DNA from: Cellulomonas wangleii
GTDB lineage: Bacteria > Actinomycetota > Actinomycetes > Actinomycetales > Cellulomonadaceae
Assembly: GCF_018388445.1 (NCBI RefSeq)
Contig: NZ_CP074405.1
Coordinates: 1,488,001 to 1,552,000, forward strand
Direction: 5' to 3'
DNA: 64,000 nt
In this document: in pieces, positions 1 through 64,000 of the stretch
How positions within the stretch are numbered: position 1 is the first letter of the stretch
Layout of the letters: every line of letters starts with the position of its first letter
Program-made: the position numbers and the translations under genes
Notes under the pieces: model-generated
Database searches by the model: none
The model's input: only the letters and a program-made list of their open reading frames with translations
What the model was told of the DNA's origin: nothing

Positions 1-499
1 GACGTCGGTGCTGTGGTTCGAGCAGGAGCACGACGGCCGCCCGCGTCCGCCGGAGTCGTACCGGAGGCTCGCCCTGGCGACGGTCACGACGCACGACCTG
101 CCCCCCACCGCCGGGTACCTGGCGGAGGAGCACGTGACCCTGCGCGACCGGCTGGGGCTGCTGTCGACCCCGGTCGAGCAGGTGCGGGCCGAGGCGGCCG
201 CGGAGCGCGAGCGCATGCTGAGCGCGTTGCGGGAGCGCGGGCTGCTGGGGCACGACCCGAGCGAGCGGGAGATCGTCGAGGCGCTGCACCGCTGGGTCGC
301 CGCGACACCCGCGGTGCTGCTGGGGGTGTCCCTGGCGGACGCGGTGGGCGAGCGGCGGGCGCAGAACCAGCCCGGCACGGACCGCGAGTACCCGAACTGG
401 AAGGTGCCGCTGGCCGACGGGACGGGGCAGGTCGTGCTCCTGGAGGACCTGTTCACCAACGCCCGCGCCCAGTCGCTGGCCGACGCGATGGGCGAGTGA
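1..499 (+). CDS. malQ: 4-alpha-glucanotransferase (amylomaltase), 3' part
   Basis: C-terminal ~165 residues of a GH77 4-alpha-glucanotransferase, a cytosolic enzyme that moves alpha-1,4-glucan segments between maltodextrins. The frame is open from the first base, so the start lies outside the window. Family motifs are visible: TTHDLPPTAGYL early in the fragment and NQPGTDREYPNWKVPL near the end, the conserved C-terminal strand of MalQ. The stop overlaps the next start as GTGA, indicating translational coupling. Assignment is firm; only completeness is unknown. Confidence 0.93.
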   Translation, partial: TSVLWFEQEHDGRPRPPESYRRLALATVTTHDLPPTAGYLAEEHVTLRDRLGLLSTPVEQVRAEAAAERERMLSALRERGLLGHDPSEREIVEALHRWVAATPAVLLGVSLADAVGERRAQNQPGTDREYPNWKVPLADGTGQVVLLEDLFTNARAQSLADAMGE

Positions 500-1038
500 C
501 GACGACGCTGCGCCGCGTGCGGGTCGTCGGCACCTCCGGGTCCGGCAAGACGACGTTCGCGCGGCGCCTCGCCCGGGCGCTCGCGGCCCCGCACGTCGAG
601 CTGGACGAGGTCTTCTGGGGTCCGGACTGGGTCAAGCGTGACGTCGCCGAGGCGCACGCGGACCTGCGCTCACGGACCGCGGGCCCCGCCTGGGTGGTCG
701 ACGGCAACTGGGACTCGCGGCTCGGTGACCTGCTCGACGGTGCGGACGCCGTGGTCTGGCTCGACCACCCGCGGCGCATCGTCATGGCGCGGGTGGTGCG
801 GCGCACGCTGTGGCGCGGGCTCACGCGCCAGGAGCTGTGGCACGGCAACCGCGAGCGCCTGGCGAACCTGCGGCACCTCGACCCGGACCAGAACATCGTG
901 CTGTGGTCCTGGACCTCGCACCGGCGCGTGCGCGAGCGTTACGCCGCACGGGCCGACGACCCGCGCATGGTGCGGCTGCGCGGTCGCCGCCAGGCGGAGG
1001 CGTGGCTGCGGGCCGTGGAGCGCGGGGCCGGCCGCTGA
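496..1038 (+). CDS. small P-loop kinase (adenylate kinase / FlaR-like)
   Basis: A 180-residue cytosolic nucleotide-binding protein. The GTG start overlaps the malQ stop by four bases. Walker A is GTSGSGKTT at about residues 11-19, followed by a LDEVFW acidic motif and a VVDGNW segment. This is the layout of adenylate-kinase-like proteins often labelled topology modulation protein or FlaR. A basic segment RRIVMARVVRR fits the arginine-rich lid of such kinases. The substrate is not deducible. It probably shares a transcript with malQ, but no functional link is evident. Confidence 0.75.
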   Translation: MTTTLRRVRVVGTSGSGKTTFARRLARALAAPHVELDEVFWGPDWVKRDVAEAHADLRSRTAGPAWVVDGNWDSRLGDLLDGADAVVWLDHPRRIVMARVVRRTLWRGLTRQELWHGNRERLANLRHLDPDQNIVLWSWTSHRRVRERYAARADDPRMVRLRGRRQAEAWLRAVERGAGR

Positions 1039-1054
1039 CCCGTGGGGGTCGGCC

Positions 1055-1106
1055 GCACCCGCTCGCCCCGCCCGTTCACCCCACCCGCTCACCCCACCCG
1101 TTCACC
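1055..1106 (+). repeat. 13-bp tandem repeat, about four copies
   Basis: Degenerate direct repeats of a 13-base unit close to CCACCCGTTCACC. Three good copies occupy 1068-1080, 1081-1093 and 1094-1106, with a weaker copy before them. They lie in the gap between converging genes, immediately before a strong hairpin. No coding role is apparent. Confidence 0.6.
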
Positions 1107-1118
1107 CGCACCCCGGAC

Positions 1119-1158
1119 ACGCCGACGGCCGGGCACCCGCGTGCCCGGCCGTCGGTGT
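1119..1158. terminator. bidirectional terminator hairpin
   Basis: Stem CCGACGGCCGGGCAC (1122-1136), loop CCGC, and its perfect complement at 1141-1155; outer bases extend it with a G-U pair. It lies between the converging kinase and pepN genes, five bases from the pepN stop, so it can serve both strands. There is no T-run, as is common in very GC-rich actinobacteria. Confidence 0.75.
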
Positions 1159-1162
1159 CACG

Positions 1163-3769
<2,607 letters not shown>

Positions 3770-4004
3770 GGACGTTCTCCGATCGTTCTGCGGCGGTGGC
3801 CACGATGGACGGCGGCAGCGGCGTGGCGGTCGGCGGCGACGCGGGGTCGGGTCGGTCGGTGCGCAGGACGCTGCGGTGTCGCACGTGCGCGACCGCACGA
3901 TCATGCCACGGGGGCCCGCGCCGACCTCGGAGCGCGCACGGGATGTGCGTCGCCAGGCGGGAGAGGGCACACTCGGCCACGACCGTCGGTGAGAGGAGCT
4001 CGGT

Positions 4005-4625
4005 GTGCCCGTCGTGGACTTCTGGTTCGACCCCGTCTGCCCGTGGGCGTGGATGACGTCACGGTGGATGGACGAGGTCACCCGCGTGCGGGACGTCGAC
4101 GTCCGGTGGCACGTCATGAGCCTGTCGGTCCTCAACGAGGGCCGTGACCTGCCCGACGGGTACCAGCGGCTCATGGCCGAGTCGTGGGGGCCCGTGCGCG
4201 TGCTCGTCGCCGCGGCGCGCGACCACGGCGACGAGGTCCTCAAGCCGCTCTACGACGCGATGGGCACGCGCCGTCACCCCGGTGGCCGCACGGACACCGC
4301 CGCGATCGTCGCCGAGTCGCTGGCCGAGGTGGGGCTGCCCGCCGCGCTGGCCGACGTCGCGGCGACCGACGAGGTCGACGACCTGTTGCGCACGTCGCAC
4401 CGGGCCGCCATGGACCTGGTCGGCGACGAGGTCGGCACGCCGGTCGTGGCGGTCGACGGGGTCGGGTTCTTCGGGCCCGTCATCACCCCGGCGCCGACGG
4501 GCGAGGCCGCGGGGCGTCTGTTCGACGGTCTGGCGCTGGTCACCAGCGTCCCCGGCTTCTACGAGCTCAAGCGCACCCGCACGCAGGGCCCGGTGTTCGA
4601 CGCACCGGCCACGCACCAGGAGTGA
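4005..4625 (+). CDS. DsbA-family mycothiol-dependent nitroreductase-like protein (Rv2466c type)
   Basis: A 206-residue thioredoxin-fold protein of the DsbA superfamily. Its N-terminus (VDFWFDPVCPWAWMTSRW) and the later HVMSLSVLNE, GTPVVAVDGVGFFGP and ELKRTRT segments closely follow Mycobacterium Rv2466c, which uses mycothiol as electron donor. The active-site motif reads CPWA, whereas the mycobacterial enzyme has CPWC, so the resolving cysteine is missing and a monothiol or non-redox mechanism is implied. The GTG start follows GAGAGGAG. It is transcribed divergently from pepN; the 235-bp gap shows no clear operator. Confidence 0.85.
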   Translation: MPVVDFWFDPVCPWAWMTSRWMDEVTRVRDVDVRWHVMSLSVLNEGRDLPDGYQRLMAESWGPVRVLVAAARDHGDEVLKPLYDAMGTRRHPGGRTDTAAIVAESLAEVGLPAALADVAATDEVDDLLRTSHRAAMDLVGDEVGTPVVAVDGVGFFGPVITPAPTGEAAGRLFDGLALVTSVPGFYELKRTRTQGPVFDAPATHQE

Positions 4626-4630
4626 ACGGC

Positions 4631-5167
4631 ATGGGGCCGCTGCGGGGCCTGAGCCGCGGGATGCAGGTGTTCCTGCTGGTCGACGTCCTGCTGGTGCTGC
4701 TGCTGGTGGTGCTGCTGATCACGCTGCCCCGGGGCGGCGACGCCCCGGGGCCGGCGGCCGCGACGCCGACGCCCACCGCGGTGGCGGACGCCGCCGCCGG
4801 AGACGACGACGAGCCGGGGTCCTCGGAGTCGGTCGCGTTCGACCTGCCCAGCGGCAACATCGCCTGCGAGATGAGCCCCGAGGGCGTCGTCTGCACGATC
4901 AGGAGCTTCACGTACGCGGCGCCCCGGGTCACCGGGTGCGAGTCGCCGACCGGTCACGTCGTGCGGCTCGACGCCGAGGGGTTCCGGTTCGTGTGCGAGG
5001 ACGACGGGGTGCCGCAGCTGCCGCCGGACCGTGCCGAGCTCGCGTACGGCGCGCAGGAGACCCAGGGCGGGTACACCTGTGCCTCGGGGAAGGACGGCGT
5101 GACCTGCACCGACGCCGCGGGCATCGGGTTCCGGCTGGCGCGCGCGCAGTGGACCGCCCTGCCCTGA
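4631..5167 (+). CDS. membrane-anchored secreted protein, DUF6636-like
   Basis: A 178-residue protein with one N-terminal membrane helix (about residues 10-33, rich in Leu/Val), an Ala/Pro/Thr/Asp-rich spacer, then an extracellular domain with several paired cysteines. The PSGNIACEMS stretch and following VVCTI resemble the domain called DUF6636. Function unknown. ATG at 4631 follows AGGAG with an eight-base gap; an in-frame GTG at 4622 is a less likely start. It lies five bases after the preceding gene and is probably cotranscribed. Confidence 0.7.
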   Translation: MGPLRGLSRGMQVFLLVDVLLVLLLVVLLITLPRGGDAPGPAAATPTPTAVADAAAGDDDEPGSSESVAFDLPSGNIACEMSPEGVVCTIRSFTYAAPRVTGCESPTGHVVRLDAEGFRFVCEDDGVPQLPPDRAELAYGAQETQGGYTCASGKDGVTCTDAAGIGFRLARAQWTALP

Positions 5168-5221
5168 GCGACCGCCTCCGGGCAGCGGCGGGCAGCGCCT
5201 CGAGGACGTGCGCGCCGGACG

Positions 5222-5254
5222 GGCGTGCGGCCCGGGTCGCCCGGGCCGCACGCC
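5222..5254. terminator. bidirectional terminator hairpin
   Basis: Perfect 15-bp stem GGCGTGCGGCCCGGG (5222-5236) and its complement (5240-5254) around a TCG loop, placed between the converging DUF6636-like gene and the M13 peptidase gene. Confidence 0.8.
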
Positions 5255-5260
5255 TGCGGG

Positions 5261-7249
5261 TCACCAGATCCGGACGCGGCTCTCGGGGTCCAGCCACAGC
5301 GCGTCGGACGGCTGCACGTCGAACGCCGTGTAGAACTCGTCGATGTTGCGCACCACGCCGTTGCACCGGAACTCGTCCGGTGCGTGCGGGTCCACCGCGA
5401 GGCGGCGGATGATCTCCTCGTCGCGGCCCTTGGTCCGCCACGAGTGGGCCCAGCCGATGAACAGGCGCTGCAGGCCCGTGAACCCGTCGATCACGGGTGC
5501 CTGCTCCACCGGCCGCCCGAGCGCGATGCCGTAGGCACGCACCGCGATCGCCAGGCCGCCGAGGTCGCCGATGTTCTCGCCGATCGTCAGCTCGCCGTTG
5601 ACCTTGTGGCTGCCGTGGAGCTGGCGCGGGGAGTACTGCGCGTACTGGTCGACCAAGGACTTGGTGCGGCGCTCGAACTCCGCGCGGTCGTCGGCGGTCC
5701 ACCAGTCCAGCAGCCGGCCGTCGCCGTCGTACTTCGAGCCCTGGTCGTCGAACCCGTGACCGATCTCGTGGCCGATGATCGCGCCGATGCCGCCGTAGTT
5801 GACGGCGTCGTCCGCGTCGGCGTCGAAGAACGGGGGCTGCAGGATCGCGGCGGGGAAGACGATCTCGTTCATGCCCGGGTTGTAGTACGCGTTGACGGTC
5901 TGCGGCGTCATGAACCACTCGTCACGGTCGATGGGCCGGCCGATCTTGTGCAGCTCGCGGTCCAGCTCGAACGCGTGCGAGCGGCGCACGTTGCCGACCA
6001 GGTCGTCCGCGCGCACGACGAGCGCGGAGTAGTCCCACCACCGCGCGGGGTAGCCGATCTTCGGCGTGAAGCGGTCGAGCTTGTCGAGCGCGCGCTGCCG
6101 CGTCTCCTCACCCATCCACTCCAGCGAGGTGATCGACTCGCGGTACGCCTCGACGAGGTGGGCGACCAGCGTGTCCATGCGGTCCTTGTGCGACGGCGGG
6201 AAGTGCCGCTCGACGTACACCTTGCCGACCGCCTCGCCGAGCGCGCCCTGCACCAGGGAGACGCCGCGCTTCCAGCGCTCGCGCACCTCCGGCGCACCCG
6301 AGAGCGTGCGGCCGTAGAAGTCGAAGTTGGCCTCGACGACCTCGTCGGTGAGGTACGGCGCACGGGACGAGACCACGTGGTACGTGGCCCACGCCTGCCA
6401 GTCCGCGAGGGGGACCTCGGTCCACAGCGCGGCCAGGCCCTCGGCGAAGGACGGCTCGCGGACCACGAGCCGGTCCAGCGCACCCGCGGGTGCGCCCAGC
6501 GCGTCGGCCCACGCGCGCCAGTCGAAGCCGGGGGCGCGCGCCGCGAGCTCCTCGAGCGTCAGGGCGTTGTAGGTGAGCTCGGCGTCACGGTCCTTCACCA
6601 CGTCCCAGTGGTGCGCGGCGAGCCGGGTCTCGAGGGCCACGACGCGTGCCGCCAGGTCGTCCGGGTCGCCCGCGGCGACCACGGCGGAGACGGGCGCCGC
6701 GAGCCGCAGCATGCGCGCGACGTGGGGCAGGTACTTCTCGCGCACGGCCGCGTGCTGCTCCTCGCGGTAGTACGCCTCGTCGGGGAGCCCCAGGCCGCCC
6801 TGCACGAGGTGCACGACGTACGTGTCGGGGTCCCTCGCGTCGTTGTCGACGTACAGGTCGACCACCGAGGCGCCGCCGGTGCGCTGCAGCGTGCCCAGCG
6901 CGACGGTGAGCTCGGCGCTCCCGGTCGCGCCGTCGACGAGCGCGAGGTCCTCCCGCAGCGGCTCGACGCCCGCCGCCTGCACGGCGTCCGCGTCCATGAA
7001 GCTCGAGTACAGGGCGCCGATCTTCGCCTCGACGCCGGTCGTGTCGCCCGCACCGGCGGCCGCGTCGGTGATGATGTCGAGCACCTGACGCTCGGCCTCG
7101 TCGTACAGGGCCCGGAAGGGGCCGTCCATCGCGCGGTCGGGCGGGATCACGTGGGCCGCGGCCCACCGGCCGTTCACGTACTCGTCGAGGTCGTCCTGGG
7201 GTCGGACGGCCGGGTCGAGGTCGTCCAGGGGGAGTCCGCTGCGCGTCAT
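5261..7249 (-). CDS. M13-family metallopeptidase (neprilysin/PepO-like)
   Basis: A 662-residue zinc endopeptidase of family M13. The N-terminal lobe has the typical DDLDEYVNGRW opening. The catalytic region contains NAYYNPGMNEIVFPAAILQ, the zinc site HEIGHGFDDQGS near residue 493 and the third-ligand motif ENIGDLGG about 60 residues later. No signal peptide or membrane anchor is visible, so it probably degrades peptides in the cytosol, as bacterial PepO does. The protein ends RVRIW, close to the usual family C-terminus but without its cysteine. A -10-like TAGGCT ends seven bases before the ATG, predicting a leaderless mRNA. Confidence 0.94.
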   Translation of the reverse strand: MTRSGLPLDDLDPAVRPQDDLDEYVNGRWAAAHVIPPDRAMDGPFRALYDEAERQVLDIITDAAAGAGDTTGVEAKIGALYSSFMDADAVQAAGVEPLREDLALVDGATGSAELTVALGTLQRTGGASVVDLYVDNDARDPDTYVVHLVQGGLGLPDEAYYREEQHAAVREKYLPHVARMLRLAAPVSAVVAAGDPDDLAARVVALETRLAAHHWDVVKDRDAELTYNALTLEELAARAPGFDWRAWADALGAPAGALDRLVVREPSFAEGLAALWTEVPLADWQAWATYHVVSSRAPYLTDEVVEANFDFYGRTLSGAPEVRERWKRGVSLVQGALGEAVGKVYVERHFPPSHKDRMDTLVAHLVEAYRESITSLEWMGEETRQRALDKLDRFTPKIGYPARWWDYSALVVRADDLVGNVRRSHAFELDRELHKIGRPIDRDEWFMTPQTVNAYYNPGMNEIVFPAAILQPPFFDADADDAVNYGGIGAIIGHEIGHGFDDQGSKYDGDGRLLDWWTADDRAEFERRTKSLVDQYAQYSPRQLHGSHKVNGELTIGENIGDLGGLAIAVRAYGIALGRPVEQAPVIDGFTGLQRLFIGWAHSWRTKGRDEEIIRRLAVDPHAPDEFRCNGVVRNIDEFYTAFDVQPSDALWLDPESRVRIW

Positions 7250-7256
7250 GCGGGAC

Positions 7257-7262
7257 AGCCTA
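7257..7262 (-). promoter_or_regulatory. -10 element for a leaderless M13 peptidase transcript
   Basis: On the minus strand TAGGCT is followed by seven bases and then the ATG at 7249. No Shine-Dalgarno sequence is present, so transcription probably starts at the start codon. No convincing -35 is seen. Confidence 0.45.
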
Positions 7263-7311
7263 CGAACTCCCGGTGACGTCAGGGGGTGCCACGCTGCGGC
7301 AGGATGAGCAC

Positions 7312-7764
7312 ATGCGCATCCACGTCGCCGCCGACCATGCCGGGTACGAGCTGAAGGTCGCGCTCGTCGAGCATCTGCGGGCCGCCGACCACGAGGTCGT
7401 CGACCACGGGGCCTTCGAGTACGACGCCCAGGACGACTACCCGTCGTTCTGCTTCGCCGCGGGGGAGGCCGTCGTGGCCGACCCGGGGTCCCTGGGTGTC
7501 GTCATCGGGGGCTCGGGCAACGGTGAGCAGATCGCCGCCAACAAGGTGACCGGGGTGCGGGCCGCGCTCGCCTGGAACGCGGACACCGCACGCCTGGGAC
7601 GTCAGCACAACGACGCCAACGTCGTGGCGATCGGCGCCCGGCAGCACTCCGTCGACGAGGCGATCGAGCTCGTCGACCTGTTCGTCGCCGAGCCGTTCAG
7701 CGGCGACCCGCGCCACCAGCGCCGGATTGACCAGCTCGCGGACTACGAGGCCGCGCGCGGCTGA
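7312..7764 (+). CDS. rpiB: ribose-5-phosphate isomerase B
   Basis: A 150-residue RpiB/LacAB-family sugar isomerase that interconverts ribose-5-phosphate and ribulose-5-phosphate in the pentose phosphate pathway. The opening MRIHVAADHAGYELK, the GGSGNGEQIAANK loop and RQHNDANVVAIGAR are diagnostic. In the mycobacterial-type enzyme the catalytic base is a Glu in the GSGNGE loop instead of the Cys found in the E. coli type, and Glu is what is seen here. ATG at 7312 follows AGGATG. Its stop is only eight bases from the converging acetyltransferase stop. Confidence 0.93.
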   Translation: MRIHVAADHAGYELKVALVEHLRAADHEVVDHGAFEYDAQDDYPSFCFAAGEAVVADPGSLGVVIGGSGNGEQIAANKVTGVRAALAWNADTARLGRQHNDANVVAIGARQHSVDEAIELVDLFVAEPFSGDPRHQRRIDQLADYEAARG

Positions 7765-7771
7765 CCGCCGG

Positions 7772-9013
7772 TCAGAACAGCCACGGGCACACGGGGGCGA
7801 GCGGCGAGCCGAACGCCACCGCGAGGCGGTCGACGGCGTCCGCCGGGCCGTCGAGGAGACCCGCGGTCGCCAGGGCGGCCGCCGAGCGTCCGCCCAGGAG
7901 CATCGCGCCCAGCTCCCGCACGTCGAGCCGCACGTCGGGCTCGGCGTCGGTCCGGGTCACCTCGGCGGCACCGTCCGCGTCGGTGACGAGCCGCCAGCGC
8001 CCGGCGTTGCGGGGCAGGAACGCGTCGCCCACGTCCAGCACGACGTCGAGCCGCGCGGCGTAGCGCCGGGCGCCCAGCGCGGCCGGCAGGTCGAGCACCC
8101 GGACCCAGAGGTTGTCGGTCACCCGCCGCCGTCCCGGCCGCGGGTCGACGAGCAGCTGCAGCAGCGGGTCGTCGACGGGCAGGGCGGGCGTCGTGACGCT
8201 CGCGGTGAGGTCGAGGTCGAGCAGCACCGACCAGAGCCGGTGGGTCGCCGCAGGGTCCAGCGTGGAGGCCTGCCGGACCTGCACGGTGAACCGCGGACCG
8301 GTCTCGTCCGCCTCCTCGCGCCGCGCCAGCAGCGCCAGGGCGCGCACGTCGTCGCCGCGTCGCACGGTCGCCAGCAGCAGCGGCTCCGCACCGCCGCGTG
8401 CCGCGGGACGGTCCGCGAGGACACGGTCGCGCAGCGCGCGCGGCGTCCTCGCGATCCAGCCGGGGCGACCGGCCCCGGCGCGCACGTGCACGTCCTCGAC
8501 GAGGTCCGCGTGCGTCGCGGCGTCGAACCGCTCGACCTGGACCGCCAGGCCCGACGAGCCCTCGACGGGCCGCAGCGCCGCCCCGCGCGGCAGGGTCAGC
8601 CGGACCTCGTCGCAGGCGCTGCCGTAGCCGAACCGCCCGTAGATCGCCGCCTCGGCCGCGAACAGCGCGGAGACCGGCTCGCCGCGCGCGAGCGACCGCT
8701 CGGCGTGAGCGCGCAGCATCGACGTCATGAGGCCCCGGCGTCGGTGGTCGGGCCGCACGCCCACCCACGTCAGCCCGGCGCAGCGCACGGCCCCGCCGGG
8801 CAGGGGCAGCCGGAAGGGGTACGACCCGTGCGTGGCGACCAGCTGCCCGTCGGGTGCCTCGACGGCCACCGCCCGCTCGGGCGGGACCGCGAACGGCAGG
8901 CTGTCGTCGAGCAGCGGGTCGCCGACCATGGGGAAGGTCAGGGCCGCGGCGCGGCGGTACTCGTCGAGGCGTGCGGCCGGGACGACGAGGGTGCGGTACC
9001 CGGGTGCGGTCAT
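7772..9013 (-). CDS. Eis-like GNAT N-acetyltransferase (copy 1)
   Basis: A 413-residue protein of the Eis family: an N-terminal GNAT domain, a second GNAT-like domain and a C-terminal sterol-carrier-like fold. The acetyl-CoA loop is VRPDHRRRGLMTSM near residue 90. The chain ends in PVCPWLF; in mycobacterial Eis the carboxylate of the terminal Phe acts as general base, and that terminal Phe is retained. Eis enzymes acetylate amines, including aminoglycosides; the natural substrate here is unknown. It follows the oppF-like gene after 25 bp and may belong to the same transcript. It is a close paralogue of the gene at 14902-16149. Confidence 0.85.
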   Translation of the reverse strand: MTAPGYRTLVVPAARLDEYRRAAALTFPMVGDPLLDDSLPFAVPPERAVAVEAPDGQLVATHGSYPFRLPLPGGAVRCAGLTWVGVRPDHRRRGLMTSMLRAHAERSLARGEPVSALFAAEAAIYGRFGYGSACDEVRLTLPRGAALRPVEGSSGLAVQVERFDAATHADLVEDVHVRAGAGRPGWIARTPRALRDRVLADRPAARGGAEPLLLATVRRGDDVRALALLARREEADETGPRFTVQVRQASTLDPAATHRLWSVLLDLDLTASVTTPALPVDDPLLQLLVDPRPGRRRVTDNLWVRVLDLPAALGARRYAARLDVVLDVGDAFLPRNAGRWRLVTDADGAAEVTRTDAEPDVRLDVRELGAMLLGGRSAAALATAGLLDGPADAVDRLAVAFGSPLAPVCPWLF

Positions 9014-9038
9014 CGCGACATCCTGCCCCCGGTGGCGC

Positions 9039-10004
9039 TCACCCCGCCACGGTCGCGCCCACCCCGGGGCAGGTGGCGTCGGCCGCGTCCCGGAAGCACC
9101 CGACGAGGTGGTCCGGCGCGACCTCCGCGAGCCCGAGGTCCGGCGCGTCGGCGCCCACCTGCTCGTGGTACAGGCAGCGGTCGCCGAGCGCGGCCGCGCG
9201 GCGCTCCTCGTCCGCCTCCATGTCCTCCCACCGGCGGTCGAGCTGCGGCACGGAGGCCAGCAGCGTGCGCGTGTACGGGTGCCTCGGGTCGGCGAACACG
9301 GCCGCCGTGGCCCCGCGCTCGACGACGCGGCCCTGGTGCAGGATGACGACCTTGTCGCTGACGTAGCTGCCCAGCGAGAGGTCGTGCGTGACGAACAGGA
9401 TGCCCAGGCCACGGTCCTTGAGGTCGCCGAGCAGGTTGAGCACGTCGATGCGGGTCGAGGCGTCGAGCATCGAGATGATCTCGTCGGCGACGAGCAGCCG
9501 CAGGTCGAGCAGCAGCGCGCGGGCGATGAGCAGACGCTGGAGCTGGCCGCCCGAGAGCTGGTGCGGGAACTTGCCCAGCACCTCGGCGGGCTCGAGGCCC
9601 ACGGAGTGCACCGCGTCGTGGACGCGCTCGTCCCACTCGCGGCCCGCGACCTGCGGGAAGTACGAGCGGCGCAGCGTGTCGAACGTGCGGTCGACCTTGA
9701 AGATCGGGTTGTACGACGAGAACGGGTCCTGGAAGACGCCCTGCGCGTGGCGGTAGTAGTCCCGCAGGCCACGGTGACGCAGCGAGACCACGTCGGTGCC
9801 GTCGAACCTGATCGACCCCGACGTGGCGTTCGCGAGCCGCAGCACCATCCGGCCGATCGTGGACTTGCCGGACCCGGACTCCCCGATGAGGGAGACGACC
9901 TCGCCCGGGCGGACGTCGAACGAGACGCCCCGCACGGCGTGCACCGTGCCGCCGCCGAACGTGCCGACCCGGTAGACCTTGTGGACGTCGACGAGCTCGA
10001 GCAT
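9039..10004 (-). CDS. Opp-type ABC importer ATPase (OppF-like)
   Basis: A 321-residue ABC ATPase of the oligopeptide/oligosaccharide importer class, located at the cytosolic face. Walker A is GESGSGKST, the Q-loop segment is QDPFSSYNP, the signature LSGGQLQR, Walker B LLVADE and the H-loop VTHDLS. The C-terminal extension carries the cysteine-containing oligo_HPY motif (DRCLYHE, VGCFRDA) typical of OppD/OppF. The ATG overlaps the upstream OppD stop (TGATG). It should pair with the preceding ATPase to energise the two permeases. Confidence 0.92.
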   Translation of the reverse strand: MLELVDVHKVYRVGTFGGGTVHAVRGVSFDVRPGEVVSLIGESGSGKSTIGRMVLRLANATSGSIRFDGTDVVSLRHRGLRDYYRHAQGVFQDPFSSYNPIFKVDRTFDTLRRSYFPQVAGREWDERVHDAVHSVGLEPAEVLGKFPHQLSGGQLQRLLIARALLLDLRLLVADEIISMLDASTRIDVLNLLGDLKDRGLGILFVTHDLSLGSYVSDKVVILHQGRVVERGATAAVFADPRHPYTRTLLASVPQLDRRWEDMEADEERRAAALGDRCLYHEQVGADAPDLGLAEVAPDHLVGCFRDAADATCPGVGATVAG

Positions 10005-10954
10005 CACGCCACCGCCCAGCACGCGACCTGGTGGCCGGGGGCCACCTCGAGGAACGGGGGCTGCTCCTCGCACCTCGCCATCGCCAGCGGGCACCGGTCA
10101 CGGAACCGGCACCCGGCCGGTGGGTCCAGCAGCGACGGCGGCCGCCCGACGATCCCGGTCAGCCGCCGGTCGTCGTAGCGCTCGCCGACCTTCGGCAGCG
10201 CGCCGACGAGCATCTTCGTGTACGGGTGCAGGGGCTGGTCGATCACGGTGGTCGCCGACGCCTTCTCCGCCAGGCGGCCGGCGTACATCACGAGGATCGT
10301 GTCGGCCATCTGGTAGAGAACCGAGATGTCGTGCGTCACCACGACGACCGACCGGACGAACTCCCGGTCGCGGAACTCCACCAGCGCGCGGGCCACCGCC
10401 TTCTGGCTGGTCACGTCCAGCGCGGAGGTCACCTCGTCGCCGATGAGCAGCGACGGGTCGAGCAGGGTCGCCAGGACGAGCACGACGCGCTGCTTCATGC
10501 CGCCGGACAGCTCGATGGGGTAGCGGCCCAGGATCGCCTCGTCGAGCCCGACGAGGCGCAGCCGGCGCTCCAGCTCGGGCCGCACGTCCTCGTACGCCAC
10601 GCCCTTGGCGGTGACCAGCTCGCGGATCATCCGCCCGATCTTGCGCGTCGGGTTCATCGCCGACATCGCGTACTGGGGGATCAGCGAGACCTTCCGGTAC
10701 CGGTAGGGGTTCATCGCACGGTCGTCGGCGATCGGCAGCTTCTCGCCGTCCAGGCTCACCGTGCCCCGCACGTGCTTCATCCGGGTCTCGAGCCGGATCA
10801 GCGCCTTGCCGAGCGTCGTCTTGCCGCAGCCCGACTCGCCGGCCACGCCCATGATCTCGCCGTCCGCGATCTCGAACGTGACGCCGTCGAGGGCCTGCAC
10901 GTCGCCGCGCGTCGTGCGGTAGTGCACCGCCAGGTCGTCCACCCGCAGGCTCAT
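10004..10954 (-). CDS. Opp-type ABC importer ATPase (OppD-like)
   Basis: A 316-residue ABC ATPase with Walker A GESGCGKTT, Q-loop region IPQYAMSAMNP, signature LSGGMKQR, Walker B LLIGDE and an H-loop VTHD. The C-terminus has the oligo_HPY motif (CRFRDRCPLAMARCEEQPP). The gene starts one base after the upstream permease stop and overlaps the following ATPase. The IPQ.AM.A.NP form is common in Opp transporters that carry sugars, but the substrate is an inference. Confidence 0.92.
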   Translation of the reverse strand: MSLRVDDLAVHYRTTRGDVQALDGVTFEIADGEIMGVAGESGCGKTTLGKALIRLETRMKHVRGTVSLDGEKLPIADDRAMNPYRYRKVSLIPQYAMSAMNPTRKIGRMIRELVTAKGVAYEDVRPELERRLRLVGLDEAILGRYPIELSGGMKQRVVLVLATLLDPSLLIGDEVTSALDVTSQKAVARALVEFRDREFVRSVVVVTHDISVLYQMADTILVMYAGRLAEKASATTVIDQPLHPYTKMLVGALPKVGERYDDRRLTGIVGRPPSLLDPPAGCRFRDRCPLAMARCEEQPPFLEVAPGHQVACWAVA

Positions 10955-10955
10955 G

Positions 10956-11903
10956 TCACATCTCCCTCAGCTTGGGGTTGAACACCTCGTCGAGCCCGAC
11001 GTTCATCACGTACAGCGCCCCGACCAGCAGGGTGATCCCCAGGCCGGGCGGGACGAACCACCACCACATGCCCAGGTGCAGGGCGCTCCACTGGACGGCC
11101 TGGTTCATCATCAGACCGAGCGACACGGCGTTCGTGGGGCCCAGGCCGATGAAGTCCAGCGACGCGGCCGTGAGGATGGCGCCGCCGAACAGCAGCACGA
11201 ACGTCATGAACAGGTACGAGTACATGTTCGGTGCGACCTCGCGCACGATGATCGTGCGCGTCGGGACGCCGGACAGCCGCGCGAGGTCGACGAACTCCCG
11301 GGCCCGCAGGGAGAACGTCTGCGCGCGCACGGCGCGGGCCACCCACGGCCAGCTGAACAGGCCGATGTAGAGCGCCTGCATGGGCACGCTGCGCACCCCG
11401 AGGTACGTGTTGATGACGATGAGGACCACGAATCCCGGGATGACGAGCACGACGTTCGTCAGCATGTTGAGCAGCTCGTCGACCCAGCCGCCGCGGAAGC
11501 CCGCGACGAACCCGATCGTCATGCCGATGACGCCGGCGACCACGCTGCCGAGGATCCCGACGAGGAACGTGCTGCGCAGCCCGGCGACGAACTGCACCCA
11601 CACGTCCTGGCCGAACATCGTGGTGCCGAACCAGAACTCCCCGGACGGCGGCTGCATGGTCGGGCCGGCGTAGTCGTTGGGCCCGTGGTCGGCGAACAGC
11701 GGGCCCACGAGCCCGAGCAGCGCGAGGCCGACGATGACCACGGCCGCCCCGACGACCTTCGGGTTGCGCAGCGCGAAGTACAGGACCTCGTGGCGGCGTC
11801 CGGGCAGTCGCCGGGGGCCGGCGTCCGGGACGTCGAGGGCGGCACCCGCGTCGGGTGCGTCGTCCGCCACGGTGGTGGCGGGTCCGGGGCTGGGCACGGT
11901 CAT
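10956..11903 (-). CDS. Opp-type ABC importer permease (OppC-like)
   Basis: A 315-residue inner-membrane permease. A Pro/Ala/Asp-rich cytosolic stretch of about 40 residues precedes the first helix (VVGAAVVIVGLALLGLVGPLF), followed by a periplasmic loop and a bundle of about five further helices. The EAA-type coupling loop is REFVDLARLSGVPTRTIIVREVAPN. The ATG overlaps the upstream permease stop by four bases. It forms the membrane channel with the OppB-like subunit. Confidence 0.9.
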   Translation of the reverse strand: MTVPSPGPATTVADDAPDAGAALDVPDAGPRRLPGRRHEVLYFALRNPKVVGAAVVIVGLALLGLVGPLFADHGPNDYAGPTMQPPSGEFWFGTTMFGQDVWVQFVAGLRSTFLVGILGSVVAGVIGMTIGFVAGFRGGWVDELLNMLTNVVLVIPGFVVLIVINTYLGVRSVPMQALYIGLFSWPWVARAVRAQTFSLRAREFVDLARLSGVPTRTIIVREVAPNMYSYLFMTFVLLFGGAILTAASLDFIGLGPTNAVSLGLMMNQAVQWSALHLGMWWWFVPPGLGITLLVGALYVMNVGLDEVFNPKLREM

Positions 11904-12895
11904 GCGGAGGCTCCCTGCAGTCCGGTCCGCGTGCGCGGGTCGACGACGACGTACACGAGGTCGATGACGAAGTTCGCCACCAGCACCCCGACGACCACGA
12001 ACAGCAGGGCGCCCTGCAGCAGGAAGTAGTCGGCGTTCTGGACGGCCTGCAGGATCAGGTACCCCAGGCCCGGGTAGGCGAAGACGACCTCGGTGACCAG
12101 CGCCCCGCCGATGACGGTGCCGAGCTGCAGGGCCAGGCCGGTGATCTGCGGCAGGAGCCCGTTGCGGAAGGCGTACCGCCGGATCAGGCGCTGCGGTGCC
12201 CCGAGGGCCGCGAGGTAGTTCGCGTAGTCCGACTCCAGCTCGTAGATGATGAGGTTCCGCATCCCGATGGCCCACCCGCCCAGCGAGACGAGGAAGAGGG
12301 ACAGGAACGGCAGGAACCAGTGGTGCAGGACGTCGAGCACGAACGACATCGACGTCGTGGGGCGCCTGCCGAAGTCGTAGCCCCCGGCCACGGGGAACCA
12401 CCCGGCGACGACGCCGAGGCCCCACACCAGGAGGATCGCTAGCCACATGTACGGCGTCGCGGTCAGCAGGTACGACGCGGGCAGCACGGTGTTGTCGAGC
12501 GCCTTGCGCCGCGCGGCGGCCGCGCCCATCCAGTTGCCGACGACCCAGCTGAGCAGGATCGCCGGGAGCATGAGCCCGAGGGTGTAGGGCACCGCCCGGA
12601 GGATGACGTCCTCGACGGGGGACGGGAAGAGCCAGATGCTCACGCCGAGGTCGCCCCGCAGCAGCGAGCCCCAGTAGTTGAGGTACTGCTGCCACACCGG
12701 CATGTCGAGCCCGAACAGGCGCTCGTAGTACTCGACCATCGGGCCGATCGACTCGGGGTGCTGCACGCCGGCGCGGGAGATCATCCGCTGCACCGGGTCA
12801 CCGGGCATGAGGCGCGGGATCAGCCAGTTCAGCGTGACCGCGACGAAGAAGGTCAGGACGTAGATGGTGCCCTTGCGGGCGAGGTAGGTGCGCAC
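11900..12895 (-). CDS. Opp-type ABC importer permease (OppB-like)
   Basis: A 331-residue permease with about six membrane helices. It opens with a basic N-terminus followed by TIYVLTFFVAVTLNWLIPRLMPGDP, the standard OppB start. The coupling loop is NYLAALGAPQRLIRRYAFRNGLLP. GTG start at 12895. It is 90 bp downstream of the binding-protein gene, with a strong hairpin in that gap, a layout that usually makes the binding protein more abundant than the membrane subunits. Confidence 0.9.
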   Translation of the reverse strand: MRTYLARKGTIYVLTFFVAVTLNWLIPRLMPGDPVQRMISRAGVQHPESIGPMVEYYERLFGLDMPVWQQYLNYWGSLLRGDLGVSIWLFPSPVEDVILRAVPYTLGLMLPAILLSWVVGNWMGAAAARRKALDNTVLPASYLLTATPYMWLAILLVWGLGVVAGWFPVAGGYDFGRRPTTSMSFVLDVLHHWFLPFLSLFLVSLGGWAIGMRNLIIYELESDYANYLAALGAPQRLIRRYAFRNGLLPQITGLALQLGTVIGGALVTEVVFAYPGLGYLILQAVQNADYFLLQGALLFVVVGVLVANFVIDLVYVVVDPRTRTGLQGASA

Positions 12896-12934
12896 GGCGG
12901 TCCCAGGGGGCTCGGAGCGGGCGGGGACGTCGGC

Positions 12935-12974
12935 CCTGCCCCCGGACGCGCGCCGTCGCGCGCCCGGGGGCAGG
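12935..12974 (-). terminator. intercistronic hairpin after the Opp binding protein
   Basis: CCTGCCCCCGG (12935-12945) pairs with CCGGGGGCAGG (12964-12974), with a GC-rich inner region that can fold further. It lies between the binding-protein stop and the OppB start, probably as an attenuator or mRNA-stabilising structure. Confidence 0.65.
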
Positions 12975-12984
12975 ACCGTGCGTG

Positions 12985-14739
12985 TCAGCCGGCCGGCTGC
13001 AGCGCCGCCAGGGTGCGCAGGCCACCCATCTGCCAGAAGCCGCCCCAGGTGCTGGGGTAGGCGGTGGAGTCACCGCCGTCGGTGGGCCAGTTCCCCCACG
13101 TCGACGTGTTGTACTGCGCCCACAGGCCGTTGTACCAGAGCGGGATCATCGGCATCTGCGTCAGGGACATCTCCTGCAGCTCGCCCATGATCCGTGCGTA
13201 CTCCGGGCTGTCGCTCGCCGTGCGGGAGAGCTGCTCGACGAGCGCCCACGCGCCGGCGTCGGGCACCCGGCCGAAGTTGCCGACCAGCTGCAGGTCACGC
13301 ACCGGCTGGTGGAACAGGTAGTTGTAGTACGTCCAGGGGGTGTTGCTCAGGCCGGCCCAGTTGTTGATGAGCAGGTCGAAGTCCCCGCTGGAGCGGGCGT
13401 CGTCCACGGCACCGGAGTCGGGGAAGTCGGCCGTGACGTCGATGCCGGCGGCCTGCAGGTCCTCGGCGATGACGCGCGCCGACTCCATCCAGTCGGTCCA
13501 GCCGGCGGGGACGATGAGGTCGAGCTCGATCTTCTCGCCCTCGGGCGTCTCGACGAACCCGTCACCGTCGGTGTCCTCGTACCCGGCGGCCGCGAGGATC
13601 GAGGCGGCCTCGTCCGCGTCGTACTCGAAGCCGTGCTCGTCGACGACGGCCTTGTCGTAGAGGGAGGAGTACGCGGGCAGCAGGCCCGTGGGGTGCGCCT
13701 TCTGGACGATGCCGCCGTACGCGTTGGCGACGATCTTGTCGACGTCGATCGCGAAGGCCATGGCGCGGCGGAACTCGGCGTCGTCCATGGGCGCGCGCGT
13801 GGCGTTGGGCACGAGCACGGCCGTGTTGGCCGAGAGCATGTACGGCGCCTCGTCGAAGTACGTGCCGAGCTTGTCGCTGTCGGCGAGCGTCTGCACGCCC
13901 GGCAGGAAGTTGTTGCTCAGGTCCAGCCCGCCCTGCAGCAGCAGGCCGAGGGCGACCTCGTTCGACGGGTTGACGATGTCCACGACGTACGTCATCGGGA
14001 ACTCCAGGCCGAGCGCCTCGGTGCCCCACCAGTCGTCGTTTCGCTCCCACACCATCCGGTCCTGGCCGTGGGTCGAGTACCGGAACGCCCCGGAACCGAT
14101 CGGGTCCTCGTTCGCGTTGGAGTTGTAGTCGGTCTCCGCCCACGTCGACACGATGTGCTGGGGCAGCACCGAGCTCGTGTAGAGGAAGTTGTCCCACTCC
14201 TGGTACCGCGGGTCGGAGAACTCGAAGGTGACCGTCGTGGCGTCCGTGGCGGTGACGCTCGACAGCCACGTCCACAGGTTGCTCCAGCGCACGTCCGGGA
14301 CCTTGCCCAGCTCGACGGTGAAGACGACGTCCTCGGCGTCGAGGACCTCGCCGTCCTGCCACGTCAGGCCGTCGCGCAGCGTGAGGACGTACGTGTCGGC
14401 GTCGGTCCACTCACCGCGCTCGGCGAGCCACGGCTCGAGCTCGAGGGTCGCGGGGTCGAACGAGAACAGCGGCTCGTAGAGCAGGCCGCGCACGCCGGTG
14501 GCCTCGCCCGACTGGGGGATGGGGTTCCAGCTCGACGGGGGCCCCCACTGCGCGCCGCTGGTGAAGACGGTCTCCTCGCGGGGGTACTCCGAGACCAGCG
14601 ACTGCGCCTCGGCGAGCCCCTCGACGTCCGGGGTCTCCTGCGGGGCGTCGATCGGGTCGCCCGAGCACGCGGCGAGCGTCAGGGCGGCGGCGGTGGTGAC
14701 GGCGACGGCCAGTGGCCATCGTCTGCGGGGAAGGTTCAT
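12985..14739 (-). CDS. Opp-type substrate-binding lipoprotein, probably oligosaccharide-binding
   Basis: A 584-residue family-5 solute-binding lipoprotein. The signal peptide ends in the lipobox LAAC with Cys25 as the lipidated residue. The mature protein has the GAQWGPPSSWNP opening followed by LLYEPLFSFDP and LEPWLAERGEW. The W.PP..WNP element is shared with family-5 proteins that bind cello- or manno-oligosaccharides in Thermotoga, so a sugar ligand is more likely than a peptide; this is inference. It is the first gene of the operon, behind a promoter containing an inverted-repeat operator. Confidence 0.88.
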   Translation of the reverse strand: MNLPRRRWPLAVAVTTAAALTLAACSGDPIDAPQETPDVEGLAEAQSLVSEYPREETVFTSGAQWGPPSSWNPIPQSGEATGVRGLLYEPLFSFDPATLELEPWLAERGEWTDADTYVLTLRDGLTWQDGEVLDAEDVVFTVELGKVPDVRWSNLWTWLSSVTATDATTVTFEFSDPRYQEWDNFLYTSSVLPQHIVSTWAETDYNSNANEDPIGSGAFRYSTHGQDRMVWERNDDWWGTEALGLEFPMTYVVDIVNPSNEVALGLLLQGGLDLSNNFLPGVQTLADSDKLGTYFDEAPYMLSANTAVLVPNATRAPMDDAEFRRAMAFAIDVDKIVANAYGGIVQKAHPTGLLPAYSSLYDKAVVDEHGFEYDADEAASILAAAGYEDTDGDGFVETPEGEKIELDLIVPAGWTDWMESARVIAEDLQAAGIDVTADFPDSGAVDDARSSGDFDLLINNWAGLSNTPWTYYNYLFHQPVRDLQLVGNFGRVPDAGAWALVEQLSRTASDSPEYARIMGELQEMSLTQMPMIPLWYNGLWAQYNTSTWGNWPTDGGDSTAYPSTWGGFWQMGGLRTLAALQPAG

Positions 14740-14821
14740 CGTCGATCCCTTCGAGCTGTGTGGACGTCGTCGTGCACACGGCGACCACCTCGTCGGGAGG
14801 GATGCAGGCCGACCAGTCGTA

Positions 14822-14849
14822 ACTTTAGTTAATGAACTAAGTACGACAA
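14822..14849 (-). promoter_or_regulatory. opp promoter with overlapping ROK-like operator
   Basis: On the minus strand a -35 TTGTCG (14844-14849) and a -10 TAAAGT (14822-14827) are separated by 16 bases. Within this lies the perfect inverted repeat TTAGTT-AATG-AACTAA (14825-14840), an AT-rich island in otherwise GC-rich DNA. It covers the spacer and part of the -10, so a bound protein should repress. Repeats of this kind are used by ROK-family sugar repressors in actinobacteria; the actual regulator is not in the window. Confidence 0.6.
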
Positions 14850-14901
14850 GGGCCCGATGCCGGTTGTGACCGATCCGTGACCGGCTCCCGTTCTGCCCGG
14901 A

Positions 14902-16149
14902 TCAGAAGTTCCAGGGGCACACCGGCGCTCGCGGCGACAGGAACGCCGTGGTCAGTGTCCCGAGCGCGGCGGCCTCGCCCGTCACCAGCCCGGCGTCGCC
15001 CAGCGCGGCGGCCGAGCGGCCCCCGAGGTACAGGGCGCCCAGCTCGCGGACGTCCAGCCGCACGTCGGCGTCGGCCGTGGTGCGCGCGACGTCGACGGAA
15101 CCCGCGTGGTCGGCGACGACCCGCCACCGCCCGGCGTTCTGCGGCAGCAGGTCGTCCGTCACGTCCAGCACCACGTCCAGCGGGGCCGCGTACCGTCGCG
15201 CGGTCAGCGCCGCGGGCACGTCCAGCAGCCGCACCCACAGGTTGTCGGCGAGGCGGCGCCGCGCCGGGCGGGGGTCCACGAGCAGGTGGAGCAGCGGGTC
15301 GTCGACGGGCAGCACCGGCGTCTCGACCCGGGTGGTGAGGTCGAGGTCGAGCAGGAAGGTCCACAGGCGGTGGGTCGCGGCGGCGTCCAGCGCGGCGGCG
15401 AGCCGGACCTGCACCGTGTAGTCGGGTCCTGCCTCGCCCCACGCCTCCTTCCGCGCCAGCAGGGCCAGGCCGCGGACCTCCCGGCCGTCACGCACCGTGG
15501 CGAGCAGCAGGGGCTCGAACCCGTGGCGCCAGGCCGGCGGGTCGGCCACGGCCCGCACCCGCAGCGGGGCCGCAGCGCGCGGCATCCAGCCGGGTCGTCC
15601 GGCGCCGGCGCGCCGTCCCAGGTCCTCGACGAGGTCGGCGTGGCGGTCCGGGTCGACGCGCTCCAGGTGGACGGTCAGCGCGTCGCTGCCGGGCACCGGG
15701 CGCAGGGCCGCCCCGCGGGGCAGCGTGAGCCGGACGTCGTCGGCGGCGCTGCCGTAGCCGAACCGGCCGTAGATCGCCGCCTCCGCCGCGAAGAGCGCCG
15801 ACACGGGCTCCCCGCGTCCCAGCGACCGCTCCAGGTGGGTGGCGATCATCGCGCGCAGCAGCCCGCGACGGCGCTGGTCGGGCCGCACCGCGACCCACGT
15901 CAGGCCTGCGCAGGGCACGGTGCCGCCGGGCACGGGCATCGCGAACTCGTAGGACCCGTGCACCGCGGCGAACGTGCCGTCCGGCGCCTCGACCGCCATC
16001 ATCCGCTCCTGCGGGATCGGGAACGGCAGCGACGCCTCGGTCTCCGGGTCGGGGACCGAGGCGAACGCGAGCTGGTCGGTGGTGCGGAACTCGGCGAGCC
16101 GGTCGGCGGGCACGGCGACGGTGCGGTATCCGGGAGGCAGGGCGCTCAT
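14902..16149 (-). CDS. Eis-like GNAT N-acetyltransferase (copy 2)
   Basis: A 415-residue Eis-family acetyltransferase, alignable end to end with the protein at 7772-9013 (shared GEPVSALFAAEAAIYGRFGYGS, LRLP-type strands and PVCPW near the C-terminus). The acetyl-CoA loop is VRPDQRRRGLLRAM. It ends PVCPWNF, keeping the terminal Phe whose carboxylate is catalytic in Eis. The ATG at 16149 was preferred over 16158 because AGGA lies eight bases before it. It sits upstream of the Opp operon, so the two copies bracket that operon. Confidence 0.84.
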   Translation of the reverse strand: MSALPPGYRTVAVPADRLAEFRTTDQLAFASVPDPETEASLPFPIPQERMMAVEAPDGTFAAVHGSYEFAMPVPGGTVPCAGLTWVAVRPDQRRRGLLRAMIATHLERSLGRGEPVSALFAAEAAIYGRFGYGSAADDVRLTLPRGAALRPVPGSDALTVHLERVDPDRHADLVEDLGRRAGAGRPGWMPRAAAPLRVRAVADPPAWRHGFEPLLLATVRDGREVRGLALLARKEAWGEAGPDYTVQVRLAAALDAAATHRLWTFLLDLDLTTRVETPVLPVDDPLLHLLVDPRPARRRLADNLWVRLLDVPAALTARRYAAPLDVVLDVTDDLLPQNAGRWRVVADHAGSVDVARTTADADVRLDVRELGALYLGGRSAAALGDAGLVTGEAAALGTLTTAFLSPRAPVCPWNF

Positions 16150-16246
16150 GGGGGTCATCCTGGTGCTCGGTCACGGTGGCTGCACGGCCTTTGTCTCCCG
16201 GCACGACGCACGGGCGCCCCTGCCCGGGGCCACGCGGGCGCCCGCC

Positions 16247-16252
16247 TAGGCT
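16247..16252 (+). promoter_or_regulatory. -10 element for a leaderless phosphatase transcript
   Basis: TAGGCT ends seven bases before the GTG at 16260 and no Shine-Dalgarno is present. The arrangement is the same as for the M13 peptidase gene, suggesting a leaderless mRNA. Confidence 0.42.
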
Positions 16253-16259
16253 CGACCCC

Positions 16260-17327
16260 GTGACGACACCGCGCCCGGCACCGAGCGGCTGGGTGTGGCG
16301 CGTCCTGGCCGGGTGGGCGGGCGGCCCGCAGCCGCTCGTGGGCGGCGCGCTGTGCCTCGCCGCCGTCCTGTACGCCGTGGCCGTGCTGTGGCGCCCGGCG
16401 TGGTTCGCGCCCTCCGGGCTGCTCCTGCTGCTGCTCGTCGGCGCCTTCGTGCTGCGCTGGCGGGCGCTGCTCGTGCTGGTCGCGTCCGTGGTGCTGCTCA
16501 CGGCCGCGCTCACGGCGGGAGGGTCGGTCGACCCGGGGCAGGTCGTCGTGCTCGTGCTGGGGTGCGGTGCGGTGGTCACGTTCGGCGTCGAGCGCGAGCG
16601 GCTCGGCCTGCAGGGGGCGCCCGGCGCCCTCATGCTCGTCGACCTGCGGGACCGGCTGAGCGCGGGCGGACGACTGCCCGCCCTGCCCGGACGGTGGCAG
16701 GCCGACGCCGAGGTGCGCTCCGCCCACGGTGCCGCGTTCTCCGGCGACTTCGTCGTCGCCCACCGCAGCGGCGGCTCGTACGAGGTGGTGCTCGTCGACG
16801 TGTCGGGCAAGGGCCAGGCCGCCGGCGTCCGGGCGCTGCAGCTGCAGGGTGCGCTCGGAGGGCTCCTGGGGGCGCTGCCGGCCGACGAGTTCCTGCCGGC
16901 CGCGAACCGGTACCTGCTGGAGCAGGGCTGGGACGAGGGGTTCGCCACGGCCGTCCACCTGGCGCTCGACCTGAGCACGGGCCGCTTCCGCGTCGCGAGC
17001 GCGGGGCACCCGCCGCCCGCCGTGCTGCACGCGGGGTCCGGACGGATCGACGTGCTCGACGCGGCGGGCGGAGTCGCGCTGGGCATCCTGGAGGACATGC
17101 GCCCCGGGACGGTGACCGGCGTCCTGGCTCCGGGCGACGTCGTCGTCCTCTACACCGACGGGCTCATCGAGGCGCCCGGTCGCGACGTCGACCAGGGCAT
17201 CGACCGGCTGCTCGGCGTGGTCGAGGCCGTGGTCGCCGCCCGGCCCGGCAGCGCGCACGAGGTGCTGGCCGGCGTGCGCGCGGCGGAGGACGACGACCGC
17301 GCCGTCGTGGTCGTGCGGCGGAGCTGA
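16260..17327 (+). CDS. membrane SpoIIE-type PP2C phosphatase
   Basis: A 355-residue protein. The first ~110 residues form about three to four hydrophobic helices; a short linker with HAMP-like length follows, then a SpoIIE/RsbU-type PP2C domain. Metal-site motifs are present: FSGDF near residue 160, LVDVSGKGQAAG near 180, a STGRFRVASAGHPPP loop, and VVLYTDGLIEA near 300. Such phosphatases dephosphorylate anti-anti-sigma factors in partner-switching cascades. No sigma, RsbV or RsbW gene is nearby, so the target is unknown. It is one base upstream of the next gene. Confidence 0.88.
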   Translation: MTTPRPAPSGWVWRVLAGWAGGPQPLVGGALCLAAVLYAVAVLWRPAWFAPSGLLLLLLVGAFVLRWRALLVLVASVVLLTAALTAGGSVDPGQVVVLVLGCGAVVTFGVERERLGLQGAPGALMLVDLRDRLSAGGRLPALPGRWQADAEVRSAHGAAFSGDFVVAHRSGGSYEVVLVDVSGKGQAAGVRALQLQGALGGLLGALPADEFLPAANRYLLEQGWDEGFATAVHLALDLSTGRFRVASAGHPPPAVLHAGSGRIDVLDAAGGVALGILEDMRPGTVTGVLAPGDVVVLYTDGLIEAPGRDVDQGIDRLLGVVEAVVAARPGSAHEVLAGVRAAEDDDRAVVVVRRS

Positions 17328-17328
17328 C

Positions 17329-17748
17329 GTGGCAGGTCCGGTGGTGCCCCGTGGACGACCGGACGACGGCGACGGGACGGGCCCCGGGAGGGTCGGCCGC
17401 CCCGGGCAGGACGTCGGGGGCGCCGAGGAGGACTACGTCGAGGAGGTCCACCGGCTCGTCGCGGCCGTCCCGCCGGGCCGCGTGATGACGTACGGGCTGA
17501 TCGCCGAGGTCCTCGCGGACCGCGCGAGCGCCGCGGGTCGGCCCGCGCGCGGCGGCCCGCGCCAGGTCGGGCGGGCCATGGCGACCGGGGGAGCCGTCCC
17601 GTGGTGGCGCGTCGTGACGGCCGCCGGTGACCCGCCCGCGCACCACCGGGACCGCGCGCTGGCGCATCTGCGTGCGGAGGGCGCGCCCCTGACGGCCGAC
17701 GGGCGGCGCGTGCGGGTGCGTCAGGCCGTGTGGTTCCCCGACGACTGA
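17329..17748 (+). CDS. alkyltransferase-like protein (ATL)
   Basis: A 139-residue protein with the DNA-binding domain of O6-alkylguanine-DNA alkyltransferases (VPPGRVMTYGLIAEVLADRA, GGPRQVGRAMATG). At the position of the alkyl-accepting PCHR motif it has PWWRVV, so the catalytic Cys is replaced by Trp. That is the hallmark of ATL proteins, which bind O6-alkylguanine and hand it to nucleotide excision repair without repairing it directly. The N-terminal 30 residues are Gly/Pro-rich and probably disordered. GTG start one base after the phosphatase stop, so the two are coupled. Confidence 0.88.
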   Translation: MAGPVVPRGRPDDGDGTGPGRVGRPGQDVGGAEEDYVEEVHRLVAAVPPGRVMTYGLIAEVLADRASAAGRPARGGPRQVGRAMATGGAVPWWRVVTAAGDPPAHHRDRALAHLRAEGAPLTADGRRVRVRQAVWFPDD

Positions 17749-17769
17749 CGCCCCACCCGTCCGGCGTCC

Positions 17770-18255
17770 TCAGCCGAGCGCGCGCCGCGAGGAGATGACG
17801 CCGGTGTCGAACCCGGCCAGGTGCAGACCGCCGTGGAACCGGGCGTGCTCGATCTTCACGCAGCGGTCCATGACGACGTCGAGCCCGGCCTCCTCGCCCC
17901 GCCGGGCGACGTCCTCGTGCCAGGACCCCAGCTGCAACCAGAGGGTCCTCGCACCCACCGCGAGGGTCTCGTCGAGGACCGTCGGCAGGTCGTCGTGCCG
18001 ACGGAACACGTCGACGAGGTCCGGGACGACGGGCAGCGCGTCCAGCGACGGGTACACCGGCCGGCCCAGGATCTCGTCGGCGCGGGGGTTGACGAAGTAC
18101 ACGTCGTACGGCGAGCTGGACAGCAGGTACGTCGCGACGAAGTACGACGCGCGGGCCGGGTTGCTCGACGCCCCCACGATCGCGATCGAGCGCGTGGCGC
18201 GCAGGATCGACAGCCGCTCGGGGGCGCTGGGGCCCTGCCAGGTGCGTGCGCTCAT
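17770..18255 (-). CDS. CoA-binding domain protein (YccU-like)
   Basis: A 161-residue single-domain Rossmann protein of the CoA_binding_2 family. The dinucleotide/CoA loop is [15 protein letters not shown] near residue 25. Conserved [11 protein letters not shown] and [14 protein letters not shown] segments follow, the second with the family's conserved Cys. Its biochemical role is not established. Its ATG overlaps the MetY stop, making it the last gene of the sulfur operon. A role in CoA handling next to acetyl-CoA synthetase is possible but speculative. Confidence 0.82.
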
Positions 18256-19574
18256 CGGGCGTCCTCCCGTGTCGTGCCGGTGGCGGCGGTCAGCGCCTGG
18301 TCCAGGTCCCACAGGATGTCCTCGGCGTCCTCGATGCCGACGCTGATGCGCACGAGGTCCTCCGGCACGCCGGCGGCCTCGAGCTGCGCTGCGGACAGCT
18401 GCTGGTGCGTCGTCGACCCGGGGTGGATCACCAGGGTGCGGGCGTCGCCGACGTTCGCCAGGTGGCTGGCGAGCTGCAGCGACTCGATGAACCGGCGTCC
18501 CACCTCGCGGCCCGCGACGTCGCCCGCGGGGGCGAGCCGGAACGCGAACACCGATCCCGGGCCCAGCGGCAGGTACCGCTGCGCGCGCTCGTGGTGCGGG
18601 TGCGAGGGCAGCCCGGCCCACAGCACCGAGGTGATGCGGGGGTCGGTCTCGAGCCACGTCGCGACCTCGCGCGCGTTGGCCAGGTGGGCGTCGATGCGCT
18701 GCGGCAGCGTCTCGACACCCTGCAGCAGGTTGAACGCCGACTGCGGCGACAGGGCCGGGCCGATGTCGCGCAGCTGCTCCGAGCGCAGCTTGGTGAGGAA
18801 CCCGTACTCGCCGAAGTTCTCCCACCAGCGCACGCCGCCGTACGACGCGACGGGCTCGGTCATGGTCGGGAACCGGCCGTTGCCCCAGTCGAAGCGCCCG
18901 GACTCCACGATCACGCCGCCGAGGGTGGTGCCGTGCCCGCCGAGGAACTTGGTCGCGGAGTGGATGACGATGTCCGCGCCGTGCTCGAGGGGTCGCACGA
19001 GGTACGGCGTCGACAGCGTGGAGTCCACGACGAGCGGCACACCCGCGGCGTGCGCGACCTCGGCCAGCCCGGCGAGGTCGGCGATCTGGCCCGACGGGTT
19101 GGCGATCACCTCCGTGTAGACGGCCTTCGTCTCCGGGCGGATCGCGGCGGCGTAGTCCGCCGGGTCGGTGCCCGGCACGAACGTCGTCTCGACGCCGAAC
19201 CGCCGCAGCGTCACGTCGAGCTGCGTCACGGTGCCGCCGTAGAGCTGCGCCGAGGCGACGATGTGGTCGCCCGCGCCCGCCAGGGCCGCGAAGACGAGGA
19301 ACTCGGCGGCCATGCCGGACGCGGTCGCGACCGCGCCGATGCCGCCCTCGAGCGACGCGATGCGCTCCTCGAACGCGGCGACCGTGGGGTTGCCGATGCG
19401 GGAGTAGATGTTGCCGTACTTCTGCAGCGCGAAGAGGTTCGCGGCGTCCGTGGTGTCGTCGAAGACGAACGACGTCGTCTGGTAGATCGGCACGGCGCGC
19501 GCACCGGTGGTGGCGTCGGGGATGCCGCCGGCGTGCAGGGCGCGGGTGCGGAAGCCGAAGCGGTGCTCGCTCAC
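18252..19574 (-). CDS. metY: O-acetylhomoserine sulfhydrylase
   Basis: A 440-residue PLP enzyme of the Cys/Met metabolism family that makes homocysteine from O-acetylhomoserine and sulfide, releasing acetate. Visible features are TRALHAGG at the N-terminus, [18 protein letters not shown], and the PLP lysine in [11 protein letters not shown]. The long form with the [14 protein letters not shown] segment is MetY rather than MetB. GTG at 19574 was chosen because AGGAG precedes it; an in-frame ATG at 19601 lacks a ribosome site. It lies between acsA and the CoA-binding gene in an operon headed by a sulfonate-type transporter. Confidence 0.93.
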
Positions 19575-19617
19575 GGTGCTCCTGTTCTGGGGGTGGGTCA
19601 TCAGGTCGGCCGGCCGG

Positions 19618-21651
19618 TCAGCGGGGGAGACCGGCGGTGACGAGCGTGCCGACCTGGTCGACCGCCCACGGGTTCTGCAGGGACGTCGTGTCGCCGAGGG
19701 TGGTGCCCTCGACGAGCTGGGTGAGCAGCCTGCGCATGATCTTGCCCGAGCGCGTCTTGGGGACCTCGGGGACGACCAGCACGTGGCGCGGCCTGGCCAC
19801 CGGGCCGATCTCGCGCGCCACGTGCGCGCGCAGCTCCTCACGCAGCGTGAGCGTCGCGGCCAGCCACGCGTCGACGTCCTCGACCGGGCCCGGCGGGGTG
19901 CTCGGCACGACGAACGCCGCGATGGCCTGCCCGGTGACGGGGTCGGCGACCCCGGCCACACCGGCCTCGCCGACAGCGGGGTGCGCGACCAGCGCGGACT
20001 CGACCTCGATGGTCGACAGCCGGTGCCCGGAGACGTTGATGACGTCGTCGATCCGGCCGAGCAGCCAGACGAACCGGTCCTCGTCGTACGACGCGCCGTC
20101 GCCGGCCAGGAAGTACCCGCCGTGCGGGCCGTGCCCGGCGAACCGCCGCCAGTACGCCTCGAGGTACCGCTGCGGGTCGCGCCACACCGTGCGCGCCATG
20201 CCGGGCCAGGGGCGCTCGACGACCAGGAACCCGCCCTGGCCGGGTGCGACCTCGACCCCGTCCTCCCCGACGACCTTCGCGGCGATCCCCGGCAGCGGCC
20301 GCGTGGCCGAGCCGGGCTTGAGCGTCGTGACGCCGGGGACGGGCGCGATCATCGCGGCGCCCGTCTCGGACTGCCACCACGTGTCGACGACCGGTGCCTC
20401 GTCCCGGCCGAACGTGCGGCGGAACCACACCCACGCCTCGGGGTTGATCGCCTCGCCGACCGTCCCGAGCAGGCGGATGCTCGACAGGTCGTGCCCGGTC
20501 GGGAGGTCGTCCCCGAACCACGTCATGAACGTCCGGATGAGCGTCGGGGCCGTGTAGTACGTGGTGACGCCGTACCGCTCGATGACCTCGAGGTGGCGCT
20601 CGCGGTGCGGGGTGTCCGGGGTGCCCTCGTAGATGACCTGCGTGAGCCCGTTCGCCAGCGGCCCGTAGATCTCGTACGTGTGCGCCGTGACCCAGGCGAG
20701 GTCGGCGGTGCACCAGTGCACGTCGTCGTCCTGGGCGTCGAAGACCGCCCAGTGCGACCACGCGGCGTGCGTGAGGTACCCGCCCGACGTGTGCACCAGT
20801 CCCTTGGGCCTGCCCGTGGTGCCCGAGGTGTAGATGACGAACAGCGGGTGCTCGGCGTCGAACGCGTGGGCCTCGTGCACGTCGGGCTGGCGGTCGACGA
20901 CGTCGTGCCACCAGACGTCGCGCCCGTCGGTCCACGCGACGTCCTGGCCGGTGCGGCGCACGACGAGCACGTGCTCGACGTGGCCGAGCCCGGCGACCGC
21001 CTCGTCGGCGGCGGACTTCACCTCGACGGCCGCACCGCGGCGGAACTGCCCGTCGCTGGTGACCAGCACCTTCGCCTCGGTGTCCTGCACGCGGAACCGC
21101 ACGGCCTCGGCGGAGAACCCGCCGAAGACGAGTGAGTGCACCGCGCCGATGCGCGCGATCGCGAGCGTGACGACGACCGTCTCGGCGATGACCGGCAGGT
21201 ACACGACGACGCGGTCGCCCGGGCCCACCCCGAGCTCGGTGAGCGCGTGCGCGGCCTGCGCGACCTCGCGCTGGAGCTGCGCGTACGTGATCGAGCGGCG
21301 GTCGCCGCGCTCGCCCTCGACGTGCAGCGCGACCTTGTCGCCACGGCCGGCCGCGACGTGCCGGTCGACGCAGTTGACGGCGACGTTGAGGCGTCCGCCG
21401 ACGAACCAGCGGGCCTCGGGGACCGTGAGCTCGTCGGGCTCACCGCCCTCGACGGGGACCGGCGGCGACCAGGTGTGAGCGGTGTGCCAGGGCGTGGCCC
21501 ACTCCAGGCGGCGCGCGGCCTCCTCCCAGAACGCGACGGGGTCGGCCTCGGCGCGTGCCCAGTCCTCGGGGCGGACGTTCGAGGACGCGGCGAGGTGCGC
21601 GGGCGCGGGGTAGGTGCGCGTCTCGGTCTGCAGCGCGGTCAGGGTGGTCAT
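19618..21651 (-). CDS. acsA: acetyl-CoA synthetase
   Basis: A 677-residue AMP-forming acetyl-CoA synthetase: acetate + ATP + CoA to acetyl-CoA. The P-loop is YTSGTTGRPKGLVHT. The acetate pocket keeps the Trp of DTWWQSETG, which excludes longer acids, and VGEAINPEAW. The acetylation-regulated catalytic Lys is in KTRSGKIMRRLL near the C-terminus. The ATG overlaps the upstream permease stop (ATGA), so it is embedded in a sulfonate/methionine operon. That context suggests reuse of acetate released by MetY, though a general acetate role is equally possible. Confidence 0.93.
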   Translation of the reverse strand: MTTLTALQTETRTYPAPAHLAASSNVRPEDWARAEADPVAFWEEAARRLEWATPWHTAHTWSPPVPVEGGEPDELTVPEARWFVGGRLNVAVNCVDRHVAAGRGDKVALHVEGERGDRRSITYAQLQREVAQAAHALTELGVGPGDRVVVYLPVIAETVVVTLAIARIGAVHSLVFGGFSAEAVRFRVQDTEAKVLVTSDGQFRRGAAVEVKSAADEAVAGLGHVEHVLVVRRTGQDVAWTDGRDVWWHDVVDRQPDVHEAHAFDAEHPLFVIYTSGTTGRPKGLVHTSGGYLTHAAWSHWAVFDAQDDDVHWCTADLAWVTAHTYEIYGPLANGLTQVIYEGTPDTPHRERHLEVIERYGVTTYYTAPTLIRTFMTWFGDDLPTGHDLSSIRLLGTVGEAINPEAWVWFRRTFGRDEAPVVDTWWQSETGAAMIAPVPGVTTLKPGSATRPLPGIAAKVVGEDGVEVAPGQGGFLVVERPWPGMARTVWRDPQRYLEAYWRRFAGHGPHGGYFLAGDGASYDEDRFVWLLGRIDDVINVSGHRLSTIEVESALVAHPAVGEAGVAGVADPVTGQAIAAFVVPSTPPGPVEDVDAWLAATLTLREELRAHVAREIGPVARPRHVLVVPEVPKTRSGKIMRRLLTQLVEGTTLGDTTSLQNPWAVDQVGTLVTAGLPR

Positions 21652-22679
21652 GCGAACCTCCGCAGCAGCTGCTTCTCGGCCAGGGCGACGACCGAGTCGG
21701 TCAGCTTGCCCATGAGCGCCAGCAGGACGATCGCGAGCAGGATCCGGTCGACCCGCCCGTTGTTCTGCGAGTCGGTGAGCAGGAAGCCCAGCCCCATCGA
21801 CGACGCGATGAGCTCGGCGGCGACGAGGAACAGCCACGCCTGGGCCAGGGCCAGGCGCAGCCCGGACATGACCGCCGGCAGGACCGCCGGCAGCTGGACC
21901 GAGCGGAAGAGCGTCACACCGCGCAGACCGAAGGCGCGCCCGGCCTCGACCAGCTGGGGGTCGACGTGCCGCAGGGCGGCCGCCACGGTCGTGTAGATCG
22001 GGAAGAAGGCACCGATCGCGATGAGCGTGACCTTGGAGTCCTCGCCGATCTTCATCCACAGGATGAGCAGCGGGACCCACGCCAGCGAGGGGACCGCGCG
22101 GATCGCCGCGAGCGTCGGGGCGAGCAGGACGTCCCCCGCCCGCGACAGCCCCACGACGGCCGCGACGACGAGCGCCACGCCGCCGCCGAGCGCGAACCCG
22201 ACCAGCACGCGCTGGACGGAGATGGCGACGTGCGTCGCCAGGTCGCCGCGCCCCGCGAGGTCCACGGCGGCAGCCCACACCGACGCGGGGCTGGGCAGCT
22301 GGTACGGGGCGACGAGCCCTGCCGTCGTGACGTACTGCCACGCGGCGAGCAGCAGGAGCGGCAGGACGGCGCCGCCGACGACCCGCGTCGCGCGACGTGA
22401 CCAGAACGGCACCCGCGCGTGCCGCACCGGGTCTGCCGGCGAGGCGTCGCCGGGTGTGGCGGCGGCGGCGTCGCCGCCCGCGGGGAGGTCGTCGCGGGGG
22501 TGCGCGTCCGCCGGCGCGTCGAGGACCGGTGCGGGGGTCGGCGGCTCGTCCACGGGTCGCGCGTCGGGGTCGCGGGCCGGGTCGTCGCCGTCGTCGAACG
22601 GGTTGAGCGCACGGTGCGGTCGGCCCGCGTGGCCGGTCACGGGGCCCGTGCCGGTGCCGCCGATCCATCCGTCGGTCAT
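21648..22679 (-). CDS. sulfonate/nitrate/taurine-type ABC permease (SsuC-like)
   Basis: A 343-residue membrane protein. The first ~90 residues are a Pro/Ala/Asp-rich, probably disordered cytosolic extension, unusual for the family. The rest is a standard SsuC/TauC permease with about six helices and the coupling loop VEAGRAFGLRGVTLFRSVQLPAVLP. It pairs with the binding protein and ATPase encoded just upstream. Substrate within the sulfonate/nitrate/taurine class is inferred from the sulfur-related operon. Confidence 0.88.
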   Translation of the reverse strand: MTDGWIGGTGTGPVTGHAGRPHRALNPFDDGDDPARDPDARPVDEPPTPAPVLDAPADAHPRDDLPAGGDAAAATPGDASPADPVRHARVPFWSRRATRVVGGAVLPLLLLAAWQYVTTAGLVAPYQLPSPASVWAAAVDLAGRGDLATHVAISVQRVLVGFALGGGVALVVAAVVGLSRAGDVLLAPTLAAIRAVPSLAWVPLLILWMKIGEDSKVTLIAIGAFFPIYTTVAAALRHVDPQLVEAGRAFGLRGVTLFRSVQLPAVLPAVMSGLRLALAQAWLFLVAAELIASSMGLGFLLTDSQNNGRVDRILLAIVLLALMGKLTDSVVALAEKQLLRRFA

Positions 22680-22720
22680 GAGGTGTGGCTCCTGGGGGGA
22701 GGAGGAGTGGTGCGGGGGTT

Positions 22721-22754
22721 GCGGCGCCCGTCCGGCGGACCGGACGGGCGCCGC
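22721..22754 (-). terminator. intercistronic hairpin after the sulfonate-type binding protein
   Basis: Perfect 15-bp stem (22721-22735 with 22740-22754) around a CGGA loop, lying between the binding-protein stop and the permease start. It probably lowers expression of downstream genes relative to the binding protein. Confidence 0.7.
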
Positions 22755-22760
22755 GTGCGG

Positions 22761-23807
22761 TCAGCCCGCGACGTTCCCGGCGTCGGCCTTCTCGGCGAAC
22801 GTCGGCTCGAACAGCTCGTCCAGCGCGGTGTCGATCGTGGCCTGGTCGGCCACGTCACCGGACTCGACGAAGATCGGTCCGACGACCTCGAGGACCTCGC
22901 GCTGCGCGTCGCCGGGGACCGGGTCGACGCCGAGGTTGGTGCGCTCGACGATGACCTTCTCCGCGACCGTCGGGTCGATGCCCGCGACCTCGGCGAGGAT
23001 CGCGACGACCTCGTCGGGGTTCTCCTGCGCCCACGCGCGGGCCTTCTCGTACGCGTCGACGACGACCTGCGCGAGGTCCGGGCTGGCGTCGAGGAAGTCC
23101 TGCGTGGCGTTGAGGAAGCCGTAGGTGTTGAAGTCGATGTTGCGGTAGATCAGCTGCGTGCCGGACTCGGCCTCGCTCGCGGCCATGATCGGGTCGAGGC
23201 CGGACCACGCGGCGACCGAGCCCTGCTCGAGGGCGGTGCGCCCGTCGGCGTGCTGCAGGTTCTGCACCTCGACCTGGTCGAGCGGGACGCCCGCCTCCTC
23301 CAGCGACTGCAGCAGGAAGAAGTAGGGGTCGGTGCCCTTGGTCGCGGCCACGGACTTCCCGGCGAGGTCCGCCACGGACGTGACGTCGGACCCCTCGGGC
23401 ACGACGATCGCCGCCCACTCGGGCTGGGAGTAGATCGCGATCGTGCGGATCGGCGAGCCGTTGGAGCGTGCCAGCAGCGCGGCGGAACCGGCGGTGGAGC
23501 CCACGTCGACCGCACCGGCGCGCAGCGCCTCGTTGGCCTTGTTCGAGCCGGCGGACTGCACCCAGTTGACGGTGACGTCGTCGCCCAGGGTCTCCTCGAG
23601 CCAGCCCTGGTCCTTGATGACCAGGCTCAGCGGGTTGTACGTGGCGAAGTCGACGTCGAGGGTGTCGGCGCTCCAGGCGGCCTCGTCGCCGGCGGCGGAC
23701 GGGGCGGCGGCCTGCGGTTCGGCGTCCTCACCGGCGACGCAGCCGGTCATCGCCAGGGCGGTCACGAGGGCCAGCGCGGTGGCGGAGACGGCGGTGCGGA
23801 TGCTCAT
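22761..23807 (-). CDS. sulfonate/taurine-type ABC substrate-binding lipoprotein (SsuA-like)
   Basis: A 348-residue lipoprotein with signal peptide and lipobox MTGC (Cys23 lipidated). The body is an SsuA/TauA/NMT1-type periplasmic-binding fold: FATYNPLSLVIKDQGWLEE, QSAGSNKANEALRAGAVDVGST, and VADLAGKSVAATKGTDPYFFL. The chain ends GNVAG. It should capture an organosulfur or related anion for the adjacent permease. ATG at 23807 was preferred over 23822 because it starts the signal peptide directly. Confidence 0.88.
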   Translation of the reverse strand: MSIRTAVSATALALVTALAMTGCVAGEDAEPQAAAPSAAGDEAAWSADTLDVDFATYNPLSLVIKDQGWLEETLGDDVTVNWVQSAGSNKANEALRAGAVDVGSTAGSAALLARSNGSPIRTIAIYSQPEWAAIVVPEGSDVTSVADLAGKSVAATKGTDPYFFLLQSLEEAGVPLDQVEVQNLQHADGRTALEQGSVAAWSGLDPIMAASEAESGTQLIYRNIDFNTYGFLNATQDFLDASPDLAQVVVDAYEKARAWAQENPDEVVAILAEVAGIDPTVAEKVIVERTNLGVDPVPGDAQREVLEVVGPIFVESGDVADQATIDTALDELFEPTFAEKADAGNVAG

Positions 23808-23849
23808 CGTCGGTTCTCTCATCTCGGTGGGTGGGCCGTGGCCCGGGGG

Positions 23850-23869
23850 CCGGCGCCGGGCGGCGCCGG
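23850..23869 (-). repeat. intercistronic hairpin after the SsuB-like gene
   Basis: CCGGCGCC (23850-23857) and GGCGCCGG (23862-23869) form an 8-bp stem between the ATPase stop and the binding-protein start. Role uncertain. Confidence 0.45.
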
Positions 23870-23889
23870 GGGAGGGAGGTGGGGGCCGG

Positions 23890-24723
23890 TCAGATCGAGT
23901 GGTGCAGGTCGGGGTCGAGCGGCGGGGCGTGGTGGGTCGCGACCCCGAGCCCTTCGAGCAGCTCGGCCCGCAGCTCGGCGAGCTGGTGGTCGGCCCGGTC
24001 GCGCGGTCGGCGCCCGGGGACGTCGATCACGCGGGCCACCGACGGGGTGCCCGCAGGGCAGCGGGCGAGGTTGCGCATCAGCAGGACGCGGTCGGCGAGG
24101 TACAGCGCCTCCTCGACGTCGTGCGTGACGAGCAGGACGGTGGTCGGCTCGGCGGCGTGCACGTCGAGCAGCAGGTCCTGCATGCGCAGCCGGGTGAGGG
24201 CGTCGAGCGCGCCGAACGGCTCGTCGAGCAGCAGGACGCCGGGGTTGCGGGCCAGCGCCCGGGCCAGCGACGTGCGCTGCGCCATGCCGCCGGAGATCTG
24301 CCGCGGCCGCAGGTCGGCCGACTCCTCGAGGCCCACGAGTCGCAGGAGCTCGGCGACGCGCTCGCGGCCCGCGGGCTTCGGCGTGCCGCGCGGCAGGCCG
24401 AGCGCCACGTTGGCGGTCAGGCTGCGCCACGGCAGCAGGCGCGGCTCCTGGAAGGCCACGGCGGTGCGCCGGTCGACGCCGCTGACAGGGGTGCCGTCCA
24501 GCAGGAGGCGCCCGGAGTCGGGCGTGTCCAGGCCGCTGACCTGGCGCAGCAGGGTCGACTTGCCGCAGCCGGACGGGCCGACCAGGGCGACGATCTCACC
24601 GGCGCGCAGCTCGAGGTCGACCGCGTGCAGCACGGTCCGGGTGCCGGTGGGCGTCGCGAACGTGCGGCGCACGGCGTCGAGCGTGACCGTGTGGGCACGG
24701 CGCTCGGTGGTGGTGTGGCTCAT
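23890..24723 (-). CDS. sulfonate/nitrate/taurine-type ABC ATPase (SsuB-like)
   Basis: A 277-residue ABC ATPase with Walker A GPSGCGKST near residue 45, Q-loop AFQEPRLLPW, signature ISGGMAQR, Walker B VLLLDEPFGALD and H-loop VTHDVEEAL. These are the features of SsuB/TauB. It is the first full-length gene of a six-gene operon (ATPase, binding protein, permease, acsA, metY, CoA-binding) and is preceded by a short cysteine-rich ORF, so its expression is probably tied to cysteine supply. Confidence 0.9.
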   Translation of the reverse strand: MSHTTTERRAHTVTLDAVRRTFATPTGTRTVLHAVDLELRAGEIVALVGPSGCGKSTLLRQVSGLDTPDSGRLLLDGTPVSGVDRRTAVAFQEPRLLPWRSLTANVALGLPRGTPKPAGRERVAELLRLVGLEESADLRPRQISGGMAQRTSLARALARNPGVLLLDEPFGALDALTRLRMQDLLLDVHAAEPTTVLLVTHDVEEALYLADRVLLMRNLARCPAGTPSVARVIDVPGRRPRDRADHQLAELRAELLEGLGVATHHAPPLDPDLHHSI

Positions 24724-24797
24724 GGGGGACGTCCGTGAGGTCGGGCGTGGGCGTCCGGCGGGGGCCGGCGGCCACGAGGGGGCGGGCACCGGCGGGT

Positions 24798-24813
24798 GAC
24801 CCGGAGGCGGGTC
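24798..24813 (-). promoter_or_regulatory. stem-loop between cysteine leader ORF and SsuB-like gene
   Basis: GACCCG-GAGG-CGGGTC, 12 bases after the leader-peptide stop. The leader-to-gene gap of 100 bp is GC-rich and can form alternative structures, as expected of an attenuator. No T-run is present, so Rho-dependent control or occlusion of the ATPase start is more likely than intrinsic termination. Confidence 0.45.
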
Positions 24814-24825
24814 GGTGTGCTGGGG

Positions 24826-24909
24826 TCAGCGGGGGCCGGTGCAGGGCTGCATGAGGCAGCACGAGCAACAGCGGCAGCACGCGGCGAGGAGGGGACGGGC
24901 GACGGTCAT
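24826..24909 (-). CDS. cysteine-rich leader peptide (attenuator uORF)
   Basis: A 27-codon ORF with an excellent ribosome site (AGGAGG five bases before ATG). The product has seven cysteines, six of them in the central block CCRCCSCC. Polycysteine uORFs are known in mycobacteria as cysteine-responsive attenuators upstream of sulfur genes; ribosome stalling at Cys codons when charged tRNA-Cys is scarce changes downstream expression. The position, 102 bases before a sulfonate-transport/metY operon, fits this exactly. It probably acts in cis rather than as a functional protein. Confidence 0.8.
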   Translation of the reverse strand: MTVARPLLAACCRCCSCCLMQPCTGPR

Positions 24910-24962
24910 CGCGTCCTCCTGCGGCGTCGAGTGGTCGGGACGATCCCTGGCGATCTCACTAT

Positions 24963-24987
24963 TCGAGACCGGATGACCACGTTTCGA
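24963..24987 (-). promoter_or_regulatory. imperfect inverted repeat at the predicted start of the sulfonate operon transcript
   Basis: TCGAGAC-N11-GTTTCGA, six of seven positions symmetric, lying at and just after the predicted transcription start. Candidate repressor site; the regulator is unknown. Confidence 0.35.
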
Positions 24988-24991
24988 GCAG

Positions 24992-25021
24992 ACTGTAACC
25001 GCAGGGCGCCCCTGCGGGCAA
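24992..25021 (-). promoter_or_regulatory. promoter of the leader-peptide/sulfonate operon
   Basis: On the minus strand -35 TTGCCC (25016-25021), an 18-base spacer and -10 TACAGT (24992-24997), with the start expected near 24985 and a 5' leader of about 75 bases before the peptide ORF. The spacer holds a perfect inverted repeat GCAGGG-CGC-CCCTGC (25001-25015), well placed for repression. Confidence 0.5.
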
Positions 25022-25071
25022 CGACCGACCACGGCACGGGCGCTCGCGCGCCGGTGCCGGCCGGCAGCACG

Positions 25072-26955
25072 TCACGGACGCGGCTGGATCTCCCGGACCA
25101 CCCAGTCCGCGTACCCCGTGCGGCCGTCCCCCTCGCGCAGGTGGATCCCGTCGTCGTAGAACCAGCCGGGGTTCGCGTCGCCGCCGGACTTCCAGTCCAG
25201 GACGCGGGCGTGCGGGTACTCCGGCACCACCCGCGCGAACAGCTCGTTGTCGTACTGCTCCCAGGCCCGCGGGACGCGCACGTTGACGACGAAGACCCGG
25301 TGGTCGCGCGTGCCCTCCAGCAGCCGGCGCAGGTCCTCCTCCGCCACCGGCCCGTTCGTGCCGCCGTGCACCACGACCGTGTCACCCAGGGTCCCGGCGG
25401 CGTCCGCGCCGAGCACCAGGTCGACCATCTCCCCGAACTGCCGGGACACCACGGCGTCCACCGCCACGCCTCGGGCGCCCAGCTCCGCGGCCGCGCCCAG
25501 CATCACCGAGTCGCCGAACGCGGTGACCGTCCCCACCTGCTCCGCGGGCGTCGGCTCCGGCGCGCGGTCCTGCTCCGGCGCGACGCCCGCCATCGCGCCG
25601 GGGTCCGGCGTCGGCGCAGGGGCGGACGCTGCGGGGGCCGCCACGACGGCGTCGCCCGTGGTCGCGGGGGTCCGCACCACACCGACCACGAGCGCGGTCA
25701 ACGCCACCGCCGCGCTGACCGCCACGGCACCGGTCCGCACCGCGAGCGACCGTCGTCCGGGGCCGGGCGTCCGCAGCGCCGCCACGAGCCGCCGCAGGGC
25801 GCCGCGCCGCACCGGCGTCTCCACCCAGCGGTACGACGCCTCGGCCAGCAGCAGCGTCACCCCGACGCGGACGACCGGCGACGCCCAGTCGGGCAGCGTG
25901 AGGTCCTGGTCGGGGCGCGTCAGCATGAGGACGGGCCAGTGCCACAGGTAGATCCCGTAGGACCGCTCACCCAGCCAGCGCAGGGGCTGCCGGGACAGGG
26001 TGCGCCCGAGCAGACCTGCCGGGTCGGCGGCGGCGCCCACGAGCACGACGGCCAGGGCGGAGAACGCCAGGAACCCGCCCCGGTACAGGCCCGCGGAGAA
26101 CTCGTCCACCAGCACGACGCACGCGACCACGCCCACGAGCGCGGCGGCGCCCACCGCGTCGGCGATCCCGGCCTCGAACCGCCGGACCGGGTCGCCGCGC
26201 TCCGTGCGCCACGACCCCGCCCGGCGCCACGTGCGCCAGGGCTGCCACACGGTCGCCGCGGCGACGCCCAGCAGCAGGCCCATGGCGTGCGTGTCGGTGC
26301 CGACGTACGCGCGCGTGGCGTCGTGGGGGACCGGCATGCCCTGCCGGGCGGCCATCACCCCCATCGCGACGGTCGACGCCACGGCCAGGCCGGCCGCGAC
26401 CTGGCCCACCCGGGCCCGCCCCGCCCGGAGCGCCAGCACCGCCGCCAGGGGCACCACCAGGTAGAACTGCGCCTCCACGGCGAGGCTCCACAGGTGCTGC
26501 AGCAGCGGCGGGCGTGCCGTGAGCTCGAAGTACGAGCGGTCGGCGACCACCTGCCACCAGTTGGAGGTGTAGGTCACGGCCGCCAGCAGGTCGCCGCGCA
26601 GCGTCGTCAGGGCGTCCCGTGCGACGAGCCCGGCAGCGGCGACGGCCACCAGCACGACCGCCAGCGCCGGGACGAGCCGGCGCACGCGCCGCGCGAGGAA
26701 CCGCCGGGTGCGGAACGTGCCGGTCGCCGCGACCTCGTCGAGGACGAGCGTCGTCATGAGGTAGCCGGACAGGACGAAGAAGACGTCGACCCCGAGGAAC
26801 CCACCCGGGGCCCACGGCACGCGCAGGTGGTAGAGCAGCACCGCGACGACGGCCAGGGCGCGTACGCCGTCCAGCCCGCGCAGGTGGGGCAGCCGCGGGG
26901 CGTCGCCCGTCCCGGAGGTCGCCGGGCGCGCCGCGACCTGCTCGACGACTGTCAT
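25072..26955 (-). CDS. OafA-type membrane acyltransferase with C-terminal SGNH domain
   Basis: A 627-residue integral membrane protein. Residues ~20-400 form an acyltransferase-3 domain of about ten helices: LRGLDGVRALAVVAVLLYHL with the conserved His, FFVLSGYLMTTL, and RRFLARRVRRLVPAL. An eleventh helix (about 420-440) and an Ala/Pro linker lead to an extracytoplasmic SGNH hydrolase-like domain: AFGDSVMLGA, VVVHGGTNG and a C-terminal DDGIHL with the catalytic Asp/His. Such two-domain proteins O-acetylate peptidoglycan or surface glycans. ATG at 26955 has AAGGGG upstream. No neighbouring polysaccharide genes identify the acceptor. Confidence 0.9.
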   Translation of the reverse strand: MTVVEQVAARPATSGTGDAPRLPHLRGLDGVRALAVVAVLLYHLRVPWAPGGFLGVDVFFVLSGYLMTTLVLDEVAATGTFRTRRFLARRVRRLVPALAVVLVAVAAAGLVARDALTTLRGDLLAAVTYTSNWWQVVADRSYFELTARPPLLQHLWSLAVEAQFYLVVPLAAVLALRAGRARVGQVAAGLAVASTVAMGVMAARQGMPVPHDATRAYVGTDTHAMGLLLGVAAATVWQPWRTWRRAGSWRTERGDPVRRFEAGIADAVGAAALVGVVACVVLVDEFSAGLYRGGFLAFSALAVVLVGAAADPAGLLGRTLSRQPLRWLGERSYGIYLWHWPVLMLTRPDQDLTLPDWASPVVRVGVTLLLAEASYRWVETPVRRGALRRLVAALRTPGPGRRSLAVRTGAVAVSAAVALTALVVGVVRTPATTGDAVVAAPAASAPAPTPDPGAMAGVAPEQDRAPEPTPAEQVGTVTAFGDSVMLGAAAELGARGVAVDAVVSRQFGEMVDLVLGADAAGTLGDTVVVHGGTNGPVAEEDLRRLLEGTRDHRVFVVNVRVPRAWEQYDNELFARVVPEYPHARVLDWKSGGDANPGWFYDDGIHLREGDGRTGYADWVVREIQPRP

Positions 26956-27023
26956 GCGACCCCTTGCGGACGTGCTCCGTGCGGTGCGGTGCACCCTCCT
27001 GCCGGTGCACCGTCGACCCCAGG

Positions 27024-28109
27024 CTAGGCCGGGTCGGGCGCCGTCCCCGCCCCCGGGGCGCCGTCGTGACCAGCCTCACGCCACAGCGCCGCCAGCCGCG
27101 GCAGCGTGCGGGGGTCCGCCTGGGCCAGCACGGTGGTGACAGCCGTGGTGCGCCAGGCGGGCAGCTGGGCCCGGACGTCGTCCTCGGTGCCGACCAGGGC
27201 GATGTCGCGCACCAGCTCGGTGGGCACCGCGGCCGTGGCGCGCGCCCGGTCGCCCGCCAGGTAGTGGGCCTGGATCTCGTCGCACGCCTCGGTGTACCCC
27301 AGGCGGTCGAGCACGTCCCGGTGGAAGTTCGCACCCTTGGCGCCCATGCCGCCGGCGTACAGCGCGATGAAGGGGCGCACCGCGTCGGCCGCCTGCTCGA
27401 CGTCGTCCGCCAGCACGACCGGCACCGTCGCGACGACCTCGAAGTCCTCCGCGGGCCGGCGGGCCGCTGCGCGGCGCGCGAAGCCGTCGGCGAGCAGCTC
27501 GCGGTACGTCGCGTCCATGCGGGGCGAGTAGAACAGGGGTAGCCAGCCGTCGGCGATCTCCGCCGCCATCGCGATGTTGCGCGGTCCCTCGGCGGCCAGG
27601 TGGATCGGCAGGTCGGCGCGCAGCGGGTGGACGGTCGAGCGCAGCGCCTTGCCGAGCCCGGCGCCCTCGTCGGCGGGCAGCGGCAGGCGGTAGAAGTCGC
27701 CGTCGTACGTCACCGGGGCCTCGCGGGCCAGCACCTGGCGCACGACGTCGACGTACTCGCGGGTGCGGGCCAGGGGCCGCGGGTAGGGCTGGCCGTACCA
27801 GCCCTCGACCACCTGCGGCCCGGACGCCCCGAGCCCGAGGACGAACCGCCCGCCGCTGAGGTGGTCGAGCGTGAGCGCCGCCATCGCCGCGGCCGTCGGG
27901 GTGCGCGCGGAGATCTGCGCGATCGCGGTGCCCAGGCGCACGCGGCGGGTGCGGGCGCCCCACCACGCGAGCGGGGTCAGCGCGTCCGAGCCGTACGCCT
28001 CTGCGGTCCACACCGAGTCCAGGCCGAGCTCGTCGGCCGCGGCGACGGCCTGCGCGGCGCCCGGCGGGGGGCCGGCCGACCAGTAGCCCGTGTGGTACCC
28101 GAGGCGCAT
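27024..28109 (-). CDS. LLM-class F420-dependent oxidoreductase
   Basis: A 361-residue TIM-barrel protein of the luciferase-like monooxygenase class, in the subgroup that usually binds F420. Visible are MRLGYHTGYW, DSVWTAEAYGSDALTPLAW, LGTAIAQISARTPTAAAM, FVLGLGASGPQVVEGWYG and LPIHLAAEGPRNIAMA. The substrate is unknown. With the F420 operon and importer cassette elsewhere in the window it is a likely consumer of F420H2. ATG at 28109; open frame upstream of it lacks family similarity. Confidence 0.85.
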   Translation of the reverse strand: MRLGYHTGYWSAGPPPGAAQAVAAADELGLDSVWTAEAYGSDALTPLAWWGARTRRVRLGTAIAQISARTPTAAAMAALTLDHLSGGRFVLGLGASGPQVVEGWYGQPYPRPLARTREYVDVVRQVLAREAPVTYDGDFYRLPLPADEGAGLGKALRSTVHPLRADLPIHLAAEGPRNIAMAAEIADGWLPLFYSPRMDATYRELLADGFARRAAARRPAEDFEVVATVPVVLADDVEQAADAVRPFIALYAGGMGAKGANFHRDVLDRLGYTEACDEIQAHYLAGDRARATAAVPTELVRDIALVGTEDDVRAQLPAWRTTAVTTVLAQADPRTLPRLAALWREAGHDGAPGAGTAPDPA

Positions 28110-28162
28110 GCGCTGCTCCCTGTCGTCACCGTCGACGCGCGCCGGTCGGCGCCCGGCCGAGG

Positions 28163-29158
28163 CTACCCGGTGGTACGCCCGGATCGGCTGCGCTCCGCCA
28201 GGGTGTTGAGCAGCGCCGCCGCCGTCGCCGCGTCGTCCACCGTCACGACGTTCACGCGGCCGCCGGTGCGCTCGACCTCGACGGCCTCCCCGCGTCGCAG
28301 CACGAAGCCGACGCGCCCGCCCGCCCCGACGCGATAGCCCCAGCCGCCGAACTCGCGCAGCGGCTCGACCGTGGCGACGCGGGCGACCACCACCTCGTCC
28401 AGCGGCACGCGCATCGACGGCCAGCCCAGCGGGGAACGGGCGACCAGCCCGCGTGCGTCGACGCTCACGCGCAGCACGAGCGTGGCGGCGAGCAGCAGGC
28501 CCAGCAGCGCCGGGACGACGAGCATGTAGGGGGCGTCCGACGCGATCGCGAGCACGGCCGTGGTGATCGTCGCGACCGCGCCGACCCCGGTGCCGACCGG
28601 GCTCGTGACGGTCGCGCTCCAGGCTGCCCGCTCGGTGGGGGCGAGGTCCGTGCGCGGGGCAGCGGCGTCCGGCGGTGCCGTCGCCGGCTGGGGCGCCGTG
28701 CGGGGCACGAGCAGCGCGACCACGACGGCGGCGAGGACGCCGAGCGCGGTCGAGACGCCGAGGGTCGGGTCGATGTCGGGGCTCGCCGCGGCGTCCGGCA
28801 GGTCGAGCTGCCCCGCGAGGGACCCGATCGTCAGCCCGGACATCATCACGGCGAGGAACGTCGAGGCGGCTGCCGCGAGGCGCCGCGTCGACGTGTCCCG
28901 GCCTGCGAAGAAGGCCAGCGCCCACATGCCGAGCGCGAGCACCGGCACCACCAGGCCGGACAGCAGCAGCATCTCGGTGAGGCTGCCGAACCCGTCGGGC
29001 GCCCCGGACGGACCCCAGTGCGTCGCGACCGGGTCGGGCAGGCGCGGCGCCCACGACGCGCCGACCGCGACGGCCGTGCCGGTCACGGCCAGCGGCAGCA
29101 CGAGCGTCGTGAGCGTCGTGGCGAGCCGGTGCGGCGGGGTCGGGCGCGGGGTGGTCAT
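28163..29158 (-). CDS. DUF1648 membrane protein
   Basis: A 331-residue protein with about six membrane helices. The segment LPDPVATHWGPSGAPDGFGS after the first helix is the DUF1648 signature. Later segments contain a PH-like region (DARGLVARSPLGWPSMRVPLDEVV). Its ATG overlaps the stop of the upstream GntR-type regulator, a pairing seen for YtrA-like regulators and their membrane targets. Function unknown; envelope stress or antibiotic sensing is a guess from context. Confidence 0.78.
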   Translation of the reverse strand: MTTPRPTPPHRLATTLTTLVLPLAVTGTAVAVGASWAPRLPDPVATHWGPSGAPDGFGSLTEMLLLSGLVVPVLALGMWALAFFAGRDTSTRRLAAAASTFLAVMMSGLTIGSLAGQLDLPDAAASPDIDPTLGVSTALGVLAAVVVALLVPRTAPQPATAPPDAAAPRTDLAPTERAAWSATVTSPVGTGVGAVATITTAVLAIASDAPYMLVVPALLGLLLAATLVLRVSVDARGLVARSPLGWPSMRVPLDEVVVARVATVEPLREFGGWGYRVGAGGRVGFVLRRGEAVEVERTGGRVNVVTVDDAATAAALLNTLAERSRSGRTTG

Positions 29159-29508
29159 CGCAGGGCCTCCTTGACGAGGGTGGTGACGGTCTCGGGGGCG
29201 ACCCGCAGCCGCCGCGCGGTCGCGGCGAGCGCGGAGACGGCGGCGTGCAGGTCGGTGAGGTCCGGTGCGCTCGTGCCGGTGACGACGGCGCCCCGGCCGC
29301 GCCGGAGCTCGACGACCCCCTCGTCGCGCAGCATCTGGTAGGCGTGCAGCACGGTGTGGAGGTTGACCTCCAGGGAGGTGGCCAGCTCCCGCGCCGAGGG
29401 CAGGCGCTCGCCCGTGCGCACCTCGCCGCGTGCGACGGCCGAGCGCACCTGGTCGGCGAGCTGGGCGTAGATCGGCTCGCCGGAGGTGGGGTCGATCCGG
29501 AAGATCAT
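29155..29508 (-). CDS. GntR-family regulator, YtrA subfamily
   Basis: A 117-residue repressor-type protein. A winged helix occupies residues ~10-75 (EPIYAQLADQVRSAVARGEV, LPSARELATSLEVNLHTVLHAYQMLRDEG) followed by a short ~40-residue helical tail, the small effector region that defines the YtrA subfamily. The operator-like inverted repeat just upstream implies autoregulation. The ATG is six bases after a -10 TAGACT with no Shine-Dalgarno, predicting a leaderless mRNA. It is cotranscribed with the DUF1648 gene. Confidence 0.88.
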   Translation of the reverse strand: MIFRIDPTSGEPIYAQLADQVRSAVARGEVRTGERLPSARELATSLEVNLHTVLHAYQMLRDEGVVELRRGRGAVVTGTSAPDLTDLHAAVSALAATARRLRVAPETVTTLVKEALR

Positions 29509-29514
29509 GCGTCC

Positions 29515-29544
29515 AGTCTAGTAGTTAGCCAACAACTAGAACAA
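29515..29544 (-). promoter_or_regulatory. YtrA-type promoter with autoregulatory operator
   Basis: -35 TTGTTC (29539-29544), 18-base spacer, -10 TAGACT (29515-29520). The inverted repeat TCTAGTAGTT-AGCC-AACAACTAGA (29517-29540) has one mismatch and fills the spacer, so the adjacent regulator probably represses its own gene. Confidence 0.6.
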
Positions 29545-29594
29545 GGTGGGCGACGTCGCGCCCCGGCGAGCGGGGGCGTGGGCCGGCGGGGCGG

Positions 29595-30179
29595 TCAGAT
29601 GTAGATCGCGGGGTCGTCGACCTCGACGTCGAGCGGCACCTGCGTGCCCCGGCCGCGGATCTTCGCGGGGACGCCCACGGCGATCGCGCCCGCCGGTACG
29701 TCCGTGATGACGACCGCGTTGGCGCCCACCTGCGCGTCGTGGCCGACCCACACGGGCCCGAGGATCTTGGCGCCGGCGCCGACCACGACCCGGTCGCCGA
29801 GCGTGGGGTGCCGCTTGCCGCGCTTCATGGAGCGGCCGCCGAGCGTGGCACCGTGGAACAGCACGACGTCGTCGCCGACCTCGGCGGTCTCGCCGATCAC
29901 CACGCCCATGCCGTGGTCGATGAACAGGCGCTCCCCGAGCCGGGCCCCCGGGTGGATCTCCACGCCGGTGGCCGCCCGCGCCATCTGCGACACCACCCGC
30001 GCGGGCAGGCGCAGCAGCGGGACGGCCCACATGTGGTGCGCCAGTCGGTACACCCAGATCGCGTGCACCCCCGGGTACGCCAGCGCCACCTCGAGCCGGG
30101 TGCGGGCGGCCGGGTCGTGCCGGTGCGCCGCGTCGAGGTCGTCGCGCAGCGTGCGCAGGAACTGGTGCAGGGGACGCAT
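29595..30179 (-). CDS. cysE: serine O-acetyltransferase
   Basis: A 194-residue left-handed beta-helix acetyltransferase making O-acetylserine from serine and acetyl-CoA, the committed step of cysteine synthesis. Features are an N-terminal helical part, [10 protein letters not shown], the hexapeptide region [28 protein letters not shown], and FHGATLGG. It is the short EpsC-like form. The chain ends in Ile (DPAIYI); in the cysteine synthase complex this terminal Ile docks into the CysK active site. It follows cysK after 90 bp containing two hairpins. Confidence 0.94.
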
Positions 30180-30204
30180 GGTGGGGCTCCGGTCAGGGGT
30201 GGGC

Positions 30205-30262
30205 GTCCGCCGGGAGGGCGGACGGCTGCGGGCCCGGTCGCCGCGGGGCGACGACCGGGCCC
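30205..30262 (-). terminator. two hairpins between cysK and cysE
   Basis: Stem GTCCGCC/GGCGGAC (30205-30211 with 30217-30223) and stem GGGCCCGGTCG/CGACCGGGCCC (30230-30240 with 30252-30262). They separate cysK from cysE on the same strand and may reduce cysE expression relative to cysK. Confidence 0.55.
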
Positions 30263-30269
30263 GGCGTCG

Positions 30270-31205
30270 TCAGTCGAGCAGGTCGGCGTAGAGCACCGAG
30301 GTGAGGTACCGCTCGCCGAACGACGGGATGATCGCGACGATCAGCTTGCCCGCGTTCTCGGGTCGCTGGGCCAGCAGCGTCGCGGCGTGCAGCGCGGCGC
30401 CGGACGAGATGCCGACGAGCAGGCCCTCCTCGCGCGCGGCGCGGCGGGCGACCGCCACGGCGGTCTCGGCGTCGACGTCGATGATCTCGTCGTAGACGGC
30501 CGTGTCGAGGATCTCGGGGACGAAGTTGGCGCCGATGCCCTGGATCTTGTGCGGGCCGGGGGCGCCGCCGTTGAGGATGGGCGACTCGGCCGGCTCGACG
30601 CCGACGATCTGCACGCCCGGCTTGCGCTCCTTGAGCACCTGACCGACGCCCGTGATGGTGCCGCCCGTGCCGATGCCGGCGACGAGGATGTCGATCTCGC
30701 CGTCCGTGTCGGCCCAGATCTCCTCGGCCGTCGTGCGGCGGTGGATCTCGGGGTTGGCCTCGTTGGCGAACTGGCGGGCCAGGATCGCGCCCGGCCGCTC
30801 GGAGACGATCTCGTTGGCGCGGTTGACCGCGCCCTTCATGCCCTCGGAGCCCGGCGTGAGGATCAGCTCGGCGCCGAAGGCCCGCAGCAGCGCGCGCCGC
30901 TCCTTCGACATCGTCTCCGGCATCGTCAGCACGACCTTGTAGCCGCGCGCGGCGCCGACGAACGCCAGCGCGATGCCGGTGTTGCCGCTGGTGGCCTCGA
31001 CGATCGTGCCGCCGGCCTGCAGCTCGCCGGACTTCTCGGCCGCGTCGATGATCGCGACGCCGATGCGGTCCTTGACCGAGTTGGCCGGGTTGTAGAACTC
31101 GAGCTTGCCGACGACCCGGGCGGGGGCGCCGTCGGTGATCTTGTTGATGCGGACGAGCGGGGTGTTGCCGATGAGCGCGGTGGCGTCCTCGTAGATGCGT
31201 GCCAT
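30270..31205 (-). CDS. cysK: cysteine synthase A (O-acetylserine sulfhydrylase)
   Basis: A 311-residue PLP enzyme making cysteine from O-acetylserine and sulfide. The PLP lysine is in [11 protein letters not shown] near residue 44, the substrate loop is TSGNTG near residue 72, the phosphate-binding loop GTGGTITG near 180 and the SSGAA segment near 268. The start [18 protein letters not shown] is canonical. It is the first full gene of the cysK-cysE operon, behind a 24-codon ORF with clustered Cys codons that probably regulates it. Confidence 0.95.
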
Positions 31206-31342
31206 GGTTCCTCTTCGGTCGGCGCCGGGCCCCGAGGGGGCGGCGGGTGCGGGGGATCTGCGGTGCCAGGGGGCGCCGGCGGTGCGGCGCGGTGGTGACG
31301 GGTCCCCGCCGTGACGGGGCGACGGGGCGAGCGCTGGCCGGG

Positions 31343-31366
31343 GTGCACCGGGACGGTGCGGTGCAC
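31343..31366 (-). promoter_or_regulatory. stem-loop between cysteine leader ORF and cysK
   Basis: Perfect 8-bp stem GTGCACCG/CGGTGCAC (31343-31350 with 31359-31366) with an 8-base loop, starting 28 bases after the leader-peptide stop. Further GC-rich inverted sequences follow before cysK. Suitable as part of an attenuation structure. Confidence 0.45.
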
Positions 31367-31394
31367 GACGGGTGCGTGCGGGCGCGCCAGCGCT

Positions 31395-31469
31395 CTACCG
31401 ACACCGACAACAGGTGGGCGCCACGCAGGCGCGCAGGACGGGGGCTACGGCGGCGGTGGGCACGCGCAT
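31395..31469 (-). CDS. cysteine-containing leader peptide upstream of cysK
   Basis: A 24-codon ORF with GAGGAG just before the ATG. The product ends PTCCRCR, with one more Cys earlier (four in all). Three of the four are the TGT codon, which is rare in DNA this GC-rich. Its stop is 189 bases before cysK and no other gene intervenes. By analogy with mycobacterial cysteine-responsive uORFs it should sense cysteinyl-tRNA supply for the cysK-cysE operon. Function is inferred from composition and position. Confidence 0.7.
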   Translation of the reverse strand: MRVPTAAVAPVLRACVAPTCCRCR

Positions 31470-31534
31470 CGCTCTCCTCGTCCGGGGCCCGCGAGAGGCG
31501 GGCCGGGCACGGGTGTCGACCCGTGGTCGAGCCG

Positions 31535-31564
31535 ACGGTAGTCCCAACACGACGACACGCGCAA
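31535..31564 (-). promoter_or_regulatory. promoter of the cysteine leader/cysK operon
   Basis: -35 TTGCGC (31559-31564), 18-base spacer, -10 TACCGT (31535-31540), start expected near 31528. The following untranslated leader of about 60 bases contains stems CACGGGT/ACCCGTG (31508-31525) and GGCCCGC/GCGGGCC (31486-31504) before the leader peptide. The 415-bp gap between cysK and the next gene is thus largely regulatory. Confidence 0.42.
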
Positions 31565-31620
31565 AGGTTCCCCGCGAGACGGGCGTCCCGCCATGCGGAC
31601 GTCGGTGGTGGGGCGGACCC

Positions 31621-32271
31621 TCAGCGGGCCGCCAGGCCGACCGCCGCGAGCCACGCCTCGGCCAGCAGCCCGTGGCCCGCCGGGGTCGGGTGGACCCCGT
31701 CGAACGCCCACCGCTCGGGCGCGGTGCGGGACGCGGCGGCCGCGAACAGGCCGTCGGCGGGCACCAGCACCGCGTCGTACTCGGCCGCGAGCCGGCGCAC
31801 GACGTGGATCCGGGGGTCGAGGTCCTCGCGCCACGCCGGGCTCACGGGCGGGACGGGCAGCACGAACGGCTCGACGAGGACGAACCGCGGGTCGAGCCGC
31901 TCGCGCGCCGCGTCGAGGATCGCGCGGTAGTGCTCCTCGTACTCGGCGGTGGTCGTGACGTCCCCGGAGCCGAAGCGCCGCCAGGTGTCGTTCACCCCGA
32001 CGAGCACCGACACCACGGTCGGCTCGAGGGCCAGCGCGTCGGGGTGCCAGCGGTCGCGGAGCATGCGCGTGGTGTCACCGCCGACGCCGCGGTTGTGGAA
32101 CGTGAGCCCCAGGTCGGGTCGGCGCGCCCCTGCGAGCGCCGCCACGATGCCCGCGTACCCGTGCCCCAGCCCCCACGGCGAGTCGGGCTGGTCGTGGTCA
32201 CGCCCCCACTCGGTGATCGAGTCACCGGTCAGGAGCACGCGGTCGCCGGGCTGCAGGTACGTCGTCGTCAC
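31621..32271 (-). CDS. SGNH/GDSL hydrolase
   Basis: A 216-residue GDSL-type esterase/lipase without signal peptide. Block I is LLTGDSITEWG with the catalytic Ser, block II has the oxyanion Gly in NRGVGGDTT, block III VGVNDTW with the oxyanion Asn, and block V FDGVHPTPAGH with the catalytic Asp and His. All four catalytic blocks are intact. Such enzymes remove acyl groups from carbohydrates or lipids; the substrate is unknown. GTG start at 32271. Confidence 0.9.
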   Translation of the reverse strand: MTTTYLQPGDRVLLTGDSITEWGRDHDQPDSPWGLGHGYAGIVAALAGARRPDLGLTFHNRGVGGDTTRMLRDRWHPDALALEPTVVSVLVGVNDTWRRFGSGDVTTTAEYEEHYRAILDAARERLDPRFVLVEPFVLPVPPVSPAWREDLDPRIHVVRRLAAEYDAVLVPADGLFAAAASRTAPERWAFDGVHPTPAGHGLLAEAWLAAVGLAAR

Positions 32272-32409
32272 GGCGCCACCCCATCACGACCGGCACGGCC
32301 GACGGAAGTCGCACGAGGACGGGCCCGTGGTGCCGGGTGCGGCGCCACGGGGCGTCCGGGGCCCTGGGTCCGCCGGTAGGGTGAGCGCGTGCCGCCCGCC
32401 GGCGGTGCA

Positions 32410-32484
32410 CGGGCTGTAGCGCAGCTTGGTCAGCGCACCGCGTTTGGGACGCGGGGGTCGCGGGTTCGAATCCCGCCAGCCCGA
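32410..32484 (+). tRNA. tRNA-Pro (anticodon TGG)
   Basis: 75 bases folding into a full cloverleaf: acceptor CGGGCTG/CAGCCCG, T-stem GCGGG/CCCGC around TTCGAAT, and anticodon loop TTTGGGA reading CCA (Pro). Discriminator A; CCA is not encoded. A -10-like TAGGGT lies at 32377-32382. Confidence 0.95.
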
Positions 32485-32576
32485 CACCATCCGCCGATCG
32501 GTCAGGATCCGAGAAGCGCCACCCCTCCGGTGCCTCCTAGCGTCGAGTCGTCCGCATCGACGACGAGGAGAGCGTC

Positions 32577-33032
32577 ATGACCGCGTCGAAGGCACAGGCC
32601 ACCGAGGGCACGTTCAGCGCCGCGGAGCGCGCCGCCATGAAGGAGCGCGCGGCCGAGCTCAGGGCCGACTCGGCACGGGGTGGGAAGCAGGCGAAGGCCG
32701 ACCGGCTCGAGGCCGACGTCCTGGCGAAGATCGCCGAGATGCCGCCGGCCGACCGCGCGCTCGCGGAGCGGTTCCACGCGCTCGTGCGCGAGCACGCGCC
32801 GCACCTCGCGCCGCGGACCTGGTACGGCATGCCCGCCTACGCGAAGGACGGCAGGGTGCTGTGCTTCCTCAAGCCGTCCGAGAAGTTCGGGTCGCGCTAC
32901 ACGACCATCGGGTTCGAGGACCCCGCCGCGCTCGACGACGGCCCGCTGTGGCCGACGTCGTACGCCCTGACGGCGTGGACGGACGGGGTCGGACGCACGC
33001 TCGCGGACCTCGTGCGTCGCGCCGCCGGCTGA
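32577..33032 (+). CDS. DUF1801 protein (YdhG-like)
   Basis: A 151-residue cytosolic protein. An N-terminal helical region rich in Ala, Lys and Glu (about residues 13-60) is followed by a DUF1801-like domain: HLAPRTWYGMPAYAKDGRVLCFLKPSEKFGSRYTTIGF. Related proteins are labelled iron chaperones or left uncharacterised. Function not established. ATG preceded by GAGGAGAG. The ~210 bp after it contain no gene. Confidence 0.75.
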   Translation: MTASKAQATEGTFSAAERAAMKERAAELRADSARGGKQAKADRLEADVLAKIAEMPPADRALAERFHALVREHAPHLAPRTWYGMPAYAKDGRVLCFLKPSEKFGSRYTTIGFEDPAALDDGPLWPTSYALTAWTDGVGRTLADLVRRAAG

Positions 33033-33246
33033 CTGGCGCGCGCGGGGGCCACCGACGGCGTCGCCCTGTACGACGGGACCGTCGCGTCCGTCGAGGCCGC
33101 TGCTCCAGGCGTCCGGGCTGCCGGAGCCGCTCGCCGGGTGGCTGCGGGAGACGGTCGGCCCGGAGGGCCCGACGGGTGAGCGGCTCGTCCGTGGTCGTGA
33201 CGAGCGGGACGTGCCGGACGTCCGCCCGGGGGGACGGTGGGGAGAG

Positions 33247-33317
33247 AGCGGACGACGGGAATCGAACCCGCGTAGCCAGTTTGGAAGACTGGGGCTCTAC
33301 CATTGAGCTACGTCCGC
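33247..33317 (-). tRNA. tRNA-Gly (anticodon TCC)
   Basis: 71-base cloverleaf on the minus strand: acceptor GCGGACG/CGTCCGC, anticodon stem CCAGT/ACTGG around CTTCCAA (anticodon TCC, reading GGA), and T-arm GCGGGTTCGAATCCCGT. CCA is not encoded. Confidence 0.95.
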
Positions 33318-33455
33318 ACGCGCCCGGTGCGGGTGCCCGAGCGGGCTCCGACCGTGGCGGCGCAGCAAGGTTACCGGTTCCGTCGCGGTCGTCGCCCCAC
33401 ACCCGTGCTCCTGCCCGTCGTCGCGCGGTGCAGCCCGCCCCGTGCGGCGCCCGCC

Positions 33456-33486
33456 TTGGCGGCCGGTCCCACGCGTGGCGTAGCAT
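33456..33486 (+). promoter_or_regulatory. probable tig promoter
   Basis: TTGGCG (33456-33461), a 19-base spacer and TAGCAT (33481-33486), about 170 bases before the trigger factor start. The 347-bp gap between tRNA-Gly and tig shows no gene; this is the best promoter candidate in it. Confidence 0.35.
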
Positions 33487-33664
33487 CGAGGGTCGCGCGT
33501 ACGCGCCGTCGGGCACTCGCACGTCGCCACCCCGGGCTGGACCTCGGGGCGGTCACGACGTCGCCCGGCCCGCAGCGTGCAGCGCCTCCCAGAGCGTGAG
33601 ATCGAAGCGTGCCACCACGTCGGACCCGCCGGCGCCCGGCCATGACCAGTTGGAGATCATCGAA

Positions 33665-35071
33665 GTGAAGAGCGCCGTCGAGACCCTGGACCCGACGAAG
33701 GTCAAGCTGACCGTCGAGGTGACGTACGACGAGCTCAAGCCGAGCATCGACCACGCGTACCAGCACATCGCCGAGCAGGTGACCGTGCCGGGCTTCCGCA
33801 AGGGCAAGGTGCCGCCGCGCATCATCGACCAGCGGGTGGGTCGTCCTGCCGTCATCGAGCACGCCGTCAACGAGGGCCTGTCGGGCTTCTACGCCGAGGC
33901 CGTCCGTGAGAACAAGCTGCGCCCCATGGGTCAGCCCGCCGTCGAGGTCACGCAGGTCCCCGGCCTCGTCCCCGCCGCCGCCGGTGAGGAGGGCGAGCTG
34001 CACTTCACCGCCGAGGTCGAGGTGCGCCCCGAGATCACCCTGCCCGAGCTCGACAGCCTGAGCGTCACGGTCGACGACGTCGAGGTCTCGGACGAGGACG
34101 TCGCCGCGCGTCTCGACGCGCTGCGCGAGCGCTTCGGCTCGCTCGTGGGCGTCGACCGTCCGGCGGAGTCGGGCGACTTCGTCGTCATCGACCTCACCGC
34201 GACGATCGACGGCGAGCAGATCGACCAGGTCTCCGGCACGAGCTACCAGATCGGCTCGGGCAACATGCTCGAGGGGCTGGACGAGGCGCTCGTCGGGCTG
34301 TCGTCCGGCGAGACCACGACGTTCGAGACCGAGCTCGCCGGTGGTGACCGCAAGGGTGAGAAGGCCCTGGTCAGCGTCACGGCGACCGGCGTCAAGGAGC
34401 GTCAGCTGCCCGAGGTCGACGACGAGTTCGCGCAGCTCGCGAGCGAGTTCGACACGATCGACGAGCTCAAGGCCGACCTGCGCGAGCAGGCGGGCCGCAT
34501 CAAGGCGTCGAACCAGGCCGTGCAGGCGCGCGACCTGCTGGTCGAGAAGCTGACGGCCGAGGTCGAGATCCCCGTCCCCGCCGGCGTCGTCGAGGCCGAG
34601 GTGCACCGTCACCTCGAGTCCGAGGGCCGCCTGGAGGACGACGAGCACCGCACCGAGGTCACCGAGCAGGCCCAGACCGCGCTGCGCAACCAGATCCTGC
34701 TCGACACGCTGGCCGAGCAGCTCGACATCAAGGTCAGCCAGAGCGAGCTGCTCGACTACCTGGTCAGCGCGTCGCGCCAGTACGGCATGGACCCCAACAC
34801 GTTCATCACGACGCTGGACCAGCAGGGCCAGATCCCGGCGATGGTGGCCGAGGTCGCACGCTCCAAGGCGCTGGCCGTCGCGCTGCGCCGCGTCGCCGTC
34901 GTCGACGGCTCCGGTGCGGCCGTCGACCTGTCGGAGTTCATCGGCACGGACGAGGAGGACGCGGCGGCCGACCAGGCCGACGCCGCCGCCGAGGCCGCCG
35001 TCGCCGCCGACCCCGCGACCGACGTGTCGTCCGTCGCGTTCGGCGAGGACAGCGCCGACGAGAAGGCCTGA
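33665..35071 (+). CDS. tig: trigger factor
   Basis: A 468-residue ribosome-associated chaperone and peptidyl-prolyl isomerase. The ribosome-binding signature GFRKGKVPPRIID is near residue 42. The FKBP-type domain is at about 150-245 (GDFVVIDLTATIDGEQI, SYQIGSGNMLEGLDEALVG), then the C-terminal arms. An acidic Ala/Asp-rich tail of about 40 residues ends the protein. GTG at 33665 follows GGAG and begins VKSAVETLDPTKVKL, the usual family start. It precedes clpP1-clpP2-clpX in the conserved bacterial order, with a strong terminator separating it from clpP1. Confidence 0.96.
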   Translation: MKSAVETLDPTKVKLTVEVTYDELKPSIDHAYQHIAEQVTVPGFRKGKVPPRIIDQRVGRPAVIEHAVNEGLSGFYAEAVRENKLRPMGQPAVEVTQVPGLVPAAAGEEGELHFTAEVEVRPEITLPELDSLSVTVDDVEVSDEDVAARLDALRERFGSLVGVDRPAESGDFVVIDLTATIDGEQIDQVSGTSYQIGSGNMLEGLDEALVGLSSGETTTFETELAGGDRKGEKALVSVTATGVKERQLPEVDDEFAQLASEFDTIDELKADLREQAGRIKASNQAVQARDLLVEKLTAEVEIPVPAGVVEAEVHRHLESEGRLEDDEHRTEVTEQAQTALRNQILLDTLAEQLDIKVSQSELLDYLVSASRQYGMDPNTFITTLDQQGQIPAMVAEVARSKALAVALRRVAVVDGSGAAVDLSEFIGTDEEDAAADQADAAAEAAVAADPATDVSSVAFGEDSADEKA

Positions 35072-35095
35072 CACACCGGCCAGGTCCCCGCACGT

Positions 35096-35144
35096 CGACG
35101 ACGGCCCCGCCGTGCCCCTCGCGGGTGCGGCGGGGCCGTCGTCG
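35096..35144 (+). terminator. terminator after tig
   Basis: A 17-bp perfect stem (35096-35112 with 35128-35144) and a 15-base loop, 25 bases after the tig stop. Core CGGCCCCGCCG. No T-run follows. Confidence 0.8.
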
Positions 35145-35176
35145 TCCCGCCGTGGGCGGGGCGCCCGCCACGGCTG

Positions 35177-35187
35177 CGCCGTCAGCG
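35177..35187. promoter_or_regulatory. candidate ClgR box upstream of clpP1
   Basis: Read on the minus strand the 11-mer CGCTGACGGCG fits the core CGCYNANRGCG used by ClgR, the activator of clpP1P2 in actinobacteria. It lies about 60 bases before the start predicted from a TAGGGT -10 at 35230-35235. Flanking bases match the consensus only partly, so this is tentative. Confidence 0.35.
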
Positions 35188-35320
35188 AAACGGCGCGCGG
35201 GCGGGACGTGGGCGGGCGCACGCGGGCGTTAGGGTCGCTGCAACGCGTGGCCGTCCGTCGCCCCCGGCAGGGGAGCGGACCGGTGCGCAGGGTAGGACGC
35301 AGCCAGACGAGGGAGCCTTC

Positions 35321-35953
35321 GTGAACGAGCAGGTGCCGGCCGTGGCCCGGGCAGATTCTCCGGGTCTCGGTCTCAACGACCACATCTACAACCGACTGCT
35401 CCGTGAGCGGATCATCTGGCTCGGCTCGGAGGTCCGGGACGAGAACGCCAACGCCATCTGCGCGCAGATGATGCTGCTGGCGGCCGAGGACCCGGACAAG
35501 GACATCTGGCTCTACATCAACTCGCCGGGCGGGTCGATCACGGCCGGCATGGCGATCTACGACACCATGCAGTACATCAAGCCCGACGTCGCGACGATCG
35601 CGATGGGCATGGCGGCGTCGATGGGGCAGTTCCTGCTGTCGTCCGGGGCCAAGGGCAAGCGGTACGCGACGCCCCACGCCCGCGTGATGATGCATCAGCC
35701 GTCCGGCGGCATCGGTGGCACCGCCACCGACGTGCGCATCAACGCCCAGCTGATCCTGCACATGAAGAAGGTGCTGGCCGAGCTGATCGCCGAGCAGACG
35801 GGCAAGAGCGTCGAGCAGATCAACGCCGACTCGGACCGTGACCGCTGGTTCACCGCCCCCGAGGCGCTCGAGTACGGCTTCATCGACCACGTGGTGACGC
35901 AGAGCCACTCCGTGACCGGCGGCGGGGGCACCGACCCCGGTACCCCGGCCTGA
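35321..35953 (+). CDS. clpP1: ATP-dependent Clp protease proteolytic subunit 1
   Basis: A 210-residue serine peptidase ring subunit. The catalytic triad is intact: Ser in [11 protein letters not shown], His in [10 protein letters not shown] and Asp in the [11 protein letters not shown] region. [21 protein letters not shown] forms the substrate-binding strand. The N-terminal ~18 residues are a variable propeptide. In actinobacteria ClpP1 and ClpP2 form a mixed 14-mer that works with ClpX or ClpC. GTG start preceded by GAGGGAG; clpP2 starts 40 bases after its stop. Confidence 0.96.
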
Positions 35954-35993
35954 CGGCCCGGCGACGCGCAGAGAACCAGCGAGGAGAACCTTC

Positions 35994-36689
35994 GTGAGCA
36001 TGGAGTCCCAGTTCATCGCCCGTGCCAGCCGGCTGGCCGGCGGCGCGGCGCCCGCGTCCCCGGCGGGCCGGTACGTGCTGCCGCAGTTCGAGGAGCGCAC
36101 CGCCTACGGCTTCAAGCGCCAGGACCCGTATACCAAGCTGTTCGAGGACCGCATCATCTTCCTCGGCGTGCAGGTGGACGACGCCTCGGCGGACGACGTG
36201 ATGGCGCAGCTGCTCGTGCTGGAGTCCACGGACCCCGACCGCGACATCACGCTGTACATCAACTCGCCCGGTGGCTCCTTCACGGCGCTGACGGCGATCT
36301 ACGACACGATGCAGTACATCAAGCCGCACATCCAGACCGTCTGCCTCGGGCAGGCGGCCTCGGCGGCGGCCATCCTGCTGGCCGCCGGCTCGCCGGGCAA
36401 GCGTCTCGCGCTGCCCAACGCCCGCGTGCTGATCCACCAGCCCGCGATGGAGGGTGGCGGCTACGCGCAGGCGTCGGACATCGAGATCCAGGCCAACGAG
36501 CTCATCCGCATCCGCGAGTGGCTCGAGGCGGCGCTCGCGCAGCACACCGGACGCCCGATCGAGCAGGTGCGTCAGGACATCGAGCGCGACAAGATCCTCA
36601 CTGCGGCGCAGGCCAAGGACTACGGGATCGTCGACCAGGTGCTCGAGAGCCGCAAGGGTGTGCACCCCACGGTGGTCCAGCCCGGCTGA
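35994..36689 (+). CDS. clpP2: ATP-dependent Clp protease proteolytic subunit 2
   Basis: A 231-residue ClpP paralogue with the triad Ser in [14 protein letters not shown], His in [12 protein letters not shown] and Asp in [11 protein letters not shown] longer N-terminal extension (about 30 residues, Ala/Gly/Pro-rich) is probably processed. The differences between the two active-site loops ([10 protein letters not shown] against [10 protein letters not shown]) are typical of the actinobacterial P1/P2 pair. GTG at 35994 has GAGGAG upstream; ATG six bases later is possible. Confidence 0.96.
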
Positions 36690-36698
36690 CGTCCGGGT

Positions 36699-36730
36699 GC
36701 CGCGGTCCCGCCCGACGGCGGGACCGCGGC
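36699..36730 (+). terminator. terminator after clpP2
   Basis: Perfect 14-bp stem GCCGCGGTCCCGCC/GGCGGGACCGCGGC around CGAC, ten bases after the clpP2 stop, followed by AAACG. It separates clpP1P2 from clpX, which should have its own promoter in the following 210 bp. Confidence 0.8.
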
Positions 36731-36779
36731 AAACGATGGGCCATGGTTGGGTCATCCGCGCGAATCGGGACGCATCGGA

Positions 36780-36803
36780 CGGCGTGTCGGCTCCGACACG
36801 CCG
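36780..36803. promoter_or_regulatory. near-perfect palindrome upstream of clpX
   Basis: CGGCGTGTCGG-CT-CCGACACGCCG, 11-bp arms with a two-base centre, 137 bases before the clpX start and 50 bases after the clpP2 terminator. It may be an operator or a second terminator; nothing decides between them. Confidence 0.4.
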
Positions 36804-36939
36804 CGACGCACCCGTCGGGTTCGGCTGACACGGGGCCGCCGGTGGTGTGCAATGGGGGAACGTGACTCGCGGACCGCGAGGTCACGACGACGGCGCACCG
36901 CCGGCACGGCGGAGGGCGACACGAGGGAAGGGGACGCAC

Positions 36940-38223
36940 ATGGCGCGTATCGGGGACGGTGCGGACCTTCTCAAGTGCTCGTTCTGCGGCAAGTCCCAGA
37001 AGCAGGTGAAGAAGCTCATCGCGGGACCGGGCGTCTACATCTGCGACGAGTGCATCGACCTGTGCAACGAGATCATCGAGGAGGAGCTCGCCGAGGCCAC
37101 CGAGGTCGGCATGGTCGAGCTGCCCAAGCCGAAGGAGATCTTCGACTTCCTCGAGCAGTACATCGTCGGTCAGGAGCCCGCCAAGCGGTCGCTCGCCGTC
37201 GCGGTGTACAACCACTACAAGCGCATCCAGGCCGGGGAGTCCGCGCGCGCGACGACCACCGGCGAGGAGCAGGTCGAGATCGCGAAGTCGAACATCCTGC
37301 TGATCGGCCCGACCGGCTGCGGCAAGACGTACCTCGCGCAGACGCTCGCCAAGATGCTCAACGTCCCGTTCGCCATCGCGGACGCCACGGCGCTGACCGA
37401 GGCGGGCTACGTCGGCGAGGACGTCGAGAACATCCTGCTCAAGCTGATCCAGGCCGCTGACTACGACGTCAAGAAGGCCGAGACCGGCATCATCTACATC
37501 GACGAGATCGACAAGATCGCCCGCAAGAGCGAGAACCCGTCGATCACGCGCGACGTCTCGGGCGAGGGCGTGCAGCAGGCCCTGCTGAAGATCCTCGAGG
37601 GCACCACGGCGTCGGTGCCGCCGCAGGGCGGGCGCAAGCACCCGCACCAGGAGTTCATCCAGATCGACACGACGAACGTCCTGTTCATCGTGGCCGGCGC
37701 CTTCGCCGGGCTCGACGAGATCATCACCTCGCGCGCAGGACGCCGCGGCATCGGGTTCGGCTCGCCCATCCACTCGGCCGACGACGTCGACGTCTACGGC
37801 GAGGTCATGCCGGAGGACCTGCTGAAGTTCGGGCTCATCCCCGAGTTCATCGGCCGCGTCCCGATCATCACGACCGTCTCGCCGCTCGACCGGGTCGCGC
37901 TCGTGCGGATCCTCACCGAGCCCCGCAACGCGCTCGTCAAGCAGTACCAGCGCATGTTCCAGATCGACGGCGTCGAGCTGGAGTTCGACACCGCGGCGGT
38001 CGAGGCCATCGCCGAGCAGGCGCTGCTGCGGGGGACCGGTGCGCGCGGTCTGCGCGCCATCCTCGAGGAGGTCCTGCAGCAGGTGATGTTCGAGGTCCCG
38101 TCCCGCGACGACGTGGCCCGCGTGGTCATCACGCGTGACGTGGTGCTGGACAACGTCAACCCCACGCTGGTCCCTCGCGAGGCGTCGCGTGACAAGCGCG
38201 CACCGCGTGAGAAGAGCGCGTGA
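36940..38223 (+). CDS. clpX: ATP-dependent Clp protease ATP-binding subunit ClpX
   Basis: A 427-residue AAA+ unfoldase that feeds substrates to ClpP1P2. The N-terminal zinc-binding domain has [15 protein letters not shown] and [10 protein letters not shown]. Walker A is GPTGCGKT near residue 125, Walker [11 protein letters not shown] near 185, and the ClpP-docking IGF loop is RRGIGFGSP near 270. The sensor-2 region [15 protein letters not shown] is intact. ATG at 36940 begins [15 protein letters not shown], the standard start. Its stop overlaps the chorismate mutase start as GTGA. Confidence 0.97.
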
Positions 38224-38537
38224 GCGGTTCCGGAGCCCCCGCCGTCCCGTCGGAGCTGGCGCGGCTGCGCGGCAGCATCGACAACATCGACGCCGCGCTC
38301 GTGCACATCCTGGCGGAGCGGTTCAAGGCGACGCAGCGCGTGGGCGTCCTCAAGGCCGAGCTGGGGCTGCCCGCGTCGGACCCGGCCCGCGAGGCCGAGC
38401 AGGTGGGCCGGCTGCGTCGCCTCGCCCAGGAGGCGGAGCTGGACCCCGTGTTCGCCGAGAAGTTCCTGGCGTTCATCGTGGCCGAGGTGATCCACCACCA
38501 CGAGGCCATCGCCCAGGGTCACGCGCAGCGGCCCTGA
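38220..38537 (+). CDS. chorismate mutase, AroQ type
   Basis: A 105-residue all-helical protein of the AroQ fold, converting chorismate to prephenate in Phe/Tyr synthesis. [23 protein letters not shown] with the catalytic Arg and Asp, [25 protein letters not shown] with the catalytic Lys and Arg, and a third helix ending HHHEAIA are all visible. No secretion signal, so it is the cytosolic form. The GTG start overlaps clpX by four bases, an arrangement that probably reflects conserved gene order rather than shared function. Confidence 0.85.
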
Positions 38538-38685
38538 CGGACGCCCGTCCGGCTCCGGTCCCGACCGGTGACCGTTGGCGTGGGCCGGGAGCGTGACCGA
38601 TGGTAGAGGGGTCAGCCCCGGTGGTCCGCACCGGTCGCGCGGTGACGTCGCCGGGGACGTGCCCACGCAGGAGGAGTCCGACCCC

Positions 38686-39882
38686 ATGCACCTGCACTGG
38701 CTCAAGCCGCTGCTCGGCCGTCCGGCGCCGTTCGTCACCGTCCACCTCGACGCGTCGCCCGCGGAGGTGGCCGGCGAGTCCGGCCCGATGGACCGCTGGC
38801 GGTCGGTGCGGCGGGACCTCGAGCGGGACGGTGCCCCCGCTGCGGTGCTCGACCAGGTGGCCGAGGTGCTCGGCCGGCCGGACGGGTGCCGCGACGCCCA
38901 CGGCCGCGTCGTCGTGGCGGACGCCGAGGGTGTGCTCGTCGACCGGGTCCTGCGGGTCGCACCACCGGCGTCGCGGGGCGTGTACGGACCGGTGCCGGCG
39001 CTCTCGCCCGTCGTGCGCGCGGCGGAGGAGTCGGTGCAGGTCCTGGTCGTGGCGGTGGACCGCAGCGGCGCCGAGCTGCGGTGGCTCGACGTGGACGCCG
39101 CCGTCGGTCCGGTCCGGTCCACCGAGACCGTCGAGGGCGGTCACGACGACGTCCACAAGGTGCGCGAGAGCGGCATCGAGCGGCGCGGGCAGACGCGGGC
39201 GGAGGACTCCTGGCAGCGCAACGCCGAGGCGGTCGCCGCGGCGGTCGACCGACGCGTGACGCAGACGGCACCCGGCCTCGTGGTCCTGACCGGTGACGTG
39301 CGCACCGTCCCGCTGGTGCGCGACGCCCTGGATCAGCACACGCGGCGGCTCGTCGTCGAGGTCGCAGGCGGCGGGCGGGGCGAGGGCATCCAGGCCGGCG
39401 CCTTCGCCGCGCGGCTCGCCGAGGCGGTGGACGCGCTGCGCGCCCGACGCCGCGCGGCGCAGGTGGAGCGCTACCGCGAGGCGCGCGGCCGCGGCGAGGG
39501 CGCCGTGACGGGCATCGACGACGTGGTCGAGGTGCTGCGCCGCGGGCAGGTCGACCAGCTCGTCGTCTCCGTCGACGCGCTGGACGCGGGCCTGGCGGAG
39601 CGCACCCTGTGGGTGGGGCCCGAACCGCTGCAGCTCGCGACGTCCCGGGCCGACCTCACGACGATCGGCGTGGTCGACGGGGAGTGCCGTGAGCTGCCCG
39701 CCGACGTGGCCCTGGTCCGGGCGGTGCTGGGCCAGGACGCCGGCATCACGTTCCTGGGCGACGGGGACGTCGAGCTGGTCGACGGCGTCGGGGCCGTGCT
39801 GCGCTGGGCGGACGGGTCGACGCCCAGCGAGTCGGTCCCGACGCAGTCGGCGGACACCCGTCGGCTGCGCTCGGGGGCGTGA
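38686..39882 (+). CDS. Balon/Rv2629-type eRF1-like ribosome-associated protein
   Basis: A 398-residue protein matching mycobacterial Rv2629 along its length: HWLKPLLGRPAPFVTVHLD at the start, DRWRSVRRDLERDGAP, VAVDRSGAELRWLDVD, a GGHDDVHKVRESG.ERR basic stretch, an SWQRNAEAVAAAVDR helix, and a C-terminal L7Ae-like domain ending VDGVGAVLRWA. This bacterial aeRF1/Pelota-like family includes Balon, a ribosome hibernation factor that occupies the A site. There is no GGQ motif, so peptide release is unlikely. ATG at 38686 has GAGGAG upstream. It lies 148 bases after the chorismate mutase gene. Confidence 0.78.
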   Translation: MHLHWLKPLLGRPAPFVTVHLDASPAEVAGESGPMDRWRSVRRDLERDGAPAAVLDQVAEVLGRPDGCRDAHGRVVVADAEGVLVDRVLRVAPPASRGVYGPVPALSPVVRAAEESVQVLVVAVDRSGAELRWLDVDAAVGPVRSTETVEGGHDDVHKVRESGIERRGQTRAEDSWQRNAEAVAAAVDRRVTQTAPGLVVLTGDVRTVPLVRDALDQHTRRLVVEVAGGGRGEGIQAGAFAARLAEAVDALRARRRAAQVERYREARGRGEGAVTGIDDVVEVLRRGQVDQLVVSVDALDAGLAERTLWVGPEPLQLATSRADLTTIGVVDGECRELPADVALVRAVLGQDAGITFLGDGDVELVDGVGAVLRWADGSTPSESVPTQSADTRRLRSGA

Positions 39883-39895
39883 CCCGCCCCGCCCG

Positions 39896-41710
39896 TCAGT
39901 GCTCGCCGCGCGTGTCCACGTAGAGCTGCTCGATCTGCGGTGCGAAGCTCTGCAGCACGGCCGCCCGCTTGACCTTGAGCGACGGCGTCAGGAAGCCGTT
40001 CGCCTCGGTGAAGTCGGTCGTGAGCACCGCGATCTTGCGGATCGACTCGGCCCGTGAGACCGCCTCGTTCGCCCGGGCGACGGCGCGGTCGAGCGCCTCG
40101 AGCACCTGGGGGTTCGCAGCGGCGGTGGGCACGTCCATCGGGGGCAGGCCGTGCATCGCCAGCCACCCCGGCAGCATCTCGGCGTCCAGGGTCACCAGGG
40201 CGCCGATGAACGGGCGCTGGTCGCCGACGACGACGACCTGGCTCACCAGCGGGTGGCCGCGCAGGCGGTCCTCGAGGAGCGCCGGTGCGACGTTCTTGCC
40301 GCCCGCGGTGACGATGATCTCCTTGCTGCGCCCGGTGATCCGGACGTACCCGTCCTCGTCGAGCGTGCCGATGTCGCCGGTCCTGAACCAGCCGTCGACC
40401 AGGGCCTCGGCGGTCTCCTCGGGCATGTGCCGGTAGCCGCGGAACACGTGCGGGCCGGAGATCCAGATCTGGCCCTCGTCGTCGACCTTCACCGAGGTGG
40501 CGGGCAGCGGCGGGCCGACGGTGCCGATCTTCGTCAGACCGGGCCGGTTCACCGTGGTCGCGGCGGTCGTCTCGGTCAGCCCGTAGCCCTCGAGCACGTG
40601 CACGCCGATGCCGCGGTAGAAGTGCCCCAGCCGCTCACCGAGCGGGGCACCGCCGGACACGGCGTACTCCACGTTGCCGCCGAGCGCGGCGCGCAGCTTG
40701 CGGTGCACGAGCGCGTCGGCCGCGCGGTGCTGGGCGCGCAGGGCCGCGCCCGGCCCCGACGGGGTGTCCAGCGCGCGGGAGTACGCGATGGCGACCTTGG
40801 CGGCCCAGCGGAAGATGCGCAGCGACGCGCCGTGGCCGGCCTTCTGCTCCGAGGAGTTGTAGACCTTCTCGAACACGCGCGGCACCGCGAGCAGGTAGCT
40901 GGGCCGGAAGGAGGCGAGGTCGGGCAGCAGGTTGCGGGTGTCCGGGGTGTGACCCATGACCGCGCCCGACTCGACGCAGAGCACCTCGATGAACCGCGCG
41001 AAGACGTGCGCCAGCGGCATGAACAGCAGCGTGCGCGACGTGGGCTTGGACACGACCTCGCCCAGGCCGATCGCACCGTTGCGGGCCAGGTCGACGAAGT
41101 TGCCGTGCGTCAGCTCGACACCCTTGGGTCGGCCCGTGGTCCCGGAGGTGTAGATGATCGTCGCCAGGTCGGCGCCTCGGGCGAGGACGCTGCGCCGGTC
41201 GATCTCGGTGTCGGACACGTCCATGCCCCGCGTGACCAGCGTGTCGATCGCGCCCTCCTCGATGACGAGCACCTCGCTCAGCCCCGGCAGGTCGTCGCGG
41301 ACCTGCGTCACGACGGCGGCGTGCGCGGGAGTCTCGACGAGGGCGAGGCGGACCCCGGAGTCCGACGCGATCCACCGCACCTGCTCGGCCGACGACGTCT
41401 CGTAGATCGGGACCCCGACCGCCCCCGCCGTCCAGATCGCGAAGTCGAGCTGCGTCCACTCGTAGCGCGTGCGGCACATGATCGCGACGCGGTCGCCGGG
41501 CTGCACGCCGATGGCGACCAGGCCCTTCGCGATGGCGCGGACCTCGGCGACGAACGTGGCGACCGTGACGGGCTGCCACGTCCCGCCCAGCCCGGTCTGC
41601 CGCTCCGCGAGCACCCCCTGTGCGTCGCGCTTCAGCCGGTCGGCGAGCAGCGTGCAGATGGAGGCGCTCGGGTCGGGCTCGACGAGAGTGGGGGAGGTGT
41701 ACTCGGGCAT
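39896..41710 (-). CDS. long-chain fatty-acid-CoA ligase (FadD-like)
   Basis: A 604-residue adenylate-forming enzyme activating fatty acids to acyl-CoA. The P-loop is IIYTSGTTGRPKGVELTHGN near residue 185, followed by FMPLAHVFARF, the A5 motif GYGLTETTAATTVN and the A7/A8 region WFRTGDIGTLDEDGYVRITGRSKEIIVTAGGKNV. The C-terminal Lys is in LTPSLKVKRAAV. ATG at 41710 has AGGAG upstream; the longer frame to 41746 is less likely. Converges with the Balon-like gene 14 bases away. Confidence 0.92.
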   Translation of the reverse strand: MPEYTSPTLVEPDPSASICTLLADRLKRDAQGVLAERQTGLGGTWQPVTVATFVAEVRAIAKGLVAIGVQPGDRVAIMCRTRYEWTQLDFAIWTAGAVGVPIYETSSAEQVRWIASDSGVRLALVETPAHAAVVTQVRDDLPGLSEVLVIEEGAIDTLVTRGMDVSDTEIDRRSVLARGADLATIIYTSGTTGRPKGVELTHGNFVDLARNGAIGLGEVVSKPTSRTLLFMPLAHVFARFIEVLCVESGAVMGHTPDTRNLLPDLASFRPSYLLAVPRVFEKVYNSSEQKAGHGASLRIFRWAAKVAIAYSRALDTPSGPGAALRAQHRAADALVHRKLRAALGGNVEYAVSGGAPLGERLGHFYRGIGVHVLEGYGLTETTAATTVNRPGLTKIGTVGPPLPATSVKVDDEGQIWISGPHVFRGYRHMPEETAEALVDGWFRTGDIGTLDEDGYVRITGRSKEIIVTAGGKNVAPALLEDRLRGHPLVSQVVVVGDQRPFIGALVTLDAEMLPGWLAMHGLPPMDVPTAAANPQVLEALDRAVARANEAVSRAESIRKIAVLTTDFTEANGFLTPSLKVKRAAVLQSFAPQIEQLYVDTRGEH

Positions 41711-41766
41711 GGGGAGGGGCTCCTGAGGGCGGACGGACGACATCACGACACTAGTGCGCGCGACCG

Positions 41767-42546
41767 TCAGCCCTGGGGGTGCTGGTGCGTGGGATCGAGC
41801 ACACGCTGGAGGAAGGACCGGGTCCGCTCCTCGCGGGGCGCGCCGATGACCTGGTCGGCCGGGCCGGACTCGACGACGAGGCCGTCATCCATGAACACGA
41901 CGCGGTCGCCCACCTCGCGGGCGAAGGCCATCTCGTGGGTGACGACGATCATGGTCATGCCGGCGTCGGCGAGGTCGCGCATGACGCCGAGGACGTCGCC
42001 GACGAGCTCCGGGTCGAGCGCGGACGTGGGCTCGTCGAACAGCATGAGCTGGGGGTCCATCGACAGCGCCCTCGCGATCGCCACGCGCTGCTGCTGACCG
42101 CCGGACAGCTGCCCGGGCACCGCGTGGGCGCGGTCGGCCAGGCCGACGCGCTCGAGGTTCGCCAGCGCGACGCGCTCCGCGTCCTCGCGCGAGCGGCGCA
42201 GCACGCCGCGCTGGGCCATCGTGCAGTTCTCGAGCACCGACCTGTGCCCGAAGAGGTTGAACTGCTGGAACACCATGCCGACGTGCGTGCGGACGCGGTC
42301 GATGTCGACGTCGGGGTCGGTCACCTCGACGCCGAGCACGTCGATCCGCCCGGAGGTCGGCTGCTCGAGCAGGTTCACGCAGCGCAGCAGGGTGGACTTG
42401 CCGGACCCGGACGGCCCGATGACGCACACGACCTCGCCGGCGGCGACCTCGAGGTCGATGCCGCGCAGCACCTCACGCTCGCCGAACGACTTGTGCAGGT
42501 CCTTGACCGAGACGACGACCGTGCCGTCGGTGGGGCTCTCGCTCAC
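41767..42546 (-). CDS. polar amino acid ABC importer ATPase (GlnQ-like)
   Basis: A 259-residue ATPase of the polar amino acid uptake family. Walker [11 protein letters not shown]-loop [12 protein letters not shown], signature LSGGQQQR, Walker [15 protein letters not shown] and H-loop [14 protein letters not shown] start overlaps the permease stop by four bases. Works with the permease and binding protein encoded just upstream. Confidence 0.94.
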
Positions 42547-43382
42547 TTGCCGCGTCCCTTCGCTGCCGTGCGCCGTTCCAGCCAACGTGTCAGCTGGCCC
42601 AGCGGCAGGGTGATGATGAGGTAGCACGCGCCGGCGACGAACAGCGCCGTCAGCCCGCCCTGGGCGGTGCTCAGCGCGTCGCGGCCGATCTTCGTCAGCT
42701 CGTACTCGGCGACCTGCATGCCCAGCAGGAACACGAGCGAGGTGTCCTTGGTCAGCAGGATGATCTCGTTGGTCAGCGGCGGCAGCACGATGCGGAACGC
42801 CTGCGGCATGACCACCTGGACGAGGGTGCGCCCGTGGGACATGCCCAGCGAGCGCGCCGCCTCGATCTGGCCCCGGGGGACCGCCTGGATGCCCGCGCGC
42901 AGCGTCTCGGCGATGTACGCGGACGAGACCACGCCGAGCGCGATCGACGCCTTCGCGAGCATCGAGGGGATGCTGACGCCGAACGCGATCGGCACGGCGA
43001 AGCCGACCGACAGCACGACGAGCAGCGCGGGGATGCCCCGGAAGAACTCGATGTAGGCGGTCGCGATCCACCGGTACGCCGCGACGGACGACAGCTTCAT
43101 GAACGCGAGCAGCGCGCCGAGCGGCAGGCCCACGGCGAAGGCGCCGAGGGTGTACTTCACGGTGTTCCACAGCCCGCGCGGCATGCGGTCGGCGAGCTCG
43201 GCCGCGACCGCGGGGTCGAACAGCTGCGTGGTGACGTTGGCCCAGTCCGTCAGCGTGACGACGGCGAGGACCGCGGCGGCGAGCACCACGTACTGCACGA
43301 CCCGGGTGATCCGGGCGCGGGTGCGTGGGCTCGTCCGGCGGCGGCCGGGTGGCATCTGCAAGGTCTGCGGGGCGGTGGTCAT
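42543..43382 (-). CDS. polar amino acid ABC importer permease
   Basis: A 279-residue HisMQ-type permease with a ~30-residue basic cytosolic N-terminus and about five to six helices. [38 protein letters not shown] and the coupling loop [29 protein letters not shown] are canonical. ATG at 43382 has GGGAG upstream. Single permease, so it probably forms a homodimer. Confidence 0.93.
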
Positions 43383-43443
43383 GCGCACTCCCGGGTCGTG
43401 GTGGTGCGGGGCCGGCGCCGGCCGGCCCCGCACCACGCGGGCG

Positions 43444-44235
43444 TCAGTCGGCGAGGGGCGCGGTACCGATGCGCTCGGTGTAGATGGCGTCGTACGTGCC
43501 GTCCTCGTGGATGCGCTCGAGCGTCGCGTCGACGGCCTCGAGGAGGGCGGTGTTCCCCTTCTTCACGCCGAGCCCGTACTGCTCGCCGGTCGGGAAGGTG
43601 CTCGTGACCTCGAGGCCCTCGGAGACGAACGCCCCCAGGACCGCGATGTCGTTGACGACGGCGTCGACCTGGCCGGTCTGCAGCGCCTGGATCTGCAGCC
43701 CCAGGTCCTCGAACTGCACCGGGGTCAGCCCCTGCTCCTCGACCCAGGTCTCGCCCGTGGTCGCCATCTGCACGGCGATCTTCTTGCCGGCGAGCGAGTC
43801 GACGTCGTCGATGCCCGAGCCCGCGGCCACGAGCAGACCCTGGTCGGCGTCGAAGTACGGCTGCGAGAAGTCGAACTTCGCGGCGCGCTCGTCGGTGATC
43901 GTCAGGCCGGACGCGCTGATGTCGCAGGCGCCGGTGTTGAGCGACGCGCCGGACTCCAGCGTGTCGAACGGCGAGACGACGACCTCGAGCTCGAGGCCGA
44001 GGTCCTCGGCCACCTCACGCGTGATGTCGATGTCGAGCCCGACGATCTCACCGTTCTCGTCCTCGAACTCGAACGGCTCGAACGGGGGGTTGGTGCAGAC
44101 GGTGAGCGTGCCGGGCGTGACGAGCGCGAGCTCGCCGTCGGCCGCCGCGGCGGTGTCGTCGCCGGAGCCCGAGCAGGCGCTCAGGGCGAGCAGGGCGGCG
44201 GCCGCGAGCGCGGCGGCGGGCAGGTGGTGGCGCAT
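43444..44235 (-). CDS. polar amino acid ABC substrate-binding lipoprotein
   Basis: A 263-residue family-3 binding lipoprotein with lipobox LSAC (Cys21). Ligand-site features are CTNPPFEPFEFEDENGEIVGLDIDI, ISASGLTITDERAAKFDFSQPY and the conserved VVNDIAVLGAF hinge. It contains two extra cysteines (CTN and GACD) that may form a disulfide. The specific amino acid cannot be read from sequence. First gene of a three-gene importer operon. Confidence 0.92.
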   Translation of the reverse strand: MRHHLPAAALAAAALLALSACSGSGDDTAAAADGELALVTPGTLTVCTNPPFEPFEFEDENGEIVGLDIDITREVAEDLGLELEVVVSPFDTLESGASLNTGACDISASGLTITDERAAKFDFSQPYFDADQGLLVAAGSGIDDVDSLAGKKIAVQMATTGETWVEEQGLTPVQFEDLGLQIQALQTGQVDAVVNDIAVLGAFVSEGLEVTSTFPTGEQYGLGVKKGNTALLEAVDATLERIHEDGTYDAIYTERIGTAPLAD

Positions 44236-44269
44236 GGGGGGTCCTTCCGAACGGATCTGTGCGCGCATA

Positions 44270-44275
44270 ACTATA
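44270..44275 (-). promoter_or_regulatory. -10 element of the amino acid importer operon
   Basis: TATAGT on the minus strand in a locally AT-rich patch, 35 bases before the ATG; GGAAGGA serves as ribosome site. No good -35 is seen. Confidence 0.45.
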
Positions 44276-44394
44276 CGCCTCACATCATTCCTATCCGTCA
44301 CGCCGGCGCCAGGGACCTCCGTCCCCGGCCGGGCGGCGGCACGGGAGCGCCCGCCGCCGCCCCGAGGGCGCCGGCGGGCGCACGAGCGGGTGCC

Positions 44395-47055
44395 TCAGCG
44401 GGCGACCGCCTCGCCGAGCAGCGCCTCACGGGCGACCACGGTCTCGCCGGTGCCGGTGACGAGCTCCAGCGTGCCGGTGGCCCGGCCCGCGTTGCGCACG
44501 TCCTCGAGGGCGGCCTCGACGCCGGCACGCAGGGCGTCCGGCACCTCGAGGACCGCGTGCTCGACCGGCGTGCGCATGGAGACCTTCGCCTCGGACTTGA
44601 CCTTGCGCAGCGCGGCGAGCGCGGCGCCCGCACCGGCCACCAGACGGGGCGTGGTGTCGCCCGCGGCGGCGCGCAGCGCGTCGCTGGTCGGCCACGGCGC
44701 GCGGTGCACCGTGCCCTCGCGCCACCACGACCAGACCTCTTCGGTCGCGTACGGCAGCACGGGGGCGAACAGCCGCAGCAGCGTGTCGAGCGCGAGCCCC
44801 AGGGCGGCGCGCGCGGACGCCGTGCCGGGCGTCACCTCGGCCGCCGAGGCGCCCGCACCGTACGCGCGGTCCTTGACCAGCTCGAGGTAGTCGTCGCAGA
44901 ACGTCCAGAAGAACGTCTCGGTGAGCTCCAGGGCGCGCGTGTGGTCGTACGCCTCGAGGGCGGCCGTCGCCTGGTCGACGACGTCGGCCAGCCCGGCGAG
45001 CATCGCCCGGTCCAGCGGCTGCGTGACCAGCGCGGCGTCCAGCGACACGGGCTCGTCGGCCGGCCCGAAGGACAGGACGAACTTCGAGGCGTTGAGGACC
45101 TTGATGGCCAGGCGACGGCCGATCTTCATCTGGCCGACCTCGAACGCGGCGTCCGTCCCGAGCCGGGCGCTGGCCGCCCAGTAGCGCACGGCGTCCGTCC
45201 CGTGCTCCTCGAGCAGCCCCATCGGCGTGACGACGTTGCCCTTGGACTTGCTCATCTTCTTGCGGTCGGGGTCGAGGATCCACCCGCTGATCGCCGCGTG
45301 CTTCCACGGCAGCGAGTCCGACTCCAGGTGGGCGCGCACCACGGACGAGAACAGCCAGGTGCGGATGATGTCCTGCCCCTGCGGGCGCAGGTCCATCGGG
45401 AACGTCCGGGAGAACAGGTCGGGGTCGTCGAGCCACCCGCACACGATCTGCGGGGTCAGCGAGCTCGTCGCCCAGGTGTCCATGACGTCGGGATCGCCGA
45501 CGAACCCGCCCGGCACGCCGCGCTGGTCGGTGGTGTAGCCGGCAGGCACGTCGCTCGACGGGTCGACCGGCAGCGCGGACTCGTCGGGGACGATCGGCGC
45601 GTCGTACCGGGGCTCGCCGTCGGCGTCGAGCGGGTACCACACGGGGATCGGCACACCGAAGAAGCGCTGACGCGACACGAGCCAGTCGCCGTTGAGGCCA
45701 CCCACCCAGTTCTCGTACCGCACCTGCATGAAGTCGGGGTGGAACGCGAGCTCCTGGCCGCGCGCCAGCAGCTCCTCGCGCAGGCCCTCGTCGCGGCCGC
45801 CGTTGCGGATGTACCACTGGCGGCTCGTGACGATCTCGAGGGGCTTGTCGCCCCGCTCGTAGAAGTTGGCCTTGCGCTGGGTCGGGACCGGGTCGGCGAG
45901 CAGGTCGCCGGACTCCCGCAGACCCGCCACGACGGCCTCGCGCGCGCTGAACGTCGTCTTGCCGGCCAGCTCGCCGTACAGCGCGCGGCCCGTGTCGGAC
46001 GTCAGCCACTGCGGGGTGTCGCGCAGGATGCGGCCGTCACGCCCGACGACCGATCGCGTCGGCAGGCGCAGCTCGCGCCACCACTGCACGTCGGTCAGGT
46101 CGCCGAAGGTGCAGCACATGGCGATGCCGGCGCCCTTGTCCGGCTCGGCCGCCGGGTGGGCCAGCACGGGCACCTCGACGCCGAACAGCGGGCTGGTCAC
46201 GGTGGTGCCGAACAGGTGCTGGTACCGCTCGTCGTCGGGGTGCGCGATGAGGGCGACGCAGGCCGGCAGCAGCTCCGGACGGGTGGTCTCGATGACGACC
46301 GGCTCACCGTCGGGGCGGTGGAACGCGACCTTGTGGAACGCCCCGGGGTAGTCGCGGGCCTCGAGCTCGGCCTGGGCGACGGCCGTCTGGAACGTCACGT
46401 CCCACAGGCCGGGCGCCTCGGCCTGGTAGGCCTCGCCGCGCTGCAGGTTGCGCAGGAACGCGCGCTGGGACACCGCGCGGGCCGTCGCGCCGATCGTCTG
46501 GTAGGTCATCGACCAGTCGACGGACAGTCCGAGCCGGCGCCACAGCGCCTCGAACTGCACCTCGTCCTCGGCCGACAGCCGCTCGCACAGCTCGATGAAG
46601 TTGCGGCGCGAGACCGGCACCTGGTCGCCCGGCTTCACGGCCTTGCCGTCCGTGCCCTCGTGCGGGGGCACGAAGCCCTCGACGTACGGCAGGGACGGGT
46701 CGCAGCGCACGCCGTAGTAGTTCTGCACCCGGCGCTCGGTCGGCAGGCCGTTGTCGTCCCAGCCCATGGGGTACATGACCGCGCGGCCGCGCATGCGCTG
46801 GAAGCGGGCGACGACGTCGGTGTGGGTGTACGAGAAGACGTGGCCCACGTGCAGCGACCCGGACACGGTCGGGGGCGGGGTGTCGATCGAGTACACCTGC
46901 TCGCGCTCGGCCGTCCGGTCGAACGTGTAGGTGCCGTCGTCCGCCCACGTGCGTGACCAGCGCTCCTCGAGGCCGTCCACCGTGACCTTGTCCGGTACCT
47001 GGCGGGCGGCGCGTGCGCTCGTCGGGGTCTCGGGGCTGGGGGTCAGGTCGCTCAT
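44395..47055 (-). CDS. valS: valine-tRNA ligase
   Basis: An 886-residue class I aminoacyl-tRNA synthetase. The HIGH element is GSLHVGH near residue 52, the editing domain includes VVIETTRPELL, and the KMSKS loop KKMSKSKGNVV is near residue 590. The C-terminal anticodon-binding region is followed by a short domain with VKSEAKVSMRTPVEHAVL. ATG at 47055 was chosen because GGGAGGA lies eight bases upstream; the alternative at 47064 is too close to it. Confidence 0.96.
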   Translation of the reverse strand: MSDLTPSPETPTSARAARQVPDKVTVDGLEERWSRTWADDGTYTFDRTAEREQVYSIDTPPPTVSGSLHVGHVFSYTHTDVVARFQRMRGRAVMYPMGWDDNGLPTERRVQNYYGVRCDPSLPYVEGFVPPHEGTDGKAVKPGDQVPVSRRNFIELCERLSAEDEVQFEALWRRLGLSVDWSMTYQTIGATARAVSQRAFLRNLQRGEAYQAEAPGLWDVTFQTAVAQAELEARDYPGAFHKVAFHRPDGEPVVIETTRPELLPACVALIAHPDDERYQHLFGTTVTSPLFGVEVPVLAHPAAEPDKGAGIAMCCTFGDLTDVQWWRELRLPTRSVVGRDGRILRDTPQWLTSDTGRALYGELAGKTTFSAREAVVAGLRESGDLLADPVPTQRKANFYERGDKPLEIVTSRQWYIRNGGRDEGLREELLARGQELAFHPDFMQVRYENWVGGLNGDWLVSRQRFFGVPIPVWYPLDADGEPRYDAPIVPDESALPVDPSSDVPAGYTTDQRGVPGGFVGDPDVMDTWATSSLTPQIVCGWLDDPDLFSRTFPMDLRPQGQDIIRTWLFSSVVRAHLESDSLPWKHAAISGWILDPDRKKMSKSKGNVVTPMGLLEEHGTDAVRYWAASARLGTDAAFEVGQMKIGRRLAIKVLNASKFVLSFGPADEPVSLDAALVTQPLDRAMLAGLADVVDQATAALEAYDHTRALELTETFFWTFCDDYLELVKDRAYGAGASAAEVTPGTASARAALGLALDTLLRLFAPVLPYATEEVWSWWREGTVHRAPWPTSDALRAAAGDTTPRLVAGAGAALAALRKVKSEAKVSMRTPVEHAVLEVPDALRAGVEAALEDVRNAGRATGTLELVTGTGETVVAREALLGEAVAR

Positions 47056-47100
47056 GTCACCCATCCTCCCAGATCGAGGAACCCGGCCGTGCACGCGGTC

Positions 47101-47146
47101 GACGCCGCACCGGGGGCGCCGGCAGCCCTGCCGGTGCCGGGGCGTC
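47101..47146 (-). terminator. terminator after the DUF305 gene
   Basis: Outer arms GACGCC/GGCGTC and an inner stem near CGCCGGCAG/CTGCCGGTG with one G-U pair. It overlaps the DUF305 stop and precedes valS on the same strand. Confidence 0.55.
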
Positions 47147-47864
47147 AGTCGTCGAGCGGTCCGCCGCGGGCGTCGAGGAGGTCCTGCAGCACGACCTGCT
47201 CGCGGCTCTGGGAGTCGACGATGCCCTGCGCGAGGCGCGTCACCTCGGGATGCCGCGCGTGCTCGGCCGCGTACCCGGCCATCTCCACCCCGCCGACGTG
47301 GTGGTCGATCATCAGCGACAGGAACAGGCGCTCGGCGTCGGTGCCGTCGGCGTCGCGCAGCGCCGCCATGTCGGCCGCCTGCACCCACCCGGGCATCGCG
47401 GACAGCCCGCCCGTGCCTCCCGCCCCCGCCGCGTGCGCGTGCTCCCCGTCCTCGCTCATCCAGGCCATCGGGCCGTCGGGGGACGCCGCCGGCAGGCCCC
47501 ACAGGCGCAGCCAGGCCGCCATCTGCCCGATCTGCTGCTGCTGGATCGTGAGGATGTCGAGGGCGATCGCGCGCAGCGTCTCGTCGTCCGACCGGTCGCG
47601 GACCAGCACCGCGAGCTCGACGGCCTGCGCGTGGTGCGCCTGCATGTCGCGGGCGAACCCGGCCTCGACCGAGCCGTCGGACGGGGTCGCGGCGTCGGGG
47701 CGCGCGACGAGCGTCGCCCCGACGGCCGTGCCGACCACCAGTGCCAGCAGGACCAGCAACGCCACGACGGCGCGGCCGGTCCCGGACAGCCCGACGAACG
47801 CCTGCCCCAGTGCGGACCGGGTGCGGTCCGCAGGCGCAGGCGCCGGCGCCGGGACGTCCGTCAC
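47145..47864 (-). CDS. DUF305 protein, membrane-anchored
   Basis: A 239-residue protein with an N-terminal helix (about residues 30-50) and an extracellular DUF305 domain, a ferritin-like four-helix bundle. The paired histidine motifs DMQAHHAQAVELA and MIDHHVGGVEMA are the family signature. DUF305 proteins have been linked to copper and other metals, but the role is unproven. The GTG start overlaps the DUF3105 stop, so the pair is cotranscribed. Confidence 0.86.
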   Translation of the reverse strand: MTDVPAPAPAPADRTRSALGQAFVGLSGTGRAVVALLVLLALVVGTAVGATLVARPDAATPSDGSVEAGFARDMQAHHAQAVELAVLVRDRSDDETLRAIALDILTIQQQQIGQMAAWLRLWGLPAASPDGPMAWMSEDGEHAHAAGAGGTGGLSAMPGWVQAADMAALRDADGTDAERLFLSLMIDHHVGGVEMAGYAAEHARHPEVTRLAQGIVDSQSREQVVLQDLLDARGGPLDD

Positions 47865-48499
47865 GCGGGCGACCCCACGCCGTTGCTGCACAGCGCACCG
47901 GCCTCGGGCAGCTCGGGGTTCAGCAGGTACTTGCGGACGAAGACCGGCAGCCGCTCGTCCTCGGCGTCGTCGAGCTGGAGCTGGACGCCCCACGCGGTCG
48001 CGACGACGGGTGACGGCTGGCCCTCGTACGGGGAGACCATCACGTAGGGGCGGCCGTCGGCGAGCGCGTGCAGCGCCGCGACCTGGTCGGCCGGCAGGTC
48101 GGGGGAGTGCGTGAGCCAGACGGCGCCGTGCTCGAGGGAGTGCACGGCGTGCTCGTCGACCACCGGGGCGTCGTACACGCCGCAGTTCTGCCACACGGCG
48201 TTGTGCTCACCGCCCACCGGGGGCGTCTGCGGGTAGTCGACCTCGGTCGTCACGTGGTCGAACGACAGGCCGTCGAACGTCTCGACGCCCTCGATCTCCT
48301 GTCCCGCCTGGGCCTCGAGCTGCGAGGTCCGGCGGGACTCGCCCACCAGCACGACCGCGGTCGCCGCGATCAGCCCCGTGACGAGCGTGCCGATGACGCC
48401 GAGGACGATCGCGGTCTGCCGACGGGAGGAGCGGCGCTGCGCCGCCTGGATCTGCGCGAGCCGTGCGGCCCGCTCCTCGCGCTGGGAGGACGTGCTCAT
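47861..48499 (-). CDS. DUF3105 membrane-anchored protein
   Basis: A 212-residue protein: basic, helical cytosolic start (residues 1-28), one membrane helix (about 29-52), then an extracellular DUF3105 domain with VDYPQTPPVGGEHNAVWQNCGVYD, EHAVHSLEHGAVWLTH and a second conserved Cys near the C-terminus. The His-rich segments suggest a metal site. Function unknown; it is commonly found beside DUF305 genes in actinobacteria, as here. Confidence 0.85.
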   Translation of the reverse strand: MSTSSQREERAARLAQIQAAQRRSSRRQTAIVLGVIGTLVTGLIAATAVVLVGESRRTSQLEAQAGQEIEGVETFDGLSFDHVTTEVDYPQTPPVGGEHNAVWQNCGVYDAPVVDEHAVHSLEHGAVWLTHSPDLPADQVAALHALADGRPYVMVSPYEGQPSPVVATAWGVQLQLDDAEDERLPVFVRKYLLNPELPEAGALCSNGVGSPA

Positions 48500-48558
48500 G
48501 CGGGGTCTCCGTCTCGGTGGGCCGGTGCGGCTGTGGTCGGTCGGGGGCGTGGTCGGTC

Positions 48559-48587
48559 AGGCTACGCGAAGTTGAACCGTCAACCAA
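48559..48587 (-). promoter_or_regulatory. promoter of the DUF3105-DUF305 pair with inverted repeat
   Basis: -35 TTGGTT (48582-48587), 17-base spacer, -10 TAGCCT (48559-48564). The spacer region holds the perfect inverted repeat GTTGA-ACCG-TCAAC (48571-48584), a candidate operator. Confidence 0.45.
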
Positions 48588-48709
48588 GGCGTGGGGGTGC
48601 CTCGCGGTGCGCCGGCCGCACCCCGCCCGCACCACGCTCTCGACCGGGTCGTCGGCCGCGGCTAGCGTGACCCTCCGAGGAGCCTGCGGGCCGACCAGCG
48701 GGAGGCACG

Positions 48710-49681
48710 GTGCAGGGCTCCGGCACGCGCAGCATCGGGATCGTCACGGGGCTCGTCGCCGCCCTCGCGTTCGCCACCAGCGGGCCGGTGGTCAAGCCGC
48801 TGCTGGCGGCGGGCTGGAGCCCCGGAGCCGCCATCGTCGTCCGGCTCACCGTGGGCGCGCTGCTCCTGGCCGGCCCGGCGCTGTGGGCGCTACGGGGTCG
48901 CTGGGTCGCGCTGCGTGCCGACTGGGCCACCGTCGTCGGGCTCGGCCTGCTGGGCGTCGCCGGGGCGTCGACGCTGTACTTCCTCGCGGTCGACCGGCTG
49001 CCGGTCGCGGTCGCGCTGCTCGTCGAGTACACCGGCCCGCTGCTCCTGGTGCTCTGGTCGTGGGTGCGCACGCGGCGCGCACCCGCCCCGGCGACCCTGG
49101 CGGGTGCCGCACTGGCCATGGGCGGGCTCGTCCTCGTGCTCGACCTCACCGGCACCCTGCGGCTCGATCCGCTCGGCCTGCTGTTCGCCGCCGGGGCGGC
49201 GGTCGGCAACGCCGCGTACTTCGCCCTCACCGCGCGACCCGTCACGCTGCCGCCCGTGAGCCTGGCGGGGGCCGCGATGGCCGTGGGCGCGGCCGTCGTG
49301 GGGCTGCTGGCGGCCGTCGGCGTGCTGCCGGTCGAGGCGCCCGACGTCCGCGTCGAGGTGCTGGGGACCCGGATGCACTGGGCGGTCCCGCTGCTCGTGG
49401 TGGCCGCGGTGCCCACGGCGTTCGCGTACGGGGTGTCGGCCGTGTCGGTGCGGTTGCTGGGGGAGCGGCTCGCGTCGTTCCTCGCGCTGTCGGAGGTGCT
49501 GCTGGCCGTGCTGCTGGCCTGGGTGCTGCTGGGCGAGCAGCCGCTGGTCGTGCAGGGGCTCGGTGCGGTCCTGGTGGTCGCCGGTGTCGCGCTGGTGCGC
49601 GCCGGGGCGGACCGTGACGTGCGGCGGGGCGCGGCCCCGCCGCCGGCCGTCGACGTGCAGGCGACGTCCGGGCCCGGCTGA
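48710..49681 (+). CDS. EamA-family membrane transporter (RhtA-like)
   Basis: A 323-residue drug/metabolite transporter with ten predicted helices in two EamA repeats (TGLVAALAFATSGPVVKPLL and LLFAAGAAVGNAAYFALTARP). Motifs such as LPVAVALLVEYTGPLLLVLWSW resemble threonine/homoserine exporters. Substrate is inference. GTG at 48710 follows GGGAGG. It converges with the sugar dehydrogenase gene 20 bases away. Confidence 0.87.
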   Translation: MQGSGTRSIGIVTGLVAALAFATSGPVVKPLLAAGWSPGAAIVVRLTVGALLLAGPALWALRGRWVALRADWATVVGLGLLGVAGASTLYFLAVDRLPVAVALLVEYTGPLLLVLWSWVRTRRAPAPATLAGAALAMGGLVLVLDLTGTLRLDPLGLLFAAGAAVGNAAYFALTARPVTLPPVSLAGAAMAVGAAVVGLLAAVGVLPVEAPDVRVEVLGTRMHWAVPLLVVAAVPTAFAYGVSAVSVRLLGERLASFLALSEVLLAVLLAWVLLGEQPLVVQGLGAVLVVAGVALVRAGADRDVRRGAAPPPAVDVQATSGPG

Positions 49682-49700
49682 GCCGGCCGCCCGGCGGGCG

Positions 49701-51371
49701 TCATCCGCCGGGCCGGACCCGCAGGATCCGCTCGTTGCTGTTGTTCGCGACGGAGTCCTTGTCACCGCGCGTGCTCGTCGTCAGCCACAGCGAGCCGTCG
49801 GCCGACGGCTCGACCGTGCGCAGCCGGCCGTAGGTCCCCGACAGCAGGGTCCGCAGGTCCGTGAGCTGCCCGTCCGCCGTGATCGTCGCGCGGTACAGGC
49901 GGGTGCCGCGCAGGCACGCGATCCACAGCGAGTTCCCCGTCACGGCCAGACCGCTGCACGACGCGGACGCCACGGGCAGGGTGAGGCGCGGCGCGACGAG
50001 CCCGGGACCGGAGCAGTCGCCGCTGGTGCCCTCGCACTGCGGCCACCCGTAGTTGCCGCCGCGGACCACCACGTTGGTCTCGTCCATCACGGAGTTGCCG
50101 AACTCCTGCTGCCACAGCCGGCCCTGGGCGTCGAACGCCAGGCCCTGCGGGTTGCGGTGCCCGTAGCTCCACACCGCGTTGCCGAACGGGTTGTCGGCGG
50201 GGACCGACCCGTCGGGTGCGATCCGCAGCACCTTGCCCGCCAGGTTCGACGTGTCCTGCGCCCACTGCGGGTTCTGCCCGTCGCCGGTCGCGACGTAGAG
50301 CATGCCGTCGGGCCCGAACCGCAGCCGCCCGCCGTTGTGGTACTTGTTGCGCGGGATGCCGCTGACCAGCACCTGCGGCGTACCGGACAGCGCGCCGTCG
50401 GAGTAGCGGATGCGCACGACCCGGTTGTCGGTGGTCGTGGTGTGCATGACGTACAGCCAGGGCGACGTCGTGAAGTCGTCGGCGACCTCCAGGCCCAGCA
50501 GCCCGCCCTCACCGTCCGTGCCGGCGACCCCGGGCACCGTGCCGACGACGCGGGTCGCGCCCGTCGCGGGGTCCAGCCGCACCACCTGGAACGTGTCGCG
50601 CCGCCCGTAGAGCACCGAGCCGTCCGGCAGCTCGACCAGCCCCCACGGCAGGTCTCGCTCGGTGGCCACCTGGGTGACGGAGCAGATGGCGTCCGTGCAG
50701 GTGCCGCCCGTGGTGACGCGCACGGCGTCGGAGTTGGGGGACCGGTTGCCGGCCTGGTCGCGCGCCCGGACGCGGTACGCGTAGGTGTAGCGCTCGCGCA
50801 GCCCCGAGTCGACGAACGTGAGGACCGAGCCGGAGGTGCTGCCGACCACGGAGCCGTTGCGCAGGATGTCGTAGGCGGTGACGCCGACGGCGTCGGTCGC
50901 GGCCTGCCACGTGACCGTGACCGTGGTGCCCGTGGCCCGCACGGCGACGCCCGACGGCGCGGTCGGCGCGGTGGTGTCGACCTGGCACGCCGGCACGCGC
51001 AGGTCGAGCGTGCCGCTCGCCTGCGACACGTTGCCCGCGGCGTCCCGGGCGTTGACGTACAGGCCCCAGGTGACGCCGGGCACGAGGGTGAGGAGCGCCT
51101 GCGTGGTGGTGCCCGCGACGGTCGTCATGTGCTGCCCGTCGTGGTAGACGTCGTACGCCACGACGCCCACGTCGTCGCTCGACGCGGACCACGTGAGCCG
51201 CACGGCGGTGCAGCTCAGCTCGCTGGTCCGCAGGCCGGACGGTGGTGTCGGGGCGGTGGTGTCGGTGGCCACCGCGTGCGGGGCCACGGGGGCGGCCGTC
51301 GCCGCGGGTGCGAGGGTCACGGCCAGCGCCGCCACCAGGACCAGGACGAGGGCAGGACGGGTGCGAGTCAT
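49701..51371 (-). CDS. secreted PQQ-dependent sugar dehydrogenase-like protein with FN3 domains
   Basis: A 556-residue secreted protein. A signal peptide (about residues 1-27, ending AATA) is followed by two fibronectin type III domains (about 40-130 and 133-225), then a six-bladed soluble glucose/sorbosone dehydrogenase-type propeller from about 235. Propeller features are LPWGLVELPDGS, GEGGLLGLEVADDF, YHNGGRLRFGPDGMLYVATGDG, SYGHRNPQGLAFD and NYGWPQCEG. The H and R residues of YHNGGRLRF and GHRNPQG are those that bind PQQ and calcium in such enzymes. FN3 modules are typical of secreted carbohydrate-active proteins, so oxidation of plant-derived sugars is plausible. Confidence 0.88.
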   Translation of the reverse strand: MTRTRPALVLVLVAALAVTLAPAATAAPVAPHAVATDTTAPTPPSGLRTSELSCTAVRLTWSASSDDVGVVAYDVYHDGQHMTTVAGTTTQALLTLVPGVTWGLYVNARDAAGNVSQASGTLDLRVPACQVDTTAPTAPSGVAVRATGTTVTVTWQAATDAVGVTAYDILRNGSVVGSTSGSVLTFVDSGLRERYTYAYRVRARDQAGNRSPNSDAVRVTTGGTCTDAICSVTQVATERDLPWGLVELPDGSVLYGRRDTFQVVRLDPATGATRVVGTVPGVAGTDGEGGLLGLEVADDFTTSPWLYVMHTTTTDNRVVRIRYSDGALSGTPQVLVSGIPRNKYHNGGRLRFGPDGMLYVATGDGQNPQWAQDTSNLAGKVLRIAPDGSVPADNPFGNAVWSYGHRNPQGLAFDAQGRLWQQEFGNSVMDETNVVVRGGNYGWPQCEGTSGDCSGPGLVAPRLTLPVASASCSGLAVTGNSLWIACLRGTRLYRATITADGQLTDLRTLLSGTYGRLRTVEPSADGSLWLTTSTRGDKDSVANNSNERILRVRPGG

Positions 51372-51458
51372 GGGGTTCCAATCGCCGACGCTGGGACGAA
51401 TCTGCCCGATCCGGACGAGTCGCGCCAGGGCAGGGCGCACGGCCGAAACGGTTCGGAC

Positions 51459-52088
51459 GTGAGCGCCGTGCCCGCGCGGGTGCGGCCGACGACGCCCGGG
51501 GCGCTGGTCGCGCACGTGGCCGACCTCGCGGCCGCGGTCCCCGGTCGGTGCCGCGTGCTCCTCGACGGGGCCGCGCCGCTGCGCCCGCAGGACCCGGCCG
51601 ACGCGCTCGTCGACGCGCTGCGGGCCGCGGGTCGGCCGGTCGTCCGCGTGCACGCCGACGACTTCCTGCGGCCCGCGTCGCTGCGGTACGAGCACGGCCG
51701 GCAGGACCCGGACGCGTACCTCGAGGACCGGCTGGACGTGGGCGCGCTCGCGCGCGAGGTGCTCGACCCGTTCGCCGCCGACGGCACGTACCTGCCCTCG
51801 TTGTGGGACGCGGTGCGGGACCGCGCCACCCGGGCGGCACGCCGGCAGGCGCCACCGGGGGCCGTGCTCGTCGTGGACGGCGAGCTGCTGCTCGGCAGGT
51901 GGCTCGACGCCGAGCTGACCGTCCACCTCACCGTGCGCCCGGCGACGCTGGCGCGGCGGCTGGGCCCGCAGGACGCCTGGATGCTGCCCGCGTTCGCGCG
52001 GTACGAGCAGGAGGTCGCCCCGCAGGACGTCGCGGACGTGGTGGTGCGGGTGGACGACCCGCGGCACCCGGCACTCGTCGTGCGCTGA
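51459..52088 (+). CDS. uridine kinase-like P-loop protein, atypical
   Basis: A 209-residue protein with the layout of uridine-kinase-like enzymes: RCRVLLDGAAPLRPQDPADAL, VVRVHADDFLRPASLRYEHGRQDPDAYLEDRLDV, and VVDGELLLGRWLDAELTVHLTV. The P-loop position reads LLDGAAPLRP, lacking the GxxGxGK(S/T) consensus, so nucleotide binding may be altered or lost. The HADDF and GxxLL segments that contact nucleoside in related kinases are present. GTG start at 51459 is 87 bases from the divergent sugar dehydrogenase start. Confidence 0.72.
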   Translation: MSAVPARVRPTTPGALVAHVADLAAAVPGRCRVLLDGAAPLRPQDPADALVDALRAAGRPVVRVHADDFLRPASLRYEHGRQDPDAYLEDRLDVGALAREVLDPFAADGTYLPSLWDAVRDRATRAARRQAPPGAVLVVDGELLLGRWLDAELTVHLTVRPATLARRLGPQDAWMLPAFARYEQEVAPQDVADVVVRVDDPRHPALVVR

Positions 52089-52188
52089 GCCCGCTGCGCC
52101 CGCTGAGCCCGTCGTGCACCCCGCGGCGGACCACCGGGTGCGGGCTAGGCTCGACGGCACAGGGGACGAGCACCAGGAGGCGCACCAG

Positions 52189-53190
52189 GTGGCAGGGCTG
52201 ACGATCGGGTACGCGGCGATGCTGGAGCAGTTCCACCCGCGTGAGGCGGTGGAGCTGTCCGCGTACGCCGAGCAGCACGGGTTCTCCGGCGTCATGGCCG
52301 CCGACCACTTCCAGCCGTGGGTGCCCGCGCAGGGGCAGTCCTCGTTCGTCTGGAACGTGCTCACGGCCGTCGGGGAGCGCACGACGGGGGACATGGGCCC
52401 CGGCGTGACGGCGCCGACGTTCCGCTGGCACCCCGCGATGGTCGCGCAGGCGTCGGCGACGCTCGCCGCGATGTACCCCGGCCGGCACTGGCTGGGTCTG
52501 GGCTCCGGCGAGGCGCTGAACGAGCACGTCGTGGCGGGCTACTGGCCCGAGGCGCCCGAGCGCATCAACCGGATGTTCGAGGCGATCGACATCATCAAGA
52601 AGCTCTTCGCGGCCTCGCTGGCGGGCAAGGACGTCAAGCACGCCGGTCCGTTCTACAAGCTCGAGTCGACGCGCCTGTGGACCATGCCCGAGGTCGCCCC
52701 GGAGATCCTCGTCGCCACCGCCGGCCCGGTCACCGCCAAGCGCACCGGGAAGCACGCGGACGGGATCATCACCGTCGGTGCGCCGCTGGAGAAGATCAGC
52801 GGCCTGTTCGGCAAGTTCGCCGAGGGCGCTCGCGAGGCGGGCAAGGACCCGGACGCGATGCCGAAGGTCCTCCAGCTCCACATGTCGTGGGCCGAGACGG
52901 ACGAGCAGGCGCTCGCCAACGCGATGCACGAGTGGCCCAACGGCGGCATGAAGTTCCCCAAGGCCGACATCCGCTCCCCGTTCGACCTCGAGCAGATGGC
53001 CAAGCTGGTGCGTCCCGAGGACTTCGCCGGCCGCATGGTGATCTCCGCCGACCCCGACGTGCACCGCGCCGAGATCCAGAAGTACGTGGACCTCGGGTTC
53101 GACCGCATCTACCTGCACAACGTCGGCCGCAACCAGCGCGAGTGGATCGAGGTCTTCGGTCGCGACGTGCTGCCGAAGCTGTCGCGGTGA
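52189..53190 (+). CDS. F420-dependent glucose-6-phosphate dehydrogenase-family oxidoreductase
   Basis: A 333-residue TIM-barrel LLM protein close to mycobacterial Fgd. The F420 and substrate residues of Fgd are retained in ADHFQPW (Asp, His, Trp) and [10 protein letters not shown] (Glu). [16 protein letters not shown] and [17 protein letters not shown], with the Lys in the phosphate region, also align. It would reduce F420 with glucose-6-phosphate or a related sugar; it could instead be one of the G6PDH-family members of other specificity. GTG at 52189 has AGGAGG upstream and a -10-like TAGGCT at 52146-52151. Overlaps cofE by four bases. Confidence 0.87.
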
Positions 53191-53981
53191 GCGCGGGCGA
53201 GCTGCGCGTCTGGGCGCCCGACGGCGTCCCGGAGGTCGTCCCGGGCGACGACCTCGTCGCGCTGCTCGTGGCGGCGCTGCGCGCCGACGCGGTCGACGAG
53301 CCCGGGCACGCGCTCGCCGACGGTGACGTCGTGGTGGTCACCAGCAAGGTCGTCTCCAAGGCGGAGGGGCGCGTGGTCGCCGCCGACGACCGCGAGCAGG
53401 CCATCACGGACGAGACCCTGCGGGTCGTGGCGACCCGCGAGCACGCCGGGGGCGTCACCCGGATCGTCGAGAACCGGCTCGGCCTGGTGATGGCCGCGGC
53501 GGGCGTCGACGCGTCGAACACGCCGGAGGGCACCGTGCTGCTGCTGCCGGCCGACCCCGACGCGTCGGCCCGGGCGCTGCGGGCCGGGCTGGTCGCGGCG
53601 TTCGGCGTGCGCCTCGGGGTGCTCGTCACCGACACGGCGGGTCGGCCCTGGCGGCAGGGCGTCACGGACCTCGCCATCGGTGCGGCGGGCGTCGACGTGC
53701 TCGACGACCTGCGCGGGCAGCTCGACACGTTCGGCCGGCCGCTGACCATGACCGTCGCGGCCGTCGCCGACGAGATCGCGAGCGCCGCCGAGCTCGTCAA
53801 GGGCAAGGCGTCGGGGCGGCCTGTTGCCGTCGTGCGCGGTGTCGGTCACGTCGTGACCGACGACGACGGGCCGGGTGCGCGCGTGCTGGTGCGCACCGGC
53901 CCGGACGACATGTTCCACCAGGGGTCGGCCGAGGCGTACGCCCAGGGGTGGAAGGACGCGCTCGAGCGGCCGGGACGATGA
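53187..53981 (+). CDS. cofE: coenzyme F420-0:L-glutamate ligase
   Basis: A 264-residue CofE-type ligase that adds the first glutamates to F420-0 using GTP. Conserved parts are [98 protein letters not shown] and [24 protein letters not shown]. It has only the ligase domain, not the FMN-reductase-like half of mycobacterial FbiB. The GTG start overlaps the upstream F420 oxidoreductase stop and its own stop overlaps the next ATG. No cofC, cofD or cofGH is in the window. Confidence 0.92.
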
Positions 53982-54445
53982 CCGGGCCCGTGGCCGACGA
54001 GGTCGTGCTCGTCGTCGACGCCGCGAACGTCGTGGGCTCGCGCCCGGACGGCTGGTGGCGGGACCGCGCCGGCGCGGCGACCCGGCTGCTCGGCCAGCTG
54101 GCGCGGCTCGTCGGGGCGCCCGTCGTGGGCCCTGACGGCGGCCGCCTGCGGGTGGTGCTCGTCGACGTCGTGCTGGAGGGCGGGGCGCGCGGTGCGTCGG
54201 CCCCGGACGTCCCGGGCCTCGTCGTCCACCTCGCACCGCACGACGGTGACACCGAGGTCGTCGAGCGGGCGTCGGCGGCCGGGTCCCGCGCGCTCGTGGT
54301 GACGGCGGACCGGGGCCTGCGCGCGCGGCTGGGCGGCGCGCGCGTCGCCGGGCCGGGGTGGCTGCTGACGCTGCTGGAGGCCGCGGCGGGCCCGGACGAC
54401 GAGGCGGACGGCCGTACCGGGCCTCAGGCGCGTCGGTCCTCGTGA
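53978..54445 (+). CDS. NYN/PIN-like domain protein
   Basis: A 155-residue protein with an NYN (YacP/PIN-like) nuclease fold: [24 protein letters not shown] at the start with the first acidic residue, a [13 protein letters not shown] segment and [15 protein letters not shown] with the last acidic residue. These Asp residues form the metal site of such ribonucleases. Its start overlaps the cofE stop (ATGA), so it belongs to the F420 operon, where no RNase function is obvious. Substrate unknown. Confidence 0.75.
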
Positions 54446-54500
54446 CCTGCACCCGCAGCCCTGCCGCGATCGGACGTGCGCCTCGCGGACCGAGAGGACG

Positions 54501-55799
54501 TCATCCGGACAGGGGCCGGGCCTCGGGGGCCGGCTGCCCGTCCGTGACCGCCGCGCTCGGGGACGCCGTGCTCCGGCCGTACACGAGCCTGCGGTACAGC
54601 CACTCCGCCGGCCCGCGCCGCCCCGCGGCCTCGAGAGCGACCGCGACCGCGACGGTGACGAGCCACACGCCGACGGCCCACGCGACCACCTGCGCCGAGC
54701 CCATGTCCCGTCCGAGCCCTCCGGCCCACGCGGCGAGCGGGAGCACGAAGAGCACCGACTGCAGCAGGTAGCACGTCAGCGACCGGGTGCCGACGGCCCG
54801 CAGCGCGCGGCCGACGGGCCCGAGCATGGCGGTCGTCGTGCCGCGGGCGGCGACGACCCAGCCCACCAGCGCGGCGAACGCGACGCCACCGGCGGCGCCG
54901 GTGACCTCGTGCAGGATCGCCGACCCGATCGCGTCGCCCGTGGACGGGTCGCGCAGCCGCGCGACCGCCGTGGCGAACGGCACGGCACCGACCACGCTGA
55001 CGGCCAGCCCCACGACCGCCGTGCGGCGCAGCAGCCGGACGTGGTCGGCCGGACGCTCGAGGACCGAGCGACGCGCACCCCACATGCCCAGGAGCACGAG
55101 CGGCAGCGCGATGAAGGCGCCCAACGGTGCGCCGAACAGTCCGCTGAGTGCCCGCGTCGCCAGCGCCGCCAGGGGCGACTCCTCGACGGGGATGACGAAC
55201 GGCTCGCCCAGGAAGACCTCCTGGAGCACGATCGCGCCGTTCATCGCGCCACCGACGACCCCGGAGGCGACCAGCACGGTCGCGGACGTGACGAGCAGCG
55301 CGCGGTCGGACGCCCGGACGAACGCCACCGCCAGCAGGCCGGTCAGCCCGTAGGCGCCGAGGATGTCGCCCTCGAACAGCAGCAGGACGTGCGCCACGCC
55401 GAAGGCGACGAGCAGCGCGGCGCGGCGCAGCAGGTCCGCGCGGCACGCGGGCCACGGCACCCACGCGGCCGCCCGGCGGCGCACGACGACACCGATGCCG
55501 TAGCCGTACAGCAGCGCGAACATCGGCATCGTGCGCCGGTCGACGAGGAGCGACACCACGCCGTCGACGGTGCGGTCCAGCGTCGAGGAGTCGACGGGCC
55601 GCAGGCCCAGGCCCACGGCACCGCCTGCGAGGTGCACCACGGCGTTGGCGATCGCGATGCCCAGCAGCGCGAGCCCGCGCGCGACGTCGGGGGCGACGGC
55701 CCGGCTCGCGACCGGGACGGGCCCGACACGGGGGCGGGGCGGCGGCGGGAGCGTCACCGGTGCGGCGTGGGGCAGCACGGCGGGAGGCGGCGTCGTCAT
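54501..55799 (-). CDS. DUF418 membrane protein
   Basis: A 432-residue integral membrane protein with about ten helices and a Pro-rich N-terminus. The opening ARGLALLGIAIANAVVH and the C-terminal GTRSLTCYLLQSVLFVL are typical of DUF418 proteins, which are distantly related to acyltransferase-3 membrane enzymes. No biochemical role is established. It follows the glycosylase gene on the same strand but is separated from it by a strong terminator. Confidence 0.83.
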   Translation of the reverse strand: MTTPPPAVLPHAAPVTLPPPPRPRVGPVPVASRAVAPDVARGLALLGIAIANAVVHLAGGAVGLGLRPVDSSTLDRTVDGVVSLLVDRRTMPMFALLYGYGIGVVVRRRAAAWVPWPACRADLLRRAALLVAFGVAHVLLLFEGDILGAYGLTGLLAVAFVRASDRALLVTSATVLVASGVVGGAMNGAIVLQEVFLGEPFVIPVEESPLAALATRALSGLFGAPLGAFIALPLVLLGMWGARRSVLERPADHVRLLRRTAVVGLAVSVVGAVPFATAVARLRDPSTGDAIGSAILHEVTGAAGGVAFAALVGWVVAARGTTTAMLGPVGRALRAVGTRSLTCYLLQSVLFVLPLAAWAGGLGRDMGSAQVVAWAVGVWLVTVAVAVALEAAGRRGPAEWLYRRLVYGRSTASPSAAVTDGQPAPEARPLSG

Positions 55800-55851
55800 G
55801 GGCTCATCGTCACGTGCCCGTAGGTGCCGGCGCGTCGGTCTCGGGGACGGC

Positions 55852-55881
55852 CCGGGCCTCCGTCGCGCGACGGAGGCCCGG
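55852..55881. terminator. terminator palindrome after the HhH-GPD gene
   Basis: Perfect 30-bp palindrome with arms CCGGGCCTCCGTCGC and GCGACGGAGGCCCGG, 32 bases after the glycosylase stop and 52 bases before the DUF418 start. Confidence 0.78.
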
Positions 55882-55913
55882 CCGGGGGCCCGCCGTCCGG
55901 AAGGGCGGCGAGG

Positions 55914-56489
55914 TCAGCGAGCGGCCTTCGCCGCGGCCTTGGCGGCGCGCTTGGTCTCGCGGACCCTCCCGAGCGACGCGGCGTCGCGGACGTCCGCGAT
56001 CGACCGGAACTCGTCGTCGCCGTACGCACCCGCGGCCTCGCGCCACCCCGCGGGCTGCACGCCGCGCTGCTTGCCCAGCAGTGCGAGGAAGATCCGCGCC
56101 TTCTGGTCACCGAAGCCGGGCAGCGCCTTGAGGCGGCGCAGCACCGTCGGGCCGTCGGGGTCGCCGTCGGTCCAGATGCGCGTCACGTCGCCGTCGTACT
56201 CCTCCACGACGGCCCGCGCGACGGCCTGGATGCGGCCCGCCATGGACCCGGGGTACCGGTGCACCGCGGGCGGCGTCGCGCACAGCGCGGTGAACTCGTC
56301 GGGGTCCGCCTCGGCGATGCGGTGCACGTCCCAGCCGGCCATCCGGTCGGCGATCTTCGCCGGCCCGGCGAACGCGGTCTCCATGGGCACCTGCTGGTCG
56401 AGGAGCATCCCGACGAGCAGCGCGAACGGGTCGTCGTCGAGCAGGCGGTCGGCGGCGGCGTCGCCCGTCATCCAGAGTCTGTCGGCCAT
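55914..56489 (-). CDS. HhH-GPD-type base excision repair protein
   Basis: A 191-residue DNA glycosylase-family protein. DPFALLVGMLLDQQVPMETAFAGP is the conserved opening; the helix-hairpin-helix is LKALPGFGDQKARIFLALLG near residue 120. It lacks the iron-sulfur cysteines of EndoIII/MutY and belongs to a short actinobacterial branch whose substrate is not known. The C-terminus is Lys/Ala-rich, probably DNA-contacting. ATG at 56489; an in-frame GTG at 56504 cannot be excluded. Confidence 0.82.
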   Translation of the reverse strand: MADRLWMTGDAAADRLLDDDPFALLVGMLLDQQVPMETAFAGPAKIADRMAGWDVHRIAEADPDEFTALCATPPAVHRYPGSMAGRIQAVARAVVEEYDGDVTRIWTDGDPDGPTVLRRLKALPGFGDQKARIFLALLGKQRGVQPAGWREAAGAYGDDEFRSIADVRDAASLGRVRETKRAAKAAAKAAR

Positions 56490-56513
56490 GACGCCATTGT
56501 CCACGCAGCGGCC

Positions 56514-57275
56514 TCAGCCGCGGCGGGCGGCGAGCGACAGCATGGTGGGGATGGTCGCGAACCAGCGCTCGTCGTCGGTCCACCCGTGCTCGGGGACACG
56601 GCGGGCGGGGAGCGACGGCGGCTCGTCCAGGTCGACGAGAACCAGGCCGGCGGCACGGAGCTGCTGGACGTACCAGGTGAGCGGCCGGTGGTAGTGGCGG
56701 TGGCCGCCGAACGTGTCGATCCACCGCTCCTCGTGCTCCAGGTAGCCCGTGACGCGCCGGTGCCGCTCGTCGTCGTACACGGGCTGCTGGTGGAAGAACG
56801 CGGGGTGCAGGAGGGTGGCGATCAGCACCCCGTCGTCCGTCAGGAGCGAGGCGACGTCGGCCAGCAGGCGGTCGAGGACCGGCACGTCCATGAGGACCAT
56901 GTGGCTCACCACGGCGTCGAAGGGGCCGGTTGCCCCGTTCGGGACGCCCGCGGTGAGGTCGGCGACCTCGAACCTCAGCGTCGGGTGGTCGGTCCGCGCC
57001 CGTGCCACGAGCTCGGCGCTGCCGTCCACGCCGACGACGTGCGCCCCGCGCTCGGCGAGCAGCCCGGCGAGCCACCCGTGTCCGCAGCCGAGGTCGAGCA
57101 CGTGCGGTCGGCCGGTCGGCAGCCAGCGGTCCAGGAACGGTTCGAACCGCCGCCAGAACGAGTCGTCGGGGCCGCCCACGGTGGCGGCGTAGGCGCGCGC
57201 CGACCGGTCCCACGCCCGGAGGTCGGCGACCGAGCCGTCCGTCGACGCGTCGTCGGTCGGCGTCGGTGGCGTCAT
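56514..57275 (-). CDS. class I SAM-dependent methyltransferase
   Basis: A 253-residue methyltransferase with motif I VLDLGCGHGWLAGLLAERG near residue 60, motif II VVGVDGSAELVARA and motif IV FDAVVSHMVLMDVP. The C-terminal part (HRHYHRPLTWYVQQLRAAGLVLVDLDEP) is shared with small-molecule methyltransferases of this group. Substrate unknown. It precedes the glycosylase gene by 24 bases and may be cotranscribed. Confidence 0.85.
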   Translation of the reverse strand: MTPPTPTDDASTDGSVADLRAWDRSARAYAATVGGPDDSFWRRFEPFLDRWLPTGRPHVLDLGCGHGWLAGLLAERGAHVVGVDGSAELVARARTDHPTLRFEVADLTAGVPNGATGPFDAVVSHMVLMDVPVLDRLLADVASLLTDDGVLIATLLHPAFFHQQPVYDDERHRRVTGYLEHEERWIDTFGGHRHYHRPLTWYVQQLRAAGLVLVDLDEPPSLPARRVPEHGWTDDERWFATIPTMLSLAARRG

Positions 57276-57373
57276 GAGCCCATCGTGGCGGGCGTGGTCA
57301 CGCGGGCGCGAGACCGGCTCGCCGTCCGGTTCCGGACGAACCGGACATCGGCCCGTCCGCCCGGGCCGGGCGC

Positions 57374-57658
57374 GTGGCCGGCACGGTCGTGACCGGTCAG
57401 GTGACGCTCGCCTTGCACCTGCCGCGCGGCACGACGACCGTCGGGCGCGGGCCGCACAGCGACCGGCGGCTCACCGACCCGATCGTCTCCACGACGCACG
57501 CCCGCGTCGTGCCGGTGCACCCGGCGTGGACGGTGGGGGAGCTGCGGGACCGGTTCGTCGACGTCGACGGCGTGCCCGCGCGGCAGGGTGGTCGCACCGT
57601 CCCGGGCGCTCAGCCGGGTCGGACCAGCTCCGCGAAGACGACCACGTTCGCCTCGTAG
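57374..57658 (+). pseudogene. degenerate FHA-like fragment
   Basis: The open frame of 94 residues contains TTVGRGPHSDRRL.DPIVSTTHARV, which fits the phosphothreonine-binding core of an FHA domain (GR..., S..HA), and a later VDVDGVPARQGGRTV that looks like the end of such a domain. The DLGSTNG-type turn expected between them is missing, and the frame runs into the 3' end of the sortase gene on the other strand. It is probably a decayed remnant or an incidental open frame. The rest of the 334-bp gap (57276-57609) shows nothing else. Confidence 0.3.
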
Positions 57659-58242
57659 TGCCGGACGGCCCGGTCCCACTCGCCGCCGCAGGTGATGAGG
57701 CGGAGCCCGGCGTGGTCGATGTCGCCGTAGACCGCGTCCGTCGGGAAATGGTCCTTCGGGTGCTCCTCGACAGCCGTGACCTGGAACACCGGGACCGTTC
57801 CGTCCGTGCGGGTGACCCGGATCTCGTCCCCCGCGGCGAGGTTCGCGAGCTCGTAGAACACCCCGGGGCCGGAGGCCCAGTCGACATGGCCGGCGATGAC
57901 CGCGGGCCCGAGCTCACCGGGTGTCGGCGCGCCGTCGTACCACCCGGCGGGGAAGCCTGCCGGGGGAACCTCCAGGGTGCCGTCGTCCTGCAGGCCCAGC
58001 CTCATCAGCTCGGAGTCGACGCCGATCGCGGGGATCTGCAGGCGCACGGGGGCGGAGGCCGCCATCCTGACCGGCCCGGCCGTCCGGGCCGGAGCCGTCG
58101 CGGGCACCGCGGTGACCGCCGGGGCCGTCGCGGGGGTGGCCGGGTCAGGGGCCTTCGGCGCCGCGGCCGGCGCGGAGCTGCACGCGGCGGTCGTCAGGAC
58201 GAGTGCGACCGCCCAGGCGATCGCACCCGTCCGTCCCGTCAC
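57610..58242 (-). CDS. class F-type sortase
   Basis: A 210-residue extracellular cysteine transpeptidase. The catalytic triad is visible: His in VIAGHVDW near residue 118, Cys in LRLITCGGEW near 185 and Arg in DRAVRHYEANVVVFAEL. The single-domain core with LQIPAIGVDSELM at its start matches actinobacterial class F sortases. The N-terminus is hydrophobic and ends TTAAC, a lipobox-like site, so it may be a lipoprotein rather than a simple signal-anchor protein. The GTG start overlaps the stop of the DUF3494 gene upstream, suggesting that protein is its substrate. Confidence 0.87.
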   Translation of the reverse strand: MTGRTGAIAWAVALVLTTAACSSAPAAAPKAPDPATPATAPAVTAVPATAPARTAGPVRMAASAPVRLQIPAIGVDSELMRLGLQDDGTLEVPPAGFPAGWYDGAPTPGELGPAVIAGHVDWASGPGVFYELANLAAGDEIRVTRTDGTVPVFQVTAVEEHPKDHFPTDAVYGDIDHAGLRLITCGGEWDRAVRHYEANVVVFAELVRPG

Positions 58243-59351
58243 GCGGCGGGCAGCCGACGACGGGCACGCAGTCCGGCCGCCCCGGCGACGACGGCACCGC
58301 CGAGCAGTGCGGCGCCGTGGAGAGCGTTCCCGGTCGACCCGGCGTCGATGCTGCTGCCGTCGCCGGTCGCGACACCCCCGATCGGCACACGGCCGACCTG
58401 CGGGGAGGAGGCTGCGTCCTCACCCGATCCCGCGCCGGGCCCGTCGCCCGATCCCGCGCCGGGGTCGTCGCCCGATCCCGCGTCGGGGCCGTCGCCGGAA
58501 CCTGCGTCGGGAGCGGTGGTCTGGTCGCCACCCGGGACGGGGGCGGTGCTCGGGCCGGGTGTCGCACCGGGCGTCGGAGAGGCGCTCGTGCTCGTGCTCG
58601 GCGAGGCGCTCGGGCTCGGCGACGTGCACAGCGGACGGGTGATGGTGTTGGAGTCCAGCGTGACCGCGCCGTTGCGGGCGAGGACCCGGCCGTCGACCGT
58701 CGCCCCGGTGGTGAGCGTGATGGAGGTCAGCGCCAGGATCGTGCCGGTGAAAGCGCTCCGGACGCCGAGCGTCGCAGAGCTGCCCACCTGCCAGTAGACG
58801 TTGCAGGCCTGGGCGCCACCGATCAGCTCGACCGCGCTGTCCGTCGCGGTGATCAGCGTCGACGGCGTCTGGAAGACGAACACCGCGTTCGGGTCGCCCT
58901 CGCCGTCCAGCGTCAGGGTGCCCGTGATCCCCAGCTCGCCGCCCGAGGAGTACACCCCCGACGTCAGCGTCAGCCCACCGAGCTCGACGGGTGCCGCGAG
59001 CACGGGACCCTGCCCCGCGGCGTCGTCGTACGCGGTCACGAGGTCACTCTTGGCCCGCTCCGCGACCTCGTCCGCGGCGTGGGTCGCCCCGGTCTGCGTG
59101 ATCGAGCCCGCCCCGGAGATGGCCGGCGTGGGGAACGTGCCGATTTCACCCGCAACCGTGGTGGGTCCGGTGTTCGTGATGCCGGAACCGGCGAGGATCG
59201 CGAAGCTCCCGGCCGTGGCGAGCGGCACCGGGACGGCCGCGGCCTGGGCGTTCGACGCCAGGGCGACGACGACAGCGACGGTCGCGGCGACCGCTGCCAG
59301 TGCCGCTGTGCGGGGGTGTGCGTGGGTATGCCCACGGGTTGTCGCCTTCAT
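58239..59351 (-). CDS. DUF3494 (ice-binding-like) surface protein
   Basis: A 370-residue secreted protein. After a ~38-residue signal region (ending NAQA) comes a DUF3494 beta-solenoid domain of about 200 residues: ATAGSFAILAGSGITNTGPTTVAGEIG, DDAAGQGP, LTLTSGVYSSGGELGITGTLTLDG and ITLTTGATVDGRVLARNGAVTLDSN. A Ser/Pro/Thr then Gly/Asp-rich linker follows, a VPIGGVATGDGSS stretch, a hydrophobic helix and a basic tail (RARRR). That end looks like a cell-wall sorting signal without a classic LPXTG. DUF3494 domains bind ice or act as adhesins. ATG preceded by GGAGG. Confidence 0.87.
   Translation of the reverse strand: MKATTRGHTHAHPRTAALAAVAATVAVVVALASNAQAAAVPVPLATAGSFAILAGSGITNTGPTTVAGEIGTFPTPAISGAGSITQTGATHAADEVAERAKSDLVTAYDDAAGQGPVLAAPVELGGLTLTSGVYSSGGELGITGTLTLDGEGDPNAVFVFQTPSTLITATDSAVELIGGAQACNVYWQVGSSATLGVRSAFTGTILALTSITLTTGATVDGRVLARNGAVTLDSNTITRPLCTSPSPSASPSTSTSASPTPGATPGPSTAPVPGGDQTTAPDAGSGDGPDAGSGDDPGAGSGDGPGAGSGEDAASSPQVGRVPIGGVATGDGSSIDAGSTGNALHGAALLGGAVVAGAAGLRARRRLPAA
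58423..58518. repeat. 24-bp tandem repeat in the DUF3494 linker
   Basis: Four 24-base units (58423-58446, 58447-58470, 58471-58494, 58495-58518) encode an eight-residue repeat close to AGSGDGPD/AGSGDDPG. The last unit (in + orientation) is the most diverged. It forms a flexible, acidic wall-spanning linker and is a likely site of length variation. Confidence 0.75.
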
Positions 59352-59403
59352 GCCTGTGCCTCCGAGGATTGGGGGCGGTCCACCTCGACCGCCACCGGAT
59401 TCG

Positions 59404-59433
59404 ACCCTATGTGCTGGCAGTGAGCCGCTGGCA
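59404..59433 (-). promoter_or_regulatory. DUF3494-sortase promoter region with direct repeat
   Basis: A -10-like TAGGGT on the minus strand (plus 59404-59409) and, just upstream, two direct copies of GCTGGCA (59413-59419 and 59427-59433) spaced 14 bases apart at the -35 region. Such spacing suits an activator dimer; the protein is unknown. Confidence 0.33.
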
Positions 59434-59481
59434 AGCAAGGTCGCGATCCCGGCGCGGGGAGCACGTCGTGGAGCGCGGGTC

Positions 59482-60302
<821 letters not shown>

Positions 60303-60312
<10 letters not shown>

Positions 60313-61400
60313 GTGCCACCCCGTCCCCGCCGCAGCAGCACCGCGAACACGGGTACGCCGATGAGCGCGGTCACGATCCCCACGGGCAGCTCGCGCGGGT
60401 CGAACACCGTGCGCGCCAGGGTGTCCGCCCAGACCAGCAGGACCGCACCGGCCAGGCCCGCGACGGGCAGCAGCCGGCGGTGCGAGGGGCCCGTCACCAC
60501 CGACACCGCGTGCGGCAGCACCAGGCCGACGAACCCGATGGCGCCCGACACCGCGACCATCGCCCCCGTGAGCACGGCGACGAGCGTCATCATCGCCCAC
60601 CGGGTGCGCTCCACGGCCACGCCCAGCGCGGCGGCCGCGGTGTCGCCGAAGGTGAACGCGTCGAGCCGTCCCGCCGTGACCAGCACGACCGTGCCGACCA
60701 CGACCAGCGCACCGCCGGCGATCGCGACCGACGACCACGTGGCCCCCGCCAGCGACCCCATGAGCCACGAGAGGATCTCGCGGTACGAGTCACCGGTGGC
60801 GGTCCAGAAGATGACGAACGACGTCGCCGCGGCCGCGAGCTGGGAGATCGCCAGACCGGCGAGGACGGCGCGCGTCGGGGTGAGCGTGCCGCCCGTGCGG
60901 GCCAGCGTGAGCGTCGCGACCAGCGCCGCCAGCGCCCCGACGAACGCCGCGACCGGCAGCAGCAGCCCTACGCCCAGCACCAGCACCGCCACGGCGCCCA
61001 GCGACGCCCCCGACGAGAGCCCCAGCAGGTACGGGTCCGCCAGCGGGTTGCGCGTCATCGACTGCATCACCGCCCCGGCGACCGCCAGGCCCGCGCCGAC
61101 GGCGGCCGCCGTGAGGACCCGCGGCAGGCGCAGGTCCCAGACGATCGCATCGTGCAGGCGCGGCACGTCGGGCGCGCGCAGTCCCAGGTGCGCGAGCACC
61201 GAGCGGACCACCTCGCCCACAGCGACGTCCGCGGGGCCGATGGTCACGGCGACCAGCAGCGTCACGACCAGCGCCGCCGACCCCACGGCGACGAGCAGCG
61301 CCAGCGGTGGGCGCAGCGGGGCCCGCCCGGTGGCGTCGCCCGCGAGCAGAGGGCCGGCGGGCGGCTCGCTGCGCGGGGGACGGAGGCGTCGGTTCAGCAT
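60303..61400 (-). CDS. proposed F420-0 ABC importer, permease
   Basis: A 365-residue FecCD/BtuC-type permease with about nine to ten helices after a 30-residue Arg/Pro-rich N-terminus. RLPRVLTAAAVGAGLAVAGAVMQSMTRNPLADPYLLGLSSGASLGA is the family hallmark and SGAIGFVGLVLPHAV the coupling region. It lies nine bases after the binding-protein gene and overlaps the ATPase gene, forming a tight three-gene cassette. Confidence 0.85.
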
Positions 61401-61409
61401 CGGTGCAGG

Positions 61410-62519
61410 TCAGCCCTCGCTCGTGGCGGCCGGCGTGCCGGCGTCGAGCGCCCGCACCGCGTCCGCGATGTCGGAGGCGGCCCGGGCGTTGCGCACGCCG
61501 GCCTCGGACGCGGCGAACGGGACCACGACGTACCGCTGCTCGCGCACCGCGGTGAGCTGGGAGGCCGCCGGGTGCGCCGCGAGGAAGTCCCTCTTCTTCT
61601 GCGCGGAGTTCCACGCGGAGTCCACGAGCACCAGCACGTCCGGGTCCGCCGCCACGACCTGCTCCCAGCCGACCGACGTCCAGGTGTCGTCGACGTCCGC
61701 GAACACGTTGGTGAGCCCCGCGGTCTCCAGCAGCATCTGCGGTGCACCGATCCCGGCGCCCACGAAGGGCGTGTCCGTGCCGGACGACCACCACACCGCG
61801 GTGGCGCCGTCCACCGGCTCGATCGCGTCGAGCGTCGCCTGCTGCGCGGCGACGACCTCCCGCGCGGCCTCGGGGACCCCGAACACCTCACCGACCTCGC
61901 GGATCTCGCCCAGGACGTCGTCGAACGTCAGCGGGTCCGGCTGGTACGCGGGGTCCTTGCACGCGCTGGGCGACACGTACGTCGCGATGCCCAGCGCGTC
62001 GAGCGTCGAGCGCTCGCCCGCGCCGTCCGCGCTGAGGTTGGACTCCCAGCCGGCGTAGACCAGGTCGGGCTCGGCCTCGAGCAGGGCCTCCTGGCCGGGC
62101 ACCTTGTCCGAGAGGACCGGGACGTCGGCGACGTCCGCGGCCCACTGCTCCGGGACGGGCCCGTCGGCGAACGCGGTGCCGACCAGCGCGTCGGCCAGGC
62201 CGAGCGCCAGCATCATCTCGGTCGTCGACGACTTGATGGTCACGACGCGCTGCGGCGGGGCGTCGAACGTGACCTCGGTCCCGCAGTTGTCCAGGGTGAC
62301 GGGGGCGTACGTCGTGGGCACGTCCGACGGGGTCGCCGAGGGTGCCGCGGCCGGGGCGCCCGTGGAGCACGCGGCGAGGGCGAGCGCGCCGACGGCGACG
62401 CCGGTGACGAGCACGGCGCGGGGCACGCGTCGCGGGGACGTCGTGCGGGTGGGGGAGTCGCCGGCGCGGCGGGCAGCGCTGCGCGGGACGGGTACGAGGT
62501 GACGACGGGCGCGGGGCAT
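61410..62519 (-). CDS. proposed F420-0 ABC importer, substrate-binding lipoprotein
   Basis: A 369-residue BtuF/FecB-type binding lipoprotein. A basic N-terminal extension precedes the signal helix and lipobox LAAC (Cys51). The mature part contains LDNCGTEVTFDAPPQRVVTIKSS, GLADALVGTAFADGPVPEQW, VYAGWESNLSADGAGERSTL, GAGIGAPQMLLETAGLTNVFADVDDTW and VDSAWNSA. From memory these follow the small actinobacterial family proposed (TIGRFAM reasoning from co-occurrence with F420 enzymes) to bind F420-0. The alternatives are cobalamin, heme or a siderophore; no B12 riboswitch or iron box is seen upstream. ATG at 62519 follows GGAG. Confidence 0.8.
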   Translation of the reverse strand: MPRARRHLVPVPRSAARRAGDSPTRTTSPRRVPRAVLVTGVAVGALALAACSTGAPAAAPSATPSDVPTTYAPVTLDNCGTEVTFDAPPQRVVTIKSSTTEMMLALGLADALVGTAFADGPVPEQWAADVADVPVLSDKVPGQEALLEAEPDLVYAGWESNLSADGAGERSTLDALGIATYVSPSACKDPAYQPDPLTFDDVLGEIREVGEVFGVPEAAREVVAAQQATLDAIEPVDGATAVWWSSGTDTPFVGAGIGAPQMLLETAGLTNVFADVDDTWTSVGWEQVVAADPDVLVLVDSAWNSAQKKRDFLAAHPAASQLTAVREQRYVVVPFAASEAGVRNARAASDIADAVRALDAGTPAATSEG

Positions 62520-62622
62520 GGTCTCTCCGGGAGGTCGCTGCCGCGCACGCCGTCGGGCACGGGAGGGAGGGGGACGGGCGCACGTCGCGCCGCGGAGGAC
62601 CGTCCCAGCACGGGGCGGTGCG

Positions 62623-62646
62623 ACCCGACCAGAGCGACGGTCGGGT
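62623..62646 (-). promoter_or_regulatory. stem-loop in the importer 5' leader
   Basis: ACCCGACC/GGTCGGGT, a perfect 8-bp stem with an 8-base loop, near the 5' end of a predicted leader of about 130 bases. Possible cis-regulatory RNA; no known riboswitch motif recognised. Confidence 0.42.
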
Positions 62647-62657
62647 TCCGACGGGCA

Positions 62658-62663
62658 AGCCTA
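62658..62663 (-). promoter_or_regulatory. -10 element of the F420-0 importer operon
   Basis: TAGGCT on the minus strand; start expected near 62651. A TTGCGC lies 19 bases upstream as a weak -35. This gives an unusually long leader for this window. Confidence 0.4.
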
Positions 62664-62713
62664 GGCGCTCCGGCCGCCACCCGCGCAACCGCCCCCGCAA
62701 CCGTGCGCCCACG

Positions 62714-62755
62714 CCACGAGCGGTGTGCGTGACGTGTCACGCACACCGCTCGTGG
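62714..62755. terminator. 42-bp perfect palindrome, terminator of the CBM2 esterase gene
   Basis: 20-bp arms (62714-62733 and 62736-62755) with a GT centre; the arm begins CCACGAGCGGTGTGCG. It lies 28 bases after the esterase stop and upstream of the importer promoter, insulating the two. Confidence 0.8.
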
Positions 62756-62783
62756 TCGGCTCGCGCCGGTGGCTCGCGGGAGG

Positions 62784-64000
62784 TCAGGCGGCCGAGCAGG
62801 TCACCCGTGCGCCCGCACCGTTCCCGGTGCCCTGGAAGCCGAACGTCGTGCTCCCGCCGGCGTCGACCCGCCCGTTCCAGGGGGCGTTCGTCACCGTGAA
62901 CGCCGACCCGCCGGTCGACTGGCCGTTCCACACCTGCGTCGCGCCGGCCCCCGTGGCGAGGGTGACGGTGACGCGCCACCCCGTGACCGGGGCGCTGCCG
63001 GCCGTCACCGTGACGTCCGCGACGAACCCGCCGGGCCAGCTGTTGGCGAGCCGGTAGGTCGCGGTGCAGCCGGTGCCGGTACCCGGGGTGGGGGTCACGG
63101 AGGGCGTCACCGACGGTGTGGGGGTCACCGAGGGTGTCACCGACGGCGTGGGCGTGACCGACGGCGTGACCGACGGGGTCACCGAGGGCGTCACCGAGGG
63201 CGTGGGCCCCGGTCCGGCGTCCCCCCACGCGTCCTTCAGGAACGCGGCGATGGTGTCCCAGCTCGGGTTCGGGGTGCCCTGCGTGACGGTCTCCCGGCAG
63301 CCCTCGACCGTGCGGACGGTCTGCTGCCCGTAGCGCGAGGCGCTCGTGACGTCGGTGTGGCTGTGGCCGGCGCCGGGCACGGAGAAGAACCGGGTGTCGA
63401 CGCACGCGGCCTTGAGCGCGTCGTAGAGGATCTGGGTCTGCGCGTGGGGCACCACGTTGTCGCTGAGCCCGTGCAGCAGGAGCATCGGGGGGTCCTGCGC
63501 GTCGACGTACGCCAGGGGGTTGGCCTGCTGCGCCTTGTCGCGGCAGGTGGGGATCGCGCAGCCCAGGAGCTGGGCCTCCGGGGCGCTCGGGCTGTCGTGG
63601 TCGATGAAGCCGCCGGGGTCCTGCTCCCTGAGCCGCTGGAAGTCGGTGGGCCCGAAGAAGTCGACGCCCGCCTGCACGGCGCTCGAGACGCCGTAGAGGC
63701 CGACCTGCCCCTCGAGCGACTCGACACCGCCGGTCAGCGCAGCCATCGCGGCCACCCAGCCGCCCGAGGAGTCGCCCATGGAGGCGAAGCGGTCCGGGTC
63801 CAGGCGGTACCGGTCGGCGTAGGCGCGCAGGTACCGGATCGCGGCCTTGACGTCGTGCACCTGGGCCGGGAACTTCGCCTGCGAGCTGGACCGCACGCTG
63901 ACCCCGGCCACCGCGATGCCGCGGGGGTTCAGCTGCTGGGCGATGGCCGCCGCACCGGACTTGCCGTCGTCGGACGTCCACGCCGACCCGGTGGACCACA
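62784..64000 (-). CDS. secreted alpha/beta-hydrolase esterase with CBM2 module, 5' end missing
   Basis: At least 405 residues; the frame stays open to the window edge (WSTGSAWTSDDGKSG before the hydrolase core), so the signal peptide lies outside. The esterase domain has the nucleophile in GDSSGGWVAAMAA, the acid in LHGLSDNVVP and the His in GAGHSH. A CAIPTCRD segment may be disulfide-bonded. A ~40-residue repetitive TPSV linker joins a C-terminal CBM2: CTATYRLANSWPGGFVADVTV, VTGWRVTVTL, WNGQSTG and GFQGTGNG, ending C-S-A-A. CBM2 binds crystalline cellulose or xylan, so the enzyme probably deacylates hemicellulose (acetyl or feruloyl groups). Confidence 0.88.
   Translation of the reverse strand, partial: WSTGSAWTSDDGKSGAAAIAQQLNPRGIAVAGVSVRSSSQAKFPAQVHDVKAAIRYLRAYADRYRLDPDRFASMGDSSGGWVAAMAALTGGVESLEGQVGLYGVSSAVQAGVDFFGPTDFQRLREQDPGGFIDHDSPSAPEAQLLGCAIPTCRDKAQQANPLAYVDAQDPPMLLLHGLSDNVVPHAQTQILYDALKAACVDTRFFSVPGAGHSHTDVTSASRYGQQTVRTVEGCRETVTQGTPNPSWDTIAAFLKDAWGDAGPGPTPSVTPSVTPSVTPSVTPTPSVTPSVTPTPSVTPSVTPTPGTGTGCTATYRLANSWPGGFVADVTVTAGSAPVTGWRVTVTLATGAGATQVWNGQSTGGSAFTVTNAPWNGRVDAGGSTTFGFQGTGNGAGARVTCSAA
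63087..63206. repeat. 12-bp tandem repeat encoding the TPSV linker
   Basis: About ten degenerate 12-base units related to GTCACCGAGGGC (plus strand) encode Thr-Pro-Ser-Val/Thr-Pro repeats joining the esterase domain to CBM2. Purely a protein linker repeat; likely variable in length between strains. Confidence 0.85.

Follow-up and report, generated by a model that had tools for sequence, protein, structure and literature searches.

The closest described system is the putative F420-0 ABC transporter, represented in NCBIfam by the models TIGR03868, TIGR03869 and TIGR03873. The proposal of such an importer was based on genomes that hold cofE and F420-class enzymes but lack the genes for FO and F420-0 synthesis. 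All three models carry hypothetical names themselves ('hypoth_equivalog'). The importer hypothesis is not new: it gives the NCBIfam family its name, which public records also apply to proteins of this kind. Further systems for comparison are the vitamin B12 importer BtuFCD and the siderophore binding proteins of the EitA type (NF052484). The locus described here is a new member of the hypothetical importer family. It lies in a window of 64,000 nucleotides, the whole stretch of DNA that was analysed.

Two convergent clusters in a single-contig genome

The window is part of a single contig of 4,076,825 bases (4.08 Mb) with a completeness of 100%. Judged by the binding protein, the nearest named loci are those of Cellulomonas avistercoris and Cellulomonas sp. 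KH9 (84-88% identity). An earlier note on this DNA had placed one gene cluster at 52189-54445 and a second at 59482-62519, and the genes were found exactly there (Table 1). The two operons are convergent, with the LLM gene, cofE and a small ORF on the plus strand and the importer cassette on the minus strand. The 5 kb between them encode a DUF418 protein, an HhH-GPD repair protein, a methyltransferase, a class F sortase and an ice-binding-like protein. Consensus sites of promoters and terminators were looked for at 51900-63000, and none was found. Riboswitches, including the B12 type, were absent from the window at the gathering threshold, two tRNAs being the sole matches at that level.

Table 1. 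Genes of the two clusters, with positions in the window
Feature	Position	Strand	Remarks
LLM-class F420 oxidoreductase (profile-derived name)	52189-53190	+	GTG start, AGGAGG upstream; TIGR03557
cofE, F420-0:L-glutamate ligase, single-domain form	53187-53981	+	TIGR01916, NF009810, PF01996
Small ORF downstream of cofE	53978-54445	+	ATGA overlap with cofE stop
Putative F420-0 importer, ATP-binding protein	59482-60312	-	GTG start; TIGR03873
Putative F420-0 importer, permease (BtuC/FecCD type)	60303-61400	-	TIGR03869, PF01032
Putative F420-0 importer, substrate-binding lipoprotein	61410-62519	-	TIGR03868; LAAC lipobox in sequence

All three cassette proteins exceeded the curated cut-offs of the family, with 492 bits for the binding protein (cut-off 392), 533 bits for the permease (437) and 385 bits for the ATPase (372). 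The genes are adjacent and co-directional, with a gap of 9 bp between the binding-protein and permease genes and an overlap of the ATPase gene start with the permease gene end. The match to the proposed F420-0 importer family, as claimed in the earlier note, was thus confirmed. In the cut-offs, the nearby cofE and the lack of any searched upstream pathway gene, the locus is no different from the described family; the family itself is wider than the cofE-only genomes (see below). In contrast, the equivalog cut-offs of BtuFCD were missed (BtuF 36.6 versus 234 bits, BtuC 247.6 versus 461 bits), and the B12 riboswitch is absent from the window at the gathering threshold. Among NCBIfam models, EitA came second for the binding protein, with 124 bits against a cut-off of 640. 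At 24 positions that mark the importer family, most of a set of 12 related binding proteins carry other residues. The only one of these 12 that was scanned (L158) scored 195 bits with EitA and 228 bits with TIGR03868, both below cut-off. Fold matches of the binding protein included heme, siderophore and B12 binders. We also linked it to 4mlz, the structure of a periplasmic binding protein from Jonesia denitrificans whose title names no ligand. No mention of 4MLZ was found in the literature searched.

The cofE product was recognized by TIGR01916 (226 bits, cut-off 180.65), NF009810 (307 bits, cut-off 304) and PF01996, and matched the CofE structures 2phn and 7uld with 122 bits. Its gene overlaps the stop of the LLM gene by 4 bp (GTGA), and the start of the small ORF overlaps the cofE stop by another 4 bp. 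The tight operon of the earlier note was therefore supported by these overlaps and by the CofE score, but not its third member, a supposed NYN protein: the small ORF matched no Pfam or NCBIfam family at E<=0.001. A homologue of this ORF was seen only in Cellulomonas sp. KH9 (L005) among 94 loci, many of which stop short of cofE.

The LLM protein exceeded the broad G6PDH-family model TIGR03557 (279 bits, cut-off 210). It did not reach the FGD equivalog TIGR03554 (229.5 bits, cut-off 420), and its top-scoring model was the FMN-type TIGR03885 'flavin_revert', with 304 bits below the cut-off of 399. Hence, the earlier description as a G6PDH-family F420 oxidoreductase held at the level of the broad family and not at that of FGD itself. 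The protein matched the FGD structure 5lxe with 221 bits and was identical to chain 9hav in 186 of 323 aligned pairs (58%). Thermomicrobium roseum Fgd is described with 54 independent monomers in PMC12750041, and this paper gives no PDB code. Since 9hav and its three sister entries together hold 54 chains, the number of monomers in the paper, we take 9hav to be this enzyme. If so, the LLM gene likely encodes the F420-reducing step, a sugar-phosphate dehydrogenase of the T. roseum Fgd type. In the alignment, the DHF.PW and GEALNE stretches of FGD and T. roseum Fgd are retained in the LLM protein. In contrast, Lys198, one of three phosphate-binding residues of FGD, is not.

Cut-offs of F420-named families were exceeded by 10 proteins of the genome, 7 LLM and 3 PPOX proteins, whose names are predictions from profiles. 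The former are 7 of the 15 Bac_luciferase proteins (the LLM protein of the window, L028, L030, L032, L034, L035 and L041), and the latter 3 of the 7 PNPOx proteins, by TIGR03618. An eighth LLM protein (L036), which exceeded both TIGR03557 and the FMN-type TIGR03885, was left out of the count. An F420:NADP oxidoreductase was considered as electron source and rejected; TIGR01915 was exceeded in 3 of 278 genomes of the order, and the genome here is not one of them.

In the whole genome, no match to cofC and no candidate for cofH/fbiC were detected. No protein exceeded the cofD cut-off there; the sole weak match (21 bits) is yvcK, which is set between rapZ and whiA in our reading of the locus (L003). 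The earlier note saw no cofC, cofD or cofGH in the window, and the window shows no cofC or cofD remnant either (best E 0.15). A complete F420 pathway elsewhere in the genome, which that note had named as a finding that would refute it, was looked for and did not emerge, cofC, cofD and cofH/fbiC all being absent. The genome thus combines cofE and F420-class enzymes with a lack of FO and F420-0 synthesis genes, in a search that covered cofC, cofD and cofH/fbiC.

Two classes of carrier in the order

We analysed 278 genomes of the order with curated cut-offs. The binding protein was found over cut-off in 66 genomes, CofE in 137, CofD in 104 and CofH in 29. For co-occurrence, CofE was counted in 169 genomes (182 with any match minus 13 weak ones), and 'FbiC-like' comprised over-cut-off FbiC plus 24 divergent matches of 190-345 bits. 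cofE was present in 65 of the 66 binding-protein carriers, the exception (G194) being a 69%-complete draft. Over-cut-off fbiC was found in none of the 66 and divergent fbiC in one (G197). Fisher tests, which ignore relatedness, gave p values of 1e-15 for the association of carriers with CofE and 3e-6 against FbiC-like proteins. However, by hand count the carriers fall into 9 families and the FbiC-like genomes into 9, with two in common (f1, f19). This largely separate distribution counts against the co-occurrence argument for F420-0. cofE by itself is no proof of F420 use, because 37 of the 278 genomes have CofE while lacking both CofD and a binding protein over cut-off; a binding protein close to the cut-off occurs in four of the 37 (G062, G206, G212, G234) and not in the other 33.

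The carriers split into two classes. Thirty of the 66, including the genome here, lack both cofC and cofD, and 36 have both. CofC accompanies CofD in all 36, exceeding the cut-off in 35 and falling slightly short of it in G088, and the 30 CofD-less carriers showed no CofC match of comparable strength. The earlier view of cofE-only genomes as the basis of the family fits the genome here, but covers less than half of the carriers. FbiC-like matches were lacking in 35 of the 36 over-cut-off cofC/cofD carriers. Among the 104 sampled cofD-carrying genomes, 53 are without an FbiC-like protein. Eighteen non-carrier genomes have CofC, CofD and CofE but no FbiC-like protein and no binding protein over cut-off. 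cofC and cofD are present in each of the five genus mates sampled (G060, G130, G158, G220, G253), and their loss in the lineage of the genome here is likely. Around the cassettes of Cellulomonas sp. KH9 and C. composti (L006), neither cofC nor cofD was seen.

We inspected the neighbourhoods of 70 carriers, 65 of them over the cut-off and five near it; the flanks reached at most about 10 kb per side, and some were truncated by contig ends. cofE was present in 54 of the 70 and the LLM gene in 49. Because the arrangement recurs in 54 of 70 sampled relatives, the nearness of the cofE cluster and the importer cassette is not chance. CofD and CofC were each found in 21 of 37 neighbourhoods of the cofC/cofD class, versus 0 of 33 in the other class. 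In 15 of the 37, cofD follows the ATPase gene in the same orientation as the first of the searched genes downstream, and in three it lies upstream of the binding-protein gene. For cofC, cofE and the LLM gene, a convergent orientation relative to the cassette prevails. CofE had about 249-318 residues in all 54 cassette neighbourhoods measured, which is the short form. In contrast, it had about 350-448 residues at 8 of 9 loci of a small contrast set of our own choice; the ninth (L155, G249) encodes a CofE of about 266 residues, approximately 11 kb from a split binding-protein match.

We built a tree from 71 binding proteins, of which 66 exceeded the cut-off and 5 came near it. The two classes interleave, with 11 label changes, at least 6 of which are forced by starred branches, and neither forms a clade of its own. 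For the signature, 69 rows (the most divergent, G062 and G277, were dropped) were compared with the 12 related proteins (157-228 bits). A signature position was defined by a residue kept in no fewer than 95% of the 69 and shared by no more than a quarter of the 12. Both carrier classes share 24 such residues (K96, S97, D119, G120, G157-S160, V182, A186, P194, G210, A219, L230, W243, S245-G247, G254, V299, W303, F335, E339 and G341). Ligands of this binding-protein fold sit at strand ends or just after. In an AlphaFold2 model (mean pLDDT 84, 31 sequences), 15 of the 24 residues were located at a predicted strand end or up to 4 residues after it by hand count, and the signature may line the ligand pocket. 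A class-specific binding site was rejected, as the ten most class-biased columns include no signature position. Columns 312, 308 and 139, which rank highest, are variable. The clearest bias, in column 301 (A in 29 of 36 versus S in 30 of 33), possibly reflects lineage.

The ligand of the importer and competing explanations

Uptake of F420-0 and trapping by CofE, as proposed in the earlier note, is the most likely reading. We infer ligand, transport direction, trapping and the substrate of the enzyme as follows. The putative importer would bring F420-0 in from the surroundings, CofE would add the glutamate tail and thereby trap it, and the LLM enzyme, likely the F420-reducing step, would use the resulting cofactor together with the other F420-named enzymes. 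According to PMC8498797, FO diffuses through membranes and the charge of F420-0 prevents its diffusion. One ligand for both carrier classes would fit the sequences best, since the signature sites are common and descent is mixed on the tree. Of FO and F420-0, F420-0 alone could serve both, because a cofE-only strain could process F420-0 but not FO. Import of FO only was rejected as main reading; in 30 of 66 carriers imported FO could not be converted to F420, because cofC and cofD are both absent. We therefore consider it probable that the locus is a minimal F420 salvage system with F420-0 as a true substrate, with or without FO.

An importer that takes deazaflavins generally, FO as well as F420-0, overlaps with this explanation and is a tentative option; strains with cofC and cofD would then perhaps use both compounds and strains like the one here F420-0 only. 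The 36 cofC/cofD carriers and the 15 of 37 neighbourhoods in which cofD follows the ATPase gene fit FO import too and count against the F420-0 reading, and the 35 carriers without an FbiC-like match would need FO from outside. However, FO is reported to pass membranes unaided (PMC8498797), and 18 of the 53 cofD genomes without an FbiC-like protein are also without an over-cut-off binding protein (split in G249, near in G277). For these reasons FO salvage seems independent of the cassette. Uptake of F420-n with a short tail, which CofE would merely lengthen, is improbable. According to PMC8498797, cellular F420 bears glutamates, and enzymes of the CofE type both initiate the tail and elongate it. 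The data here do not separate this case from F420-0, but the pairing with cofE would be explained more directly by F420-0.

The fold shared with heme, siderophore and B12 binders counts against the F420-0 reading, and with EitA as second-best model it leaves some room for a siderophore, heme or corrinoid importer that stays near cofE by inheritance. Such an unrelated ligand is unlikely given that cofE is present in 65 of the 66 carriers and an FbiC-like protein in one, that the cluster recurs in relatives, that the 24 signature positions differ from the 12 related binding proteins and that no B12 riboswitch was detected in the window at the gathering threshold. The top model of the LLM protein is FMN-type, though below cut-off, which counts against the F420-0 reading. 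Together with the genomes that have cofE without cassette, cofD or FbiC-like protein, it would suit LLM and PPOX enzymes that use FMN, with cofE as a relic. We regard this as very unlikely: the LLM protein is 58% identical to the presumed F420-dependent Fgd of T. roseum, the cofE frame is open and overlaps the LLM gene, and both genes recur beside the cassette in other families.

Meaning for F420 use in the order

No report of F420-0 uptake or of the ligand of this importer was found in the literature searched, judged from titles and abstracts, in agreement with the statement of the earlier note that uptake had not been demonstrated experimentally. None is described in the available parts of PMC8498797, PMC11841060, PMC8407117, PMC12855090, PMC12750041 and PMC10658910. 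Added here are the test in a single-contig genome, the profile of 278 genomes, the two-class structure, for which we claim no priority, the shared signature and the link to 4mlz. With a single-contig genome, a compact gene set and this existing structure, the question can be tested with one purified protein.

To our knowledge, no deazaflavin importer has been demonstrated before, and the importer here would, if the proposal is true, be the first. A deazaflavin exporter has so far only been suggested (PMC8498797), and section 9 of that review names predicted F420 users on the basis of genes for F420 biosynthesis. If the cassette works as proposed, user counts of this kind would miss the carriers. 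F420 could then conceivably be shared goods in the order, with the carriers as a guild and one importer whose shared site also accepts FO. Equally tentatively, this guild would have two tiers of dependence, users of FO and F420-0 on the one hand and F420-0-only users, including the strain here, on the other. If the cassette acts in this way, roughly one in four of the sampled genomes of the order (66 of 278) would rely on neighbours for all or much of the cofactor.

Genes in and around the window

Besides the F420-named LLM gene in the table, a further gene of this kind was found about 4 kb past the window end (TIGR03842, 590 bits). Of the 70 neighbourhoods sampled, 14 have the HhH-GPD repair gene near the cassette, and it recurs in many named loci of Cellulomonadaceae. 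It is probably a neighbour by descent.

Features in the window and in two other sampled loci
Feature	Position	Strand	Profile match
Second F420-named LLM gene	window 27135-28067	minus	TIGR03559, 478 bits
HhH-GPD repair gene	window 55914-56504	minus	TIGR03252
Long CofE and overlapping degenerate CofD-like protein	L149:4715-6660 (genome G086)		
CofE with apparent C-terminal mannose-6-phosphate isomerase-type cupin domain	L154:4054-5388 (genome G001)		

Genomes with cofE and with cofD or a CofD-like gene

Eighteen of the 278 genomes carry cofC, cofD and cofE but lack both an FbiC-like protein (at least 190 bits) and a cassette binding protein over its cut-off. These genomes are predicted to be FO auxotrophs; G001 and G213 are single-contig examples. 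In G001, the cupin domain is apparently fused to CofE.

In G086, profile matches revealed neither FbiC nor an over-cut-off cassette binding protein. CofE has 387 aa, and the overlapping CofD-like protein reached 83 bits with TIGR01819 (cut-off 257) and is missing the SGGVGGARF stretch that is present in the CofD of another locus, L102. This pair may be a relic or belong to a different pathway. Similar weak CofD-like matches were detected in G058, G072, G100 and G196.

Importer, F420:NADP oxidoreductase and FbiC

The TIGR01915 cut-off for F420:NADP oxidoreductase was exceeded in only three of the 278 genomes, all with the importer binding protein (G170 and G084 over its cut-off, G206 near it). 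In family f19, members of genus g38 differ in these genes. The importer is present in G097, which gave no match to FbiC, while its five congeners G069, G083, G167, G205 and G270 carry a divergent FbiC but lack an importer over the cut-off. The genus offers a close set in which to study replacement.
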